Below, in pieces: positions 1 through 64,000 of a stretch of 64,000 nt of DNA (its first letter is position 1; each line of letters begins with the position of its first letter). A model generated the notes under the pieces. That model was given only the letters and a program-made list of their open reading frames with translations, had not been told where the DNA came from and made no database searches. The translations under genes and the position numbers were made by a program. The DNA comes from Verrucomicrobiaceae bacterium (GTDB lineage: Bacteria > Verrucomicrobiota > Verrucomicrobiia > Verrucomicrobiales > Verrucomicrobiaceae), in the NCBI GenBank assembly GCA_016795485.1, contig JAEUHM010000016.1:1-64000 (forward strand), written 5' to 3'.

Positions 1-99
1 GCTGGGGGGGCTGCCACCAATGTGGGCCGCACCGCCCCCTGTGGGTTCATCCAAAACCCCCACCCCCCGCACCCTGTAGGGTGCGCACCACTCTCATGA
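1..99 (+). CDS. Possible 3' end of an upstream gene (partial)
   Basis: All three forward frames are open from the left edge. Frame 1 ends in TGA at 97-99, which would overlap the next ATG (96-98) by four bases in the ATGA arrangement seen repeatedly in this window; it would encode a short Pro/Gly-rich tail ending GCAPLS. Frame 2 ends in TAG at 77-79. The frame of the next gene is itself open leftwards, so that gene could also extend beyond the window. Too little is visible to name a product. The ATGA overlap makes frame 1 the better guess. Confidence 0.3.
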   Translation, partial: AGGAATNVGRTAPCGFIQNPHPPHPVGCAPLS

Positions 100-881
100 A
101 CTGGGACCAATCGACCTGGGACAGCGGCTCGTGGGACCAGCCGTCCGATTATTTTTCTCCTCAACCTCAACCCAAATCCAAAGTGAAACGCCAAGATTAC
201 TTCCCCAGCCGCATCGGAGACCAGGTCAACTGGCTCGACAACTACGCCGTGAAACTCCCCATCCATGGAGCCACACTCGGCGTCATCGCCGGAGACATCA
301 CCGCCAGCGTCAATGACGCCAAATACAGCAACTACGTGCTCGGCACCTGGCTCACCGCCGTGCGGGCCTTTTCACCCAGCACCACGGATGCGGTGGATGA
401 CGTGCTCACCGGCGGTGGCACGGGTGCGATGGTGCTGCCCACCTTTACCGCACCTGCCTTGCCCGCAGGTGTGACCGCTGCCGTCCCTGGCACCCTGAAC
501 CGCATTTTTGCCCTCATTTCCAAAATGAAGCTCAGCGCGGGCTACACCGAAGCTATCGGCACCGATCTCGGCATCGTGGGCCAAGCCGTGACTGAGAAAG
601 CGCTGCCGAAATTCAGCGCCGATCTGCTGCAAGGCACCGGCTGCCAGTGCGTGAAGCTGACCTTCGCCAAATACGGCCACATGGGCGTGTATATCGAAAG
701 CCGCCGCGGCACCGGCGCGTGGGAGTTCCAAGCCATCGACACCGAAAGCCCCTACATGGACGAGCGTCCGCTGCTGGCCGCTGGTGTCCCCGAAGTGCGC
801 GAATACCGCATGCGCTTCTGGGACAAAGGCACCCCCAACGGCGACTGGACCGATGTGGTGAAGGTGACGGTCTCACCCTGA
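96..881 (+). CDS. Hypothetical protein with FN3-like C-terminus
   Basis: I do not recognise the family as a whole. The N-terminus is unusual: short Trp/Asp/Ser-rich repeats (MNWDQSTWDSGSWDQP), no signal peptide. The middle is rich in Ala, Gly and Thr. The last ~80 residues resemble a fibronectin type III-like sandwich end, with the pattern REYRMRFWDKGTPNGDWTDV followed by a Val/Thr strand; such ends occur in bacterial surface and phage-tail-associated proteins. A GTG at 81 is in frame, but ATG 96 begins the recognisable sequence. Its 80-residue neighbour downstream (991-1233) may be a partner. A tail- or surface-associated structural role is only a guess. Confidence 0.7.
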   Translation: MNWDQSTWDSGSWDQPSDYFSPQPQPKSKVKRQDYFPSRIGDQVNWLDNYAVKLPIHGATLGVIAGDITASVNDAKYSNYVLGTWLTAVRAFSPSTTDAVDDVLTGGGTGAMVLPTFTAPALPAGVTAAVPGTLNRIFALISKMKLSAGYTEAIGTDLGIVGQAVTEKALPKFSADLLQGTGCQCVKLTFAKYGHMGVYIESRRGTGAWEFQAIDTESPYMDERPLLAAGVPEVREYRMRFWDKGTPNGDWTDVVKVTVSP

Positions 882-898
882 TGCCTGCGGCATGGTTC

Positions 899-976
899 TT
901 GGTTCAGTGTTCTTTGTTCTTCGTTTAAGACAGCCACTGAGTCAGAACCAACCAAGAACAAGGAACCATGAACCAA
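899..976. repeat. Imperfect inverted repeat, 23-base arms
   Basis: Bases 899-921 and 954-976 are reverse complements at 20 of 23 positions, separated by 32 bases. The arms are built from repeated GGTTC/TTGTTC words. The repeat fills most of the gap between two hypothetical genes. It could fold as a hairpin in RNA, but no T-run follows, so it is not a typical terminator. A dispersed intergenic repeat (REP- or MITE-like) is possible; only one copy is evident here. Confidence 0.6.
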
Positions 977-990
977 AAACAGAAAACACC

Positions 991-1233
991 ATGCCCTTCG
1001 ATCCCACCAAACCCGCGAACAACGCACCGCTCTCCAGCGCAGAGATGCGCTCGCAACTCACTGGCCTGAATGACAACATCCAAGCCGTCGTGAATGCCGC
1101 CATCTCCAACACGAGCGCCAACAGTAACAGCGTGAGCACGCTAAACCAAGGTGCCGATAGCAGCTACAATCAGACGCAGATGCAGGATGTGCTGAACAAA
1201 CTCGATGAACTGATCAACGTGCTGCGGCGGTGA
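991..1233 (+). CDS. Small hypothetical protein, 80 aa
   Basis: A short Asn/Ser-rich protein beginning MPFDPTKPANNAPLSSAEMR and ending in a Leu/Asp-rich amphipathic stretch (MQDVLNKLDELINVLRR) that looks able to form a helix or short coiled coil. No signal peptide or membrane segment. ATG 991 is preferred; the frame is open upstream, but that stretch is the inverted repeat and is not protein-like. No Shine-Dalgarno is seen at normal spacing. The pairing with the FN3-like protein suggests a shared function, possibly oligomerisation. I do not recognise the family. Confidence 0.6.
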   Translation: MPFDPTKPANNAPLSSAEMRSQLTGLNDNIQAVVNAAISNTSANSNSVSTLNQGADSSYNQTQMQDVLNKLDELINVLRR

Positions 1234-1377
1234 GACGCTTTCATTGAGCACAGAGCGAGGACGATTCCGGCCTTCGCCGCGCGATGGAGGGTCGGTTTGT
1301 ATATTATCGTCAGCTAGGCTGTGAATTAACGACAGGACACGACGGAGAGATCGGCGCAGGGTCAAAGGCTTCAAACC

Positions 1378-3192
1378 ATGAAGTCCCATGACCCCTCCAA
1401 GCCGCTCAGCAGCAATGTCCACCTCCTGCGCTGGGTGAAAAAGATGGCCGCGCTGTGCCAGCCGGAGCGCATTCATTGGGTGGATGGCTCGCAGACCGAA
1501 TATGATGCGCTGTGCGCGGAGATGGTGGCTGCGGGGACGATGATCAAACTCAATGAAGAGCTGTGGCCGGGGTGCTTCCTGGCACGCTCGGACCCGAGTG
1601 ATGTGGCGCGGGTGGAGGAGCGCACCTTTATTTGCTCGCACTCGAAGGATGGCGCGGGGCCGACGAACAACTGGGTGAACCCGCATGAGATGAAGGCGAA
1701 GCTGCGCGGGCTTTTCACCGGCTGCATGAAGGGGCGCACGATGTATGTGCTGGCCTTCAGCATGGGGCCGCTGGAGTCGCCGATGGCGCAGATCGGCGTG
1801 CAGCTCACGGATTCGCCCTACGCGGTGGTGAACATGCGCATCATGGCCCGCATCGGCAGGCCAGTGTTTGAGCTGATCGACCGCACGAACAAGCGCGTGG
1901 TGCCCGCGATGCACACGGTGGGCGCGCCATTGGAGCCGGGGCAAAAGGATGTGCCCTGGCCCTGCAACACCGAGAAATACATCGTCCATTTTCCCGAGAC
2001 GCGGGAGATCTGGAGCTACGGCAGCGGCTACGGTGGCAATGCGTTGCTTGGGAAGAAGTGCTTCGCGTTGCGTATCGCCTCGGCCATGGCACGCGATGAA
2101 GGCTGGCTGGCGGAGCACATGCTCATTTTGGGCGTGGAGGACCCGCAAGGCCGCAAAACGTATGTGGCCGCTGCTTTCCCGAGCGCGTGCGGAAAGACGA
2201 ACTTTGCGATGCTGGTGCCGCCGAAGCACTTTTCCGATCAAGGCTGGAAAGTGTGGACCGTGGGCGATGATATCGCGTGGATCAAACCGGGGCCAGATGG
2301 CCGTCTGCATGCCATCAATCCCGAGGCGGGCTTTTTCGGCGTGGCACCGGGCACCAGTGCGAAGACGAATCCGAATGCGATGGCCTCGCTGCGTCAAAAC
2401 ACGATCTTTACCAATGTGGCGCTGACACCCGATGGTGGTGTGTGGTGGGAAGGCATGACGAATGAGCCGCCCGCGAGCTGCATCGACTGGCAAGGCAAGG
2501 AATGGACGCCCGCCAGTGGCACCAAGGCCGCGCATCCGAACTCACGCTTCACCGCGCCTGCTTCACAGTGCCCCACGATTGATCCCGATTGGCAAAAGCC
2601 CGAAGGCGTGCCGATCAGTGCGATCATTTTCGGCGGACGCCGCGCCACGACGATGCCGCTGGTGTATCAGGCCTTCAATTGGAGCTGCGGCGTGTATATG
2701 GGTGCCACGATGGGCAGCGAGATGACCGCCGCCGCAGCAGGCACCATCGGCAAGGTGCGCCGTGACCCGATGGCGATGCTGCCCTTCTGCGGCTACAACA
2801 TGGGCGACTACTTCCGCCATTGGATCTCCATGCAGCGCAGCCTCAGCGTGACGCCGCGCGTCTTCCATGTGAACTGGTTTCGCAAAGATGCAGACGGCAA
2901 ATTTCTCTGGCCTGGCTTCAGCGAGAACATGCGTGTGCTGAAATGGATCGTGGATCGCTCCAACGGCGTCGGCATGAGCAAGGAGACGCCCATCGGCTGG
3001 GTGCCGAGCCATGCGGACATCGACTGGACGGGCCTCGATTTCAGCGCGGAGCGTTTTGATGAGCTGCAGCGCTTTGATCGCGTTGCGTGGCGTGCGGAGA
3101 TCCTCTCGCACGAAGAGCTGTTCCTCGATCTGAAGACGCATTTGCCCAAGGAGCTGATCTACGAGCGCGAGCTGCTGATCTGCCGCATGTGA
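1378..3192 (+). CDS. pckG: Phosphoenolpyruvate carboxykinase (GTP)
   Basis: Converts oxaloacetate and GTP to phosphoenolpyruvate, CO2 and GDP, the first committed step of gluconeogenesis, in the cytosol. At 604 residues it has the usual length of the GTP-dependent class. Diagnostic sites are visible: the substrate-binding region [19 protein letters not shown] near residue 82, and the kinase-1a P-loop with the class-specific cysteine, PSACGKTN, with Cys271. The conserved FGGRR stretch and the ENMRVLKWI segment follow. AAAGG sits about nine bases before ATG 1378. The gene lies 69 bases upstream of a peptide-degradation operon on the same strand, which fits gluconeogenesis from amino acids. A 464-residue open frame on the opposite strand at 1141-2535 is a codon-bias shadow. 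Confidence 0.97.
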
Positions 3193-3261
3193 ACACAGCA
3201 TTAGTTTTTTTCAGGGTCTTCTGCCAATTACGCCCACCGCCCAGCCTATTGCCACCTTGCC

Positions 3262-5616
3262 ATGAAAACTGTGTTCCTGCATCGCCATCTGTCCTGCATC
3301 GCGCTGTTCCTTGCACTGCTGGTCGTCAAAGCCCCGGCGGTCACCATTGAGGAAGCGCTCGCACTGCCGAAGAAGTGGGAGAAAAAGGTGCTCAATGAAA
3401 ACGTCGCGCCGCACTGGCAGGCGGACGGGCAGAGCTTCTGGTATGAGCGGCAGACGGCCGATGGCAAAGGCGAGTTCGTCTTGATCAAGGCAGGCACGGC
3501 AGAGCGAAAGACAGCGGCCACGCGCAAGGCGCTGGATTTGCCGCCGCCACCGACCCGCCGCACGTCCAATGAGGGCGTGTGGACGACGGGCTTCTCGCCC
3601 AAAAACACGCTGCCGCTCAAAGTTACCTTTGTGAATGAGTTGAAGGGCGATTTGGAGCTCTTCTGGTTCGATCCTTACAGCAAGCGCATCAGCAAAGGCG
3701 TGCTGAAGGTGGGCGAGCGTGTGACCAAGGACACGGCGAAGGACGCGCGTTGGTGGTTTGAGGACATGAAAACGAAGAAGGCGGTGGCGATCATGGTGAT
3801 CAACGAGGACGGCGAGGAAATCATCATTGATGGCAAGCCGCCAGCCGAAGTGATCGGCCAGTCGAAGACGCTGTCGCCAGACAAGCAGTGGTCCGTCAGC
3901 TTCAAGGGCAACCGCGTCTCTTTGCGAAACCTCAAGACGAAGCAGCGCGTGGAAATCGAGTGCGAGCTGCCTGCCAAGGCCGCCTTCATGGGCACGATGA
4001 GCTGGTCGCCGGACTCGCAGTCATTCATGGTGCCCTGCGTGGTGGATGTGGAGCGGCGGAAGCTCACCATCGTCGAGTCTTCGCCAAGCGACTCCGTGCA
4101 GCCGAAGCTTAAGGTGCTGGATTACTTCAAAGCAGGCGACGTGCTGCCCAAGGCGGTGCCGGTGCTGTTTCGTGTGAGCGACAAAATGGGCATCGTCGTC
4201 TCGGACAAGCTCTGTCCCAATCCCTACGCGACCAAGTCCGATCTGGCCGTTCACTGGGCACCGGATGGTCGCGAGTTTTACTTCGACTACAACCAGCGCG
4301 GGCATCAAATCTACCGCGTCATCGCGGTCGATGCCAAGACAGGAAAAGCACGCACCGTGATCGAGGAGACGAGCAAAACCTTCATCGACTACGGCTTCAA
4401 AAACTCCAAGCACTGGCTGCCAAAGACCGGCGAGCTGCTCTGGCTGAGCGAGCGAGACGATTGGGCGCATCTCTGGCTGTATGACGTGAAGACGGGCAAG
4501 GTTAAGAAGCAGGTCACCAGTGGTCAGTGGGTCGTGCGCAAAGTCGTGCGCGTGGATGAGGAGCAGTGTCAGGTGTGGTTCATGGCCTCGGGCGTGCAGG
4601 CAGCGGAAGATCCGGTGCAGCAGCATCTCTGCCGCGTAAATCTCGATGGCACCGGCTTCATCCAACTCACGCAGGGCGATGGCGATCACCGTGTGCTTTT
4701 TTCACCCGACAAGGCATGGTTCATCGACACCTTCTCGCGGGCTGATGCGCTGCCCGTCACCGAGCTGCGCTCATGCAAAGATGGCAGCAAGGTCTGTGAG
4801 CTGGAAAAAGCAGATGCGAGCGCCCTGCTCGCCACCGGCTGGCGGATGCCGGAGCGTTTTGTGGGGAAAGGACGCGATGGCCGCACGGACATTCACGGCG
4901 TCATTTTCACGCCCTCGCACTTTGATCCGACGAAGAAGTATCCGGTGGTCGAGAATGTGTATGCCGGTCCTCCCCAAGCCTCTTCACCGAAGAAATTCAG
5001 CCTCTTCACCAAGCAGCGCCAGCTCGCCGAGCTGGGCTTCATCGTCGTGCATGCGGATGGCATGGGCACGAACCACCGGGGCAAGGCATTCCATGATGTC
5101 TGTTGGAAAAATTTTAAGGACTCCGGCTTCCCGGATCGCATCGCCTGGATCAAGGCCGCCGCGAGATCGCGCCCGTGGATGGATCTCACTCGCGTCGGCA
5201 TCTACGGCGGCAGCGCGGGCGGTGGCAATGCCATGCGGGCGCTGCTTGATCATCACGACTTCTACCACGTCGCCTTTGCCGACAGCGGTGCGCATGACAA
5301 CCGCATGAACATGATCTGGTGGAACGAATCCTTCATGGGCTGGCCGGTGGATGAATCCTATGTGCGCAGCTCGAACGTGGCTGATGCCGCAAAGCTGAAG
5401 GGCCATCTTTTCCTCACCACCGGCGAGCTGGACACGAATGTCGATCCCGCCAGCACCATGCAGGTCGTCGGCGCTTTGCAGAAAGCAGGCAAGACCTTCG
5501 AGTTCATGCCCATCATCGGCGGCGGCCACTGCGCCGCTCTGGAGGCAGACTCCACCTACGGCATCCGAATGCGCCTGGAGTTCCTCAGCAAACACCTGCT
5601 CAAATCACGACCATGA
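3262..5616 (+). CDS. Secreted S9-family peptidase (DPP IV/POP type)
   Basis: A serine peptidase expected to release dipeptides or short peptides outside the cytoplasm. Residues 1-26 form a signal peptide (hydrophobic core after MKTVFLHRHLSC). A long beta-propeller region follows, with WSPDSQSF-type repeats, and residues from about 560 are the alpha/beta-hydrolase catalytic domain. The triad reads Ser651 in YGGSAGGGN, Asp724 in GELDTNVDP and His756 in GGGHC; the GELD and GGGHC pattern fits the S9 group that has GELD instead of the DPP IV HGTAD. The stop overlaps the start of the peptide transporter by four bases (ATGA), so the two are translationally coupled. Exact substrate preference cannot be read from the sequence. 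Confidence 0.93.
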   Translation: MKTVFLHRHLSCIALFLALLVVKAPAVTIEEALALPKKWEKKVLNENVAPHWQADGQSFWYERQTADGKGEFVLIKAGTAERKTAATRKALDLPPPPTRRTSNEGVWTTGFSPKNTLPLKVTFVNELKGDLELFWFDPYSKRISKGVLKVGERVTKDTAKDARWWFEDMKTKKAVAIMVINEDGEEIIIDGKPPAEVIGQSKTLSPDKQWSVSFKGNRVSLRNLKTKQRVEIECELPAKAAFMGTMSWSPDSQSFMVPCVVDVERRKLTIVESSPSDSVQPKLKVLDYFKAGDVLPKAVPVLFRVSDKMGIVVSDKLCPNPYATKSDLAVHWAPDGREFYFDYNQRGHQIYRVIAVDAKTGKARTVIEETSKTFIDYGFKNSKHWLPKTGELLWLSERDDWAHLWLYDVKTGKVKKQVTSGQWVVRKVVRVDEEQCQVWFMASGVQAAEDPVQQHLCRVNLDGTGFIQLTQGDGDHRVLFSPDKAWFIDTFSRADALPVTELRSCKDGSKVCELEKADASALLATGWRMPERFVGKGRDGRTDIHGVIFTPSHFDPTKKYPVVENVYAGPPQASSPKKFSLFTKQRQLAELGFIVVHADGMGTNHRGKAFHDVCWKNFKDSGFPDRIAWIKAAARSRPWMDLTRVGIYGGSAGGGNAMRALLDHHDFYHVAFADSGAHDNRMNMIWWNESFMGWPVDESYVRSSNVADAAKLKGHLFLTTGELDTNVDPASTMQVVGALQKAGKTFEFMPIIGGGHCAALEADSTYGIRMRLEFLSKHLLKSRP

Positions 5617-7067
5617 ACACAGACGCTCGGCATCCTCGCGGCATCTACACGCTGTTCTTCACCGAGATGTGGGAGCGCATGAGCTACTACGGGATGCGCA
5701 CGCTCCTGGTGCTCTTCATGGTGGACCAGGTGCGCGGTGGCATGGGCCTGACGGACGAGATGGCGGCCGCGATCTATGGGCTATACACCGCCTCGGTTTA
5801 TCTGGCCGCCTTGCCTGGCGGATGGATTGGTGACCGCCTGCTCGGCGCGAAGCGCTCGGTCTGGTGGGGCGGCGTGGTCATCGCGCTCGGGCACCTGGTG
5901 CTCGGCATTTCAGATGCGCGGGCATTTTTCACCGGCCTGGTCCTCATCGCGCTCGGCTCCGGCCTGCTAAAGTCAAACATGAGCACACTTGTGGGCCAGC
6001 TTTATCCCGAAGGCGGCGCACGGCGTGATGCGGGCTTCACGCTGTTTTACATGGGCATCAATGTGGGTGCCTTTGCCGGTCCGCTGCTCTGCGGCTATCT
6101 CGGTGAGAAAATAGGCTGGCACTGGGGTTTTGCGGCGGCAGCAGCAGGCATGATGCTCGGCCTCCTGCAGTTTTATCTCACGAAACGTCACCTCGCAGGC
6201 ATCGGCGAGCGTCCCACGCATGAGGGGCAAAACTATCCGCGTGACGTGGCGATCATGCTTGGTGGCATCGGAGTCATCGGCTTCATCGTCGTGCTGTGTG
6301 TGACCGGCGTGGTGACGGTGAACGCTCCCTGGCTCGCCCAGCGCTCTGCCTATGTGCTCGCGGCGGTCGCGGCGCTGTTCTTCACTTGGGCTTTTGGGCT
6401 CGCGGGCCTCAGCACGGCGGAGAAAAAACGTGTCGCCGTGATCGTGGTGCTCTTTTTGGCTTCAGTGATCTTCTGGGCGGGCTTTGAGCAGATCGGCTCT
6501 TCATTCACGCTTTTCGCCGAGCGGTTCACGTTGAGGCGTTTCTTCGGCGGCGAGATTCCCACCGGCTGGTTTCAATCAGTGAATCCCGTGCTCGTCATCT
6601 TGCTCGCACCTGTCGTCGCGATGCTATGGGCACGGCTCGCTCGCAAAAACATCGAGCCATCGCTCACCAAGAAGCTGGCCTGGGCGCAGCTGCTGCTCGC
6701 CTCGGGATTCGTGGTCATTTCCTTCGGCGCCCAGCGTGCACTGGAAGCGGGGACCGTCTGGCCGACGTGGCTGCTGACCGTTTCGCTTCTCCACACCCTC
6801 GGCGAGCTTTTCCTGAGCCCGGTCGGACTCAGCGCGGTGACCAAGCTCTCTCCACCGCGTCTCACAGGCCAGATGATGGGCGTGTGGTTTCTCGGGTCTT
6901 CTTTGGGAAATCTCAGTGCCGGGCTCTTTGCTGGCGAGGTGAGCGGCGAGGCCACGGCGCAGATGCCGGAGCGTTTTCTCATCGTCGCCGCCGTTTCTGG
7001 CAGCGCCGGATTTCTATTGTGGCTTTCAGCCCGCTGGATTCAGAAACTCATGCCTGGAATCAAATAA
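5613..7067 (+). CDS. POT/PTR family proton-coupled peptide transporter
   Basis: Imports di- and tripeptides with protons across the inner membrane. The N-terminus carries the POT signature FFTEMWERMSYYGMR (residues ~15-29) with the ExxER-type element that couples protons to transport. A second family signature, GSGLLKSN followed by FYMGINVGAFAGPLLCGYLG, lies near residues 115-165. The 484 residues are mostly hydrophobic, consistent with 12 or more helices. It sits between two exported dipeptide-releasing peptidases, overlapping the first by four bases and directly abutting the second, so it is very likely the uptake step for their products. Whether it prefers di- or tripeptides cannot be told. 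Confidence 0.96.
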   Translation: MNTDARHPRGIYTLFFTEMWERMSYYGMRTLLVLFMVDQVRGGMGLTDEMAAAIYGLYTASVYLAALPGGWIGDRLLGAKRSVWWGGVVIALGHLVLGISDARAFFTGLVLIALGSGLLKSNMSTLVGQLYPEGGARRDAGFTLFYMGINVGAFAGPLLCGYLGEKIGWHWGFAAAAAGMMLGLLQFYLTKRHLAGIGERPTHEGQNYPRDVAIMLGGIGVIGFIVVLCVTGVVTVNAPWLAQRSAYVLAAVAALFFTWAFGLAGLSTAEKKRVAVIVVLFLASVIFWAGFEQIGSSFTLFAERFTLRRFFGGEIPTGWFQSVNPVLVILLAPVVAMLWARLARKNIEPSLTKKLAWAQLLLASGFVVISFGAQRALEAGTVWPTWLLTVSLLHTLGELFLSPVGLSAVTKLSPPRLTGQMMGVWFLGSSLGNLSAGLFAGEVSGEATAQMPERFLIVAAVSGSAGFLLWLSARWIQKLMPGIK

Positions 7068-9305
7068 ATGAAACTTCACCCGCTCCTCCTCGCCGCGTTC
7101 TGCTTCGGTTTTATCGCTTTTGCCACGGCGGCTGAAAAAGCAGCCGCGCCGCCGCAGCTCTCGCTTGCCAGCATTTTCACGGACAAGGCCTTCGAGGAGG
7201 AAAAAATGGAGACGGTGCTCTGGAGCAAAGTCGGGGCGCATTACTTCACGCTCGAAAAACCCGCGAAGGGCAAGGAAGGCAAAGATTTGGTCAAACATGA
7301 TGCTGCGACGGGTGAAAAGAAGACACTCGCGACTGCCCAAGACCTGACGCCGAAGGGCGCGAAAGCTCCGCTGAGTGTTTCGAGCTACCAATTCAACGCG
7401 GATGAGTCTCTCGCGCTGCTTTTCACCAACACGAAGAAGGTCTGGCGCAAAAAAACACGCGGGGACTACTGGCTGCTCGATTTAAAGACCAAAGAGCTCC
7501 GCAAGCTCGGTGGCGATGCGGAGGCCTCGACACTGATGTATGCCAAATTTTCGCCCGATGGCACCCGCGTGGCCTACCTGCGCAAAAACAACCTTTATGT
7601 CCAAAACCTCGCGGACCTGAAAATCACCGCCGTGACCTCCGATGGCAGCGAAACGCTCATCAACGGCGGTTCCGACTGGGTGAACGAGGAAGAGCTAAGC
7701 CTGCGCGATTGCTTCCGCTGGAGCACGGATGGCTCGCGGCTGCTGTTTTGGCAGTTCGACACGAAGGACGTGAAAAAGTTTTGGCTCGTGAACCAGACTG
7801 ACGGTGTCTATCAGAGCTTCATCACCTTCCCGTATCCGAAAGCCGGTGAAAAGAACTCCGCATGCCGTCTCGGCATCGTGAGCGTCGGTGGAGGCGCGGT
7901 GACATGGCTGAAGATGGCCGGTGATCCACGCGAGCACTACCTGCCCTTCGCCGAGTGGACGCCGGATGGGAAAGCGGTGCTCATTCAGCAGTTCAACCGC
8001 CTGCAAAACACGCTGAAGGTCATGCGGGCCGATCCCGCGAGCGGAGAGGTCAAAACGCTGCTCACCGAAACAGACAAAGCCTGGGTGGAAAACAAAAACA
8101 GCGAGCCACGCTGGATCGGAAATGACTTCTTATGGCTCAGCGAGCGCAGCGGCTGGCGTCACGCCTATCTCGTGAGCCTCAGCGGTGAGGTGAAGCCGAT
8201 CACGAAAGGTCATTTCGACGTCATCGAAGTCATTTCGGTCCAAGACAGCCATCTCGACTTCCTCGCTTCACCGGAGAATGCCACGCAGCGCTATCTCTAC
8301 CGCGTGAATCTCGATGGCAGCGACCTGAAACGCCTCTCACCCGCTGACCAACCCGGCACGCACAGCTACGACTTCAGCCACGATGGTAAGTATGCCATCC
8401 ACACCTACTCCACCATGACCACGCCGCCGGTGGTGAGCCTCGTTTCGCTGCCGGAACATCAAAGCGTGCGCATTTTGAAGTCGCAGACCGCTTTGAAGGA
8501 AAAACTCGCGAAGCTAAAGCTGCCGAAGACGGAGTTTCTCCGCGTGGACATCGGTGGTGGCATCATGGCGGACGCGTGGATGATGACTGGCAGTGGTTTC
8601 GATGCCGCGAAAAAACACCCACTGCTCATGAATGTGTATGGCGAGCCTGCGGGCCAAACGGTGAAGGATGTGTGGGGCGGCCAGAAGTTTCTGTGGCATG
8701 CACTGCTCGCACAGCAGGGCTACGTCATTGCCAGTGTGGACACTCGCGGCACACCCGCACCGAAAGGCCGCGACTGGCGCAGAGCCGTGTATCGTGAGCT
8801 CGGCATCATCAACTCACGCGAGCAGGCTGCGGCGACTCGCTCGCTGCTCGCACGCTTTGATTTTCTCGATGCGAAGCGCGTGGGCATCTGGGGCTGGAGC
8901 GGCGGCGGCAGCAGCAGCCTCGACGCCATCTTCCGCTATCCCGATCTTTATCACACCGCCATCGCCGTGGCTCCCGTGCCTGACCGCAAACTCTACGACT
9001 CCATCTATGAAGAGCGCTACATGGGCCTGCCCAAGGACAACCCGAAAGGCTACACCGACGGCTCACCGATCACGCATGCGAGGGGCCTGAAAGGCGATCT
9101 CCTCATCATCCACGGCACCGGTGACGACAATGTGCACTACCAAGGCGTCGAGAAGCTCATGAACGAGCTCGTCGCACTCAACAAACCCTTCACCGTGATG
9201 CCCTACCCCAACCGCGATCACTCCATCAACACCGGCAAAGGCATCTCGCGGCATTTGTATGAGCTGATGACCGCGTGGCTGAACGATCATCTGATGAAGC
9301 CATGA
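7068..9305 (+). CDS. Dipeptidyl-peptidase IV-like S9 peptidase
   Basis: Cleaves N-terminal dipeptides, classically after Pro or Ala, from exported or periplasmic peptides. A signal peptide (MKLHPLLLAAFCFGFIAFATA) is followed by a DPP IV N-terminal propeller (residues ~90-490), which includes the NEEELSLRDCFRWSTDG segment; the family double-Glu is the NEEEL element that anchors the substrate N-terminus. The catalytic domain has Ser611 in GWSGGG, Asp686 in HGTGDDNVHY and His718 in NRDHSI, matching the DPP IV triad order. 745 residues is normal. ATG 7068 follows the transporter stop without a gap, and the stop overlaps the next gene by four bases. Together with the upstream S9 enzyme it forms a two-peptidase system around one transporter. 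Confidence 0.95.
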   Translation: MKLHPLLLAAFCFGFIAFATAAEKAAAPPQLSLASIFTDKAFEEEKMETVLWSKVGAHYFTLEKPAKGKEGKDLVKHDAATGEKKTLATAQDLTPKGAKAPLSVSSYQFNADESLALLFTNTKKVWRKKTRGDYWLLDLKTKELRKLGGDAEASTLMYAKFSPDGTRVAYLRKNNLYVQNLADLKITAVTSDGSETLINGGSDWVNEEELSLRDCFRWSTDGSRLLFWQFDTKDVKKFWLVNQTDGVYQSFITFPYPKAGEKNSACRLGIVSVGGGAVTWLKMAGDPREHYLPFAEWTPDGKAVLIQQFNRLQNTLKVMRADPASGEVKTLLTETDKAWVENKNSEPRWIGNDFLWLSERSGWRHAYLVSLSGEVKPITKGHFDVIEVISVQDSHLDFLASPENATQRYLYRVNLDGSDLKRLSPADQPGTHSYDFSHDGKYAIHTYSTMTTPPVVSLVSLPEHQSVRILKSQTALKEKLAKLKLPKTEFLRVDIGGGIMADAWMMTGSGFDAAKKHPLLMNVYGEPAGQTVKDVWGGQKFLWHALLAQQGYVIASVDTRGTPAPKGRDWRRAVYRELGIINSREQAAATRSLLARFDFLDAKRVGIWGWSGGGSSSLDAIFRYPDLYHTAIAVAPVPDRKLYDSIYEERYMGLPKDNPKGYTDGSPITHARGLKGDLLIIHGTGDDNVHYQGVEKLMNELVALNKPFTVMPYPNRDHSINTGKGISRHLYELMTAWLNDHLMKP

Positions 9306-11080
9306 GCACTTCCGCTTTCTTCCAAGCACTAGAGCCTCATTCGTGGCTGCCGCCCGCGCAGCCGTGGCACGGAGCCAGCGAATCGCTCATCGTAGCCGCT
9401 GATCATCCGTGGATCACACCCGCGGAGCAAACGGGCCTCACAGAGACACCGGACTACTCCGCCTCAATCGCCTGGCTGGAGAAACTCTGTGCCGCCTCGC
9501 AATGGCTCACCATGCATGAGTTTGGCAAAAGCGCCGAAGGCCGGCCGCTCATGCTCGTGATCGCCAGTAAAGAGACGGCGCACACACCGGAGGCACTGCG
9601 AGTCGGAGGCAAGCCCACGCTGCTCGTGCAGGCCGGCATTCATCCCGGCGAGATCGAAGGAAAAGACGCGGGCTTCATGCTGCTGCGTGACATCGCCTTC
9701 GGCCCACGCGCTGAGCTGCTCGATGAGGCAAATCTGCTGCTCATCCCCGTGCTGAACCCCGATGGCCACGAGCGCTCCAGCCTCTGGAGCCGCCCGAACC
9801 AACGCGGACCGCTCAGGATGGGCTGGCGCACCACCGCGCAGAATTTGAACCTCAACCGCGACTACATGAAGGCCGATGCGCCGGAGATGCGAGCGCTGCT
9901 GAAGCTCTTCAACGATTGGCCGGTGGAGCTCTATCTCGACGTCCACACCACCGACGGGCTCGATTTCCAATACGACATCACCTACGCCTACCATGGCCGA
10001 CAGGGCACGCCCTCTTGGTCGCCACAGATCAACGCATGGCTCGACCAGTCACTCAGCCCCGCCGTGTATACCGCGCTGCACGCGCAGCATCATCTGCCGC
10101 TGAATCTTTACGTCCAGCCCGTCAGCAAACGCACGCTGCAACTGGGCCTGCGTGAATCGCAGATGCCGCCGCGCTTTTCCCTCGGCTATGGCGATCTCCG
10201 CCACATCCCCAGCGTGCTCATCGAGACGCATTCGCTCAAACCTTACCGCCAGCGCGTGCTCGCCACGCATGTCTTTATCGAGGCAGCGCTCCGTCATCTG
10301 AGCAAAGACGCGAAGGCACTGCGCGCCGCCATCGCTGCCGATTGCTCATCGCGTCCTGCCGAAGTCATTCTCACTTGGGCTGATGGAGGCCCAAAGCGCG
10401 AGCTGGACTTCCAAGGCATGGACTTTGAGAACTACACGTCGCCTGCTTCCGGCGGCCAGGAGGTCCGCTGGCTCAGCAAGCCGCGTGAGTATCCCGATCT
10501 GCCCATTTTCACCGACAAAGCCGGCCTCGCAGCCAAACGCCCCGCGAACTACTGGGTGCCCGTGACCAAGCCACAGGTCATCGAGCTGCTGCGCCTGCAC
10601 GGCATCGAGTTTGAGCTCATCCCAGAGCCCCGTGAGGTCGAAGTCACCCTGCATCGCCTCGTGCTGCCACAATCAATGCCTGCGGCGGAATCTCGCTTCC
10701 CCGTGAAGATCGAGAAAACCATCCCTGAGCGACGCAAGCAGCTCTTCCCGGCCGGTTCCGCCCGCATCAGCACCGACCAGCCCCTGGGTGATCTCGCCGT
10801 GCATCTCCTGGAACCTCTCGCCGCCGATTCCCTGCTGCACTGGGGCTTCTTCAATGAAGTCCTTCACCGCACCGAATACATCGAAGGCTACATCATCGCC
10901 CCGCTCGCCGAAAAAATGCTGCAAGCCGATGGAAAGCTCAAAGCCGACTTCGAAGCCCAACTCGCCGCTGATCCAAGCTTTGCCCAAGCCCCCGAAGCCC
11001 GCCTCCATTGGTTTTATCAACGCTCACCATTTTACGATGACCGTCACCTGCTCTACCCGGTCGGTTTCAATCAGGAGTAG
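9302..11080 (+). CDS. M14-family zinc carboxypeptidase-like protein
   Basis: A zinc peptidase of the carboxypeptidase A superfamily. The ligand set is visible: His114 and Glu117 in HPGEIEG, and His215 in LDVHTTDG. A candidate general base is Glu308 in IETHSLKPYR, a motif of the bacterial M14 group often found beside peptide-use genes. The ~250 residues after the catalytic domain are variable and probably form a beta-sandwich. I see no clear signal peptide from ATG 9302, so it may act on imported peptides in the cytoplasm; export by another route is possible. The start overlaps the DPP IV stop (ATGA), making this the last gene of a four-gene coupled operon. It ends directly against the converging cupin gene. 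Confidence 0.9.
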   Translation: MSTSAFFQALEPHSWLPPAQPWHGASESLIVAADHPWITPAEQTGLTETPDYSASIAWLEKLCAASQWLTMHEFGKSAEGRPLMLVIASKETAHTPEALRVGGKPTLLVQAGIHPGEIEGKDAGFMLLRDIAFGPRAELLDEANLLLIPVLNPDGHERSSLWSRPNQRGPLRMGWRTTAQNLNLNRDYMKADAPEMRALLKLFNDWPVELYLDVHTTDGLDFQYDITYAYHGRQGTPSWSPQINAWLDQSLSPAVYTALHAQHHLPLNLYVQPVSKRTLQLGLRESQMPPRFSLGYGDLRHIPSVLIETHSLKPYRQRVLATHVFIEAALRHLSKDAKALRAAIAADCSSRPAEVILTWADGGPKRELDFQGMDFENYTSPASGGQEVRWLSKPREYPDLPIFTDKAGLAAKRPANYWVPVTKPQVIELLRLHGIEFELIPEPREVEVTLHRLVLPQSMPAAESRFPVKIEKTIPERRKQLFPAGSARISTDQPLGDLAVHLLEPLAADSLLHWGFFNEVLHRTEYIEGYIIAPLAEKMLQADGKLKADFEAQLAADPSFAQAPEARLHWFYQRSPFYDDRHLLYPVGFNQE

Positions 11081-11437
11081 TTAAGCGGAGAAGTAAGTAT
11101 CCTCATGGCTATTCGGCGGGGCGCAGCAGCAGAGAAAGCGAAGCGTTTGAGTGGCGGTGATTTGATGCCAGGCGCCGGGTGGGATGAGGATGGCGTCGCC
11201 AGGGGTGACTTCGCGGGTTTCGCCGTCGATTTCCATGGTGCCTGCGCCTTCGAGGATGAAGTAGAATTCTTCGCTGAGCTTGTGGTAGTGGCGCTCGGTC
11301 GGCTGGCCGACGGGGACGGTGGCTTCGGCGAGGCTTTGGTTCTGCACGGGTGCGTTCGTGCGGTCGAGGATGCTGCGGATGGTGCTGCCGTCCTTGGTGG
11401 TGAAGGGGACCTGTTCCCGAATGTTGTTTATCGTCAT
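11081..11437 (-). CDS. Cupin-domain protein
   Basis: A 118-residue single-domain cupin (Cupin_2-like). Motif 1 with metal ligands reads RHYHKLSEEFYFILEG and motif 2 ends in PGAWHQI, so the His-His-Glu-His metal set is complete. Such small cupins bind a metal and act as dioxygenases, isomerases or ligand sensors; the substrate cannot be predicted. The start is supported by AGGAG about ten bases upstream. It lies four bases downstream of the response regulator gene and is probably co-transcribed with it. Its high-GC codon use resembles the genes to its left rather than the regulator beside it. It converges on the M14 gene with no spacer. Confidence 0.9.
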   Translation of the reverse strand: MTINNIREQVPFTTKDGSTIRSILDRTNAPVQNQSLAEATVPVGQPTERHYHKLSEEFYFILEGAGTMEIDGETREVTPGDAILIPPGAWHQITATQTLRFLCCCAPPNSHEDTYFSA

Positions 11438-11441
11438 GAAT

Positions 11442-12065
11442 CTACTCTCCTACTCGGACGATGCCACGCTCGATTGCAATGGCGACTGCGTTGGTGCGAT
11501 CAAAGGCGTCCAACTTGTCCAAAATCAGGCTTATGTGAAGTCGAATAGTTCCCATGCTGAGTTGCAGTATGTCGACAATCTCTTTGGTGCTGTGGCCTTT
11601 CACCAATAGGCGAAGGATGTCGAGTTCACGTTGGCTCAGTGGAACACGTTTTTCTCTGGCTTTGACCTTGGCAGCGATCTCGGGCGGAAAGTAGATCCCA
11701 TCTGCTGCAACCGTTCGAATGGCTTTGAGGACTTCATCACATTCGGAAGATTTAGTCAGGTATGCCTTTGCCCCCGCAACCACGGCACGATAAATGTCTT
11801 CCTCGCCGTCATAGATGGTGAGGAGAATACATTTCACTTTTGGAAACTCTGCTCTTAGTAGCGAGAGAGTCTCAACACCGGTCTGATCGGGTAAATGGTA
11901 ATCCATCAATACGACATCAGGCTTGTGCTGGCGATAGAGTTCAATCGCTTTGGCACCGGTGCCAGCCTCTGCCACCACCCGCATGTCCTTTTCATTGTTG
12001 ATGGGGACACTAAGACCGAGCCGTGTGGCGAAATGATCGTCGACAATGAGGATGTTGATGGCCAT
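11442..12065 (-). CDS. LuxR/NarL-type response regulator
   Basis: A transcription factor activated by phosphorylation, 207 residues. The receiver domain holds the acidic pair Asp9-Asp10 and the phosphoacceptor Asp55 in VVLMDYHLPD. The C-terminal part (from ~140) is a LuxR-type helix-turn-helix: LSQRELDILRLLVKGHSTKEI then LDKLDAFDRTNAVAIAIERG. Its gene follows the sensor kinase gene by about 31 bases on the same strand, so they form one two-component pair. The targets are unknown; the adjacent cupin and the upstream Verru_Chthon/tricorn genes are candidates by position only. Confidence 0.95.
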   Translation of the reverse strand: MAINILIVDDHFATRLGLSVPINNEKDMRVVAEAGTGAKAIELYRQHKPDVVLMDYHLPDQTGVETLSLLRAEFPKVKCILLTIYDGEEDIYRAVVAGAKAYLTKSSECDEVLKAIRTVAADGIYFPPEIAAKVKAREKRVPLSQRELDILRLLVKGHSTKEIVDILQLSMGTIRLHISLILDKLDAFDRTNAVAIAIERGIVRVGE

Positions 12066-12096
12066 GGCAAGTGGTTGGGTTGGACTCGTTTAAGGA

Positions 12097-14157
12097 TTAC
12101 GGGGCTGCATGGGGCGTGGGAACCACTAGCTTTACAAGAGTTTGTCCCGCACGGGAGGTGATTGTGAACGTGGCACCAAGTTTGTCGGCTCGCTCTTTCA
12201 TTCCGCTTAAGCCGAAGTGTCCAGTTGCAGCGATGGTGCTTGTCGGATCAAAACCCACGCCATCGTCTTCTATTTCGAGCATTAGATTCTTGGAAGAGTA
12301 GGTAAGCCGCACTTCGATGTGTCGCGGAGTGCCATGATTCGCTGCGTTTGCCACTGCTTCCTGTGCAATCCGTAGAATATGTGTCTCCACCGTCCCCGGC
12401 ATGCGGTATGGTTGACTTCCTTGCAACTGGAAGCGGAAATCAATTTCCCGAACTGCTGCTAGAGAGCGAAGAGTCTCCTCCATCGCTGCGGGGAGTCCTC
12501 GTTGCTCAAGGGTTACACTGCGTAACTCTCGAATGGTGCTGCGTGATTCATCTCGAGCACGACGCAAGAGGCGGCGGGCCAAATGCAAGGGCTCAGCAGC
12601 CTCGCTACCCTCTGGAGACATCCGAGAGGCGGTGTTGTCCAGTAGCATCGCAACACCGACAAGTTCCTGTTCCAAACTGTCATGCAGATCCCGTGCGATG
12701 CGCTGACGTTCTTCCATGGTAGCACGTTGTTCAGTCTGTCGTTGAATGAGGCTGGATTGTCTGCGTACCATTATTTGTAGCGTTATGGCCCACGCACTTA
12801 CGATGGCGGCAAGTCCACCGATAGCCGCTAGCACCCACAGTGCCCGTTGTTCGTTCCACCAAGGCTGACGGGCGGTTATGATTAGATCATCGACATCTCT
12901 CAGCTGTATCGTGAATCCTGTGGCATTGCGCGGGATTACCAGTGGGCGTGTCGAGCTGAGTTTGCATATTCCTGTCAGACGAAGTGTGGCTCCCGGAGCC
13001 AAATCTGTTGGTAAAGTGTAGTCGTTCGTCAGAGTCGCTTCAAAGATCTGATTCCCACTTCGGCAAAGAAGTGAGTGTGACTCGCGCCCGGCATTTGTCT
13101 GAACGAGTTCGGTGGCAAGTTGGACAAGTTCGCATTGTTCAGAGCTGTTGCGGACGGCTTTCACGTCGAGTGGTAACGGCTTGACCTCTGTATGAGAATC
13201 CAACTGGCGCACCTGAATGGCGCTGAGGCTTGGACGGAAGAGGGTAACAGCGGGATAGCCCTCTGCTTCGACATCATCCCCGCGACGTATAGTATGCGGT
13301 TGAGCGGTCTGAACGAAAATGCTGCCGCCGTCACCCCGAAGGTACAAACCAGTGCCTGGCTCCACGTGTGTTGTGACTCCCTGGATCTTTACTCGCTGCC
13401 TGGGGGGAGAGTGTACTCGTAGGACTGTATCCACGGGCACAACGGGAGCCTCCGTTGCTTGATCGGGCTCAGCGATCACTTCAAGAAAACTTAGCGAAGG
13501 GACGAAGAGCAAACGTCCTGACATCTGTCTTTGATCATTGAAATGCGTGCCAACGACGCCTTTGATGCGCACTCGGCGCTCAAGAATCTGCCAAGGCAGT
13601 TCATTCTGCGTTTCGTGGTGAGGAAGGATGGCTCGGATCTCCCAACCTTCTACTTGCAGGTCAAGAACGAGGCTTTTTTCGGCAAATGAAGTGCCCTTCA
13701 CGATAGCTTCTACCTCCACTGGTCGTGCGTCCAATGACGGTGTGAACAAGTCCTCACCTGATACCGGAACGTAAAGATTTTCGGTTGAGTTGCCGATCGT
13801 CTTGATGGAGGACGGCAGCACCACCGGAAGAAACTCGCCTGGACCGATGGTGCCCTCTATGTTGAGTTTGGTTCCAGGCTGAAAAGGCTTGGTGGGTCGT
13901 CCATCAAGCGGAATACCAACGCAGATGCCATCCTGGCGATCATGAGTAAATAGCACTCCCCATTCTTGGTGGTAAAAGGTGACTATTGCATCGAAGCGAG
14001 TGCTCAGCCCGGCACGAGCTCGTTCTTCGGTAAGGGCTCGTATGTCTGGAATGGAAGTGATGTCCTGACCAATGGCAGCATGCTGCAAGAGCATGGATAG
14101 GACGAAAACGCTCACTTTGCCCAGCCGGAGATCTGTGGCGGCTCCCGAAATCTCCAT
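12097..14157 (-). CDS. Sensor histidine kinase, HisKA_3 type, large periplasmic domain
   Basis: A membrane kinase for the LuxR-type regulator next to it. A hydrophobic N-terminal signal segment is followed by a ~400-residue exported region that reads as several repeated small beta-barrel units: each has a Leu/Val-rich strand, a 'PGT/RGD-x-[LV]-x-[ILV]-x-G' turn, and a 'RLLFVPS' or 'PVVLPSS' closing strand, resembling OB folds. One transmembrane helix (ALWVLAAIGGLAAIVSAWAI) leads into a HisKA_3 dimerisation domain with phosphoacceptor His492 in RIARDLHDSLEQ, then an HATPase domain with AQEAVANAANHG and DDGVGFDP. ATG 14157 is used; TTG 14187 is also possible (30 bases longer). It lies 36 bases behind the isomerase-like gene. 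Confidence 0.92.
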   Translation of the reverse strand: MEISGAATDLRLGKVSVFVLSMLLQHAAIGQDITSIPDIRALTEERARAGLSTRFDAIVTFYHQEWGVLFTHDRQDGICVGIPLDGRPTKPFQPGTKLNIEGTIGPGEFLPVVLPSSIKTIGNSTENLYVPVSGEDLFTPSLDARPVEVEAIVKGTSFAEKSLVLDLQVEGWEIRAILPHHETQNELPWQILERRVRIKGVVGTHFNDQRQMSGRLLFVPSLSFLEVIAEPDQATEAPVVPVDTVLRVHSPPRQRVKIQGVTTHVEPGTGLYLRGDGGSIFVQTAQPHTIRRGDDVEAEGYPAVTLFRPSLSAIQVRQLDSHTEVKPLPLDVKAVRNSSEQCELVQLATELVQTNAGRESHSLLCRSGNQIFEATLTNDYTLPTDLAPGATLRLTGICKLSSTRPLVIPRNATGFTIQLRDVDDLIITARQPWWNEQRALWVLAAIGGLAAIVSAWAITLQIMVRRQSSLIQRQTEQRATMEERQRIARDLHDSLEQELVGVAMLLDNTASRMSPEGSEAAEPLHLARRLLRRARDESRSTIRELRSVTLEQRGLPAAMEETLRSLAAVREIDFRFQLQGSQPYRMPGTVETHILRIAQEAVANAANHGTPRHIEVRLTYSSKNLMLEIEDDGVGFDPTSTIAATGHFGLSGMKERADKLGATFTITSRAGQTLVKLVVPTPHAAP

Positions 14158-14193
14158 AGCGCAAGCTGGGTCAGATTTAGGCTTCAAGTCATG

Positions 14194-15090
14194 TTAGACA
14201 TCGCATACCATGGCTGCATGGCGCAGCGCTAGAACCGGGTCTGGCCACGTGGGAATGAACTCCTGGGCCACATATCCATCATAGCCGATCTCCAACAGCG
14301 TCTTCATGATCGGCGGGTAATTGATCTCCTGATTCTCGTCCAGTTCACAACGTCCCGGATTTCCAGCCGTGTGCACGTGGCCGATAAACTCCTTGTACTG
14401 CTTGAGACGACGAATCACATCCCCGTTCATGATGCTGACGTGATAGATATCGAAGAGGAGCTTGAAGTTAGGCGAGCCAACTTGCTTGATAAGTTCAATG
14501 CAAAAGTCGACGTCGTCACCGAAGTAACCCGGATGCCCTTTCATGGGGTGTGAGTCGTCACGAGAGTTGAGATGTTCCAGGACGAGAGTCACGCCTTTCT
14601 GTTCAGCCTGTAACAAAACAGATTTCCAACAGCGTATGCAATCTGCGATTGCCTTGTCACGGTCCATGCCATCGAACTTCATCCCGGTGAAGGTGATTAC
14701 CTTTTTACAACCAGTCTCTGCTGCGAGGTTGATGCCATCCACCAAAGATTTGTGTGCAAAGTCATAGTGCTTTGGATCACATGGCCCCTTAGCAAAGCCG
14801 TGAGAGCCGACGAGCGAAATATCAAGCCCGAGTTTCTTCACTTCAGGATAGAGTTTGCTGTCAATGCCTTCCATGGCGACTAGGCCAATGTCTTTGCAGT
14901 GAGCCGCCAACGTCATCATGTCCATCGGCTTGAAACACCAGCCCATAATGGACTGCTTGATGCGTTTGTTTTTGATCTTGAAAGCAGGGTCGGCTGCCGC
15001 CTTGGCGATATCGCCACGAGCAACGGACGTAAAAGCACCAGCGGCAGCAGTTGAGGCTCCAATCAGCAATTGTCGGCGGGAAAAGTTCAT
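14194..15090 (-). CDS. Tat-exported sugar-phosphate isomerase/epimerase-like TIM barrel
   Basis: A 298-residue xylose-isomerase-like TIM-barrel protein, resembling hydroxypyruvate isomerase and AP-endonuclease-2 families. The N-terminus is a twin-arginine signal (SRRQLLIGASTAAAGAF), so it should be exported folded. Typical metal-binding acidic and His residues occur in order: LVLEHLNSRDD (Glu), KLLFDIYHVSIM (Asp, His), GHVHTAGNPGR (His) and YVAQEFIPTW (Glu). Verrucomicrobia and Planctomycetes encode many such exported homologues, mostly uncharacterised. It lies between the haem dehydrogenase (70 bases upstream) and the sensor kinase (downstream, same strand). The reaction and substrate are unknown. 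Confidence 0.88.
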   Translation of the reverse strand: MNFSRRQLLIGASTAAAGAFTSVARGDIAKAAADPAFKIKNKRIKQSIMGWCFKPMDMMTLAAHCKDIGLVAMEGIDSKLYPEVKKLGLDISLVGSHGFAKGPCDPKHYDFAHKSLVDGINLAAETGCKKVITFTGMKFDGMDRDKAIADCIRCWKSVLLQAEQKGVTLVLEHLNSRDDSHPMKGHPGYFGDDVDFCIELIKQVGSPNFKLLFDIYHVSIMNGDVIRRLKQYKEFIGHVHTAGNPGRCELDENQEINYPPIMKTLLEIGYDGYVAQEFIPTWPDPVLALRHAAMVCDV

Positions 15091-15160
15091 ACGGTTGAGA
15101 GTTTGATTCGCAAGGTAAGGGATGTCGAGACGGAACTATCTCGTTTCACGGTAAATCGGT

Positions 15161-18070
15161 CTACAGCGACTCGATGAAGGCAAGCAAGTCGGCCATATCC
15201 TGAGGTGTCATACCTTGTTCCAGGCCCTCTGGCATGAGACTTTGGCCACTGGAACTGGTTCCTTTAATGTTAGAGCGCTGGTGGGTAATGACTGCTCCGC
15301 CCATTGTCTTTATGGTGAGGCTTGAAGCATTGTCTTCTGCAATGATGCCCAACGCCGTCTGGCCGTCCTTCGTGTTGATTACATAAGCGATGTATTGAGC
15401 TGCAACCTCTTTATGGGGCTCGAGAATGGCCGTCATGATACCATCCTTTCCACGTGTTTTGACGGTGACCAAGTCCGGCCCAACTTCCATGCCTACCCCC
15501 TTGGCTTTGTGACAAGCAAAGCAACGTTGAGTGAACTGCATTTGGCCTTTAGATGCATCCCCTTTGAGGTCCAGAGCCGCTTTGAACTTAGCCACCACTT
15601 CTTCCCGTGAGGGAGGGATAACGCTAGCGAGCACTGTGTGGGCGATCTTTGAAATCTGCGGATTCTTATGCTTGATGAGAGACTGGACTTGCGATGCCGA
15701 CAACTCGTCTGGCGCTAGGTTTCCAGATTCCAAAAGTGCCTGTGCGGTTGTGTCCTTGCCGAGGAGAAGTTCAGTGGCCTTAGAGCGTGCTGTTTTGCCA
15801 AGCTCTGGAAAGTGAGTCACCAGCGTGTCGATGGCTCCAAGTTGGCTGACGGCTGCAAACTGAAGTGCATCTGGTTGGCCTTTTGCGATGCATTTGAGCA
15901 AAGTCTCTCGGTCATTCACGAGTCCAAGGAGTTGAATAGCTGTTTGCCGCTCAGGCAAAGGTGCATTGGGATCAATGGCTGTGGTGGCTGCCTCTTCGAA
16001 ATACTTCTTCAGTCTCCCTGACGAGTCGGCTTTGAGAAGGGAGGCACCAGCTTTTTTGAGGCCAGTGGCTAGGGCTGCTAACAAACGAGGTTCGGGCTTT
16101 AGGTTGGCGATGGTGGTGGCTACAGATTCAGCTCGGTTGGCTGCACCAATGACGGTCAGGAGCCGAAGCTGAAGCTCCCCAGTGGCATCTGGTGCTATCG
16201 CCTCACAAAGTTCGATCTTGGATGATGCAAGAGCATCGGCAAGCCGGGCATCGTTGGCCGCATGCTTTGCTAAATTGATCGCGACTGCCTCGGCATTGGT
16301 TAGTTTTGACAACGATAGTGCGAGTTGAAAGCGCACGCGTGGTGACGGGTCATCTCCGAGGGCAGGTGCTGGAAGGGAAAGCGCTTCTGCATGGCGTATA
16401 GCAGCTTCACGCACTTGTGGTGACGTATCGGTGAGCAAACCATGGATATGTTCGGCTTTGATCGCCCCCAATCCCTTGAGCGCTCCAAGCGCGTGTAACT
16501 TTGCTAGGGAGCGGTTGCCTTTCAGGACGGAGCTTAGCGCTGGAATGGCTGTTTTGTCATTTCGTTCGTATAGCAAACGCTGTGCTGCATCGCGATGCCA
16601 GCCATTCGGGTGAGACAACAGGTGGACAAGTTCTTCAGTGGATGATTCAGCAATATTCCCACTGCGGTCCGAAGGGCGTTTCCAGTTCTCAGGCACGATA
16701 CGGTAGATGCGCCCGCGGTTGTTGCCACTGTTGAGGTCGATGTGTTTTTTGATCTCGTCAGGAATGCTCCATGGGTGTTCGATCACCTCTCGATACATGT
16801 CGATGAGGTTCAGGCAGCCATCGGGAGCATTGGCAAAGTTGACCACGCGGACCCAAGTGTCTTTGCTCGCAGCGAACTCATAACCCCTTTCATCCTCTGG
16901 CCGCTCGCCTTCCAAGGAGATGCCATCTTTCGTTTCACGGATGATCTTGCGGTGACACAGTTGGCCGCCTGCGTCTCCTGAGAAACTATTGTTGACGAAA
17001 TCTGGTCCATACACGTCACCACGATAGATCGTTGTTCCCGTCGCTCCGGTGAAGTAACCACTCACACGTCCACCGCCCTCGACAGCACCTTTTACGACCC
17101 CGGCGATGCGCCAACGAGTGCGAATGATGCGCCATGGCTCATCCGGACTGATGCGAAAGACCTCAGCGGCCCCCCCATCCACGGCAATGCTCTGGCGTGC
17201 AGAAGGCATTTGGAACCATGGATTGCGCGCAGTGTATTGATCATCGTAGAACCAATGCTGTAGGTGATCTGAGTTTGAGCAGCCGAACTTGCGACCATAG
17301 TTATCGAAACTCATGCCGTATTGCGCACCGCCTCCTTCCAGGCCGTAATCAAAGGTGCGCGGATCAAACCAAAAATCTTTGCCACCGAGCTCGATTCCCT
17401 TCAGTTCGGGGCGCTTGCTGCAAGTAATCACACCACGGTTTCCACCTCCAGCGAGGATATGAATCCGGTTGTCGAGGCCCCACTGGGGGCTGTTCGCCAA
17501 CCCTTGAACGTTCAACATCTTTAGCCCGGTACCAAATCCGGTGAATACCTTTTCTTTTACATCAGCCTTCCCATCGTTGTCGGTGTCCTTAGCAAACCAG
17601 ATGTCCGGGGTAGCAATGACGAAGACTCCTCCATTTGCACAAATCAGACCCGTGGGCCACGGCAGGTCATCAATAAACACGGTGCTGGATTCAAAGAATC
17701 CATCATTGTCTGCGTCAGTCAGCCGAGAGACTCGTCCGAGGTGAGGAGTCTCATCGCGCATTTCACTGTAGTCGATCATCTCGCACGCGAACATTCGGCC
17801 TTGCTCATCGTAGCTGATCGCGATTGGCGATCTGACTTGGGGTTCGTGTGCCGCGAGTTGGAGTTTGAAGCCCTTCTTTACCTGCCAAGTCGCAATCGCG
17901 TCACGTGGCTCTACGGCTGGATAGCGGGGCAAATCCTTGGCCGGGTCAACTGTGACTGCATTCTTGGTTTCTCCGTAGGCTTTAGCGTAAGTCGTCTTTG
18001 ATTTAAGATTGTCCGCTGCGTGTAGAGAGAGTGTGCCGAGCAGTGTGAAAACGAGAGTCCTTGTAGCCAT
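15161..18070 (-). CDS. PVC-type membrane-bound dehydrogenase with HEAT repeats and haem c
   Basis: A large exported protein of the kind called 'membrane-bound dehydrogenase domain' in Planctomycetes and Verrucomicrobia. After a signal peptide (MATRTLVFTLLGTLSLHA) comes a beta-propeller similar to sugar/quinoprotein dehydrogenases (residues ~50-470; SYDEQGRMFACEMIDY, DTDNDGKAD). Then there is a HEAT-like helical repeat region (~480-800) and a C-terminal cytochrome domain with haem motif CFACH near residue 850, followed by GVGMEVGPDLV. The final ~120 residues match the Pirellula/Verrucomicrobium haem-binding domain (VAAQYIAYVINTKDG, QSLMPEGLEQGM). It probably oxidises an extracellular sugar-like substrate; none is demonstrated for close relatives as far as I know. 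ATG 18070 replaces a TTG one codon earlier. Confidence 0.9.
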   Translation of the reverse strand: MATRTLVFTLLGTLSLHAADNLKSKTTYAKAYGETKNAVTVDPAKDLPRYPAVEPRDAIATWQVKKGFKLQLAAHEPQVRSPIAISYDEQGRMFACEMIDYSEMRDETPHLGRVSRLTDADNDGFFESSTVFIDDLPWPTGLICANGGVFVIATPDIWFAKDTDNDGKADVKEKVFTGFGTGLKMLNVQGLANSPQWGLDNRIHILAGGGNRGVITCSKRPELKGIELGGKDFWFDPRTFDYGLEGGGAQYGMSFDNYGRKFGCSNSDHLQHWFYDDQYTARNPWFQMPSARQSIAVDGGAAEVFRISPDEPWRIIRTRWRIAGVVKGAVEGGGRVSGYFTGATGTTIYRGDVYGPDFVNNSFSGDAGGQLCHRKIIRETKDGISLEGERPEDERGYEFAASKDTWVRVVNFANAPDGCLNLIDMYREVIEHPWSIPDEIKKHIDLNSGNNRGRIYRIVPENWKRPSDRSGNIAESSTEELVHLLSHPNGWHRDAAQRLLYERNDKTAIPALSSVLKGNRSLAKLHALGALKGLGAIKAEHIHGLLTDTSPQVREAAIRHAEALSLPAPALGDDPSPRVRFQLALSLSKLTNAEAVAINLAKHAANDARLADALASSKIELCEAIAPDATGELQLRLLTVIGAANRAESVATTIANLKPEPRLLAALATGLKKAGASLLKADSSGRLKKYFEEAATTAIDPNAPLPERQTAIQLLGLVNDRETLLKCIAKGQPDALQFAAVSQLGAIDTLVTHFPELGKTARSKATELLLGKDTTAQALLESGNLAPDELSASQVQSLIKHKNPQISKIAHTVLASVIPPSREEVVAKFKAALDLKGDASKGQMQFTQRCFACHKAKGVGMEVGPDLVTVKTRGKDGIMTAILEPHKEVAAQYIAYVINTKDGQTALGIIAEDNASSLTIKTMGGAVITHQRSNIKGTSSSGQSLMPEGLEQGMTPQDMADLLAFIESL

Positions 18071-18097
18071 CAAACAGGCTACGTTGCCAACGAGGCG

Positions 18098-21000
18098 TTA
18101 CTTTTTCTTGTCGTCGTCACTGAATACTTTTTTTGGACGTTCGGGGATGGTCGGTGGATTCCGAGGGTCTTTAGCGATCAGTGCCTGAAGATGTTTCACC
18201 GCAGCCTCGAGTTGAGCGTCGTTCCCAAGAAAGGTCTGGTGAGGTTCATTGTCGACCACGATGTCAGGGATGACGCCCTCTCCCTCAATTAACCACTTGC
18301 CCTCTGGGCTGAATACACCGGTCTCAGCGGCAGTGGCCATCCCGCTGTCCACAAGCCAGCGTTGAGCGCTCAACCAGATTTCGCCACCCCAAGTGCGAGT
18401 ACCTATGACTTTCCCAAGACCAAGCCGACGAAATCCTTCACTGAACGCCTCGCCATCACTCGCGGTCTTCTGATCACAGATCGCCGCAAGATGTCCAGTG
18501 AAGGCATATTGCATATTTGGACTGGTTGCGCCCACCGGAGGGGCAAACCAAGACCATGCTTTGCGCAAAAGCTTTTCTAGTACCCAAGAGTCGATGTTGC
18601 CGCCTCGATTGTGCCGCACATCCACAATGAGAGCCTGCTTGCGGAACTGAGGATAAAAGTCCCGGGCCCACTGGGCCATGTCAGATTCACCCATGGCGCG
18701 AAGATGGACGTAGCCGATCTGTCCTTTTCCAAGTTCCTCTACTTTCTGGCGTCGAGTGTACTCCCACTCGTCATAGCGGAGATTCTCATCAGCTTCTGCT
18801 GAGATGGGCTTGAGCACTACCTTCCGCTCTTTGTCTGCGGACTTGATGCCAAGAAGCACTTGTTTGCCTGTCTGATTGAGCAGCAACGAGTTTGGATGTG
18901 GAGCATCGACGGTAGGCACTCCATTGATGTGTGTGAGGATGTCACCTTCCTTAACATTTACCCACGATCTTCGGAATGGAGCAAGCTTAGAGGGATACTC
19001 CGGGTCAGTGTGCCAGATGTGATCGACTTTCCATCCGTTGGCTTCGGGCAGACGAGTAAAGGTGGCTCCAAGGCTTGCTGTATCAATGATCTCTGGCACA
19101 TCACGATCATCTCCATAGCGGACATAAAGATGAAGGGCTGTGAGTTCACCAAGTACATCTTGAAGAATCTCATTGAGGTCTGATCGCTCAGTGACTCTCG
19201 CCAATAGAGGTTCATACTTCATGCGGACAGCAGGCCAGTCCACACCGTGCATGCCCCGGTCATAAAAATAGTCTCGCAGCATCCTCCATGCCTCGTGATA
19301 GATCTGACGCCACTCCTCCTGAGGTTCTACCTGGATGGTCCAGCCGTCGAGTTCTGCTGAATCCTTCAGAGTTGCGGGTGTCGTAGGTCCCGCAGCATCT
19401 ATTGTGTATATCTTGTCTTTGATTCGGACGATGAGTTTGTTTGCCTTGGCTTTGAGTTCATAACTGTCGATCTCGGTTAGGTAGGTTATCGACTTGTGGG
19501 GCTTATTTGAGATCTCGAATCTCTCCAGGACGGTCTTTTTGTCGATCCCAGCAGGCTTGCTGAGGAAGAATAGATGTTTGTCACCAACTGTTAGTTCATC
19601 GTAGTTGCCCGCTGCAATCGGAACCTCCTCCAGACGCTCGGAGATGCCCTCAGGGACGATGTCGCGCACTGGCGGCGGGGTTTTGGTAGTGGTTGGTGCC
19701 TTGGAGTCAGCCTTTGGTTCCGATTTTGTGGAAACAGTTCGTCTGGGAGCAGTCACTGTTTTCGGAGTCAGTTCGTCTTCTGGGCGGAATGGGTGCCGAA
19801 GTCCGGGCCTGAGCGCTACCATGAAAACTTTGGTCGTGTGGGTGTAGAACGGTTCAGGCTGCCACAAGCCCCAAGGACTGCTGACGAGGGTACGCATCTC
19901 TCGATTGCTCAGAAAGTAGAGCCATTCACCGTTGGGTGAGAATGCAGGGCTGAAGCTGTTGGTGCGGTCCGACGTTACGGGCACTGTGAAGCCGTCAGCG
20001 ACACGGCAGAGCTTGATTTGCCGAAAGGTGTTTATCGCTTCATCGGTGAATGCAATCCATTGTGAATCTGGTGACCACACGATCTCTGTAAACGCAGTGT
20101 CGCTGGCATTGGTGGCTAGGAGGCGGCTTTCACCACCTTCCACTTTTCTGACCCAAAGCTGTAAGTTTTTGTCTGCCCAAGCAAACCACTTTCCATCAGG
20201 TGATGGACGTGCGCCGAACCTGAAGATGCGGCCATCATTGGTCAGTTGTCGTGGCGGAGCGGAACCATCTGCAGGTGCCGTGTAATACTCGATCTCGCTT
20301 GAGGCATCGCTTTGCAATATCAGATTACGGTCATCAAGAAAGTTAGCGTTCCGATAACGAACGCTATTGTTTCGCGGCAGTTCAACGAGGCGTCCCGATG
20401 AGAATCCAGTCACAAAAACCTCACCGCGCGCCGTCAGAGCGATGCGCTCGCCGTTTGGAGAAGCGTGCCAGGCAGTTACATAGTCGAACGGTTTCTTGAT
20501 CCACTGACGTCGACGTTGATCGAAATCGCTTATCAATGTGATGTTGAGCTTTTTGTCACTGCCCTTTGCTATGTCGTGCAGCCAGAGATCAGCTCCGAGG
20601 CGATAGACGATGCGTCCATTGTCAATGCTGGGCGTCTTTACATCGTCACCTTGGTATTTCGTATGCTGGCGGACGCTAGATCCGTCTGGCTTGATGGACC
20701 AAATGTTCAGCGTGCCATCACGGTCACTCAGAAAGTAGATGCGGCCGTTCCACCACATCGGAGAGCGACTCGTGCTGTTGTCATTGGGTTCTAGGCGAGT
20801 TGCTGCTTTGTCGCCTGTCTTGAAGCGCCACAGATTTTCAATCCAGCCTCCTCGATAACGTTTCGTGGCTGAGTTCTGCTTCGGCAGTCTCACAAAGTAG
20901 AGAGTTCCGTCTGGTGTCACACAGCCTGCTGCTGCTTGTGCCAGGGGCAGGGGAGTGATGTCGCCGGAAGCTGTGTTCAGAGTAAAAAGCTGTTGGTCCG

Positions 21001-21382
21001 GCAGAGTGCTGCGTTTGTCAGAGGCAAACAGAACCGTTTCATCAGCCGTCCAGCTGATCGATCGTGGCTCAGCACTGTCAAAGGTGCGCCGCTGTGGCAC
21101 TCCACCATCTATGGGCATTGTGTAGAGCTCAGACTTGCCTTCAATCGCAGCAGTGAATGCCAACGTCTGGCCATTCGGCGAGATCGCGGCGAGGTGCTCA
21201 CCTGCGGCGTGAGTGGTAAGGCGGGTGGCAAGTCCACCGGCGACAGATACCCTCCACAAATCGCCTTCAGAGGTGAACACAATCGTATCACCCCGCAGAG
21301 TGGGTGAGCGGTAGAATCCCTCGGACGGTGCCGACAAGGAACTGGAGATGATGACGAAAAAAACGGTGGCGAGAGCACGCAT
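18098..21382 (-). CDS. Secreted tricorn-type protease (S41 family)
   Basis: A 1,094-residue homologue of tricorn, the archaeal giant protease that trims peptides to small products. Domain order: signal peptide (MRALATVFFVIISSSLSA); seven- to eight-bladed propellers with WD40-like PD40 repeats (~20-520; TPDGTLYF, SPDGKWFAW, SPDSQWIAFTD); a Pro/Lys-rich linker (~540-580); the C1 region with YHEAWRMLRDYFYDRGMHGVD, where the His of GMHG corresponds to the tricorn catalytic His; a PDZ domain (~790-870); and the S41 core with nucleophile Ser975 in TASDGEAFSEGF after LIVDVRHNRGGN. The Glu of GEGVIPDIV completes the site. Unlike archaeal tricorn it has an export signal. It starts two bases after pseudopilin gene D. 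Confidence 0.95.
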   Translation of the reverse strand: MRALATVFFVIISSSLSAPSEGFYRSPTLRGDTIVFTSEGDLWRVSVAGGLATRLTTHAAGEHLAAISPNGQTLAFTAAIEGKSELYTMPIDGGVPQRRTFDSAEPRSISWTADETVLFASDKRSTLPDQQLFTLNTASGDITPLPLAQAAAGCVTPDGTLYFVRLPKQNSATKRYRGGWIENLWRFKTGDKAATRLEPNDNSTSRSPMWWNGRIYFLSDRDGTLNIWSIKPDGSSVRQHTKYQGDDVKTPSIDNGRIVYRLGADLWLHDIAKGSDKKLNITLISDFDQRRRQWIKKPFDYVTAWHASPNGERIALTARGEVFVTGFSSGRLVELPRNNSVRYRNANFLDDRNLILQSDASSEIEYYTAPADGSAPPRQLTNDGRIFRFGARPSPDGKWFAWADKNLQLWVRKVEGGESRLLATNASDTAFTEIVWSPDSQWIAFTDEAINTFRQIKLCRVADGFTVPVTSDRTNSFSPAFSPNGEWLYFLSNREMRTLVSSPWGLWQPEPFYTHTTKVFMVALRPGLRHPFRPEDELTPKTVTAPRRTVSTKSEPKADSKAPTTTKTPPPVRDIVPEGISERLEEVPIAAGNYDELTVGDKHLFFLSKPAGIDKKTVLERFEISNKPHKSITYLTEIDSYELKAKANKLIVRIKDKIYTIDAAGPTTPATLKDSAELDGWTIQVEPQEEWRQIYHEAWRMLRDYFYDRGMHGVDWPAVRMKYEPLLARVTERSDLNEILQDVLGELTALHLYVRYGDDRDVPEIIDTASLGATFTRLPEANGWKVDHIWHTDPEYPSKLAPFRRSWVNVKEGDILTHINGVPTVDAPHPNSLLLNQTGKQVLLGIKSADKERKVVLKPISAEADENLRYDEWEYTRRQKVEELGKGQIGYVHLRAMGESDMAQWARDFYPQFRKQALIVDVRHNRGGNIDSWVLEKLLRKAWSWFAPPVGATSPNMQYAFTGHLAAICDQKTASDGEAFSEGFRRLGLGKVIGTRTWGGEIWLSAQRWLVDSGMATAAETGVFSPEGKWLIEGEGVIPDIVVDNEPHQTFLGNDAQLEAAVKHLQALIAKDPRNPPTIPERPKKVFSDDDKKK

Positions 21383-21384
21383 GA

Positions 21385-22044
21385 TCAGAAGATCCTAACG
21401 GCACCCGTTGCCCAATCTATTCCTAGGCACTGAATCTCTTTTGGAGTTTCCAGTGGATTGTCTACCCAACGCAACGGACCCAGAGAAATAGTCCATGGCG
21501 TACGTCCTGGGGGCTCAAGGCTGGTGGTGCCGTCGGGTCTGAACTCAATGGCAAAGTAGCCGTAGTCGTTCACGCCAATGTCTGGGTCGCTTCCACGCTG
21601 CCAGGGAATGACACGGCCCCCGACGAGGCTCGAATACTTAGTGCGTGAGGACATGATGGTGTTGCCTTCAAATCGCTGTAGCTCAAACAGCGGAACTGCC
21701 ACAGACTTCAATCCTATGGCGGAAGCTGGTCCTGTGATGGGATCCCTCCGGAGCAGTTGGTAGCCCCTAAACTGAGGCTGAGTGCTAGCGATTCCCATGT
21801 CATAGAACAAGTAGAAGCGCACCTCCACCGTTGTGTTCAGGCGGACTGCGGTTTGGGACGCGATGGAGAGATCATGTGCCAACTTCAACGCGCTTGCTTT
21901 GATTTCCTGGGCCTCCCAAGAGCGCTTGGTGGCAGATACGGTAATCATCATCAAGATGATGAAGATCGTCAGAACCAGCATCAACTCGATCAGAGTGAAG
22001 CCCTGATGCATCGCCTTCCGGAAGCGGGATTGGGGACAGTTCAT
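21385..22044 (-). CDS. Verru_Chthon cassette protein D (GspH/FimT-like minor pseudopilin)
   Basis: A type IV pilin-like protein, 219 residues. The prepilin peptidase site is intact: HQG followed by FTLIELMLVLTIFIILMMI, with Glu5 of the mature protein, then a long amphipathic N-terminal helix (RSWEAQEIKASALKLAHDL). The rest is a beta-rich globular domain. The ATG overlaps the stop of C by four bases. Size and the FTLIE plus 'ALKLAHDLSIASQTAV' pattern are closest to GspH/FimT-type minor pilins. Position as last of four cassette genes matches protein D of the Verru_Chthon set. Confidence 0.88.
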   Translation of the reverse strand: MNCPQSRFRKAMHQGFTLIELMLVLTIFIILMMITVSATKRSWEAQEIKASALKLAHDLSIASQTAVRLNTTVEVRFYLFYDMGIASTQPQFRGYQLLRRDPITGPASAIGLKSVAVPLFELQRFEGNTIMSSRTKYSSLVGGRVIPWQRGSDPDIGVNDYGYFAIEFRPDGTTSLEPPGRTPWTISLGPLRWVDNPLETPKEIQCLGIDWATGAVRIF

Positions 22045-23171
22045 GGCGTAGCGGTTCGGGTTTCTGGTCGACGCCCTTCCGGAAGCGGAACAGTCTGCAC
22101 TAGAACCCGGTGCTCGATCTTGTTCTGGTTTAGGAAGCGCTGCAATGTCTGCAAGTTACTGTCAAAAGATGAGAAATCGGCGAAACTATTGTCTACCATC
22201 GATTTGATCTGCTGCATCATGAACGGAGCCTGCTGGGGGCCGAGTCGGTCCCATGCTTCTTCCGCAACAGCCACGAGAGTAATCTCCACCGCAGGCGGCA
22301 AAACGTGACGAGTTAGGCGACTGATCGGTGTGCTGGCGTATTGGAATGCCCGCGTATCGTAAGTCATGTCTGGAGCGAGAGCATAGCGCTGTAGATTTTG
22401 ATTTCCCGGGTCCGTTCCACCGCTTACTGGGCGAATAAGGAATGCCACGATGTTCTCGGCAACGACGCTCGTGCGGCTGCGTTGCTCGTTGTCCGTCATA
22501 AAGGCGTTTTCGGTATAGCTGAGGACGGCCTGTCTTGACGTTCCGAACGAAATGGCCGGTTTGCCAAACGGATCAGCCGGTTGAGCGCGAAATACACTGA
22601 GTTCGTCTGTCGGCTGACGAAACTCCATGAGCCGGAATCGCAGTCGTGGTGAGCGTGCTAGCCCTGCTTCAGCCATAAAATCTGGCCGCTGGGATGCATC
22701 GGAGTGCAACTCGACAAAGTAACCCCATGCGTTTAGTGCCTGACTCAGGCGCTCGTGACGCATCTGAGAGTTGTCGTCAGCCATCACATCATCAATCCCC
22801 AGCGGGGCCTGGAAAAAGACCGCATGGCCACTCTCGTCCCCTGAAATGCCTGGCAATCCCTGCACGGGGCCGCAATAAAAGTGCAAATCTGATTCGCGTT
22901 CATAGTCTGGATCGGTTGACTCGGCACCTTGTGGGGGGACCTGCCAGCGCGCATCCAATGTTGCCATGGTGACTCGGCGACTAATCGTTTCCATCGCTGA
23001 ATGAGCGGAACGGTAGATATCCATTCGTGCCCGAGTACGCACATAAGTGTTCTGCATCGTGGCCATGGCGGAAGTGATGACAAGCAAGACTCCACCGACC
23101 ACCGCGACCGAGACGAGGATCTCCAAAAGACTGAAACCACCAACGCGGCGAATGGGTTGTGTTCGACTCAT
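22041..23171 (-). CDS. Verru_Chthon cassette protein C (GspJ/PilW-like minor pseudopilin)
   Basis: A 376-residue pilin-like protein with prepilin site GG then FSLLEILVSVAVVGGVLLVI (Glu5 present). The helix is followed by RARMDIYRSAHSAMETISRRV, a pattern typical of GspJ/PilW proteins. ATG 23171 overlaps the stop of B by four bases (ATGA) and is preferred over an in-frame ATG 30 bases upstream. The C-terminal ~250 residues are beta-rich, with several Arg/Pro-rich loops and no recognisable enzyme motif. It also overlaps D by four bases. Likely processed by a prepilin peptidase and built into a pseudopilus or pilus tip; the assembly machinery is not in this window. Confidence 0.88.
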   Translation of the reverse strand: MSRTQPIRRVGGFSLLEILVSVAVVGGVLLVITSAMATMQNTYVRTRARMDIYRSAHSAMETISRRVTMATLDARWQVPPQGAESTDPDYERESDLHFYCGPVQGLPGISGDESGHAVFFQAPLGIDDVMADDNSQMRHERLSQALNAWGYFVELHSDASQRPDFMAEAGLARSPRLRFRLMEFRQPTDELSVFRAQPADPFGKPAISFGTSRQAVLSYTENAFMTDNEQRSRTSVVAENIVAFLIRPVSGGTDPGNQNLQRYALAPDMTYDTRAFQYASTPISRLTRHVLPPAVEITLVAVAEEAWDRLGPQQAPFMMQQIKSMVDNSFADFSSFDSNLQTLQRFLNQNKIEHRVLVQTVPLPEGRRPETRTATP

Positions 23172-23692
23172 TGCTGAAGGGTGGCTTGTGCGTCGAGGCA
23201 CTCGGTGCGTACCAGCATAAATGTTCGCCGTTCCACTTGATCGTTTACGCTTTCATCAAAGGTACCATCGGCGCGTGAACTAACCGTTATCTCCAGCATC
23301 CGGAGAAACGGGCTTGGAGTGCCGTTGGTAGCCAGTGATGAACGGTTTTCCTGTTCCGTGGTCACTTTTGTTCGGGCGAGATACACCGGCTGATCTTCTG
23401 CTGAGGACGTCAATTTTAAGCCTTGGCGGTCGAATCCAAACGGTCCACGAATCTGATTCTCAATCGACTCTAGGGCAACCCAGCTCAACGCTTCGTGTTC
23501 ACTGAATAGAGTTGTCATGATGCGAGCCCTAGCAGCGCGATCTTCAGCTTGTTTGAGTGCGTCCAAACTCGAAGGCAGCAGTCCGATGATCGTCAACAAA
23601 GTGAAGGCAACAATGCCCATGGCGATGATCGACTCGGCGAGCGAGAAGCCGTCATGGTGGGTTGTGATTGATGCGGAAGTTCGTGATTTCAT
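23168..23692 (-). CDS. Verru_Chthon cassette protein B (GspI/PilV-like minor pseudopilin)
   Basis: A 174-residue pilin-like protein. The leader ends HHDG, followed by FSLAESIIAMGIVAFTLLTI, with Glu5 and a polytopic-looking hydrophobic helix; 'AESIIAMG' is the style of GspI/PilV minor pilins. The short globular domain has a few charged loops. It overlaps A and C by four bases each, so all four cassette genes are translationally coupled. A role in priming a pilus or pseudopilus with A, C and D is inferred from the order and types, by analogy with the type II secretion I-J-K tip complex. Confidence 0.88.
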   Translation of the reverse strand: MKSRTSASITTHHDGFSLAESIIAMGIVAFTLLTIIGLLPSSLDALKQAEDRAARARIMTTLFSEHEALSWVALESIENQIRGPFGFDRQGLKLTSSAEDQPVYLARTKVTTEQENRSSLATNGTPSPFLRMLEITVSSRADGTFDESVNDQVERRTFMLVRTECLDAQATLQQ

Positions 23693-26600
23693 GGCGCGAA
23701 CTGTTTTCTCCCTAACACCCGGTAGTCGTAGTAGTCGTCAAGTGTCTTGTCTGTGTTCTGATTGGTCGCAAAATCAATGATTCCAGTCCTATCGGGGTCG
23801 AGATACCGCTCAATCACGGCCTCGCCACGGTATTCGCCTGCTATGCGGTCACGAGTTTCGTCCCAGCCGCTCGGACTTGTTGAAGAAACTTTCTGTAGAG
23901 CTTGAACGCGATAGTGAACTTTGAACACGTTGGAACGGGTGCAGAGGCGGGGATATAACTGAGCGTATGGTGCCTCGCGTGTGTTGTCGCCCGTTGCCTC
24001 GAATGCGTCCGAAGGGTTTTCTTGTGAACCTTCCCACCATTCGATGACTCCATCTGGAGTGGTGGGCAGCGGTCTTGAGTCGCCATAGGTTCGGTCGCCG
24101 CCCAAGGACTTTGGAACAAGGAGGATATCGCAGATCTCCGAAGCAGTGATGAACACCTGATTGTTCGCAAACTTGCGCTCAAATTGTTGAAGCGTGGGCT
24201 CTGCATTTACCGCGTATTGGAAGTCCCATGAGGAGCCTTGCCCAGTGGCAGGATCGAAGTGTTTGTAGTGTGTGGAGTTGTCTGCCACAGCGGATGCTGT
24301 TGGAATGGCGGTAATGCGTACACCTTCGAGAGCTCCGTGCATGGCACTGCGGCGTTTGATCCACGAGAAAGGCATGATCTGGTAGTTCATGTTAACCTTG
24401 CCTTCAGTGGCCCAGTTGTCACAAAAGCCTGCTGGTTCTACGGCTGGCATGAAAAAGAACTCTGCCCAGAGGTGATCCCGGGGGCTGGCGAACCCGAAAT
24501 GGTCTCTCTGGGCTGCATTGGTCAAATCGTAGACTGGTTCAGCAGGGTAGTTCGTGGTGCGTGCGGGAGGATGCGGACAAAACAACAGCGTCTGCCATTG
24601 GCGAGGCATGCTTGGGTCAGAAAAATCGGGTCCCGCGCCGAAGATCCCACTCGGCAACGAGCCAAATCCGACAGCAGAACCCATTTGGCGCAAAGGCGAG
24701 TAGGTAAGGCCGTTCTCCTCCGCAAATAGACCACCCCTTTGGAAGTAGCCGCCATAGTTGGAGTTGGTTGTTACCATTTGTTGATTGTAGCCATTTCCCC
24801 ACTCTGGCATTCCGATATACGGGCCATCCTCAATGATGCCCGGACCATTGTCATAGTCTCCTGGTCTGCCATCGTAGTTCAGAGCGACAGCGCCAGGATT
24901 GATGGCCGGGACTGACGGATTGAGCGTGGTTAATGTTAAGGTCTGAGCACTTGTCCCTGCTACGACAGGGTACGTGGTGCTGCGAACGACATGCCCGACT
25001 TGCACAGGATCCGTGAGTGCTTTTGGAGTTGCTGGATCAAGGTCAGCAAGGTGGGACGTGGGGCGGCCAAGCTCGGGAACTGGAACCGCTGGATTGGTCA
25101 TGCCGAGTTGACCCTCGACAGTAAGGTTGCCAGAACGAAGGCTATGGACTTGGAAATTGAGTGGAGCAGCACCTGCGGCAGTTGGTGGCAGCGCACGATT
25201 TAGTTCCTCGTCCTGGACCAATTTAATTGACGGCCGCATCAACAACGTAGGTGGCGTATTTGGCGGAGGATTTAGTTGGGGAATCTGCACCCTGGCGGCG
25301 AGGTGGCGGATGTCTCCAACGCCCGGCCGGCCTGTATCAACTACCGCCTCAACCGAGCGAACCACATCACCCATTCGGAGGAATGGCACGAACGCGGACC
25401 GTGGGCGGCCTGGGGACGTCAACTCGCGTGGCCGGAAGCGATACTCAAAGTTTTCATTGGAGTTTCCTCCGATGCTTTGTGCTTGAGTCGTCATTACAGG
25501 GGCGGGGCAGTTGCCTACAGCATCTTCGATGAGGACATCGTAACGTTGGGAGAGTTCGTCCAAAAGTGAACGGACTTCGACGGCGATCTGCCAGGGAGTA
25601 ATCTGCATCGTTGCACCGACTGGGATCGGCGGAGTGGGCGAGCCTGGGGTGAGACTTACTTCCTGACTCGCGAAGACAAGCAACTGATCAGCCGTTCCAC
25701 CAAGCGTCTTTGCCGCTCCGCTCTGATCAAGGAACTGTGCCCAAAAACCGCCAAATGCAGAATGCTCACCTCCAAGTTGTGCCTCTCCGCCAGTGGGGAC
25801 TCCATTGGCATTGTGCACTGGGACAGGATTGCTAGAAGGATGTAACACCTCCAGGGCGACACCTGCAGAGGTTGCAGTCGTGATGTTTGGAAACTTGAAC
25901 GGGATAGGTGGTAGTGCGCTTGTGCCAACGCCAGGGGGAGTGATGGTCACTTCAAGGTCTTTGTTCGCTTCCATCCAAAGCTTATAAGCGGAGTTTGTCG
26001 GTGCTGTCCCTGGTGCCACGTTGTAGGGCTCCACGACAACAAAGGCACGCATCTTCGTCACTAGGGGCAGCAGTGGACCTGCCGGAGCGCCAGGAATGTT
26101 CATGCCCTCCGTTGCTACGATGACGACGGCGATCTCGCACAACACAGGGAATCGACCGTAACCTTTCACTACAGAAATGATGCCAGATCCTGTCTGAATC
26201 TCTTCTCCCTCGCCTTGCGGTACGGTCCAACGTGAACCCATAGCAGAAAATGCAGCTCTGCCGCTCTGTGCTCGATTCCCGGATGACGGTCCGAGTTGTC
26301 TATACTCCCGGTCCAAACGTGTAGATGCCCCAAGTTGCTGTGATTCCGGACTTGCTGGGTTAATACCCCATCGAATCATGTCTAGCATCGAAGCTAGCAG
26401 GTGGTTGCGACTTTGTATGCCGTATTTATTGCCGAAGGAGTCTCCAGAACCAGGGATCAGCCGATCACTGACGTTGCGGAGATAGTTAAACAACTCCACG
26501 TTTCTCTCGAAAGCGGAATCAAAGGTTGCCGACTGACTTGAGCCAGGGGCCGAATCAGAGTCCCAGGAGTCACCGTTTTGAAAGTAATAAGGTGCGCGCC

Positions 26601-28026
26601 CTCCACCGGTGCTTAGTGATGCTGCAAGGGCCATTTTGCGGTCGATCTGGTGCCTTTCAGAGGGGCTGGCCTGCACTGGCCAAAGAGAAACTTTTGGCAG
26701 ACCGAATGGGTTGAGTTCGGGTGAGCGGCTGCGAGTGGTTAAGAGAAAGCGGGAGAGTTCAATGTCACGCTGTGTCATGTCCGCAATGCCTGGTGAGACA
26801 TTTCGGGAGCGGTTTCCCAACATTCCTTCAGTGGGTGTAAAGAAGAACTCGTCTACGTTCGCAAACCAACGTTGCTGGCTCGCTAGCGCTTCCTGTCCCG
26901 GTGGGGTGGTGCCACCTTGAGTGCCTGCATTGCCGTAGGTGGCCCAATTGGTGGTGGATGGAAGCAGAAGATGCATGTCCCGAAGTTGTGACCACCAATT
27001 GCCTCCGGTTTGTCCAGGATTGACCGGTTCAAACACATCTACCCGCTGAAACGGAGTGCCTTCCCGGCGGCCAAAGTAATCCAACACGGGCCGCAGAGAA
27101 GTGAAAGCAGGATGTGCGGACTCCCTGTAGTGCTCACCAAAGGCAGGAATGCTGTATGCAGCTGATAAATCGGCTCTCGAGCTGGAGACGGGGCGTGTCC
27201 AGGGAGCGGGAACTGTTGCGGTATTCAGGTTCAGTTTGGCACTCTCATCATCTGTCCAAAATGCGATTCTGCCCACTACCGGGTTGTTGCGATTGGCCAG
27301 CGGCAAGTTGATCACGTAGCCTGTCGATTGAGCTGGTGCGACGACTTGGCCATCCTTCAGCACGTAGAGCCACCGCACAGGCATCGGATTTGTGCCGGGC
27401 TTGATCTGGGGCATGGCCCCACCACTGCGTATCGCTCCAATTTCCAGATCGCGGCGGGTGGTATCGGCTCTCGTCAGAGCTCCTGGATCGAAGATGGGGT
27501 ACACTAGGCGTTCATCCCGCATTGCAGCCGTTGATCCTGCACCACGGCGAGCTGAGGCGACCAGAGGCTGATTTAAATCCGTCCAAACCGCCGGTGACTG
27601 TTCCCAACTTGCGAGGGCAGATTCGGCTTCGGCGAGAGGATCAGAGCCGCGTGGAAGATTCATCTGGTCAGACGAGTAGAGTTTCACAAACTCCGATGGA
27701 CCGTTTGTAGGATTGTCACTCGTGCCTACCGTTGTGTCGAAAATGCGGATCATTCCCGGTTGGGACGTCCAGGTGTAGCCGTTGTCGTAGGCCAGTTCAC
27801 TCGTAGCACGGCGGATTTGGGAGATTACCAGCTTCTCGGGGAGGGTCTGTAGCATCCGAAGATTTGCCATATCGGCCACTCCGCGTGATGCCCTCGTTTC
27901 CGATGAAATGAGGCTCATCACCGCCAACGACAGGAACGCGATCAGCGCCAAGGCGGTGATCACGAGTACGAGCGCAGCGCCTGTGGGCGCAAAAAATGGC
28001 TCACGCTGGGGGGTTGGGGGCTTCAC
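23689..28026 (-). CDS. Verru_Chthon cassette protein A (giant GspK-like pseudopilin)
   Basis: A 1,445-residue protein, the largest of the cassette. The N-terminus has one hydrophobic helix (GAALVLVITALALIAFLSLA) but no Glu5-containing FxxxE pilin site, the arrangement of GspK/PilX-type minor pilins. Near residues 255-272 it has AFWTDDESAKLNLNTATV, matching the conserved 'D-E-x-x-[RK]-[LI]-N-[LI]-N' element of GspK. GspK proteins are usually near 300-350 residues; here ~1,100 extra residues form repeated Pro- and Asn-rich beta-like stretches. The start is GTG at 28024-28026, beside the palindrome TATGTATTTACATA. No catalytic motif is visible. It overlaps B by four bases. I infer a tip or cap role in an extracellular filament. 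Confidence 0.88.
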   Translation of the reverse strand: MKPPTPQREPFFAPTGAALVLVITALALIAFLSLAVMSLISSETRASRGVADMANLRMLQTLPEKLVISQIRRATSELAYDNGYTWTSQPGMIRIFDTTVGTSDNPTNGPSEFVKLYSSDQMNLPRGSDPLAEAESALASWEQSPAVWTDLNQPLVASARRGAGSTAAMRDERLVYPIFDPGALTRADTTRRDLEIGAIRSGGAMPQIKPGTNPMPVRWLYVLKDGQVVAPAQSTGYVINLPLANRNNPVVGRIAFWTDDESAKLNLNTATVPAPWTRPVSSSRADLSAAYSIPAFGEHYRESAHPAFTSLRPVLDYFGRREGTPFQRVDVFEPVNPGQTGGNWWSQLRDMHLLLPSTTNWATYGNAGTQGGTTPPGQEALASQQRWFANVDEFFFTPTEGMLGNRSRNVSPGIADMTQRDIELSRFLLTTRSRSPELNPFGLPKVSLWPVQASPSERHQIDRKMALAASLSTGGGRAPYYFQNGDSWDSDSAPGSSQSATFDSAFERNVELFNYLRNVSDRLIPGSGDSFGNKYGIQSRNHLLASMLDMIRWGINPASPESQQLGASTRLDREYRQLGPSSGNRAQSGRAAFSAMGSRWTVPQGEGEEIQTGSGIISVVKGYGRFPVLCEIAVVIVATEGMNIPGAPAGPLLPLVTKMRAFVVVEPYNVAPGTAPTNSAYKLWMEANKDLEVTITPPGVGTSALPPIPFKFPNITTATSAGVALEVLHPSSNPVPVHNANGVPTGGEAQLGGEHSAFGGFWAQFLDQSGAAKTLGGTADQLLVFASQEVSLTPGSPTPPIPVGATMQITPWQIAVEVRSLLDELSQRYDVLIEDAVGNCPAPVMTTQAQSIGGNSNENFEYRFRPRELTSPGRPRSAFVPFLRMGDVVRSVEAVVDTGRPGVGDIRHLAARVQIPQLNPPPNTPPTLLMRPSIKLVQDEELNRALPPTAAGAAPLNFQVHSLRSGNLTVEGQLGMTNPAVPVPELGRPTSHLADLDPATPKALTDPVQVGHVVRSTTYPVVAGTSAQTLTLTTLNPSVPAINPGAVALNYDGRPGDYDNGPGIIEDGPYIGMPEWGNGYNQQMVTTNSNYGGYFQRGGLFAEENGLTYSPLRQMGSAVGFGSLPSGIFGAGPDFSDPSMPRQWQTLLFCPHPPARTTNYPAEPVYDLTNAAQRDHFGFASPRDHLWAEFFFMPAVEPAGFCDNWATEGKVNMNYQIMPFSWIKRRSAMHGALEGVRITAIPTASAVADNSTHYKHFDPATGQGSSWDFQYAVNAEPTLQQFERKFANNQVFITASEICDILLVPKSLGGDRTYGDSRPLPTTPDGVIEWWEGSQENPSDAFEATGDNTREAPYAQLYPRLCTRSNVFKVHYRVQALQKVSSTSPSGWDETRDRIAGEYRGEAVIERYLDPDRTGIIDFATNQNTDKTLDDYYDYRVLGRKQFAP

Positions 28027-28040
28027 TATGTATTTACATA
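28027..28040. promoter_or_regulatory. Perfect AT-rich palindrome at the cassette start
   Basis: TATGTATTTACATA has six-base arms around a TT centre and touches the GTG start of cassette gene A. Its position in the 186-base divergent region suggests an operator or an mRNA hairpin over the start, but it may be chance. No second copy was seen. Confidence 0.25.
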
Positions 28041-28171
28041 CCTTAGTGGCTCGTGAGTGTCGAGGTTTCTCCTCTGAGTCAGTAAAATTGCACTCCCTGG
28101 AGCAAATGTAGGCCTTGGAGCAAAGCTAGAATGCATCGGGCTTCGGGCCGGACATCAGCAAATCATTTATA

Positions 28172-28200
28172 TTGACGGATAGTTAAGAGTTGTTGATAAT
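28172..28200 (+). promoter_or_regulatory. Near-consensus sigma-70-type promoter for the LptA-like gene
   Basis: TTGACG at 28172-28177 and GATAAT at 28195-28200 are separated by exactly 17 bases. Transcription would start near 28206-28208, only five to seven bases before ATG 28213, so the mRNA would be leaderless or nearly so; no Shine-Dalgarno is present, which agrees. The other strand of this intergenic region serves the Verru_Chthon cassette. Confidence 0.6.
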
Positions 28201-28212
28201 CTAGTTTCAATA

Positions 28213-29013
28213 ATGGCTGCATCACCCTACTTCCTCGCGCTTCAGGTGGCTTTGGTGGCCTCTGGCGTTGCTCTTGTCAGTGTCGACTGGACAGACCGCT
28301 CCAAGCAGTATCAGCCAGTACCCGCAGCCAACAGTCCCAAGGTGCCGATTGCGGCACCGGCATCACGTACGTCCAAGGTCAATGTGCCAGTGGCCATTCC
28401 GATAACTAACAAGAAGGTAGAGGACGTGCCTCCGGCTAAGCCAGAGCATGGAGTCGATCCAGATTATGGAACGGGCGAGGCGGATCTAAGTGGCCCGCCT
28501 GAAACGACCCCTTTTGTGGATGATGTTCTCACTGAGGACAGTAAAAGCATGGCGGGCTACAAGATCATGGCCGACACAGCGACCAACTTTAACCTCGGCT
28601 CGCACACGGTGACGTTCAGTGGCCGGGTATCGTTGCAGAGTAGCAAGTTTGACCTCCAGTCAGCTCGGTTGGTCGTCTACATGGATCCTGCAAAGAACGC
28701 ACTGAAGAAACTTGTCGCCACTGGTGACGTGAAGGTGACACTGAACTCAAAGGATGCTGCTTCAGCCTACAGTGGAACGTCTTACGAGGCTACGTTTGAT
28801 CCTGCTGACAACTCAGTAGTCCTCAGTGGGTGGCCTCGCATTGTAGGGCAGGGCAGGGAGCACCGGGCTGGCGACAAGACCACGCGGATGGTGCTGTTCG
28901 TTGACAATCCGCGTCTGGTCACTCAAGGCCGTGCCGCAACCAAGATCATTGGTACGCAGAACCTTGAACCGCAAGGTTCAAAACCACCACTGGCGTTGCC
29001 GGTTGGCCAGTGA
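28213..29013 (+). CDS. LptA/OstA-like domain protein
   Basis: A 266-residue exported or membrane-anchored protein. The N-terminus is a hydrophobic segment (YFLALQVALVASGVALVSV), followed by a Pro/Ala/Lys-rich linker (to ~residue 95). The C-terminal half is a run of short beta strands in the style of the LptA/OstA jelly roll: LGSHTVTFSGRVSLQSSKFDLQS, then ARLVVYMDP, LVATGDVKVTL, SGTSYEATFDPADNSVVLSG and MVLFVDNPRLV. Such proteins bridge the periplasm for lipopolysaccharide transport. Its long linker and isolated location, away from lptB/lptC, argue for a divergent family member. It is divergent from the Verru_Chthon cassette. ATG 28213 lies behind a good promoter. Confidence 0.75.
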   Translation: MAASPYFLALQVALVASGVALVSVDWTDRSKQYQPVPAANSPKVPIAAPASRTSKVNVPVAIPITNKKVEDVPPAKPEHGVDPDYGTGEADLSGPPETTPFVDDVLTEDSKSMAGYKIMADTATNFNLGSHTVTFSGRVSLQSSKFDLQSARLVVYMDPAKNALKKLVATGDVKVTLNSKDAASAYSGTSYEATFDPADNSVVLSGWPRIVGQGREHRAGDKTTRMVLFVDNPRLVTQGRAATKIIGTQNLEPQGSKPPLALPVGQ

Positions 29014-29037
29014 TGGCGCTTCGGGAGGCAATAAGAG

Positions 29038-30465
29038 TTAGGCGCAGTCGATTGACCGGCGCTTATAGAGGAACTCAAACATGTTCCCTTCGTGTGGCTG
29101 ATCCCAACTGATCTTCATCGTGCTGATAGGGCCGATGTTGAGGCGATCCACGTGAGGGCACTCCAGCAGTTGATTGATGAACTTGTCATCACCAGTGATA
29201 GCTGTGAGCACCAGCGTGTAGCCGATTTTCTCAAGCATGGATGCTTGGGGAACTTCCGTGACCGTGGCGTACGGGCATAGAAACTCGCGGTTGTAGAGCG
29301 GATGGTCCGTGCTGTCGGTGCGCACGATGGTGGGGCGAAGGTAGATTCCGCCTTCAAACTCGACTTTGCGTGGGCCATTGCGGTATTTTGCCGTCACGTC
29401 TTCGGCACCAGGCGTCTTGAGGTCAGCATCAATGGCGCCATCAATGTATTCCGCCATCTTCGCGTTAGCAAAACCGGAGAGTTTGGCACCTTCGTCATCG
29501 GGAGCCAGCGGTTGCACGGGTCCAAGACGCTCTGCGAGTGCTTCGGCTATTTCTTTGCCATACTTGGGCACGAGTACCGCTGATGCATTGATGCAAGAGC
29601 GTCCACCATTGTCAGAAATCGAGGACACGATGACGTCAATGTATTCGCGCCAGTTGTCGATCTTGTCTTCGCCAATGATGACCTTGGACCAGCCTGGGCC
29701 GTGAACCTGGACTTTAGGATTGCCCTCATACATCTTTGCCATGTTCACATCGCCGAACACAAGGCAGCGACCAGCGAGTTTGGTGACCTCACCGGAGCCT
29801 TCGTGGTCGGTAGGGTAGAAGCCAAATGCCTCGGCCGGTGCACCGGCAGCGATAAATGCCTGCACGAGACGGAAAGGGGTCCAAGGCTCCTCGCGGCCGG
29901 GTTTGATGACCACTGGGATCTTCAAAGCAATAGCCGGAAGCCAAAGTGAGTTCACCGCAGGTGAGTTGCTGGGCATCACCAGACCAAGGCACTGCGTCGT
30001 GGGGAAGTAGGCCACAGGGGAGCCGGATTGCTCACCAAAACCACGATCAATCACACTGAGATCGAGGCCCCGCGTGAGACCGTTCAGCACGGTGCGCATG
30101 TTTTGCAGCGCGTAGGTGATCTTGGTCATATTGCGACGCACCATCACATGAGGCAGGCCGCTGGTGCGGCTAAGCGTGCTTACGTAGTCATCTGGACTTT
30201 GCGTATGGCCGCGATCACCTAGCGGCAAAGTGCCATTCATGAAGTTCTCGCCAGCTTTGTGGCAAATCTCGATCAACTGCTCCACAGTGAACTTCTTCAG
30301 AGCCTCCCTTGCCTCACCAATACGCTGCATGTCCTTGCGGATAATGCCGGCATTGACCTGAGAAACCTCGGCCATCACTTCACCGGTGCGGTGATCTTTG
30401 ACCTGAACTTTGTCTAGGCTGTCATAGGGCTTGCCACGGCGGAGTGCTGGAAGATGGGGTAGCAT
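29038..30465 (-). CDS. Aldehyde dehydrogenase-superfamily enzyme, subtype unclear
   Basis: A 475-residue ALDH-fold protein. Cofactor-region motifs include QCLGLVMPSNSPAVNSLWLP and IPVVIKPGREEPWTPF (the Lys of VVIKPG contacts NAD(P)). The catalytic cysteine is Cys291 in DNGGRSCINAS. At the place where hydrolytic ALDHs have ELGGK with the general-base Glu, this protein has HGPGWSKVII, so the usual Glu is not visible; CoA-acylating ALDHs and acyl-CoA reductases also lack it. No signal peptide or microcompartment targeting helix is evident, and no shell genes are nearby. It sits downstream of the MoxR/VWA genes on the same strand after a 114-base gap and converges on the LptA-like gene. Substrate unknown. 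Confidence 0.8.
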   Translation of the reverse strand: MLPHLPALRRGKPYDSLDKVQVKDHRTGEVMAEVSQVNAGIIRKDMQRIGEAREALKKFTVEQLIEICHKAGENFMNGTLPLGDRGHTQSPDDYVSTLSRTSGLPHVMVRRNMTKITYALQNMRTVLNGLTRGLDLSVIDRGFGEQSGSPVAYFPTTQCLGLVMPSNSPAVNSLWLPAIALKIPVVIKPGREEPWTPFRLVQAFIAAGAPAEAFGFYPTDHEGSGEVTKLAGRCLVFGDVNMAKMYEGNPKVQVHGPGWSKVIIGEDKIDNWREYIDVIVSSISDNGGRSCINASAVLVPKYGKEIAEALAERLGPVQPLAPDDEGAKLSGFANAKMAEYIDGAIDADLKTPGAEDVTAKYRNGPRKVEFEGGIYLRPTIVRTDSTDHPLYNREFLCPYATVTEVPQASMLEKIGYTLVLTAITGDDKFINQLLECPHVDRLNIGPISTMKISWDQPHEGNMFEFLYKRRSIDCA

Positions 30466-30579
30466 GGGGACTTATATAGAGACTGAATGAACGAAACAAA
30501 CGGCGCAAAAGGCTGCATTTAGCCTGTGTTGGCAGCGATAAAAGTGATTTGGCGTCTATTTTGTCAAAACGCGCGCCAC

Positions 30580-32835
30580 TCAGATCAATCGAAGCTTCCT
30601 CCGCATGAGCCACTCAATGGTGAGAAGCAAGATCACCGCTGCCAGCCACCACCAACTGGACCACAAAATGGTTTCGGTGACCGTGACTTGCTTGCGGTCA
30701 ATGGCTTGCAGTAAGTCTGGCAACTCGGAAGTCTGCTCTTCACGAAGAAACCGTCCGCTGGTGTTGCGGGCCATGGTTTCGAGTAGAGAACGGTTCAAGG
30801 TTAGGGCACTGAGTTCCTGATTGCCACCATCGGATACGCGAAGGGTGAGTTTTGGCTCACTCCCGACCTGGGCAGTCCATTCTCCGCTCTTCAAAGGTGG
30901 GCTCAATGCACGGTAGACGCCTGCATGAGTGGTATCAGGCTCCATTTGAAGTGTCGCCGTCTCTTTGCCATCACGCAGCAGTGTTACACGTGGTTGTGCA
31001 TCGCGAACAAGCTTGCCATCGGGGCCTTTCAAGCGGACACGCAACTCAGCCTGCTCACCCGCACGATACCGCAAGCGGTCAGTACCAAGGCTCGTCAGAC
31101 CAGATTCAGCCTGAAATGGTGGTGCTGCGACCCAGGATGCGATTTGAACCCAAAGTCTCTGATGGTAAAGATCTGCCACCTGATAGCGCCAACGCCAGAG
31201 TTCGTCGCTAGCGAGGTAGAGCACCGCACCTGCTCCTGTGTTTTGGAACACTAAGGCTGGATTGCCGCCCAATTTTGCCAAAGTCACGGCTGCAGGGCGC
31301 GCAGACGTTATGGCTGACCACCTCGCTTCAGGAAGAGTTGGCCATAGCATTAAGTTAGCAGATGCAGACTCGCTGAGCCGGAGTGCTGGATAACGCTCTG
31401 CATCGGGCTGCAGTTCCCATTTCATGAGAGTTGCAGTCGGGGTGGTTGTCGCTGCCGTCCAACTCACGGGAACCAAAGCCCCAGCCTCACTGTTGGACCA
31501 GGACTTCATTTCACCCCGTGCTCCATCGATGAAAACAAGCCCACCTCCGCGCAGTTCGACATAGTTTTTGAGCCACTTGAGTCTCTCAGCGCCTAGCTTG
31601 GTTGCGGTGATGTCTCCTATCACCACGAGGTCATATCCCATGAGGGTGTCTTCATCTTTTGGGAAAGCTTTGACCAAGGCGTTCTCATTGCCTGACTTGT
31701 AGTTGTCGAAGGCGAGAGTAACCTCCCAGTTCTTGTCACGATCAAAGTGATTGTGGACGTAGCGGGTCTCCCAGCGAGCTCGGCCATCCAGGATCAGCAA
31801 CTTGCGGCGCTTCTCTAGCACGTGAAAGGCGAGTTCAGCGGCGTTATTGGCGCGAGTTTTCTCGATCGACGATTTTTCACCCGCCACGGCTACCGTGATG
31901 GAGCAGACACGAAGGTTTTTGTCTCCGATGGTCGGGGCAGGGAGTAACTTGACCGGGAAACTGAACTCAAAGGAGCGTTCGCCGCGGCCGTTTGTGGTGA
32001 ACGTCTCCTGCGAGAGTTGTATTCCTGCCGCGCCTTCAATTTTGATCAAGCCTGGAAGCCCCGCTGGCACCAAATCCTGCACGGTGACACGGCCTCGCAT
32101 CACCTCCTCGCCAAAGACTGATTCAGGAGCGGTGACTTCTGCAATCGACAGATCTGGAGGCGACACCTCCACGCCCATGCCAACCGGGAATACAGGCACA
32201 GCACTTGATTTGAGCGCTTGGCTAAGTTCCTCGGGAGAGCCCTGAGTGTTGTGCTGACCGTCGGTGAACATCACAAGGGCAGTGCCGGCAGCAGCGGGGC
32301 CTAGCGCTTGCTTTAGCGTGCTGTCCAGATCCGTTCTTGGCGAGTCTGGTTGGATCGCAAGGCTGGTTGGAATGACACCGGAGGTATCCTTTCCGCCGTT
32401 GCGATGCCACCAAAGGCGTTGAATCTGGCTTCCGCGTAAAGCGACGACCTCGACATCGGACTTATCAGCGATTTGCTTCAGCAGTGGCTTCTCGCCTTTG
32501 AGCATCGCCTCTTCCATTCGTTGCCAACGAGACTTGCTAGCGTCCGAGTCGGTCAGCCGCATGGATTCAGAAGCATCTAGGGCGATGATCACGCGTCCGA
32601 GTTGCCGTTGCACGGTCTCGTGGCGCAAAACTGGGCCAGCGAGTCCCAGCACGAGCAACACTACCGCGAGGGAGCGTGCTGCGGCAGGAATCCAGGCTCC
32701 GCGATCTGGGTGAAAACGGATCTCGCGCCTGTAGAGGAGCCACATGAGAAGCCCCAAAACCAAAGCAGTGCCGAGGACTGGCCAGAACGGCCAATCTCCG
32801 GTGAATCGCAGGGTCGTTTGAGTGGTGGGGGTCAT
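30580..32835 (-). CDS. Membrane VWA / glutamine-amidotransferase-like protein
   Basis: A 751-residue membrane protein. Two N-terminal helices (WPVLGTALVLGLLMWLLY and ARSLAVVLLVLGLAGPVL) precede a von Willebrand A domain with an intact metal site: DASES, and MFTDGQHNTQG for the later strand. A class I glutamine-amidotransferase-like domain follows (~380-560; KLLILDGRARWETRY, DLVVIGDI, LRGGGLVFIDGARG), then a beta-rich part and a C-terminal transmembrane helix (LWSSWWWLAAVILLLTIEWL) with a short basic tail. The start overlaps the BatA-like gene by four bases. Such genes accompany MoxR/DUF58 clusters and probably form a membrane complex with them; the activity is undefined. The amidotransferase Cys is not evident, so that domain may be non-catalytic. 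Confidence 0.88.
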   Translation of the reverse strand: MTPTTQTTLRFTGDWPFWPVLGTALVLGLLMWLLYRREIRFHPDRGAWIPAAARSLAVVLLVLGLAGPVLRHETVQRQLGRVIIALDASESMRLTDSDASKSRWQRMEEAMLKGEKPLLKQIADKSDVEVVALRGSQIQRLWWHRNGGKDTSGVIPTSLAIQPDSPRTDLDSTLKQALGPAAAGTALVMFTDGQHNTQGSPEELSQALKSSAVPVFPVGMGVEVSPPDLSIAEVTAPESVFGEEVMRGRVTVQDLVPAGLPGLIKIEGAAGIQLSQETFTTNGRGERSFEFSFPVKLLPAPTIGDKNLRVCSITVAVAGEKSSIEKTRANNAAELAFHVLEKRRKLLILDGRARWETRYVHNHFDRDKNWEVTLAFDNYKSGNENALVKAFPKDEDTLMGYDLVVIGDITATKLGAERLKWLKNYVELRGGGLVFIDGARGEMKSWSNSEAGALVPVSWTAATTTPTATLMKWELQPDAERYPALRLSESASANLMLWPTLPEARWSAITSARPAAVTLAKLGGNPALVFQNTGAGAVLYLASDELWRWRYQVADLYHQRLWVQIASWVAAPPFQAESGLTSLGTDRLRYRAGEQAELRVRLKGPDGKLVRDAQPRVTLLRDGKETATLQMEPDTTHAGVYRALSPPLKSGEWTAQVGSEPKLTLRVSDGGNQELSALTLNRSLLETMARNTSGRFLREEQTSELPDLLQAIDRKQVTVTETILWSSWWWLAAVILLLTIEWLMRRKLRLI

Positions 32836-34970
32836 GCGCGCGAGATTCTTTGCTCCAGAAGCACTTCACCAAACAACAGCAAGAGCAGCACGAGAAGCAC
32901 TGCCTGCCAGATCTCCGTCCCGAATCGTCTACTGCGATCCAGCCGCTGATAGTCTTCCACGCTGGCTACCACTTCTGCACCCAAACGTTGACCCAATGAG
33001 TTCACTTCATTGTTAGTCAGAGCTTTCAAGTCAGACTCGGTGGTATCAACATTGAATGCATACTTGCGAGCATCACCGCCAGCTTTTGGGGCGAGTTGAT
33101 AGACACCTGGCTCGACCAAGGGCGGAGATTCCACGGTTACACCACTCGATTCTTTTCGAGCTGTGATCTCGCTCGGTGTGCCGTCTGGAGGTGTGAGGGT
33201 GAAGACTTCATCACCTTTACCATCTTCAATGCCCAAGCGGATGGAATCGCCCACCTTACCTGCATTTCCGCCCGTGCCGCGCGTTGCAAGGTAGCTCGTC
33301 AAACGTTGCATCAGCGGAACCCACACACCTTGGAGAGGAAGGTTGTTCCACTCAGGGCTGGCAGTGGAGTTGATCATCACCACCTTGCCTTTGCCGAGCG
33401 CCTTTTCCACGATCAGCGGCGTGTTGCTGTCCAGCAGAGCAATCGGTTTGGTGTCAGCGTGGACGAGTTCTACCTTCCACCACGTGCGGAAATCAGCATC
33501 CGAGAGCTTTCCAGCACGGGGATCGTTGAAGTAGCTCAAGGCTGGGTGTGAAAAGCGCTGGAGCAGCACCCGTGCATCTCGCTGACCAGCCTCCGTGTGA
33601 GCAAGTCCCTTCAGTTCGGCAGGAAGCAGGCCTTTGCCGTCCCGCCAGCCTTCAGAGTTGATCCTACGGATGTCAGTGTGAGGTCCGCCGAAAATGAGGA
33701 GCCCACCACCCGCTTGAACAAATCGCTCTAGATCTGTTACTCGTGGCAAGCGCTCCACATCGCAAAGGATGATGACTTCCTTGCCCTTAAGGTCTTGCTC
33801 TCTCAGTCGGCGGTGGTCAGCACGACTGGTGGCAAACAGGTCTTTGATTCCCGCAGCCGCTGCTAGGTGTGGGGCGAGCGCCAGTTCCGCAAAGTCCGCG
33901 CCATCGCTCAAGGCAGCACCGCCCATTTCATTCTCCACCAGTAACACGTTGACCTGCTGACGCACCTGCACGACCCCCGTCCAGACATTGTCTTCAGCAG
34001 GACCATCGCCATCCAGTCTCACACCCAAGGTGTGATCACCTACTTTGTCGAAACTATGTGTTAGCGACAGAGTTGTCTCGCCTTCACCTGGGACCGAGAT
34101 GCGAGTGGTGCGTAATCTGGCACCGTCGGCTTCGAGATGAAGTGCTACGTCTTGCCAGAGACGGGTGCCGTGGTTTTTCACTCTGACGCGAATGCCTACC
34201 GGCTGTGTCTCAGCCGCAGCCACGGCGGAAAGCTCCACGCTGGCTAAGCTGAGATTCTCCTGCACATCGTTCTCCACTTTGTAAAAGCTGACTGCGGGTG
34301 CCGGTTGATTCTTTTTGAGTTCATCCAGTGAAGGAAGTGATGCTCCCTCAGTAAAGACTCTCCAGTCGGTGCCCTGAAAGTCAGAGACGATCATGAGTTC
34401 ACGTGTCGCGTTGGGTGCCTTGGCAATGAGTGCCGAGCAGTGTTTTACGGCATCCTCCACGTTGACTGGTCCAGATGCCGCGGTCACGTCATTGAGTGCG
34501 GGCGCAATCAAGTCTAGCGAACTGGTTCGTTCTGGCAGGAGATTGCGCGGTCGACCGCCACCAAGCACTACTTGAACATCTGAACCGCGCGGCAGATTCG
34601 TGACGATGCGTCCAACGGCTTCTTTTGCTCGGTCCCATGCTGCTCCCTGAGACCCGGCGGCTTTCATGGAGAACGAGTCATCCAACAAAATGACCAATGA
34701 GGTTTTACCAAACCCTGGCAGAGCCCTCAACGCTGACATCACGGGCCGCGCAAGGCAAAGGGCGAGGACAATGGGAATGGCGATGCGCATCAGCAGCAAC
34801 AACCACTGCTCAATCTGCAATCGCCGCTTCTTCTGCCTCAATACTTCCGCCAGCAGATGCATGGGTCCCCAACGCACGACCTGAATCCGCCGCCTGTTGA
34901 GCAGGTGGATGATCAGCGGAATCAAAAAGGCCGCTGCTCCAGCAAGAAGAATGGAGTTGAGGAAAGTCAT
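32832..34970 (-). CDS. BatA-like membrane protein with VWA domain
   Basis: A 712-residue protein starting with the aerotolerance/BatA N-terminal membrane module: FLNSILLAGAAAFLIPLIIH followed by LLNRRRIQVVRWGPMHLL, the signature of that module. A second helix (LLLLMRIAIPIVLALCLARPVM) precedes a VWA domain with metal-site motif DDSFS. A CARDB-like or bacterial Ig-like segment (~245-345) and an amidotransferase-like domain (VIILCDVERLPRV, VQAGGGLLIFGG) follow, with a last helix near the C-terminus (IWQAVLLVLLLLLFGEVLL). It lies 82 bases behind the DUF58 gene and overlaps the second VWA gene by four bases. Its architecture duplicates that gene's. Confidence 0.92.
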   Translation of the reverse strand: MTFLNSILLAGAAAFLIPLIIHLLNRRRIQVVRWGPMHLLAEVLRQKKRRLQIEQWLLLLMRIAIPIVLALCLARPVMSALRALPGFGKTSLVILLDDSFSMKAAGSQGAAWDRAKEAVGRIVTNLPRGSDVQVVLGGGRPRNLLPERTSSLDLIAPALNDVTAASGPVNVEDAVKHCSALIAKAPNATRELMIVSDFQGTDWRVFTEGASLPSLDELKKNQPAPAVSFYKVENDVQENLSLASVELSAVAAAETQPVGIRVRVKNHGTRLWQDVALHLEADGARLRTTRISVPGEGETTLSLTHSFDKVGDHTLGVRLDGDGPAEDNVWTGVVQVRQQVNVLLVENEMGGAALSDGADFAELALAPHLAAAAGIKDLFATSRADHRRLREQDLKGKEVIILCDVERLPRVTDLERFVQAGGGLLIFGGPHTDIRRINSEGWRDGKGLLPAELKGLAHTEAGQRDARVLLQRFSHPALSYFNDPRAGKLSDADFRTWWKVELVHADTKPIALLDSNTPLIVEKALGKGKVVMINSTASPEWNNLPLQGVWVPLMQRLTSYLATRGTGGNAGKVGDSIRLGIEDGKGDEVFTLTPPDGTPSEITARKESSGVTVESPPLVEPGVYQLAPKAGGDARKYAFNVDTTESDLKALTNNEVNSLGQRLGAEVVASVEDYQRLDRSRRFGTEIWQAVLLVLLLLLFGEVLLEQRISRA

Positions 34971-35052
34971 CTATTGCGGGGAGCAATTAGCAATGAGCCA
35001 CCAGCGGGAGTGGCCGTGTGCGAGACAGCTTCAATGAGTGCAAACACACCTT

Positions 35053-35949
35053 TCATCTTCTCATCCTCAGTGAGAGATACTTCCGCAGCACCTCAGCGTG
35101 TGGTTCGTCAGTGACCATGGGCACCAGATCCACCTCGTGCTTCCTCAATCCATCTCTGAGAGCCTCACGGTACTCAGCGAGGACTTTGAGATAGCCGTTT
35201 CTGATGGCTGGCGGGTCCAGCATGATGAAGTCCTCACCGTTCTCCAAGTTTTCGAACTTAGACCACCGCGAGAACGGGAAATCGAGTTCATCACGATCCC
35301 AAATCTGGAAAACAATCATTTCATGCCCTTGCCGACGGAGTACGCCAACGGCTTTCAACAGGGCAGCCGCATCATCAAACAAGTCAGAGATAATCAACAG
35401 CAGTCCACGGCGCTTCACGCGAGTGGGCAGCAGTTCAAGAACGTTCGCCAGTCCTGTCTCGGCTCCGGGTTGAGTGTTCACCATCACCTCAAGGAGTTGA
35501 TGTAGATGATTGGCGCGCGATTTCGCAGGGATGTAGTCGCGCATCGTTGAATCGAAGGTCAGAAGACCCACGGCGTCCTGCTGACTGATCAAAAGATAAG
35601 CGAGAGAGGCAGCGAGCTTGCGGGCATACTCGAACTTCTCATGCCCCTTTTGACCCTTGTAGTTCATGCTGCCGCTTGCATCGAGCACGATGGTCGCCCG
35701 CAGATTGGTCTCTTCTTCGTATTCGCGAATGTAAAAGCGATCTGAGCGACCAAATATCTTCCAGTCCAGTCGCCGGATTTCATCGCCTTGGACATACGGA
35801 CGATGCTGGCGGAACTCCACGCTAAAACCTTTGTGCGGAGACGCGTGCAAGCCCGTTGTCACCCCCTCCATGACTCCACGCGCAAACAACTGCAAGTTAT
35901 GCAGGGGTGCTATGTCTTCAGCGTGAAGGATGTCAGATGGCGAGGCCAT
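35053..35949 (-). CDS. DUF58-family protein
   Basis: A 298-residue cytosolic protein of the DUF58 family, always found with MoxR ATPases. The family signature is visible at residues ~49-77: RPYVQGDEIRRLDWKIFGRS then FYIREYEEET. A VWA-like fold follows with DASGS (metal site) and the later LLLIISDLFDD. No membrane segment. It stands between moxR (86 bases upstream) and the BatA-like gene. DUF58 proteins are thought to be clients or adaptors of MoxR-type chaperone ATPases; the biochemical role is unproven. Confidence 0.93.
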   Translation of the reverse strand: MASPSDILHAEDIAPLHNLQLFARGVMEGVTTGLHASPHKGFSVEFRQHRPYVQGDEIRRLDWKIFGRSDRFYIREYEEETNLRATIVLDASGSMNYKGQKGHEKFEYARKLAASLAYLLISQQDAVGLLTFDSTMRDYIPAKSRANHLHQLLEVMVNTQPGAETGLANVLELLPTRVKRRGLLLIISDLFDDAAALLKAVGVLRRQGHEMIVFQIWDRDELDFPFSRWSKFENLENGEDFIMLDPPAIRNGYLKVLAEYREALRDGLRKHEVDLVPMVTDEPHAEVLRKYLSLRMRR

Positions 35950-36035
35950 TTACGGGATGTCGTGGTCTAGTGTCAGTCTTCGGTTAAGTCGCGTGAGCGG
36001 GAACGGAATGCCGAGCACTACTTGCTCGATACAGA

Positions 36036-37031
36036 TTACTTTCCACTCTTGCTCTTCACCATCGACACCAGTTCCGAGATGATGCCATCCACAGTGAGTC
36101 CTTCCGCTTCAGCATGGAAGGTAGGCACGATGCGGTGGCGCAATACTGGCAAGGCTAAAGCTTGGATGTCATCGGTGGTCACGTGGGTGCGGCCATGCAG
36201 AAGCGCACGCACTTTGCTTGCTAGCACGAGTTGTTGGCTCGCGCGCGGGCCAGCACCCCAGCCGACGTTTTCTTTGACGTATTTCGGGGCATCCGCCTCG
36301 GCCGGGCGAGTGATGCGGACCAAATCGAGAACAAAATCCAGGACGTGATCGGGAACTGGCACCTTCCGTGACAAAGTCTGGGCTGCTTGCAGGTCCTCAG
36401 CGGTGAGCACGGGCTCAATCGTCTCGCTTGTTGATCCTGTGGTGCGTGTGACGATTTCCTTCTCCGCCTCGCGGGTCGGATAGGCCACCTTGATCAAGAA
36501 AAGGAAGCGGTCTTTCTGTGCTTCAGGCAGCGGATACGTTCCTTCCTGCTCGATCGGGTTCTGTGTGGCCAGCACGAAGAAAGGTTTGGGTAGTTCATAG
36601 GTCTCCTGGCCCACCGTGACGTGCTTCTCCTGCATGGCCTCCAGCAAGGCGGCTTGTGTTTTTGGCGGTGTTCGGTTGATCTCGTCTGCTAGCAGGATCT
36701 GGGTAAAGATCGGCCCTTTCTGGAATACAAACTGCCTCCTTCCGGTTTCTGCGTTCTCTTGGATGATCTCGGTACCCGTGATGTCGGCGGGCATCAGATC
36801 CGGTGTGAACTGCACCCGGCGGAAGCTCAGATGAATCGCGTCTGCCAGTGACTTCACGAGCAACGTCTTGGCGAGTCCCGGCACACCTTCCAGCAGCGAG
36901 TGTCCCCCAGCGGCCATGGCGATGAACACCTGTTCGATCACGTCCTCCTGACCCACGATCCGCTTGGCTAGAGCTTGTTTGAGACGGTTGAAACCAGAGA
37001 CGAGAACCTCAGCGGCGGCAGTATCGGACAT
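36036..37031 (-). CDS. MoxR-family AAA+ ATPase
   Basis: A 331-residue AAA_3-type ATPase. Walker A is GVPGLAKT (residues 49-56) and Walker B is ILLADEINR (~105-115), with the sensor element [20 protein letters not shown], which is nearly invariant in MoxR proteins. The C-terminal lid is [20 protein letters not shown]. MoxR ATPases act as chaperones for assembly or metal loading of VWA proteins; the following DUF58, BatA-like and VWA genes are the expected partners. First gene of the cluster; the 202 bases to the divergent uracil-DNA glycosylase start should contain its promoter, but no strong match is obvious. Confidence 0.96.
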
Positions 37032-37218
37032 AAATAGGGACTTGGGGGCGAAAAACTAGTGATGGCACAGACGCCCCACTCGTCCAGTTTCTTTCTGTTT
37101 CCGAAGGATTCCGCAGAACTCCGTGCAGAAAGCCTCGGTGTCGAAGTTTTGGGGTATCGCGCCCCCTATTTCACGTTGCGCCTGTTGCCTTGCCGCGTTG
37201 GATGCTCAGTTCATGTCT

Positions 37219-37225
37219 AAGGAGG
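37219..37225 (+). promoter_or_regulatory. Strong Shine-Dalgarno fixing the glycosylase start
   Basis: AAGGAGG lies eight bases before ATG 37234, one of the best ribosome sites in the window. It argues against the upstream in-frame GTG (37123) and ATG (37213). Confidence 0.7.
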
Positions 37226-37233
37226 CTATTGTC

Positions 37234-38103
37234 ATGCTACGTGCCTATCTTGATCGCCAAGCGGTCAAGGGGGTGAAGCGTGTCCCATTGACGCAGACGG
37301 GCCGTGAGTCGCTCCGGGCACTGGTCAAGACACCCTTGGGCAAACGCCGGGAGGCAGCGGCTGAGGCCAAGATCAAGGCCATTGAAACCGCAGCGAAAGC
37401 CCCTCTGCCAGCACCAGTGGCGGCTTCAGAGCCAATGGCTACTGCAATCGACGTTCAAGGCAGCAGCAAAGAGGAGCGCCTTGCTCGTCTCGCCGTTATG
37501 GCGGAGGAAGATCCCAAACCTCGTGCTCTAGGTACGTTGCGTGAGGTCATGGTATTTGCCGTTGGCAGTGCAGATGCCCAGATCCTTTTTGTTGGTGAAG
37601 CACCAGGAGCCGAGGAGGAGCGTCAGCGGGAGCCGTTCGTCGGACCTGCAGGTCAGCTTTTGACCAAAATCATCACCAACGGCATGGGCATCCGCCGGGA
37701 GGACGTCTACATCACCAACATCTGCAAGTTCCGCCCAGGCATGGAAGGCGTCCAAGGGTCCCGGAACCGCCAGCCCATGCCAGAAGAGATGCGTGCTTGC
37801 CTCCCTTACGTGCTCACGGAGATCAACATCATTCAGCCACGCGTCATTGTTGCTTTGGGAGCCACGGCGGCGGCTGGGCTTGGCATTGAAGGTGGGGTGG
37901 GCAGGCTCCGCGCTCGATTCCACGAGTTCTCAGGCATTCCCGTTATGGTCACCTATCATCCCTCCTGGCTATTGAGGCAGGAGCAGGACGGGAAGGGGAT
38001 GGAAGCCAAACGCTTCGTCTGGGAAGACATGCTCATGGTGATGGAGCGCATCGGGATGCCGATCAGTGAGAAACAACGTGGCTTCTTCAAGCCGAAGGCC
38101 TGA
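37234..38103 (+). CDS. Family 4-like uracil-DNA glycosylase lacking the N-terminal Cys pair
   Basis: Removes uracil from DNA in base-excision repair. Family 4 motifs are clear: GEAPGAEEERQREPFVGPAG (from residue 121), RPRVIVALGATAA-type helix and YHPSWLLRQ with His242. Family 4 enzymes hold a 4Fe-4S cluster on four cysteines, the first two as CxxC just before a 'LGxxR' element. Here that element is ALGTLREV near residue 98, yet there is no cysteine at all before residue 164. The other two ligands remain (Cys164 in NICKF and Cys189 in RACLPY). About 95 Lys/Ala-rich residues precede the domain. Start chosen by the strong Shine-Dalgarno. Followed by the MBL-fold gene after six bases. Confidence 0.9.
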   Translation: MLRAYLDRQAVKGVKRVPLTQTGRESLRALVKTPLGKRREAAAEAKIKAIETAAKAPLPAPVAASEPMATAIDVQGSSKEERLARLAVMAEEDPKPRALGTLREVMVFAVGSADAQILFVGEAPGAEEERQREPFVGPAGQLLTKIITNGMGIRREDVYITNICKFRPGMEGVQGSRNRQPMPEEMRACLPYVLTEINIIQPRVIVALGATAAAGLGIEGGVGRLRARFHEFSGIPVMVTYHPSWLLRQEQDGKGMEAKRFVWEDMLMVMERIGMPISEKQRGFFKPKA

Positions 38104-38109
38104 GACTTC

Positions 38110-38982
38110 ATGACGATCAACATCAAGACGCTGGATCTGCGATTCCAGGGCGTGCCAGGCATCATCTCCGCCTACTTGTTAGTCAGTGGAGACGAGATCG
38201 CACTTGTCGAGACCGGCCCCGCCTCTTGCCGTCCTGCCTTGCTCTCAGCGTTGCTCGACTACGGCGTTGCATCTGGAGACGTGCGGAAGGTATTTCTCAC
38301 CCACATTCATCTGGATCACGCGGGCGATGCTGGCTGGTGGGCTCAACAAGATGCGCAAGTCTACGTTCACCCCAATGGTGCCCCGCACGTCGTAGACCCA
38401 TCTCGCCTCATCGAGAGCGCCACCCGCATTTACGGCGACCAGATGCTTACCCTCTGGGGCGAAATCCTTCCTGCACCCGCAGACAAAGTCACAGCAGTCA
38501 CTGATCTCCAGGATATCCCATTTGGAAACGCCAGACTCAGCGCCTGGGACACGCCGGGGCACGCTCGTCACCACCATGCTTGGGTTGTCGGGAAGCATTG
38601 CTTCACGGGAGACGTGGCCGGCGTGCGCTTGGATGGGTGCCCTTATTTGTCTGTAGCTGCCGCTCCTCCACAGTTTGAACCCCCAGCTTATGTAGCTTCG
38701 GTGCAAAGGTTGCGTGCAGCGCACTTTGAGCAACTTCATCTCGCGCATTTTGGCACCGTCACCGATGTAGATGGCCACTTGGCCACCTATGAACGGCGCA
38801 TCATGGAGGTCACTGAGTCTGTCGCGCGCGATCCAGCAGGCTTTACTGAAGCCGAGCATGCCATTGCAAGCTCGTTAGGTGTCAGTGAAGCGTTGTGGGC
38901 CAAATATGAGTCTTCCAATGGCACTCGCATGTGCTTAGGCGGCATTTCCCGGTGGTTGGAGAAACGCCAGAGGCTCAGCTAG
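38110..38982 (+). CDS. MBL-fold metallo-hydrolase
   Basis: A 290-residue metallo-beta-lactamase-fold protein. The HxHxDH metal motif reads THIHLDHAGD with His65, His67, Asp69 and His70. Further ligands are likely His in TPGHARHHHAW and Asp in FTGDVAGV. The length and the C-terminal helical region (ERRIMEVTESVARDPAGF onward) fit glyoxalase II-like or general MBL hydrolases; the substrate cannot be assigned. It lies six bases downstream of the uracil-DNA glycosylase gene and is probably co-transcribed, which does not by itself indicate a DNA role. It converges on the symporter gene with a five-base gap. Confidence 0.92.
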   Translation: MTINIKTLDLRFQGVPGIISAYLLVSGDEIALVETGPASCRPALLSALLDYGVASGDVRKVFLTHIHLDHAGDAGWWAQQDAQVYVHPNGAPHVVDPSRLIESATRIYGDQMLTLWGEILPAPADKVTAVTDLQDIPFGNARLSAWDTPGHARHHHAWVVGKHCFTGDVAGVRLDGCPYLSVAAAPPQFEPPAYVASVQRLRAAHFEQLHLAHFGTVTDVDGHLATYERRIMEVTESVARDPAGFTEAEHAIASSLGVSEALWAKYESSNGTRMCLGGISRWLEKRQRLS

Positions 38983-38987
38983 CACCA

Positions 38988-40337
38988 CTAGAGCGCACCA
39001 TCGAGTTCCTCGCCCTCAGTCCTGGCGATCAGCACGGCACCCACGGTGTCTCCAAACACATTCACTGTCGTGCGAGCCATGTCCAACGGACGGTCGATGG
39101 CCAAGATCAGCCCTAGGGACGCCTTGATCATATCTTCCGAGAAACCAGAGTTCTGCATGATGATGATAATCGCCACCAAGCTCGCAGCCGGGATGCCCGC
39201 CACCCCTATGCTGGAGACCAGAGCCAGCAGCACCACCACAAATTGTTGCGTCAGACTCATGTCCAGGCCCATCACCTGTGCGGCAAATACTACCACCACA
39301 CACTCATAGAGCGCAGTGCCATTCATATTCACTGTAGCTCCCAAGGGAATCACAAAGCTCGCCACACGCTCCGAGACACGAGAGTTATCCTGCACACAGC
39401 GCATCGTCACCGGAATCGTGGCCGTGGATGATGCGGTAGAGAACGACATCAGCAACGACTCACTCAAGTTTTGAAAATGAGCCTTCGGGGACACCCGGGC
39501 GATGTATTTGAGCACCAGTGGCAGGATGATAAGCGTGTGGAAGGCCAGTGCCCCCACCACCGTCAAAATGTAAGGCAACAACTGCCCTAACACCCCGATG
39601 CCCACCTCTGCCATGGACGGAATGATCAGGCAGAACACCGCATAAGGCGTCAGTTTCATCACCCAGTTGGTGATCAAAGTCATCACATCCGTAAGTTGAT
39701 TGAATCCGTCCCTCAAAACCGTTGGCGGCCCGCCTGGCACCATCACCATCGCCACCGCAAAGAGGATGCTGAAGAAAATGATCGCCAACAGATCGTCGGT
39801 CGCCATGGCATCGATTATATTGGTTGGGATCATCCGGCGGATGATGTCCAGCAAAGACGCCGTGCCACCCTCAGCCCGCGTCATCACGTCAGCCACCTTG
39901 CCCGCATCTTTGCCCGTGAGCGCTGCATCCATCGCAGCACGCAGCGTAGGATTGGGCTTCCCATCAGAAAGACCCGGCTTGATCGTGTTAACAAAGAAAA
40001 GGCCCACACACACTGCCACTAGGCTTCCCAGGACATAATAGGCCCAAGTCTTCAGTCCCATCCGCGCAAATCCATCCAGAGACTTCAGGCCCGCAATGCC
40101 GCTTATAATGCTAGCCACCACCAGCGGCACGATCACCATCTTCAGTGCCCGTAAGAACATGTCAGATACGAACCTGCAAATCTCCAAAACCGAACCCACC
40201 CAAGCCGCAGACTTGCCATCCGCTCCATGACCCAGCCACTGCAAAAGCAACCCAACAGCAATCCCCCCCAGCAAAGCAAAAATGATCGGCTTGTGGCTGC
40301 CATGAGGGCTGGGAGAATGGTGAGAGTCGGAAGACAT
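38988..40337 (-). CDS. Dicarboxylate/amino acid:cation symporter (DAACS family)
   Basis: An inner-membrane secondary transporter of the GltP/DctA type, importing glutamate, aspartate or C4-dicarboxylates with H+ or Na+. Family hallmarks are present: the Ser-rich hairpin MSFSTASSTATIPVTMRC, the NMNGTALYECVVVVFAAQ stretch (transmembrane 7 NMDGT equivalent) and the helix-8 segment AIDRPLDMARTTVNVFGD. The R of LAIDRPLDMART region helps choose substrate, but I cannot assign it. The N-terminus has an unusual His/Ser-rich tail (MSSDSHHSPSPHGSHKP). ATG 40337 is used; ATG 40349 is four codons upstream. Divergent from the PNPOx-like gene. Confidence 0.95.
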   Translation of the reverse strand: MSSDSHHSPSPHGSHKPIIFALLGGIAVGLLLQWLGHGADGKSAAWVGSVLEICRFVSDMFLRALKMVIVPLVVASIISGIAGLKSLDGFARMGLKTWAYYVLGSLVAVCVGLFFVNTIKPGLSDGKPNPTLRAAMDAALTGKDAGKVADVMTRAEGGTASLLDIIRRMIPTNIIDAMATDDLLAIIFFSILFAVAMVMVPGGPPTVLRDGFNQLTDVMTLITNWVMKLTPYAVFCLIIPSMAEVGIGVLGQLLPYILTVVGALAFHTLIILPLVLKYIARVSPKAHFQNLSESLLMSFSTASSTATIPVTMRCVQDNSRVSERVASFVIPLGATVNMNGTALYECVVVVFAAQVMGLDMSLTQQFVVVLLALVSSIGVAGIPAASLVAIIIIMQNSGFSEDMIKASLGLILAIDRPLDMARTTVNVFGDTVGAVLIARTEGEELDGAL

Positions 40338-40402
40338 GATAACCGCCATTGAGACACAACAGCACGCCCCTTGCCAAGCCCATTGTTTTTGGGACTAGCT
40401 CA

Positions 40403-40906
40403 ATGTCACGAGAACTCACGGACTTGCATTGGTTCCTGGCCTTGCTGCATTGGCGGGAGATGAATCCTCCTCTGCCCGCATCTATTGATCCCGCCGATCT
40501 GCCACGGCTTGCTCGGGAAACGATGCGGGCGGCCAAGTTCCCTATGCTTGCCACCATGGATGGAGATCAGCCGCGCTTGCGTCCTGTTTCTCCGGTAAGG
40601 ACCGATGGATTTGTCGTCTATGTGGCCAATTTGAGGCGATATGGCAAAACGGGTGAGATTGAGGCGAATCCAAGAGTCGAACTCTGCTATTGTGATTCAG
40701 ATCACAACCAAGTGCGCATTTCGGGTGAGGCAGAAGTCGTATCGGACACATCAATGCTCGAGTCGATTTGGAAATCGAATGCGCTTCTGCGTGCTTACTT
40801 GGGAAGCATGGATAACCCAGAACTGATCATGTATCGCATCCGGCCTAATCGAGTGCGATACATGAAGGAATGGGCGCTTGAATACTTTGAGGTGCCGTTA
40901 TCCTAG
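40403..40906 (+). CDS. Pyridoxamine 5'-phosphate oxidase-like FMN-binding protein
   Basis: A split-barrel flavin-binding protein of the PNPOx-like superfamily, about 150-167 residues. The core reads FPMLATMDGDQPRLRPVSPV, then VYVANLRRYGKTGEIEANPRVELCYCD and RISGEAEVV, the usual barrel strands that bind FMN or F420. Relatives act as general-stress or flavin reductase-like proteins. Two starts are plausible: ATG 40403 (used) and ATG 40460 (MNPPLPASID), which gives a length nearer the family norm; neither has a convincing ribosome site. The 3' end overlaps sufD, which converges from the other strand, by nine bases. Confidence 0.85.
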   Translation: MSRELTDLHWFLALLHWREMNPPLPASIDPADLPRLARETMRAAKFPMLATMDGDQPRLRPVSPVRTDGFVVYVANLRRYGKTGEIEANPRVELCYCDSDHNQVRISGEAEVVSDTSMLESIWKSNALLRAYLGSMDNPELIMYRIRPNRVRYMKEWALEYFEVPLS

Positions 40907-42169
40907 TCGAGCAAACTTTTCTTCGACCCTAGCATGAATCATTTGCTCGATCGCATCATTGCCGATGCGTTGAATGACATCATCTGCAAAACCTAGAACA
41001 ATAAGTCTGCGTGCTTCGTTGTCAGGAATGCCTCTTGCCTTAAGGTAAAAGAGTTCTTCTTCGCTGACGGGTCCACTTGTCGAACCGTGGCTGCACTTGA
41101 CCTGATCCGCATTGATTTCAAGACCTGGGAGGGAATTGGCTTCGGCGGTATCGCTGTTGAGCAGGTTGCGGCATGTTTGATAGGCGTCCGTGTAATGGGC
41201 ACCTTCGTCCACGGTGATCAATCCGCTGAAAACCGTCCTGCTGCTATCGTAGAGCGCGTTTTTGTAGAGGAGATCGCTGGTCGCGTTGGGAGCCTTGTGA
41301 TTCTGAAGGGTTCGTTGATCGACAATTTGATCGCCCAAAGGCAGGGACACGCTCAACATGTCGCTACGAGCTCCTTTGCCCACGAGGTCACTCACACTTT
41401 CGCTCCGGCTCCAATTGGCACCAAGTTGAAGTTGGAATGACTTCATCTGAGCATCCTTGCCGGCCACTGTGGATGACAGATGCATGGCCTGAGCTTCTTC
41501 GCTCATTTCCTGGCAGGCAATATAGGTCACGTGGGAGCCTGGCTTGCCGATGAGATCCGCCACTGCACATGAGAAGCCGGCCTCCGAGGTGCAGGAACGG
41601 TAGTGATCAACGACGGTTACTGCGGCGTTGTCTTCAGCAATAACCAGCGTGTGAGGAAAAATGGCTGCATTTTCTCCAGAAACCCAGTGGAAGACTTCAA
41701 TGGGAGCGGGAACGGTAATGCCGCGTGGGACGATGACCACAGTGCCGGCCTTCAGCATGGCAAGATGAAGCGCGGCGAACTTCTCTGATCCGAGTTGCAT
41801 CTGCCGTTGCATGAAGTGCTCACGCATCGCGTCGCTGTGTTGCTCAAGTGCTTGGCTGAAGGGTACGCAGATGACACCTGCGGGCAACTGGGATGACTCT
41901 GATGCAGCAAGGCAATCGTTGACGAATACAAGTCTAGCGGACCACTTCTCAAGCTCCACTGAGGCAGCTACGGCGACCTTCACCACATCAGAGTCTGGAA
42001 CGTCCGCGTTGGCTAGGCTCTCAAGCGGGATCGATTTGGCGTTGGAATACCGCCAGTTTTCGTCTCTGACGCTTGGCAGTGGAAGGGTTTGAAACTGCGA
42101 CCAAGCGTTTGTGGCTCTCTCTTTGAACCAAGCGGGCGCGCTCGTTGATAGGGCAGGGGAAAGGGGCAT
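40898..42169 (-). CDS. sufD: Fe-S cluster assembly protein SufD
   Basis: A subunit of the SufBCD scaffold that builds Fe-S clusters. 423 residues; the C-terminal half carries the SufB/SufD core pattern: VSLPLGDQIVDQRTLQNHKAPNATSDLLYKNALYDSSRTVFSGLI, DAYQTCRNLLNS, LEINADQVKCSHGST (the conserved Cys-His) and FYLKARGIPDNEARRLIVLGF. The N-terminal part is the typical WFKERATNAW start of SufD. Third structural gene of the fur-sufC-sufB-sufD operon, 37 bases after sufB. The operon has no sufS, sufE or sufU in this window. Confidence 0.97.
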   Translation of the reverse strand: MPLSPALSTSAPAWFKERATNAWSQFQTLPLPSVRDENWRYSNAKSIPLESLANADVPDSDVVKVAVAASVELEKWSARLVFVNDCLAASESSQLPAGVICVPFSQALEQHSDAMREHFMQRQMQLGSEKFAALHLAMLKAGTVVIVPRGITVPAPIEVFHWVSGENAAIFPHTLVIAEDNAAVTVVDHYRSCTSEAGFSCAVADLIGKPGSHVTYIACQEMSEEAQAMHLSSTVAGKDAQMKSFQLQLGANWSRSESVSDLVGKGARSDMLSVSLPLGDQIVDQRTLQNHKAPNATSDLLYKNALYDSSRTVFSGLITVDEGAHYTDAYQTCRNLLNSDTAEANSLPGLEINADQVKCSHGSTSGPVSEEELFYLKARGIPDNEARRLIVLGFADDVIQRIGNDAIEQMIHARVEEKFARLG

Positions 42170-42206
42170 GAAATCTGAAATGAGGTTTTCGAAAGCCGTC
42201 TGCTAA

Positions 42207-43628
42207 TTAGCCAACACTGCCTTCCATCTCCAAGTCGATCAGGCGCTTCAGTTCCACGCTGTATTCCATCGGAAACTCCTTGGCGAGGTCATTGATGAAA
42301 CCATTGACGGAAAGGCTCATCGCCTCGCCTTCGCTCAATCCGCGCTGCATCAGATAGAAAATCTGCTCAGCACTGACTTGGCTGACACTGGCCTCGTGTT
42401 GTGTGCTGTGCTGACTGCCCCGGACACTGATAGCGGGATAAGTATCTGTGCGACTCTTGGGATTGATGAGAAGGGCATCGCACTCGGTGTTGTTTTTGCA
42501 GCCCTTGAGGTGCTTCGGAATGTGAACGAGCCCACGATAGGTGCTGCGTCCTTCTCCGATACTGATGGATTTACTGATGACGTTGCTCGTTGTCTCATCG
42601 GCAGCGTGAATCATCTTGGCTCCGGTGTCCTGATGTTGGCCGTTGTTAGCCAGAGCGATGCTGATGACCTCGCCACGTGCCTTGCGGCCCTTCATGACAA
42701 CTCCTGGATACTTCATGGTGAGACGTGAACCAATGTTGCAGTCAATCCAGCGGATTTCGGCTTCTTCATGTGCCACACCTCGCTTGGTGACCAGGTTGAA
42801 GACGTTGCTACTCCAGTTTTGCACGGTGACGTACTGAATCTTGGCGCCTTTGAGTGCCACGAGCTCCACCACAGCGCTGTGCAGGGTAGCGGTATCAAAC
42901 TTGGGGGCCGTGCAGCCTTCCATGTACATCACCTCAGCTCCTTCATCTGCAATGATGAGGGTGCGCTCAAATTGGCCAAACTGCTCACTGTTGATCCGGA
43001 AGTAGGCCTGCAGCGGATGCTTCACTTTCACTCCTGGCGGCACATAGATGAAGGAACCTCCGGAGAAAACGGCGCTGTTGAGTGCGCTGAACTTGTTGTC
43101 GCCCGTTGGGATGACTTTACCGAACCACTTTTTGAAGATCTCAGGATGCTTGTGAAGGCCTTCGGTGCTGTTAACGAAGATCACACCCTGCTCGGCCACA
43201 GCGGCTTTGATATTGGAGTATGCCGCTTCAGAATCATATTGCGCTTCCACTCCGGCCAGGAACTTCCGCTCTTGCTCGGGAATGCCGAGGCGCTCGAATG
43301 TCTTCTTGACCTCTTCTGGCACATCGTCCCAGCTCTTCTTCGGTTTGCGATCACCTGCTAGGTAGTAGCGAAACTCGTCGAAATGAATGTTCTCGAGATC
43401 TTTGGTAGCCCAATGGGTGGGCATGGGTTTTTCGTTGAAGACCTTCAGTGCCTTCTTGCGAAAGTCGCGGATCCACTCTGGGTCACCTTTGACGTCACAA
43501 ATGTAGTCGATCGTCTTCTCCGACAGGCCGTAGCCAGCATCGTAGACGTTGTTTTCGGGAAATGTGAAGTCTCCGACGGAATCAATCTTGATGTCGGAAA
43601 GGTCAGGGGTTTCGAGTTCAGCAGACAT
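42207..43628 (-). CDS. sufB: Fe-S cluster assembly protein SufB
   Basis: The cluster-binding scaffold subunit, 473 residues, normal length. Conserved stretches include [72 protein letters not shown] and the catalytic region [18 protein letters not shown], where the Cys/Glu pair lies near the SufD interface. The C-terminus ([20 protein letters not shown]) is standard. It sits between sufC (54 bases upstream) and sufD (37 downstream), with no strong Shine-Dalgarno. Confidence 0.98.
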
Positions 43629-43682
43629 TGAGTTGAGTGATTTTTCGACAGGCCGGGCAATCCTTCCGCCTGCAAGGGTTAG

Positions 43683-44441
43683 TTAAGCTGCGGCAGGCAG
43701 GGCCTCGTCTTTGACCCAGTCGTAGCCTTTCTCTTCAAGTTTTAGGGCAAGCGAACGGTCTCCGGTCTTGACAATCCGACCGTCCATCAAGACGTGCACG
43801 ATGTCTGGTTGGATGTAATTGAGCAACCGCTGGTAGTGCGTGATCACCAGGAATCCACGCTCTGCAGAGCGCATGGCATTCACCCCACGGGAGACGATTT
43901 TGAGTGCATCAATGTCCAATCCTGAGTCGGTCTCGTCGAGGATTGCGTACTTTGGCTCAAGCATCATGAGTTGGAGGATCTCGTTCCGCTTCTTTTCACC
44001 ACCCGAAAATCCTTCATTGACGTTCCGGCCTGTGAAACTGCGGTCCATCTCCAATTGATCCATCCTGGCGTACATTTGGCGGTAGAAGGCGATGGCATCT
44101 ACATCTTCGCCGTCTGGTTTGCGTGCTTTGAGTGCGGCACGCAGGAAATTGGCGTTCGTCACTCCAGGGATCTCATGTGGATACTGGAATGCCAAAAACA
44201 GTCCAGCGCGGCTGCGTTGGTCAATGCTTAGGCTCAGCAAGTCTTCACCATCAAGGGTCGCGCTTCCTCCAGTCACTTCATAGTCTTCATGACCACAGAG
44301 GACTTTGGACAATGTGCTCTTGCCGGAGCCATTGGGGCCCATAATGGCATGGACTTCACCCGGTTTGATCTCGATGGTTAGTCCTTTGAGGATTTCGCGC
44401 TCGCCAATGCGGGCTTGGAGGTTTTCGATTTTCAGGCTCAT
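43683..44441 (-). CDS. sufC: Fe-S cluster assembly ATPase SufC
   Basis: The ABC-type ATPase of the SufBCD complex, 252 residues. Walker A is GPNGSGKST, the Q-loop is in [13 protein letters not shown] (typical of SufC), the signature is [11 protein letters not shown], Walker B is [16 protein letters not shown] and the switch His is in VITHYQ. ATP binding dimerises SufC and drives SufB-SufD rearrangement. It starts 23 bases after the Fur-family gene and precedes sufB. The stretch before its ATG is C/T-rich on the coding strand and shows no ribosome site. Confidence 0.98.
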
Positions 44442-44464
44442 GGGGGGAAGGGGATAAATTGTTT

Positions 44465-44911
44465 TTACTTCGTGCAGTCGGGACAGAGTCCGTGGATGGC
44501 CACGTCTGTGCGGGTAACTTTTGCGCCTTTGGGAAGGTTCCAGTAGGTCGCAGGGTCAAAATCTGCCATTGGGTGAGCATCAGTGACCTTTCCGCATTTC
44601 TCACAGTGGAAGTGCACATGCTCATGAAGGTTGGCACAGTAGCGTGATTGGCCTCGTTCGAGATGAACCTGCTTGATCAGGCCATTCGACGTCAGATGTT
44701 CCAGGCAATTGTAAACTGTGGCCAACGAGATATCTGAGGAGCGCGTCTTGATCCGAGTAAATAGGTCCAGGGCCGTCGGATGGTCAGTCGACTCAGCCAA
44801 CGTCTGAAAGACCGCACGTCGATGTGGGGTCAGGCGTGCATCACGACCCAGAACTGCCAAGCGACAGTCCAAACCGGATGGGTAGCTCGTTTTTGGGTTA
44901 ACTGGAGGCAT
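44465..44911 (-). CDS. Fur-family transcriptional regulator
   Basis: A 148-residue metalloregulator. The winged helix occupies the N-terminal half ([21 protein letters not shown] then [19 protein letters not shown]). The metal-binding half has [14 protein letters not shown] and CPDC, so both CxxC zinc sites are intact, with several His residues of the regulatory site. I cannot separate Fur, PerR and Zur types with certainty; the Suf association favours an iron or peroxide sensor. It is the first gene of the suf operon, and a 7-1-7 palindrome sits 24-39 bases upstream of its start, so it probably represses itself and sufCBD. Confidence 0.93.
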
Positions 44912-44935
44912 CTGGATAGAGATTTGGAATTAGAA

Positions 44936-44950
44936 CTAGAATGATTCTAA
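44936..44950. promoter_or_regulatory. Fur/PerR-type 7-1-7 operator before the suf operon
   Basis: CTAGAATGATTCTAA reads on the other strand as TTAGAATCATTCTAG: two seven-base arms around one central base, six of the seven pairs matching. The shape and AT-rich sequence resemble the PerR/Fur box of the TTATAATnATTATAA type. Another TAGAA half-unit precedes it (44931-44935). It lies just upstream of the Fur-family gene. Confidence 0.65.
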
Positions 44951-45019
44951 AATGATCAAACGAGTCCAGTTGGCAACCGGTTACTCGCTTTTTTCAAGAT
45001 CACCCTCAAGGTCCCGCGC

Positions 45020-45916
45020 TCAATCGAGCTCGGGACGGAAATCCGCCGCATGATAGCTGCTGCGGACTAGGGGGGCTGAAGCCACATGCTTGAAGCCCTT
45101 TTTCAGCGCGATCTGCTTGTAGTTCTCAAATGTGTCCGGATGAATGTAATCCACGACCGGTAGGTGTTGGGGTGACGGCCTCAAGTATTGGCCCAGGGTC
45201 AGAACCGTGACTTTGTGATTCCGAAGATCGTCCATGGCTTGGAACAACTCGACTTCGGTCTCACCAAGGCCCAGCATCAACCCGGACTTGGTGGCTACCT
45301 TTTGACCGGCCTCTCTGGCCATTTCTGCGGCGCGCTTCAGCACCTGAAGGCTGCGATGATATTGAGCTCTGGATCGCACGAGGGGCGTCAGTCGCTCCAC
45401 CGTTTCGAGATTGTGATTAAAGATGTGCGGGCGCGCTGCCATCACGGTCTGGAGCGCATCGTCTTTGCCATTAAAGTCGGGCACGAGGATCTCAATGACG
45501 ATCTCCGGTCTCACTTTCCTTACCGCCTCGATCGTATTGGCAAAATGCTCTGCACCACCATCAGCCACGTCATCGCGTGCCACAGCAGTGATCACGATGT
45601 GGGACAAATCCATTCGCTTTACGGCCTCAGCCACCCGCTGGGGCTCATCCACCTCTAGTGCGAAGGGCTTTGCTGTCTTTACCGCGCAAAACCCGCAGGC
45701 GCGGGTGCAACGATCTCCGGCAATCATAAATGTCGCCGTTCCTTGGCTCCAGCATTCCCAACGGTTTGGGCATTGTGCTTCCTCACAGACCGTGTGCAGT
45801 CTCAGATCCGATATCAGGCCCTTCGTCGACCAGAACTTGGGTTCACTGGGCAGTTTAACCCTGATCCATGGTGGCTTACGCTCGGTATGAAGGGCTGGGT
45901 CAATTTTTGGGGGCAT
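45020..45916 (-). CDS. lipA: Lipoyl synthase
   Basis: A radical-SAM enzyme that inserts two sulfur atoms into protein-bound octanoyl groups. 298 residues, normal length. The auxiliary cluster motif is VCEEAQCPNRWECW (CxxxxCxxxxxC) and the radical-SAM motif is CTRACGFCAV (CxxxCxxC). The conserved GETEVELFQAMDDLRNHKV and TLGQYLRPSPQHLPVVDYIHP stretches follow, with the C-terminal RSSYHA Ser ligand region. Both 4Fe-4S clusters need the Suf system encoded next to it, although it is separated from the Fur gene by 108 bases and probably transcribed separately. It lies 17 bases after the PSD1 gene. No lipB is visible nearby. Confidence 0.98.
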   Translation of the reverse strand: MPPKIDPALHTERKPPWIRVKLPSEPKFWSTKGLISDLRLHTVCEEAQCPNRWECWSQGTATFMIAGDRCTRACGFCAVKTAKPFALEVDEPQRVAEAVKRMDLSHIVITAVARDDVADGGAEHFANTIEAVRKVRPEIVIEILVPDFNGKDDALQTVMAARPHIFNHNLETVERLTPLVRSRAQYHRSLQVLKRAAEMAREAGQKVATKSGLMLGLGETEVELFQAMDDLRNHKVTVLTLGQYLRPSPQHLPVVDYIHPDTFENYKQIALKKGFKHVASAPLVRSSYHAADFRPELD

Positions 45917-45933
45917 GTCCGGACATTACGTCC

Positions 45934-48291
45934 CTAGCGGATAAACTGAAACTCGGGGGTTAGCAAGACGGCCCATAGCATATCCTCAATGTTCTGTGCC
46001 CCAGGCTTGTCGCCCAGAATATCCATGGCTGCAGCAACCTCGTCGTTGGATGGCTGGCGGGCAAAGACTTGGCGATAAATGGCTTTCACAAGCTGTTCTG
46101 GTTCAACCGCGGAGGATGAAAGCGTTTCCGCACCGCGCTTCAGCAGCTCGGCAAGAATCGTCCCGTTGGCTAGGTCGATTGCCTCCAACGTGGTGAGGTT
46201 CTCAGGCCTGACCGAGACGATCTGCTCGCGGTTGGGTCGGCCGAGTGAGCGTTGGAGTAGATCACTCACTACCAACGATGCGCGCACTGGTTTCTCCGTG
46301 CCTCCGGTGCTCATGCGGCCTGCGGCACGATTTGCTGCGAGCGTGATGGCCCCACCCCAGGCATGATTCTTGACGACAGCGGCACTTTGCCATCCACCTT
46401 TGATGGGTTTGATGGCCCGTGCCTCGACCTGCGGCAGTTGAGGGTTCCAATCCCATGTTTGGTCGCTCAGAACCGCTAGGTCGGCACCAGTGGGCATCTT
46501 TAATCGCGCCTCAAACAACAGCCCGGCGGGATTTGGCTTCTTGCCGCCATTCTTCACGACGACAGTGATGACATTAGCGCCTTTTTTGAAGGCGTTGTTC
46601 AAGGGAAACACTTCAACGTTAGCAATGGTGTCGTCGTTCCCTATCTCCCGATTGTTCACATAGAGGCTGTAGCTGTTGTCGGCGGTAATGAGAGCGGAGG
46701 CACTGATGGGTGTGGCCTCTAGTTCCACGACCTTGCGGAAGGTGATGGCCTCATCCGCCTCTGCTTTGGCATCCGCTGACTTCCATATCCACTGTGCGGT
46801 TACTTTTGCAGATGGGTCGGGCTTTCCACGCAACACGCTCGGATGGGTTGATCTCGGGTGAGTCTTTGTGAGTGACCAGACCGCATCCATGAACTGCTCA
46901 GCAGTAAGTCTCCGCGCTATCGGTCCCGTGTAGATGTAATGGGCAGCGTCTGGTTCGCTTGGGGAGGTAGAAGTCTCGCTCTGATAGGCCTCAGAGGTCG
47001 CAATGTGCAGCAGGAGTTGCTTCAAATCATAACCGTTGTCCGAAAGGTAAGTGGCCAAATGGTCTAACAAATCAGCACTCCAAGGCTCTGTATGCATTGC
47101 GTCCACCGGATGAACGATTCCTCGTCCCATGAGCCGATGCCATAGCCGGTTGGCGATGGTGCGGGTAAATCTGCCGTTCTCACGATGCGTCATCAGTGCA
47201 GCGAGTTGAGCAAGACGCTCGGGTTGCGGTGTATCTCCTTTTACCTGACCGATCTCTGGAAAAATCCACGCAGCTTTGGCCGTTCGGCCCGTGGGTTTAT
47301 CGCAGCGGAAGATCTCCTGCGGTGTTTCAGCATACACCGCCGCCAGAGCATACGCTTCATCCAGCTTCCAGCGATCAATGAAGCTATCATGACATGAGGC
47401 GCACTTCATATTGATCCCCAGGAACACTTGGGAGATCGACTGAGCGAACTGCACCTCGCGTGTTTGGGAGGCATTCACGTTTCCACGCCACTTGATACCA
47501 AAAATAAATCCCTCTGATTCCGGAGTCGGGGCTAGCAGTTCTCGCGCAAACTGGTCGAAGGGCTTATTGCTCACCAGAGACTGATAGAGCCAAGTAGTGA
47601 TCGGCTTTCTGCCACCGTCAATGTAACCCGTGCCCACATAATCGTTACGGAGTAGGTCATTCCAAAAGCTGAGCCAGTGCTCAGCGTAGTCCACATCTCT
47701 CTTGAGCAAAGATTGGGTAGTCTCAGCCGTGTCACCGGGAAGGAGACCCACTAAGTCCATGTGCAGGCGCCTCTGGAGCGTTTCGGCTGAAGCCCGTTTA
47801 GGAATCCGTTGTTGGTGTTCTTTCAGGTAAGCATCTACGATGCGATCAATCGGATGCGTCCGCTCAGGGCTCGAAGGCGCGGGTAGGCTGGGTTGCCTTG
47901 GCCGCAGCGGTGGCTCATAGGCTGCTTTACCAAAGGTGAACCCCTCTTCCCAAACCAAGCCCTGCTTCACCCACTGCCGCAGAAGTTCAACCTCTTCAGC
48001 CGAAAGCCGCGCACCTTTGGGTGGCATCTGGGTGTCTTTGTCGGTGCTGACGAGCACCTCGATCAGTGAACTAACTTCGGGCTTGCCCGCTACGACCACC
48101 GGACCGTTCTCCGAACCTTCAAGAAGTTCCGCACGCGTGTTCATCGACAGACCAGCCTTCTTTTTGTCTCCGAGGTGGCATTCAGCGCAATGCTTCTTCA
48201 ATATCGGTACGATCTGATGAGAGAAGTCCACCGCGCCATGCAATGGCAGAGTTAGGAGTGGCAGAAAAAGGCAAAGGCGGTGGAACATCAT
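45934..48291 (-). CDS. PSD1-type protein: haem c, DUF1549, DUF1553, with sandwich insert
   Basis: A secreted PVC-type protein of unknown activity, ~785 residues. After a signal peptide (MMFHRLCLFLPLLTLPLHG) comes a planctomycete cytochrome domain with haem motif CAECH and the MPPKG Met, then DUF1549 (WLSFWNDLLRNDYVGTGYID, KCASCHDSFIDRW with a second CxxCH) and DUF1553 (ANRLWHRLMGRGIVHPVD, LLLHIATSEAYQ). Between the DUF1553 parts, about residues 510-620, lies a beta-sandwich insert (SALITADNSYSLYVNNREIG) resembling the N-terminal domain of alpha-L-rhamnosidases. The family usually has a DUF1501 partner gene next door; none is here. ATG 48291 is used; ATG 48330 would add 13 residues in front of the signal. 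Confidence 0.92.
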   Translation of the reverse strand: MMFHRLCLFLPLLTLPLHGAVDFSHQIVPILKKHCAECHLGDKKKAGLSMNTRAELLEGSENGPVVVAGKPEVSSLIEVLVSTDKDTQMPPKGARLSAEEVELLRQWVKQGLVWEEGFTFGKAAYEPPLRPRQPSLPAPSSPERTHPIDRIVDAYLKEHQQRIPKRASAETLQRRLHMDLVGLLPGDTAETTQSLLKRDVDYAEHWLSFWNDLLRNDYVGTGYIDGGRKPITTWLYQSLVSNKPFDQFARELLAPTPESEGFIFGIKWRGNVNASQTREVQFAQSISQVFLGINMKCASCHDSFIDRWKLDEAYALAAVYAETPQEIFRCDKPTGRTAKAAWIFPEIGQVKGDTPQPERLAQLAALMTHRENGRFTRTIANRLWHRLMGRGIVHPVDAMHTEPWSADLLDHLATYLSDNGYDLKQLLLHIATSEAYQSETSTSPSEPDAAHYIYTGPIARRLTAEQFMDAVWSLTKTHPRSTHPSVLRGKPDPSAKVTAQWIWKSADAKAEADEAITFRKVVELEATPISASALITADNSYSLYVNNREIGNDDTIANVEVFPLNNAFKKGANVITVVVKNGGKKPNPAGLLFEARLKMPTGADLAVLSDQTWDWNPQLPQVEARAIKPIKGGWQSAAVVKNHAWGGAITLAANRAAGRMSTGGTEKPVRASLVVSDLLQRSLGRPNREQIVSVRPENLTTLEAIDLANGTILAELLKRGAETLSSSAVEPEQLVKAIYRQVFARQPSNDEVAAAMDILGDKPGAQNIEDMLWAVLLTPEFQFIR

Positions 48292-48393
48292 CGTCGGAGG
48301 CTTCTCAATACGCAAAAACTTGCTCAACATTGCCGATTCGCATCAGCAGTTTCACCTTGTCCACCCCTCATCCATCGCCACCGTCGTGATCCG

Positions 48394-50091
48394 ATGAGCA
48401 ACCACGCTAAACGCTACTCTTTAGGCATCGACTATGGCACCAACTCCTGCCGCTCACTCTTGGTGGACTTGGATGATGGGGCCGAGGTCGGCACGGCTGT
48501 TTTCCCTTACCCTTCGGGCAAGATGGGCATCCTTTTGGATGGGCGAGATCCCAATGTAGCACGCCAGAACCCTCAAGATTACCTGGACGGTCTCGAGTTT
48601 GTCGTAAAGAAAGCGCTCGACCAAGCTCGGGCGACAGTGGCTGGTTTCGACCCATCAGCCATTGTGGGCCTGGGCATCGACACCACTGGCAGTACCGTCA
48701 TACCTGTCGATGCAAAGGGTACCCCGCTTGGTTTGCAGGCCAACTTTAAAGACAATCTCAATGCGATGGTCTGGCTGTGGAAGGATCACACAGCACACGA
48801 AGAAGCTGCGGAGATCACGTCGCTTGCGGCAAGGATCCGTCCTCAGTATCTCGCCAAGTGTGGGGGCACCTACTCGAGTGAATGGTGGTGGAGCAAAATA
48901 CTTCACCTCCGCCGCATTGATCCCGCAATCTTTGCCAGCGCTCACAGTTTTGTAGAGCACTGCGACTGGATACCCGCAGTCCTCGCGGGAGAGACCGATC
49001 CCGCCAAAATGAAGCGCAGTGTGTGTGCTGCGGGGCACAAGGCTATGTTCAATGCCGGGTGGGGCGGCCTTCCAGACAAAGAGTTCCTCGCTGCCCTTGA
49101 TCCGGCCTTGGCCGACTTGAGAGATCGACTCTTTGATTCCGCTCATACCTCCAATGTCCGCGCGGGCGGACTGTGTGAAGAGTGGGCAGGCCGTTTGGGA
49201 CTCAAGACAGGAACGGCGATTGCGGTTGGTGCCTTTGATGCGCATATGGGAGCCGTGGGAGCTGGTGTCAAAGAGGGCACCCTGACCAAGATTCTAGGCA
49301 CCAGTACTTGCGACTTGATGGTGAGTTCTTCTAACAGGCAACTGGCAGACATTCCTGGCGTCTGCGGCATCGTTGACGGTTCAGTTCTGCCAGGTTACTT
49401 CGGAATCGAGGCCGGACAAAGTGCAGTCGGAGACATTTTCCTGTGGCTCGTCGGGCATCTCGTCCCAGACACCTACGGAGCCGATCTTGACGCCAAGTTT
49501 GAGACCATGCAGCAGGCGATGACAAAGCAGAAGCCGGGGGCGACTGGACTTCTGGCTCTTGACTGGAACAATGGCAACCGCACCATTCTCACAGATGCAC
49601 GGCTCACAGGCTTGTTGCTTGGTCAGACACTCCACACTACTGCCCATGAGATCTACCGCGCTTACATCGAAGCGACTGCTTTTGGAGCGCTTACCATCAT
49701 CAAACGAATCGAGGAATACGGCGTTCCCGTCCAAGAAGTCGTGAACACTGGTGGTCTCGCGGTCAAGAATGCGACCCTCATGCAGATTTACGCCGACGTG
49801 ATCGGCAAGCCAATGAAGGTCGCCCGCAGCGATCAAACCTGTGCCCTCGGAGCGGCAATCTTTGGCGCGGCGGCAGCTGGGGCAGGGGACGTTGGAGAAC
49901 TTCAGTCGCGCATGACCGCGGTTCGCGAGACGATTTACAACCCCATTCCCGAGAATCATCAGGTGTATTCTGAACTTTATGCGCTCTACCGCGATGTTCA
50001 TGATGCCTTCGGCACTGCTGATTGGAACGGCAATCTCTCCCATGTCATGAAGCGATTGCTGGAGATACGTGACAGACAACGTTGCGCCTGA
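48394..50091 (+). CDS. araB: Ribulokinase
   Basis: An FGGY-family kinase that phosphorylates L-ribulose, 565 residues, matching the usual AraB length. The N-terminal phosphate motif is GIDYGTNSCRSLLVDLDDG; the region GGTYSSEWWWSKILHL and CDWIPAVLAG are typical AraB, and GTSTCDLMV and GIEAGQSAVGDIFLWL belong to the ATP half. NTGGLAVKNATLMQIYADV is the FGGY signature-2 stretch. ATG 48394 is chosen because the recognisable protein begins there; an upstream ORF extension is not conserved-looking. No araA, araD or arabinose transporter is adjacent, so it is an orphan kinase here. It is divergent from the PSD1 gene. Confidence 0.95.
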   Translation: MSNHAKRYSLGIDYGTNSCRSLLVDLDDGAEVGTAVFPYPSGKMGILLDGRDPNVARQNPQDYLDGLEFVVKKALDQARATVAGFDPSAIVGLGIDTTGSTVIPVDAKGTPLGLQANFKDNLNAMVWLWKDHTAHEEAAEITSLAARIRPQYLAKCGGTYSSEWWWSKILHLRRIDPAIFASAHSFVEHCDWIPAVLAGETDPAKMKRSVCAAGHKAMFNAGWGGLPDKEFLAALDPALADLRDRLFDSAHTSNVRAGGLCEEWAGRLGLKTGTAIAVGAFDAHMGAVGAGVKEGTLTKILGTSTCDLMVSSSNRQLADIPGVCGIVDGSVLPGYFGIEAGQSAVGDIFLWLVGHLVPDTYGADLDAKFETMQQAMTKQKPGATGLLALDWNNGNRTILTDARLTGLLLGQTLHTTAHEIYRAYIEATAFGALTIIKRIEEYGVPVQEVVNTGGLAVKNATLMQIYADVIGKPMKVARSDQTCALGAAIFGAAAAGAGDVGELQSRMTAVRETIYNPIPENHQVYSELYALYRDVHDAFGTADWNGNLSHVMKRLLEIRDRQRCA

Positions 50092-50112
50092 GCCTCAAAC
50101 AGGGTTTCTTTC

Positions 50113-50910
50113 ATGATGACAAAGATTGCATTGCTCGGCTGCGGCAAAATGGGTTCGGCATTAGTGAACGGTATCGCTCGTTCGCTTGGCAAAGGTGTTG
50201 CGTTCTGGTTCTACGATGTTCACCCGGCATCTGCAGAAGCGCTCAGTTCGCTGGGCACGGTTTCGGACAGTGCCGCTGCTGCCGTGACCAATGCAGATGT
50301 AGTCATCCTCGCCGTAAAACCCGGAGACATGCGTGCTCTATGTCAAAGCTTGGCCAGCCTTGGAGGAGACAGACTTTACCTCTCTATCGCCGCTGGCCTA
50401 AAGCTTGTTGATTTGCAGTCCTGGCTTGGTGGTAATCAACGAGTGATCCGAGTCATGCCCAACACCCCCGCACTGGTTGGGATGGGCGCCTCGGCCTTCT
50501 CGCGTGGTGAGCGGGCCACTGAGAATGATGCGGCGCTTGCTCGTCAACTTCTAGGGGCGGTCGGCACGGCGGATGAGGTTGCGGAGAAGCTTTTGGACGC
50601 AGTGACGGGTCTGAGTGGTAGCGGCCCAGCTTACGGTTACACCATCATTGAGGCCCTTGCTGACGGTGGTGTGCTCATGGGGCTTCCTCGCGCCACAGCG
50701 GTGCGATTGGCTGCTCAAACCATGCTCGGGGCAGCTGAAATGGTCCTCAAGACTGGTAAGCACACCGGCTCACTGCGTGATGAAGTGACCAGCCCAGGTG
50801 GAACAACCGCAGCTGGATTGGAAGCCCTCGAACTTGGCGGTCTCCGTGCCGCATTGCTTCAGGCTGTGCGCTCGGCTACCGAGCGCGCTATCGAACTCGG
50901 TCAAAAATAG
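50113..50910 (+). CDS. proC: Pyrroline-5-carboxylate reductase
   Basis: Last step of proline synthesis: reduces pyrroline-5-carboxylate with NAD(P)H. 265 residues. The Rossmann start is IALLGCGKMGSALVNGI, and the substrate region is VTGLSGSGPAYGYTIIEAL, then RLAAQTMLGAAEMV and LRDEVTSPGGTTAAGLEALE, the ProC signature. ATG 50113 is followed by a second ATG; either may be used. It lies 21 bases after araB and two bases before the class V aminotransferase gene. Confidence 0.97.
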   Translation: MMTKIALLGCGKMGSALVNGIARSLGKGVAFWFYDVHPASAEALSSLGTVSDSAAAAVTNADVVILAVKPGDMRALCQSLASLGGDRLYLSIAAGLKLVDLQSWLGGNQRVIRVMPNTPALVGMGASAFSRGERATENDAALARQLLGAVGTADEVAEKLLDAVTGLSGSGPAYGYTIIEALADGGVLMGLPRATAVRLAAQTMLGAAEMVLKTGKHTGSLRDEVTSPGGTTAAGLEALELGGLRAALLQAVRSATERAIELGQK

Positions 50911-50912
50911 CC

Positions 50913-52076
50913 ATGTCTTTGGTAGAGCAACTTCGCACAGACGAAACGCTTCGGCAGAAGGAGTTTCCCGTGACATCCGCATCGGTATTCATGGCTCATG
51001 CTGGCGTTACGATTCTCCCACGCCGCGTTACGTCGGCTATGCAGCAATACCTGGAGCAGAGTTGTCTTCGTCATCAGGAGTATCCAGAGGCATGGAAAGC
51101 GGTTCTTGAGACCCGCGCACTCGCCGCCAGACTCATCGGGGCCAAAGCTTCTGAAATCGCTCTCCTTGGACCCACTTCACTAGGCCTTAATCTCGTAGCG
51201 CTCGGCCTAGAATGGGCGCCTGGAGATGAAGTGGTCTGCTATCTCGACGACTACCCCGCCAACGTCTACCCATGGATGGAACTCCAGCGCAAAGGAGTTA
51301 CGGTTCGCTTTCTGAAACCCAATGGGCTCGGGGGCATCACTCCTGAGATAGTTGCTGCCTCCCTCACCGCCCGCACCAAGTTGGTTTCCATAGCTTCCTG
51401 TCATTACCTCACTGGTAACCGTATCGACCTTCCAACGATTGGCTCATTGCTAAAGTCTCGCGGCATTTTGTTCTGTCTGGATGCGATACAGACACTCGGC
51501 GCCTTCAAAACGACGGTTGAGCATGTAGATTTCCTCAGTGCTGACGCACATAAGTGGTTGTTAGGACCAATGAGTGCCGGGATAGTCTACGTTCGTGAAG
51601 AACTCCATGAGCGCCTTCGGCCAGCATTGCTCGGCTCTTGGAATGTGAGGAGTCCGCAGTTCATCGCTCAGGAGACGATTGAGTTTGAGTCCGGCGGTCG
51701 TCGTTTTGAGCCCGGCGCCATGAACATAGCGGGTATTCTTGGCATGAGGGCAGCGTTGGAACTCATTGGTGAAGCTGGAGTCGATGCCATTAGCGCGCGA
51801 CTTCTCCAACTCCGTGAAATGATCCATGAGGCGCTTCCCACCTGGGAGTTTCTCTCGGTAGTAGACGGTTGTCTCCCCAGCGGCATCATCACAGGTAGAC
51901 CGCTTGGCGCTACCGAAGATCAAATGACACAACTGTTTGCTCGGCTAACAGCGTCAAACATCGTCGCGTCACATCGTCATGATCGCAGTGGCAAAAGTTA
52001 CATCCGCTTTAGCCCCCATTTTTACAATCACGAGTCCGAAATTGAAAGACTCGCGAGCGTTATCAATGGCTCATGA
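50913..52076 (+). CDS. Class V aminotransferase-fold PLP enzyme
   Basis: A 387-residue PLP-dependent enzyme of the cysteine desulfurase/isopenicillin N epimerase fold. The Schiff-base lysine is in SADAHKWLLGPMSAG; the cofactor-stacking region is SIASCHYLTGNRIDLPTI and FCLDAIQTLGAF. The phosphate site near residue 85 is SEIALLGPTSLGLNLVA. The desulfurase loop cysteine is not evident, so a sulfur-donor role for the Suf system, which lacks sufS here, is not supported. The reaction is unknown. It starts two bases after proC and its stop overlaps the PSD1 gene by four bases, where the base composition changes sharply. Confidence 0.9.
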   Translation: MSLVEQLRTDETLRQKEFPVTSASVFMAHAGVTILPRRVTSAMQQYLEQSCLRHQEYPEAWKAVLETRALAARLIGAKASEIALLGPTSLGLNLVALGLEWAPGDEVVCYLDDYPANVYPWMELQRKGVTVRFLKPNGLGGITPEIVAASLTARTKLVSIASCHYLTGNRIDLPTIGSLLKSRGILFCLDAIQTLGAFKTTVEHVDFLSADAHKWLLGPMSAGIVYVREELHERLRPALLGSWNVRSPQFIAQETIEFESGGRRFEPGAMNIAGILGMRAALELIGEAGVDAISARLLQLREMIHEALPTWEFLSVVDGCLPSGIITGRPLGATEDQMTQLFARLTASNIVASHRHDRSGKSYIRFSPHFYNHESEIERLASVINGS

Positions 52077-54904
52077 AGCTGCTCATCTTGATCCTTGGTG
52101 TCCCTGCTGTCGCATCAGCATTGGATTTCGACCGCGAGATCCGTCCGCTACTGCAAGAGCGCTGCATCGAATGCCACGGTGAAAAGAAACAGAAAGGTGA
52201 ACTCCGCCTCGACGCCAAAGTCCACGCCTTCAAAGGCGGCCACGACGGCCCTGCGATCCTCGCAGGCAAGGCGGATGCCTCTCCGCTCTTCCAGCGCATC
52301 ACCAGCACCGATGACGACGAGCGCATGCCACCGAAAGGCGATGGCCTAACGCCGCAGCAGATCACGCTCATCCGTGACTGGATCGACTCCGGCGCGGAAT
52401 GGCCCGAGAATGCTGCTGACAAGGCCGCTCTGACGGATAAGCGCCTACAACACTGGTCGGTGCAGCCGATCCTGAACGCCTTTCCAGCCGACGCGAACAT
52501 CGACGCCTTCATCGAAGCCAAACTACGCGAAAACGGACTCAAACCTTCCCCTGAGGCAGATGCGCGCACCTTGGAGCGCCGCCTCCACTTCGACCTCCTA
52601 GGTCTTCCCCCAGATCCGTCCCATACGACCTATTCGTCCTACGAAGCCCTCGTGGACTCCCTCCTCGCCTCACCGCACTACGGAGAACGCCAAGCCCGCC
52701 ACTGGCTGGACATCGTCCACTACGCGGACACGCATGGCTTTGAGCGTGACCAGCTCCGCCCGAACGCCTGGCGTTACCGCGACTACGTCATCGAATCCTT
52801 CAACTCGGACAAACCCTACGATCAGTTTCTTCGTGAGCAGATCGCCGGAGATTTGATGCCGAAACCGGTCATCGACGCGCTCGGCTTCCTCTCCGCCGGG
52901 CCGTGGGATTTCGTCGGGCAGGTCGAAACGAAGTCCGACATGCTGCGCCGTGCCGCGCGGGCGCTCGATCTCGATGACATGGTCACGCAGACGCTCACCG
53001 CCACGATGGGCATCACCATCAACTGCGCCCGCTGCCACGATCACAAACTCGATCCCATCACGCAAGAGGAGTATTACCGGCTGTGGGCCGTGTTTGCGGG
53101 CGTGAAGCGTGGCGATCGCGAACTTGATCCCGCAGCCACCAAACAACTCGCTGCGGAGAAAGCACAACTCGGCAAAGAACTCGCTCAAACACGCGCACAG
53201 ATCGCCAAACTAGCTGGGGAAGGCCTCGAACTCGCCGAACTCATCCCCGAAGGCTCCGGCATCGACATGCGCAACGGAGCTGTGACGAAGGACAAGCAGG
53301 GTTACCATCGCGACATTCAGACGAACCGGCTTCAGAAGGTCGAAAACGTGCCTGGTGTGAAGTGGGTCTTCGTTCCCGATGGCAAAGGCGAGGTCACCGT
53401 GGACTTCAAAAAACCCGTGAAGGGCCTTCCAGCCACCAGCGGCCACTTTTGGGACATGATCGCGAATCGACCGCTCAATGCCCAACGCAGCACCACGCTC
53501 GGTGGCACCGACTTTGCCACGAAAGGCCACAACCTGCTCGCCATGCATGCGAACAGCGGCATCACCTTCGATCTCGCGAAGCTGCGCGAGCAAAGTGGGC
53601 TGAAAGCCATGCGTCTCACCGGCCTCATCGGTTTTGGAGCCTCGAAAGAGGCCGCAGGCACGAAGGCAGACTTCACTGTGTTCGTCGATGACGAGCTGAA
53701 GTTCCAAAAGCTCAAGCTGCGCAAGGACGAGACCGCCGTGCTCGATCTCGACGTTCCTGCGAAAGCAAAAACACTCACCTTGATCGCCACAGATGGTGGC
53801 GACGGCATCGGCAACGATCTGCTTTTCATCGGCGATCCGAAGCTCGTGCCCGAAATCGCCGAAACGCGGCTCACCGAGGCTCAAAAGGCCGATTTGACCC
53901 AACTTCGCGCTGAAGCTCAAAAGCTCGAAAAAGCCCTCCAAAGCCTTCCCGAGCCCGAAAAGGTCTATGCGGTCGTTTCCGCCGAAAAACCACCCGTGAC
54001 CAAAGTGCAGCGCCGCGGCAATCCGGAGGATGAGGCGCATGAAGTCACGCCGGGGGCCTTTGCGTGGGTGAAGCATGCCTCTGCAAGTTTCGGTGATCAC
54101 CAAACACCCGAAGCACAGCGTCGCCTCGCTCTCGCGAACTGGATCACGCATCCCGAGAACCCGCTCACGGCGCGTGTGATCGTGAATCGGCTATGGCATC
54201 ACCATTTTGGTCAGGGCTTGGTGAACACGCCGAGTGATTTTGGCATTGGTGGCAGTGCGCCGAGTCATCCGGAGCTGTTGGACTACCTGGCGCGGGAGCT
54301 CATGACGCACGGCTGGAGTTTGAAGCATGTGCATAAGCTGATCGTGATGTCGAAGGCGTATCGGCAGAGATCCGTCGGATCGGTGCCATCGGACGGATCG
54401 AATCGGCTGCTCTGGCGGCAGAATCCGCGGCGGTTGGATGCAGAGACGCTTCGTGACACGGTGCTGGCCGTTTCTGGAAAGCTGAACTTCCAACGCGGAG
54501 GCCCGGGCTATCGCGACTTCAACTACACCGAGGCCTACGCGCCGATTTATGAGTATGTGACGCCGGACAAGCCGGAGCTGTGGCGGCGCAGCATCTACCG
54601 TTTTGTCGTTCGCACGACACCGCACCAATTCATGACGACGCTGGACTGCCCTGATCCGGCGAATCTGACGCCCGCACGGGCGCAGACGACGACGGCGTTG
54701 CAAGCGCTGACGCTTTCGAACAACGAGTTCATGCTCCAGCAGGCCCGCTACCTCGCCGAGCGGGCGAAGACGCAAGAACGGGCCTTCCAGCTTTGCTTTC
54801 AGCGTGATGCGAAACCGGATGAACTCGCCGCGGCGAAGAAGCTCGATCTCGTGTCGCTGTGCCGCATGCTTTTGAATGCGAACGAGTTCGTTTATGTGGA
54901 TTGA
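52073..54904 (+). CDS. PSD1-type protein with carbohydrate-binding-like insert
   Basis: A 943-residue secreted PVC-type protein. Signal peptide (MKLLILILGVPAVASA), then cytochrome domain (CIECHGEKKQKG, MPPKG), DUF1549 (WLDIVHYADTHGFERDQLRPNAW, INCARCHDHKLDPI) and DUF1553 (ANWITHPENPLTARVIVNRLWHHHFGQGLV, ending in the usual LLNANEFVYVD). A coiled coil (~360-395) leads into an insert at about residues 470-590: the pattern TGLIGFG, DFTVFVDDE and LTLIATDGGDGIGNDLLFIG is the style of NPCBM-type carbohydrate-binding modules. A second coiled coil follows. It has no DUF1501 partner. Its ATG overlaps the aminotransferase stop (ATGA), but its codon use is more GC-rich than that of the gene it overlaps. 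Confidence 0.93.
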   Translation: MKLLILILGVPAVASALDFDREIRPLLQERCIECHGEKKQKGELRLDAKVHAFKGGHDGPAILAGKADASPLFQRITSTDDDERMPPKGDGLTPQQITLIRDWIDSGAEWPENAADKAALTDKRLQHWSVQPILNAFPADANIDAFIEAKLRENGLKPSPEADARTLERRLHFDLLGLPPDPSHTTYSSYEALVDSLLASPHYGERQARHWLDIVHYADTHGFERDQLRPNAWRYRDYVIESFNSDKPYDQFLREQIAGDLMPKPVIDALGFLSAGPWDFVGQVETKSDMLRRAARALDLDDMVTQTLTATMGITINCARCHDHKLDPITQEEYYRLWAVFAGVKRGDRELDPAATKQLAAEKAQLGKELAQTRAQIAKLAGEGLELAELIPEGSGIDMRNGAVTKDKQGYHRDIQTNRLQKVENVPGVKWVFVPDGKGEVTVDFKKPVKGLPATSGHFWDMIANRPLNAQRSTTLGGTDFATKGHNLLAMHANSGITFDLAKLREQSGLKAMRLTGLIGFGASKEAAGTKADFTVFVDDELKFQKLKLRKDETAVLDLDVPAKAKTLTLIATDGGDGIGNDLLFIGDPKLVPEIAETRLTEAQKADLTQLRAEAQKLEKALQSLPEPEKVYAVVSAEKPPVTKVQRRGNPEDEAHEVTPGAFAWVKHASASFGDHQTPEAQRRLALANWITHPENPLTARVIVNRLWHHHFGQGLVNTPSDFGIGGSAPSHPELLDYLARELMTHGWSLKHVHKLIVMSKAYRQRSVGSVPSDGSNRLLWRQNPRRLDAETLRDTVLAVSGKLNFQRGGPGYRDFNYTEAYAPIYEYVTPDKPELWRRSIYRFVVRTTPHQFMTTLDCPDPANLTPARAQTTTALQALTLSNNEFMLQQARYLAERAKTQERAFQLCFQRDAKPDELAAAKKLDLVSLCRMLLNANEFVYVD

Positions 54905-54943
54905 GCGCTCAATTGCTCTTGGTGAACGCGTAAATGTGCGACC

Positions 54944-56251
54944 ATGAAAATGCCGCTCTGCTTTCTCTCCCTCGTTTCCATTCTGCATGCCGCCGAACTG
55001 CCTGTCTGCGAATGGGTTTTCAGCGGTGGCGGTGTTTCGAGCGATAAAACGCGTGCGGTGACGACCGATGGCGCGGGGAATGTGTTTTTGGCTTCTGAGT
55101 GCATCGGTGATGCCGTGTTTGGTGAACACCTGCACAAAACGGCGGGCGGCATGGACATGTGCCTTGTGAAGCTCGACGCGAAGGGCAAGGCGCTATGGGC
55201 GAGCGCGATTGGCGGCAGCAAAACGGATCGTGCGTATGGTGTGATCACCGATGCGGCTGGCAATGCGTATGTGACCGGGCATTTCGAAAGCACGGACGCG
55301 CGGGTAAATGGCGAGACGCTTCCGAATGCAGGTAGCTACGATGTCTTCACGGCGAAGTTCTCGCCGGAGGGCAAGGTGCTGTGGGTGCGGGTGAAGGGCG
55401 GCGAAGGCTACGATTATGGTCATGGCATCGCCATCGACTCGAAGGGGCACGTCGTCGTCACCGGCGCCATCGGGCGGCAGGTGTTTTGCACGAAGTATGA
55501 CACCGAAGGCCGCGAGGTGTGGCATCGCACGACGTCTGGCAGCGTCAATGGCAGCGGTCACGGCATCGCGGTGGATGGAAAGGATAATATCTACCTCGGA
55601 GGCAACTCCACGGGCACGGGAGCATTTGGCAAAGCGGCCATCGAATCGAAAACGACCGCCGCGCTCGCGGTGAAGCTTACGCCGGAAGGCGAGGGCATGT
55701 GGGCGAGTGTGATTCCCGGCACGCCGAGCGCGCTTTATCATGAGATCGCCTGCGATTCGCAGGGGCGCGTGTGGGGCGCGGGCATGTTCAAGGGCAGCGT
55801 GAGCGTGGCGGGCCAGACTTTCCAAAGCAGCGGCGAAAAGGACAACGACGGCCTCATCGTGCATCTTGATGCCGGTGGCGAAGTGCAGTGGGCGCGGCAT
55901 CTGCACGGGCCGGGCACCGATTATTGCCTCGGCGTGGCCACCGATGATCGCGGCACCGCCTTCGTGTGTGGCGACTTCAATCAAGACACCTACCTCGCCG
56001 GTCACGCTCTCGCCACCCGAGGCAGCGGCGACATCTTCCTCGCGGCTTTTGATGCTAAGGGTGCTCTGAATTGGGTCCAGCAGGCCGGTGGCAAGTTGAA
56101 CGACAACGCCTACCCGATCACCTTCCGCGCGCCCGATGAACTCATCATCGCCGGAGCCTGCGCCGCGTCGGCGAGCTTTGGCTCGCACGAGGTGATGAAG
56201 TCCGGCTCCAGCGACATGTATGGCGCGAAATGGAAGCTGAAGGCGAAGTGA
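54944..56251 (+). CDS. Secreted SBBP-type beta-propeller protein
   Basis: A 435-residue exported protein with a short signal peptide (MKMPLCFLSLVSILHAAE). The rest is about seven repeats of 50-60 residues built around 'D-x-x-G-N-x-[YF]-[VL]-x-G' and 'KLDAKGKALWAS' units, for example VTTDGAGNVFLASECIG, VITDAAGNAYVTGHFES and IAVDGKDNIYLGGNSTG, typical of the SBBP repeat. Such propellers are common in PVC secretomes as binding scaffolds; no enzyme residues are visible. The gene lies 39 bases after the PSD1 gene and 41 before an exported esterase. Confidence 0.85.
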   Translation: MKMPLCFLSLVSILHAAELPVCEWVFSGGGVSSDKTRAVTTDGAGNVFLASECIGDAVFGEHLHKTAGGMDMCLVKLDAKGKALWASAIGGSKTDRAYGVITDAAGNAYVTGHFESTDARVNGETLPNAGSYDVFTAKFSPEGKVLWVRVKGGEGYDYGHGIAIDSKGHVVVTGAIGRQVFCTKYDTEGREVWHRTTSGSVNGSGHGIAVDGKDNIYLGGNSTGTGAFGKAAIESKTTAALAVKLTPEGEGMWASVIPGTPSALYHEIACDSQGRVWGAGMFKGSVSVAGQTFQSSGEKDNDGLIVHLDAGGEVQWARHLHGPGTDYCLGVATDDRGTAFVCGDFNQDTYLAGHALATRGSGDIFLAAFDAKGALNWVQQAGGKLNDNAYPITFRAPDELIIAGACAASASFGSHEVMKSGSSDMYGAKWKLKAK

Positions 56252-56292
56252 ACGCCTCCTGATCAATCTCAAATCACATCGCTGTGTCCTTC

Positions 56293-58494
56293 ATGACGCG
56301 TTCTCTTTTTGCCCTCCTCCTCGCTTTCACCGCGGCGCTGCCTGCTGCGGAGATCACTCTGACCGCGCCGCTGGATCATGCGGTGGTGCAGCGGAGCACG
56401 CCGGGCCGAGGGCTGGTGCGCATCGAGGGTGAGCTTTCGGAGGAGGTGAAGGCAGCGGAGGTTTCCATCGAGGCGCGGCTGGTGGATGCGCAGCGTGAAC
56501 TGCCGTGGCAGCGTGTGGGTGGATCGGTGGCGGGAAAGAAGCTCGCGGGCACGCTGGAGGCGATCGCAGGCGGTTGGTGGCGGCTGGACGTTCGCGTGAT
56601 GAGCGCGGGCAAGGAGCTCGCAAAGGGCAACGTGGCGCATGTCGGCATCGGCGAGGTGTTTGTCATCGCGGGGCAATCAAACTCGGCGAATCACGGCACG
56701 GAAAAGCAGACGACGAAGACACGGCGCGTGGCCACCTTTGACGGCAAGGCCTGGCGCATCGCGGATGATCCGCAGCCGGGCGCGAGCGGTGGTGGCGGCA
56801 GTTTCATCCCGCCATTTGCCGATGCGGTGGCGGAAAAGGAAAACGTGCCCGTGGGCATCATCGCCTGCGGCATCGGTGCGACGAGTGTGCGCGAGTGGTT
56901 GCCAAAAGGCGCGACCTTTCCGAATCCACCGACGCTGGTGAGTCGCGTGGAGCAGCTCCCGAGCGGTCAGTGGGCCAGCAAAGGCGCGGCGTATGAGGCT
57001 TTCATCTCGCGGATGAAGTCCGCCGGGCCGCGTGGCTTTCGCGCCGTGCTCTGGCATCAGGGCGAGAGCGATGCGAACCAGAAGGACACGACCCGCACGC
57101 TCCCGGGCAAACTTTACCGCGAGTATCTGGAGAAAATCATCCGCGACTCGCGAGGCGACATCGGCTGGGACGCGCCATGGTTCGTGGCGCAGGCGAGCTA
57201 TCACGTGCCGGGCGATGAAGGCAGCGACGACATTCGCGCCGCGCAGGCTTCGCTTTGGAAGGATGGCATCGCGCTCGAAGGCCCCGACAGCGATGCATTA
57301 AAAGGCAAACTCCGCGAGCGTGATGGCCAAGGCGTGCACTTCAGCGGCCCCGGACTGCGTGAGCACGGCGCGAAGTGGGCGCAAAAAATCCTCCCGTGGC
57401 TGCAGCAGCAATGGACCGCGCCGCGAAACGTGAGCGGCGGCACGGAGTGGAGTGATTTCGCGCAATTGCCCGAGTGCCACAGCCTCGGCTGGGTGAGCGC
57501 GAACGTGCAAACGAAGTCCACCACGAGCTGGAACGGCGTGCTCGATGAAGCGAAGTGGGGCACGCCATCGCCGCAGCAGGCTGTGTCGCGAAATTGGGAC
57601 TGGAAAATCAGCGAGTCGCTATGGCGCGAGGCCGTGAAGCAAAAGGGCGAGGGCAAGCGCGAGGAGGTCGCGTTCGATCTGTGGCTGCCGGAGGGCATCG
57701 AGAGCGTGAAAGGCATCGTCGTGATGTCCGGCCACGGCAGCGGCGAGGGCCTGTTTCGTCGCGCCGACCTCCGCACGCTCGCGAAGGAGCTGCACCTCGC
57801 GCTTTTCAAATTTGTCGGCAATCCGATGCAACGCGGCTTTTGGCCGCAAAGCCTGCTTTTTGAGCATTTGGTGCATGTCAGCGAAAAAACCGGTCACCCG
57901 GAGCTGCAGCACGCGCCGCTGTTTTTATACGGTCACTCGAATGGCACCGGCTTCTCGGCCATTTTCACGTCGTATGAGCCGAAGCGTGTGTGGGGCTTCG
58001 TTTCGATGCGTCCCGGCACCACGTTTCAAGTGTATCAACCCGGTGCCGCGCAGGTGCCTGGCCTCGTCATCTTCGGCGAGGACGATGCGTTCCTCGCCCG
58101 GCCTTCCAAAGAGGAAAACCTCGCCGTGGTGCCCGCTTTGCGGAAGAACCACGCCGCGCTGTGGAGCATCGCCGTCGAACCGAAGACCGGCCACGGCCCC
58201 GGCGAGAAAACCTGGCCACTCGTCTTCTCCTTCCTCCGTCACAGCTTCACCGCCCGCGTCCCCGCCGGTGCCGATGCACGCAAAGGCCCCGTGAAGCTCC
58301 TCACGCCCGCTCTCGAAAGCGGTCACCTCGGCCAAAACTGGTCCGCCACCAAAGGCGGCTATCAAGAACTGCCCACCGCGCCCTTCGCCACCTTCCCCAG
58401 TGACAAATCCACCGCCTCGTGGCTCCTCAATGCGGCCTTCGCCCGCGACTGGCAGTTGTTTCAAAAGACCGGCGAGGTTCAATCCAAGAAGTAA
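56293..58494 (+). CDS. Two-domain esterase: sialate O-acetylesterase-like plus alpha/beta hydrolase
   Basis: An exported fusion, 733 residues. A signal peptide (MTRSLFALLLAFTAALPA) is followed by a beta-rich N-domain. The SASA/CE6-like SGNH domain (~110-380) has Ser129 in FVIAGQSNSANHG and the HQGESDA motif at 255-261, the core of sialate and xylan O-acetylesterases. The C-terminal half (~450-690) is a second esterase fold: FDLWLPEGIESVKGIVVMSGHG, nucleophile Ser549 in FLYGHSNGTGFSA, Asp in FGEDDAFLA and His in KTGHGPG. One protein therefore carries two separate serine-esterase sites. ATG 56293 is used; GTG 56284 is weaker. Substrate is unknown, but acetylated polysaccharides are likely. Confidence 0.9.
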   Translation: MTRSLFALLLAFTAALPAAEITLTAPLDHAVVQRSTPGRGLVRIEGELSEEVKAAEVSIEARLVDAQRELPWQRVGGSVAGKKLAGTLEAIAGGWWRLDVRVMSAGKELAKGNVAHVGIGEVFVIAGQSNSANHGTEKQTTKTRRVATFDGKAWRIADDPQPGASGGGGSFIPPFADAVAEKENVPVGIIACGIGATSVREWLPKGATFPNPPTLVSRVEQLPSGQWASKGAAYEAFISRMKSAGPRGFRAVLWHQGESDANQKDTTRTLPGKLYREYLEKIIRDSRGDIGWDAPWFVAQASYHVPGDEGSDDIRAAQASLWKDGIALEGPDSDALKGKLRERDGQGVHFSGPGLREHGAKWAQKILPWLQQQWTAPRNVSGGTEWSDFAQLPECHSLGWVSANVQTKSTTSWNGVLDEAKWGTPSPQQAVSRNWDWKISESLWREAVKQKGEGKREEVAFDLWLPEGIESVKGIVVMSGHGSGEGLFRRADLRTLAKELHLALFKFVGNPMQRGFWPQSLLFEHLVHVSEKTGHPELQHAPLFLYGHSNGTGFSAIFTSYEPKRVWGFVSMRPGTTFQVYQPGAAQVPGLVIFGEDDAFLARPSKEENLAVVPALRKNHAALWSIAVEPKTGHGPGEKTWPLVFSFLRHSFTARVPAGADARKGPVKLLTPALESGHLGQNWSATKGGYQELPTAPFATFPSDKSTASWLLNAAFARDWQLFQKTGEVQSKK

Positions 58495-58574
58495 GCGGCG
58501 ATCAACACCTTGTCTCCGCTTCATCGGTGCCGTAAACTAGGCCCGTAATCACCCTTTCCCCTCAAGCTTCGGCG

Positions 58575-59090
58575 ATGGATAAAATTTTCGCTCTCCTCAA
58601 CCAGATGGAAGCCGATGGAGTCATCGGCCAGTATGCCATTGGTGGAGCGGTGGGAGCGATTTTCTGGCTGGAGCCCTTCGCCACCAAGGACTTGGATGTG
58701 TTTGTGACACTGCCCACGGAGGCAGGAAGTTCGCTGCTCACGCTGGGCCCGATCTACTCCTATCTGTTGAGCCGTGGTTATCAGCCTAGCGGCCAGTTTA
58801 TCCTCATCGAAGGCTGGGCCGTCGAGTTCGTGCCGCCACCCACACCGCTTGTCGAGGAGGCTCTGTCGAAATCCGTGATGCGCGACGTGAACGGGATCAA
58901 CACACGGGTTTTCACCGCCGAGCATCTCGCGGCGATCTGCCTGCAAGTGGGCCGGGCGAAAGATCACGACCGCGTGGTTCGCTTCCTGGAGGCTGAGGTG
59001 CTCGATGCGGCGGTCTTTGAAACCATTCTACAGCGGCACGATTTGATGCCACAGTGGCTGAAGTTCCAAAACACCTACCTAGAGCAATGA
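58575..59090 (+). CDS. Small nucleotidyltransferase-fold protein
   Basis: A 171-residue protein resembling AbiEii/DUF6036-type nucleotidyltransferases: YAIGGAVGAIFW gives the GG loop and TKDLDVFVTLP the DxD metal pair, with a likely third acidic residue in EGWAVEFVPP. The C-terminal half is helical (LAAICLQVGRAKDHDRVVRFLEAE, with the conserved KDxxR element of this group). No signal peptide. Its stop overlaps a 66-residue gene by four bases. The pairing looks like a toxin-antitoxin-type module, but the direction of the relationship is not established. Such genes are commonly mobile, yet no mobility gene is near. Confidence 0.8.
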   Translation: MDKIFALLNQMEADGVIGQYAIGGAVGAIFWLEPFATKDLDVFVTLPTEAGSSLLTLGPIYSYLLSRGYQPSGQFILIEGWAVEFVPPPTPLVEEALSKSVMRDVNGINTRVFTAEHLAAICLQVGRAKDHDRVVRFLEAEVLDAAVFETILQRHDLMPQWLKFQNTYLEQ

Positions 59091-59287
59091 ACCCACTGTT
59101 AGAGGACATGATCACCCGCAAGCGCGAGCGCAGACGCGAGCTGGCGGCATTGCCGGTCGGCGAGAAATTGCGGATGCTGGAGCAGATCTTGACCGACACC
59201 AAGAGCATCGCGGCAACACATCCTGACAAACCCGCCAACCCCTTGAAGGTCAAAGTCAGGAAGACTGCCTCGCTCATATTGCCCTGA
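59087..59287 (+). CDS. Small basic helical protein, partner of the nucleotidyltransferase
   Basis: 66 residues, rich in Arg, Lys, Glu and Leu: [20 protein letters not shown] followed by [20 protein letters not shown], which should form two helices, then a Lys-rich tail. ATG 59087 overlaps the stop of the nucleotidyltransferase gene (ATGA), so they are translated together. No family recognised. A cognate antitoxin or cofactor role is inferred only from the arrangement. Confidence 0.7.
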
Positions 59288-59367
59288 GCCTCCTTGGGTG
59301 GCCCGCAGGCATTTCAGCGGGATGGAGTCGTGCGATAGATCGTCCACGACCACACGATTTCTCTTCC

Positions 59368-60072
59368 ATGAAGATTCTCACCCTTCTCCTCACTTTCGCT
59401 TTCGCCCTCCAATTCCTCGCGGCCGACACACCGGTCGAAACAGACCCGCGACTGCATTCCGATGGCAAAGGCTGGAAGCTCAACCAGGCCAAAATTGAAG
59501 ACCCGAAGCGTCCGCGGGTGCTGCTGATCGGTGATTCGATCCTCAGCGGCTACATGGCGCATGCGATCAAGAAGCTCGAAGGCAAGGCTTACGTCGATGC
59601 GTGGGTGAATCCGTATAATCAGTCGGAGCATCTCAACACAAAAATCCTGCCGGAGGTGCTCGCGAGGGGGCCGTATGACGTGATCCATTTTAACATGGGC
59701 CTGCACGGCTGGCAGGAGGGCCGCATCAAGCCGGGCACGTTTGAACCGCTGACCAAGGGCTACGTCGAGGCCATTCGCGCCAACTTGCCCAACGCCAAGC
59801 TCATCTGGGCCAGCAGCACCCCCGTGTTGCTCGAAGGCGATGTCAAAAAGCTCGATCCCGTCATCAACGGCACCATCATCGAACACAACCGCATGGCCGC
59901 AAAGGTCATGGCCGAGTGCAGCGTGCCGGTGAGCGACTTTTACGCCCTGCTCGTAGACAAACTCGAGCTCGCCCGTGGCGGCAAAGACAAGTTTCACTGG
60001 AATGGGCCCGCGTATCAAATCCTCGGCGACAAGTGCGTCGAAGAGGTGCTGAAGGTGCTGCCGACGAAGTGA
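59368..60072 (+). CDS. Secreted SGNH/GDSL hydrolase
   Basis: A 234-residue esterase-type hydrolase, exported by a signal peptide ([19 protein letters not shown]). Block I is [13 protein letters not shown] with nucleophile Ser57; block III-like NMGLHGWQ; and block [15 protein letters not shown] gives Asp and His near residues 206-211. The family includes acetylesterases and lipases acting on polysaccharides. It lies in the esterase region but 81 bases from the neighbouring module, so it may be its own transcription unit. Its terminator region holds a strong palindrome. Confidence 0.9.
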
Positions 60073-60088
60073 TGAATGTGCGTGCTTG

Positions 60089-60123
60089 AGTCCTCCGGAC
60101 TTATCTGAGCAGTCCAGAGGACT
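60089..60123. repeat. 13-bp stem palindrome made of two smaller hairpins
   Basis: Bases 60089-60101 and 60111-60123 pair at 12 of 13 positions around a nine-base loop. Each arm is itself a hairpin (AGTCC-TCC-GGACT), and the right one extends to GCAGTCCAGAGGACTGC at 60109-60125. No T-run follows, so a simple terminator is unlikely. The nested symmetry is typical of REP-like intergenic elements. Confidence 0.6.
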
Positions 60124-60149
60124 GCACCTCACTGCAAAATCCTCTTCCC

Positions 60150-62021
60150 ATGACCTCCCGCCGCTATTTTCTTCAAAACACTTCGTTTCTCGCCACCACG
60201 CCGTTTTGGGCCTCACAAGCCGTCTGGGCTGCGGAAGGCATCCCGCAGTCCGTCGCGGAGCTTTGGGCGGATTTTGATCCGCGCAAAGATCCCATCGAAA
60301 CGGAGGTGATTCGCGAGTGGAAGGAGGACGGCATGGTTTTGCGGCTGGTGCGCTACTTCATCGGCAGCTTCAAAGGCAAGCCGGCACGCATGGCGGCGGT
60401 GTATGGCTTTCCCGAAGGCACAAAGACCAAGCTTCCGGCAGTGATGCACATTCATGGCGGCGGCCAGCGAGGCTCGGTGAGCGAGGTGAAGCTGCTCGTG
60501 GCGCGAGGTTATGCGGCGCTCTCGGTAAACTGGGGCGGCAGCGGCAATGGGAAAGCGCCCTTCAACACCTGCGAGAAGGCCGAGCCCGGCGATCCGAACA
60601 CCGACTGGGGCGCGGTCGATCCCTCGCAGCTCAATGTGCCGGGCTATTCGTCGATGCTGCCAGGTCCGAAGCATGTCTTTGAAGACCGCGAGCATCCGAA
60701 GAACAACAACTGGTATCTCCTCACACTCGGCTGCCGTCGCGGGCTCACTTTTCTCGAACAGCAACCCGAGGTCGATCCGCAGAAGCTCGGTGTGCATGGT
60801 TGGTCGATGGGCGGCAACCTCACGATGTATGTCGCGGGCACGGATGATCGCGTGAAGGCCGCCGTGCCGGGTGTCGGCGGTCAGGGCTGGCGCTGGCAGG
60901 GACGCGACTACCTCGGCGGCAAAGCGCAGCAGGAGCAGATCAAAGGCGACATCGAGGTCTTCAAGCGCACGCTGAGCTTCGAAAGCTACGCGCCGCTCAT
61001 CCAGTGCCCGGTGCTGCATCGCAGCGGCACGAATGACTTCCACGGCTGGATGGATGATGTGTATCGCACCAACGAACTCATCAAAAATCAGCCCACACGA
61101 TACAGTTGGGCAACGCATCTCAATCATCGCACCGTTCCCGAGGTCGCCATCGCGATGCCGCTCTGGTTTGATCACTTTCTCAAAGGCGGCCCCGCGCTGC
61201 CGGAGACACCGCAGAGCGAGCTGCGCCTCAAATCCAACGACGACGTGCCCATGCTCCGCGTGCGGCCCGATGCCAAAACGCTGCCCGTCGCCCGCGTCGA
61301 GATTTATTACAGCATCGACCCCGATCCCCGCGCCCGCTTCTGGCGCAGCGCCGAGGTTCATCACGAAGCGGAGGGCTACATCGCCCATCTGCCGATCCAC
61401 ACGCTCGACACGCCGCTGTTCGCTTTCGCGAACGTTTACTACACGCTGCCAAAGCCCGAATCGCTGTCGCAGATCCCCGGCAACTCGAAACCGGTCACCG
61501 AAGTCTGCATCAGCTCGCTTCTTCACTCTCACACTGCCGACGAGTTGAAACAAGCCGCCCCGAAACTCACCGCGAAGCCCTCGCAGCTCATCGAAGACTT
61601 CACCCACGGCCAACGCGACTGGTATTCTCTCAACGCCGGCAATCTCACGCATCAGCAGCTCTGGACGCGCAAAGTCACCGACCCGCTCTGGCGGGGCCCC
61701 GAAGGCTCCAAGCTCGTCCTCACGCTCAAAATGCCGCAGACCAACCGCATCCACATTGTCCTCCAGCAAAACGAGTGGCGCAGCTACCGCGGCCAACGTC
61801 GCACCTTCGCCTGCAGCCGCGAAATCCCCGGCTCCAATGCCCCGCAGATCCTCACGCTCGATTTGAAGGACTTCACCTCCCCCGAAGGCCCGCTCACAAC
61901 CTGGTCCGAACTCGACCAACTCGGCCTCTGCGCCCACTTCGTCGCCAAAGGCAGCACCGCGAGCGACGCCCCGCTCTGGAAAGGCCCCGCGCCGGAGTTT
62001 TTGAAGCTGGCGTGGGAGTAG
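60150..62021 (+). CDS. Tat-exported alpha/beta hydrolase
   Basis: A 623-residue exported hydrolase. The N-terminus is a twin-arginine-like signal (TSRRYFLQNTSFLATTPFWA). The catalytic domain (~85-350) is dienelactone hydrolase/acetyl-xylan-esterase-like: LPAVMHIHGGGQRG for the oxyanion region, Ser219 in GVHGWSMGGNLTMYVAG, and acidic/His residues around SGTNDFHGWMDD and WATHLNHRTVP. The last ~270 residues are beta-rich and probably bind substrate. Substrate unknown; deacetylation of glycans is likely from the neighbourhood. A 623-residue open frame on the other strand is a codon-bias shadow. Confidence 0.9.
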   Translation: MTSRRYFLQNTSFLATTPFWASQAVWAAEGIPQSVAELWADFDPRKDPIETEVIREWKEDGMVLRLVRYFIGSFKGKPARMAAVYGFPEGTKTKLPAVMHIHGGGQRGSVSEVKLLVARGYAALSVNWGGSGNGKAPFNTCEKAEPGDPNTDWGAVDPSQLNVPGYSSMLPGPKHVFEDREHPKNNNWYLLTLGCRRGLTFLEQQPEVDPQKLGVHGWSMGGNLTMYVAGTDDRVKAAVPGVGGQGWRWQGRDYLGGKAQQEQIKGDIEVFKRTLSFESYAPLIQCPVLHRSGTNDFHGWMDDVYRTNELIKNQPTRYSWATHLNHRTVPEVAIAMPLWFDHFLKGGPALPETPQSELRLKSNDDVPMLRVRPDAKTLPVARVEIYYSIDPDPRARFWRSAEVHHEAEGYIAHLPIHTLDTPLFAFANVYYTLPKPESLSQIPGNSKPVTEVCISSLLHSHTADELKQAAPKLTAKPSQLIEDFTHGQRDWYSLNAGNLTHQQLWTRKVTDPLWRGPEGSKLVLTLKMPQTNRIHIVLQQNEWRSYRGQRRTFACSREIPGSNAPQILTLDLKDFTSPEGPLTTWSELDQLGLCAHFVAKGSTASDAPLWKGPAPEFLKLAWE

Positions 62022-62049
62022 TCCTAGCTTCACAATGCACAGGAATTTC

Positions 62050-63945
62050 ATGCGCCTCACGCTCACCCTCTCCTTGTTCCTCATTCTGGTTTCATCATTC
62101 GCGGCGGAGCCGCGGCTTCTGGTTCACTACATGCCGTGGTTTGCCACGAAGGATGTCAGCGGCGCGTGGGGCTGGCATTGGACGATGAACCACTTCGATC
62201 CGGAGCAGATCAAATGGGACGACCAGCGGAAGATCGCGTCGCACGACTATCCGCTCATCGGGCCGTATGACTCGGGAGATGATCAGGCGCTCGAATGCCA
62301 GGCTCTGCTGATGAAAATCGCGGGGCTGGATGGCGTGGTGATCGACTGGTATGGCACGAGCGACCTGAACGACCACGCGATGAATCATCGCAACACGCAG
62401 AAGCTCATCCCATGGCTCAAGAAGGCCGGATTGAGCTTCGCGGTGTGCTACGAGGATCAGGCCGTGAAGACGCTGAAGAGTGGCGAGGACGTGAAGCAGG
62501 CTCAAAAGGACCTGAAATGGGCTGAGGAGCACTTTTTCGCGGATTCGAGCTACGAGCGGCAGAATGGCCGTCCGCTACTGTTGGTCTTCGGACCGCAGCA
62601 TTTGAAGTGGAAGTTCGATTTGGAGTCCAAACCGCTCGTGTTCGGCCTTCCGCACCTTGCAAAGCAAAACGGACTCGATGGTGCTTTTGCGTGGCCGCCG
62701 GTCACGGGAGGTAAAGCACTCTCGCCCGAGCAGTGGAAGAAGGTGCTCGGGCTCGCCTATGCGTCGAAGCAGCCTTTCATCGCCTCCGCATTTCCCGGCT
62801 TCAAAGACATCTACCAAACGGCAGGCGTGCATGACAGCTACGGCAGCATCGCGACACGTGGAGGCCTCACGCTGAGTGAATCGCTCGAACAAGCGCTGCA
62901 AAGCAAGGCACCGGTCATCCAGATCGCCACGTGGAATGACTACGGCGAGGGCACGATGATCGAACCGACGCGCAGCAACGGCTATCGCCATCTCGAAAAG
63001 CTTCCGCGTTGCGGCAATCCGGCGGACTTGCGCCTGCCGGTGATGCTTTACCAGCTTCGCAAACGTGGCGGAGATGCCGTGAAGCTCGATGAAGCTTCGG
63101 CACTGATGTTTGCGTCGAAGTTCACAGAAGCGGAGGCACTTCTCGCGAAGGTGAGCCGTGAAGTCGGCAAGCAAGTCATCGACGGCAGCTATCATCTCAC
63201 GAGCGAGTTGCTGTATCGCGAGGAGAAAGGCATCAGCGCTGCGGAGAACCAGCGTTGCCGGCTTGATGTGTATGCGCCGGCCACGACGAAAGCATTTTCG
63301 ACGGTCATTTGGTTTCACGGCGGCGGTTTGACTCAAGGCGAGCGCTCCATTCCGCTGCCGCTGCGCAATCAAGGGTTCGCCGTGGTGGCCGCGAACTACC
63401 GTCTTGGTCCCGGCGTGAAGTCACCGGTGTATATCGAAGATGCCGCGGCGGCCATCGCGTGGACCTTGAAGCACATCGGCGACTTCGGTGGCGATCCAAA
63501 ACGCGTCTTCGTCAGTGGTCACAGCGCGGGCGCTTACCTCTCGCTGATGTGCGGCCTCGACCAACGATGGCTCGCGAAGCACGGCATGGATGCCGATGAT
63601 CTCGCGGGGCTCATCCCGCTGAGTCCGCAAGTCATCACGCACTTCACCATCCGCGACGAGCGCGGCATCAAGGAGACGCAGCCGATCATCGACGACCTCG
63701 CGCCGCTGTTTTACGTCCGCAAAGACGCGCCGCCCATTCTGCTCGTCACCGGCGACCGCGAAAAAGAACTCATGGGCCGCTACGAGGAGTGCGCCTACTT
63801 CTGGCGCATGATGAAGCTCGCCGGTCACAAGGGCACGACGCTGCATGAGCTGGACGGCTTCGATCACGGGAGGATGCCCGAGCCGGCCTTTCCGCTGCTC
63901 GTGAAGTTTGTGGAGACAACTGGCAGCCAATCTGCCAGAAACTAA
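62050..63945 (+). CDS. Fusion: GH71/99-like domain plus alpha/beta esterase
   Basis: A 631-residue exported two-domain protein. Signal peptide: MRLTLTLSLFLILVSSFAAE. The N-terminal domain (~25-335) has the GH71/99-like pattern VHYMPWFATKDVSGAWGWHW, GVVIDWYGTSD and IQIATWNDYGEGT, typical of endo-mannosidase-related (GH99) and GH71 hydrolases; a general acid cannot be fixed by eye. The C-terminal domain is an esterase of the BD-FAE type: VIWFHGGGLTQGERS for the oxyanion loop, Ser492 in VSGHSAGAYLSLM, acid in VTGDREKELM and His in GFDHGRM. ATG 62050 has AGGA five bases before it and directly begins the signal peptide; ATG 62035 is alternative. Confidence 0.9.
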   Translation: MRLTLTLSLFLILVSSFAAEPRLLVHYMPWFATKDVSGAWGWHWTMNHFDPEQIKWDDQRKIASHDYPLIGPYDSGDDQALECQALLMKIAGLDGVVIDWYGTSDLNDHAMNHRNTQKLIPWLKKAGLSFAVCYEDQAVKTLKSGEDVKQAQKDLKWAEEHFFADSSYERQNGRPLLLVFGPQHLKWKFDLESKPLVFGLPHLAKQNGLDGAFAWPPVTGGKALSPEQWKKVLGLAYASKQPFIASAFPGFKDIYQTAGVHDSYGSIATRGGLTLSESLEQALQSKAPVIQIATWNDYGEGTMIEPTRSNGYRHLEKLPRCGNPADLRLPVMLYQLRKRGGDAVKLDEASALMFASKFTEAEALLAKVSREVGKQVIDGSYHLTSELLYREEKGISAAENQRCRLDVYAPATTKAFSTVIWFHGGGLTQGERSIPLPLRNQGFAVVAANYRLGPGVKSPVYIEDAAAAIAWTLKHIGDFGGDPKRVFVSGHSAGAYLSLMCGLDQRWLAKHGMDADDLAGLIPLSPQVITHFTIRDERGIKETQPIIDDLAPLFYVRKDAPPILLVTGDREKELMGRYEECAYFWRMMKLAGHKGTTLHELDGFDHGRMPEPAFPLLVKFVETTGSQSARN

Positions 63946-63948
63946 CCC

Positions 63949-64000
63949 ATGCCCATCTACGGCACTGCCTTGCTATCCCTCTGCCTGCTCACCGGCCTCA
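63949..64000 (+). CDS. madL: Probable MadL, malonate transporter subunit (partial)
   Basis: Only 17 residues are visible: MPIYGTALLSLCLLTGL, cut by the window edge. The pattern [MI]IYGxALLxLCxLxG matches the start of MadL, the small subunit of the MadLM malonate/H+ symporter. A generic membrane helix cannot be excluded on this length. Confidence 0.45.
   Translation, partial: MPIYGTALLSLCLLTGL

Follow-up and report, generated by a model that had tools for sequence, protein, structure and literature searches.

Verru_Chthon cassette proteins A-D as a candidate H-I-J-K tip set of a type 4 filament

The four protein families of the Verru_Chthon cassette (NCBIfam A-D: TIGR02600, TIGR02598, TIGR02599 and TIGR02596) bear names that reflect lineage only, and our literature search found no paper mentioning them. 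The window analyzed here, a stretch of 64,000 nucleotides from a Verrucomicrobiaceae contig (JAEUHM010000016.1), carries one member of each family in four adjoining genes that span positions 28026-21385 on the minus strand (Table 1). In the original prediction, which viewed them as a coupled set of minor pseudopilins, the gene coordinates are correct and all three junctions are ATGA overlaps as claimed, the longest ORF of C opening with GTG at 23201 and the overlap-forming ATG lying at 23171. Since each protein exceeds the curated cut-off of its family model (98-845 bits) and dozens of further loci also hold the set together, the cassette is more than a chance arrangement. New relative to the NCBIfam families are the subunit identities, the fold matches and the pattern of neighboring genes.

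Table 1 Features of the cassette locus, in window coordinates
Feature	Coordinates	Strand	Evidence and remarks
A, candidate giant GspK-type tip cap, 1445 aa	23689..28026	-	TIGR02600, 845 bits (cut-off 332); fold of ortholog model; N-terminal profile match to the genome's own GspK
B, GspI/PilV-type minor pseudopilin by resemblance, 174 aa, with Glu5	23168..23692	-	TIGR02598, 98 bits (cut-off 51); homologue matches
C, GspJ/PilW-type minor pseudopilin by predicted fold, 376 aa from the overlapping ATG, with Glu5	22041..23171	-	TIGR02599, 301 bits (cut-off 257); model fold
D, GspH/FimT-type minor pseudopilin by resemblance, 219 aa, with Glu5	21385..22044	-	TIGR02596, 110 bits (cut-off 70); GspH model matches
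ATGA overlap A/B	23689..23692	-	
ATGA overlap B/C	23168..23171	-	
ATGA overlap C/D	22041..22044	-	
A, first GspK-like motif WTDDESAKLNLN, residues 257-268	27223..27258	-	kept in 60/65 homologues
A, second GspK-like motif GKVNMN, residues 1209-1214	24385..24402	-	G1209, N1212 and N1214 invariant
A, inter-motif stretch, residues 269-1208	24403..27222	-	most of the putative insertion relative to GspK; limits approximate
A, variable module, residues ~618-1054	24865..26175	-	low identity, length varies most; beta-rich in ortholog model
Tricorn-like S41 peptidase, 1094 aa	18098..21382	-	starts 2 nt past D; PF03572, PF14684, PF14685, PF07676

The prepilin sites of the four proteins follow the pattern of an H-I-J-K tip, in which H, I and J have Glu5 and K lacks it. 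The sites of B and D (both G15/F16..E20) and of C (G22/F23..E27 in ORF numbering) contain a glutamate that is invariant among 40 B, 52 C and 35 D homologues, and that of A (G16/AALVL) is without Glu5, all as predicted; the GxAL kind of site in A is the same as in the genome's own K-type pseudopilins of 312-322 aa. At the sequence level, B resembles GspI/PilV, its homologues matching XpsI (20/40), PilV (19/40) and GspI (12/40), and D resembles GspH, the model of which matches 34 of 35 D homologues, these I and H matches covering mostly the N-terminal part and scoring below the equivalog cut-offs. The Pfam T2SSK model matches neither A nor the operonic GspK proteins of the same genome, and a sequence search of A against the PDB found nothing; profile-profile comparison aligned A with the genome's own GspK over the N-terminal 62 columns only (probability 82%, E 1e-5).

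The GspK-like DESAKLNLNTA element attributed to A is real: D[DE]ExxKxNxN is found at the same place in the full-length homologues, with the frequency given in Table 1. A second motif, GxxNxN (mostly GK[IV]N[ML]N), stands near the C-terminus in 64 of the 65, and its three invariant residues are retained even among 19 divergent A proteins. The fold of A was assessed on the AlphaFold model of a 34%-identical ortholog, standing in for the window's own protein, which matched GspK (3ci0_K, Z 11.5) and XcpX (6utu_F, Z 11.1), the next match reaching 4.8; 256 of the 280 GspK residues were aligned over model residues 46-1079, with a large insertion. For C, the model of the window's own protein (pLDDT 86) matched XcpW, EpsJ and GspJ at Z 9.8-10.5. 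Foldseek alone returned no significant match for either model, and both assignments come from VIA re-alignment of its candidates. The predicted structures thus support a GspK fold interrupted by a large insertion for A and a GspJ fold for C, as the assignment to a type II tip had anticipated; folds foreign to minor pilins, named beforehand as contrary evidence, were not what the models gave. Judging from the motif positions and the alignment of the ortholog to GspK, the insertion would occupy most of the stretch between the two motifs. It appears to include a module with a mean pairwise identity of 0.25-0.26 versus 0.37-0.50 elsewhere and with the greatest length variation; at ortholog residues 505-741 the model resembled known beta-sandwiches only weakly (Z at most 4.8).

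Gene order had been described as the reverse of H-I-J-K, but A-B-C-D corresponds to K-I-J-H, and the order varies among lineages. Among 55 loci we found ABCD (20), BCAD (12), BCDA (5) and DBCA (1); B and C were adjacent 57 times, with A and D shifting about this fixed pair. A variable order around a constant B-C pair fits the published arrangement, where XcpX sits above an XcpV-XcpW core and XcpU lies beneath it (PMC6211770). When distance matrices were compared between the four proteins, r was 0.69-0.79, a level reached by 0 of 1000 within-genome swaps; the correlation persisted (r 0.55-0.71, again 0/1000) once the sister genome and a single near ortholog had been removed. Hence A-D co-diverge as a unit, with no sign of exchange of subunits among paralogues.

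Which machine would such a tip serve? As originally claimed, the locus has no secretin, ATPase or major pilin: no secretin, assembly ATPase, platform protein or major pseudopilin was found on the window's contig, and the cassette by itself is not a complete type II secretion system (T2SS). All of these components are present elsewhere in the genome, where the proposed search recovered a single prepilin peptidase along with six extension ATPases, several secretins and two T2SS operons. Both operons carry their own H-I-J-K, so the cassette represents an extra tip set; that canonical T2SS operons already have tips counts against the reading that we favor below. Seven genomes encode full-length A, all with prepilin peptidase and extension ATPases (7/7), and none has the cassette without peptidase or assembly genes, a combination that had been named as contrary evidence. 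Copies of A and extension ATPases number, respectively, 19 and 6, 10 and 5, 7 and 3, 4 and 7, 4 and 7, 2 and 7, and 2 and 6. A weak match to A in a 2441-aa ORF on C24, without a pilin signal, was treated as chance. The number of cassettes per genome (2-19) shows no positive relation to that of ATPases (3-7; Spearman -0.54, n = 7, p = 0.21), and one machine per cassette is not supported. Because cassettes carry no machinery and outnumber machines in three genomes, they most likely share existing ones. The proposal of a "specialised filament tip or secretion system of this lineage" is supported as regards the tip set, by the predicted folds of A and C, the sequences of B and D, linkage and co-divergence, and is not supported as regards a separate system.

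The genes adjoining cassettes are enriched for large PATR/PEP-CTERM proteins. PATR proteins account for 14/136 cassette-adjacent genes and for 7/531 of the remainder (odds ratio 8.6), and genes of at least 800 aa 26/136 versus 30/531, counts that include orthologous loci of sister genomes, so that the p-values overstate the evidence. Several neighbors are polysaccharide lyases or hydrolases (GH16, GH5+PATR, GH2, GH5, heparinase II/III and alginate-lyase-family proteins). The recurrent neighbor clusters are PATR giants, LacI, MFS and GH130, none of them a conserved fifth cassette gene; genes of the last three kinds do not lie significantly nearer to cassettes than other genes of the same loci. 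No PATR gene adjoins the cassette of the window itself; it is followed by the gene for the tricorn-like peptidase, a protein with a signal-like N-terminus, which is probably the fifth gene of this operon and possibly encodes a client. No tricorn gene was seen beside other cassettes.

Taken together, we favor, with modest confidence, the reading that the cassette encodes the H-I-J-K tip of a type 4 filament, likeliest a type II secretion pseudopilus, and that cassettes provide exchangeable, cargo-linked tips on shared machinery. B (I) and C (J) would form the core pair of the tip complex, with D (H) below, joined to the shaft, and A (K) capping the tip. A would then be a GspK interrupted by several hundred residues and displaying a fast-evolving, beta-rich module at the tip. 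All four proteins would be processed by the single prepilin peptidase of the genome, and the filament would be built by a shared assembly ATPase, platform, major pseudopilin and secretin. Cassettes within one genome would be alternative tips, each fitted to a client that is presumably secreted and often encoded in an adjacent gene. Candidate clients would be the giant PATR/PEP-CTERM proteins, the polysaccharide lyases and hydrolases and perhaps, in the present window, the tricorn-like peptidase.

The main rival, which we consider unlikely, is that the cassette primes the genome's PilB/PilC-type type IV pilus with giant A as its tip adhesin, a modular pilin replacing PilY1 and perhaps binding polysaccharide. 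H-I-J-K complexes also occur at T4aP tips and modular pilins that bear adhesive domains have been described (PMC10191384, PMC8179133); the PilB-PilB-PilC locus showed no set of minor pilins, whereas the T2SS operons have their own tips, and a search without positive control gave no PilY1 match in the seven genomes. However, the repeated neighbors are secreted giants and polysaccharide-degrading enzymes, and the folds of A and C match mostly T2SS subunits, although such matches separate the two classes poorly. It is less probable still that the cassette proteins are accessory subunits incorporated into the T2SS tip already present, giving mixed tips, or merely tune the length or activity of the pseudopilus, without choosing clients. 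Canonical tip genes are indeed present in the genome and GspK is believed to regulate the length of the pseudopilus (PMC6211770), but four subunits that stay together and co-diverge without paralogue exchange argue for self-contained tips. Envelope proteins anchored by pilin-like helices and never entering a filament are the least probable reading, despite the very many pilin-like proteins in this genome and phylum (PMC13274419), given an apparently full set of H, I, J and K subunits that shows the expected Glu5 pattern, the two predicted tip-subunit folds and the depletion of A-like proteins from genomes lacking prepilin peptidase (2/11 versus 220/278 others).

In a broader and more tentative picture, some Verrucomicrobiota would operate few type II machines with many plug-in tips, each with a giant GspK bearing a client-specific module for the large protein or polysaccharide enzyme of the neighboring gene. 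The question of how type II secretion machines select cargo is an old one, and many self-contained tip sets, each often beside a candidate client and apparently sharing few machines, would make tip-based choice directly testable. A likely identity is thereby given to four named families without any paper found.

Among known systems, the T2SS tip GspH-I-J-K (XcpU-V-W-X) is like the cassette in probable subunit composition, Glu5 pattern and the predicted folds of K and J, its I-J core corresponding to the B-C pair. The cassette differs in lying outside a T2SS operon, in its variable gene order, in its 2 to ~19 copies per genome and in a K subunit of ~1080-1740 aa compared with ~300. Modular pilins, such as PilB and PilC of S. 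sanguinis and a Thermus pilin with an inserted beta-solenoid, likewise display an extra module, probably at the tip (PMC8179133); in A, by contrast, the insert would lie inside GspK and is accompanied by an apparently complete I-J-H set, and the size of A surpasses the extreme of 860 residues given for modular pilins (PMC8179133). The PulG-like expansion of Verruconatronum alginivorum, also a member of the Verrucomicrobiota, places pseudopilin genes beside polysaccharide degradation genes, and one of these pseudopilins is over-expressed on alginate (PMC13274419); those proteins are described as PulG-like single proteins, whereas the cassette comprises a probable H-I-J-K set.

The proteins encoded by the four window genes, A–D, score over the curated cut-offs of NCBIfam TIGR02600, TIGR02598, TIGR02599 and TIGR02596, which represent Verru_Chthon cassette proteins A–D. 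The families are already known by name; no mention of these names or accessions was found in the literature searched. All four genes lie where the original prediction had placed them, with the claimed ATGA overlap at each junction (see table). A divergent LptA-like gene is located upstream; farther downstream, past the tricorn-like gene and on its strand, a large DUF7133/HEAT/cytochrome c protein is encoded (window 15161-18073).

Genes of the window cassette and the second complete cassette of the same genome (G, genome, G000 being the window's own; C with a number, contig; L, extracted locus)
Feature	Position	Strand	Remarks
A	28026-23689	minus	window gene
B	23692-23168	minus	window gene
C	23171-22041	minus	window gene
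D	22044-21385	minus	window gene
Tricorn-like S41 peptidase	starts 2 nt past D		fifth gene; 1094 aa; signal-like N-terminus
Second complete cassette	G000 C32:35.6-42.5 kb (L065 5056-12530)		A is 1727 aa

B, C and D each carry a prepilin site followed by Glu5, a residue invariant among the 40 B, 52 C and 35 D homologues compared. The GspH model matches 34 of the 35 D homologues, and the 40 B homologues match XpsI (20), PilV (19) and GspI (12), window B and D themselves scoring under the equivalog cut-offs. The fold assignments of C and A rest on VIA re-alignment of Foldseek candidates, because Foldseek alone returned no significant match for either model. The predicted structure of window C (pLDDT 86) aligned with XcpW, EpsJ and GspJ at Z 9.8-10.5, with the Thermus pilin TTHA1219 at 11.2 and with a streptococcal minor pilin at 5.4, unrelated chains reaching at most 2.1.

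A has a GxAL site lacking Glu5, as do three K-type pseudopilins (312-322 aa) of the same genome. Its fold was taken from an ortholog of 1079 aa that shares 34% identity with window A; the ortholog model (pLDDT 88, built with 60 sequences) aligned by VIA with GspK (3ci0_K; Z 11.5, 256 of 280 residues) and XcpX (6utu_F; Z 11.1), the next chain scoring 4.8. Since the GspK-aligned residues span positions 46 to 1079 of the ortholog, A is, as modelled, a GspK carrying large insertions. In window A, the conserved motifs DDExxKxNxN and GKxNxN are separated by ~950 residues. Between them lies the least conserved part of the protein (residues about 618-1054), with a mean identity of 0.25-0.26 vs 0.37-0.50 in the rest and a length that varies strongly among homologues.

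The window's genome encodes one prepilin peptidase, six GspE/PilB-type extension ATPases, six or seven secretins and two cassettes, as well as two operons that, by eye from gene order, size and N-terminus, read as GspE, F, G, H, I, J, K. An apparent third type II secretion (T2SS) operon is split, with F, G, H and I on C47 and the secretin, J and K on C20 (coordinates of the three: C4:348-354 kb, C2:9-17 kb, C20:56-67 kb and C47:30-32 kb). Contig C32 also carries a tandem pair of PilB-like ATPase genes, with genes for a PilC-like platform protein and one pilin after them (17.8-21 kb; L064 5307-10748); the ATPase pair recurs among the relatives searched. Hand counts from search tables gave full-length A/extension ATPase numbers of 19/6, 10/5, 7/3, 4/7, 4/7, 2/7 and 2/6 in seven genomes; A copies outnumber ATPases in the many-copy genomes, and therefore one machine per cassette is impossible there. 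A prepilin peptidase, whose lack in cassette-bearing genomes would have counted against the original prediction, is present in all seven. Among the 289 Verrucomicrobiota genomes sampled, 278 encode the peptidase and 222 have A-like N-termini. Of these 222, 220 have the peptidase; the other 2 are among the 11 genomes without it, and both are incomplete.

Many other Verrucomicrobiota encode 700-1500 aa proteins whose resemblance to A is confined to the N-terminus; a first look gave up to about 30 such candidates per genome. At three loci (L097 3700-8180, L101 3874-8096 and L102 7378-12113), an A-like gene is followed by a gene for a 236-262 aa protein, without a Pfam match in the two scanned. 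Elsewhere, several full-length A genes are clustered (G218 C38:106-125 kb, probably L121), a 1746 aa PATR/PEP-CTERM protein being encoded between two of them in L121, and one A gene lies in two frames (G078 C1:1230870-1233994), which may reflect a frameshift or decay of that copy.

PATR-repeat proteins account for 14 of 136 cassette-adjacent genes vs 7 of 531 others (odds ratio 8.6, p 4e-6), with about six independent PATR groups; the neighbour p-values are too small because some loci are sister-strain orthologues. PEP-CTERM-like ends (16/136 vs 13/531) and proteins of at least 800 aa (26/136 vs 30/531) are likewise enriched beside cassettes. Pfam identified PATR, PATR with GH5, GH16, GH2, GH5, heparinase II/III and an alginate-lyase-family protein with a LamG domain among the neighbours. 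Upstream of the C32 cassette is a co-directional gene for a 919 aa protein with the carbohydrate-binding modules CBM60 and CBM6; no PATR gene flanks the window cassette. LacI regulators, MFS transporters and GH130 are also repeatedly encoded around cassettes, but they are not significantly nearer to them than other genes of those loci are. Collectively, this gene context suggests a role in secreting large extracellular proteins and polysaccharide enzymes, or in interacting with them. In another Verrucomicrobiota species, a pseudopilin is reportedly induced by alginate (PMC13274419).

In our reading, the cassette probably encodes a self-contained H-I-J-K tip, which would sit on a shaft built by shared machinery, with A as the cap displaying a variable module. 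We regard it as an orphan tip set, present in multiple copies, whose GspK is giant. The main rival is an adhesin at the tip of a type IV pilus: such pili, too, are known to have H-I-J-K sets and modular pilins (PMC10191384, PMC8179133), and the canonical T2SS operons already carry their own tips; a search for PilY1, run without a positive control, gave no match.

The coupling of A–D proposed in the original prediction extends across genomes. A scan of 84,980 species yielded 281 relatives of A, of which the best 79 loci, annotated to Verrucomicrobiota lineages, were kept. The pairwise distances of A–D are correlated (0.69-0.79), a level matched by none of 1000 permutations swapping cassettes inside a genome, and this co-divergence persists when the sister genome and one close ortholog are left out. 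A D-type gene can be unlinked, as in L175 (946-1602), where it lies ~7 kb from its own B-C-A cassette. Of the 55 loci whose flanks sufficed, 20 have the order ABCD, 12 BCAD, 5 BCDA and 1 DBCA, some member being unrecognised in the remainder; B and C are adjacent in 57 instances. This variable order around a constant B-C pair fits the published Xcp tip, in which XcpV and XcpW form the core, with XcpX on top and XcpU beneath (PMC6211770).
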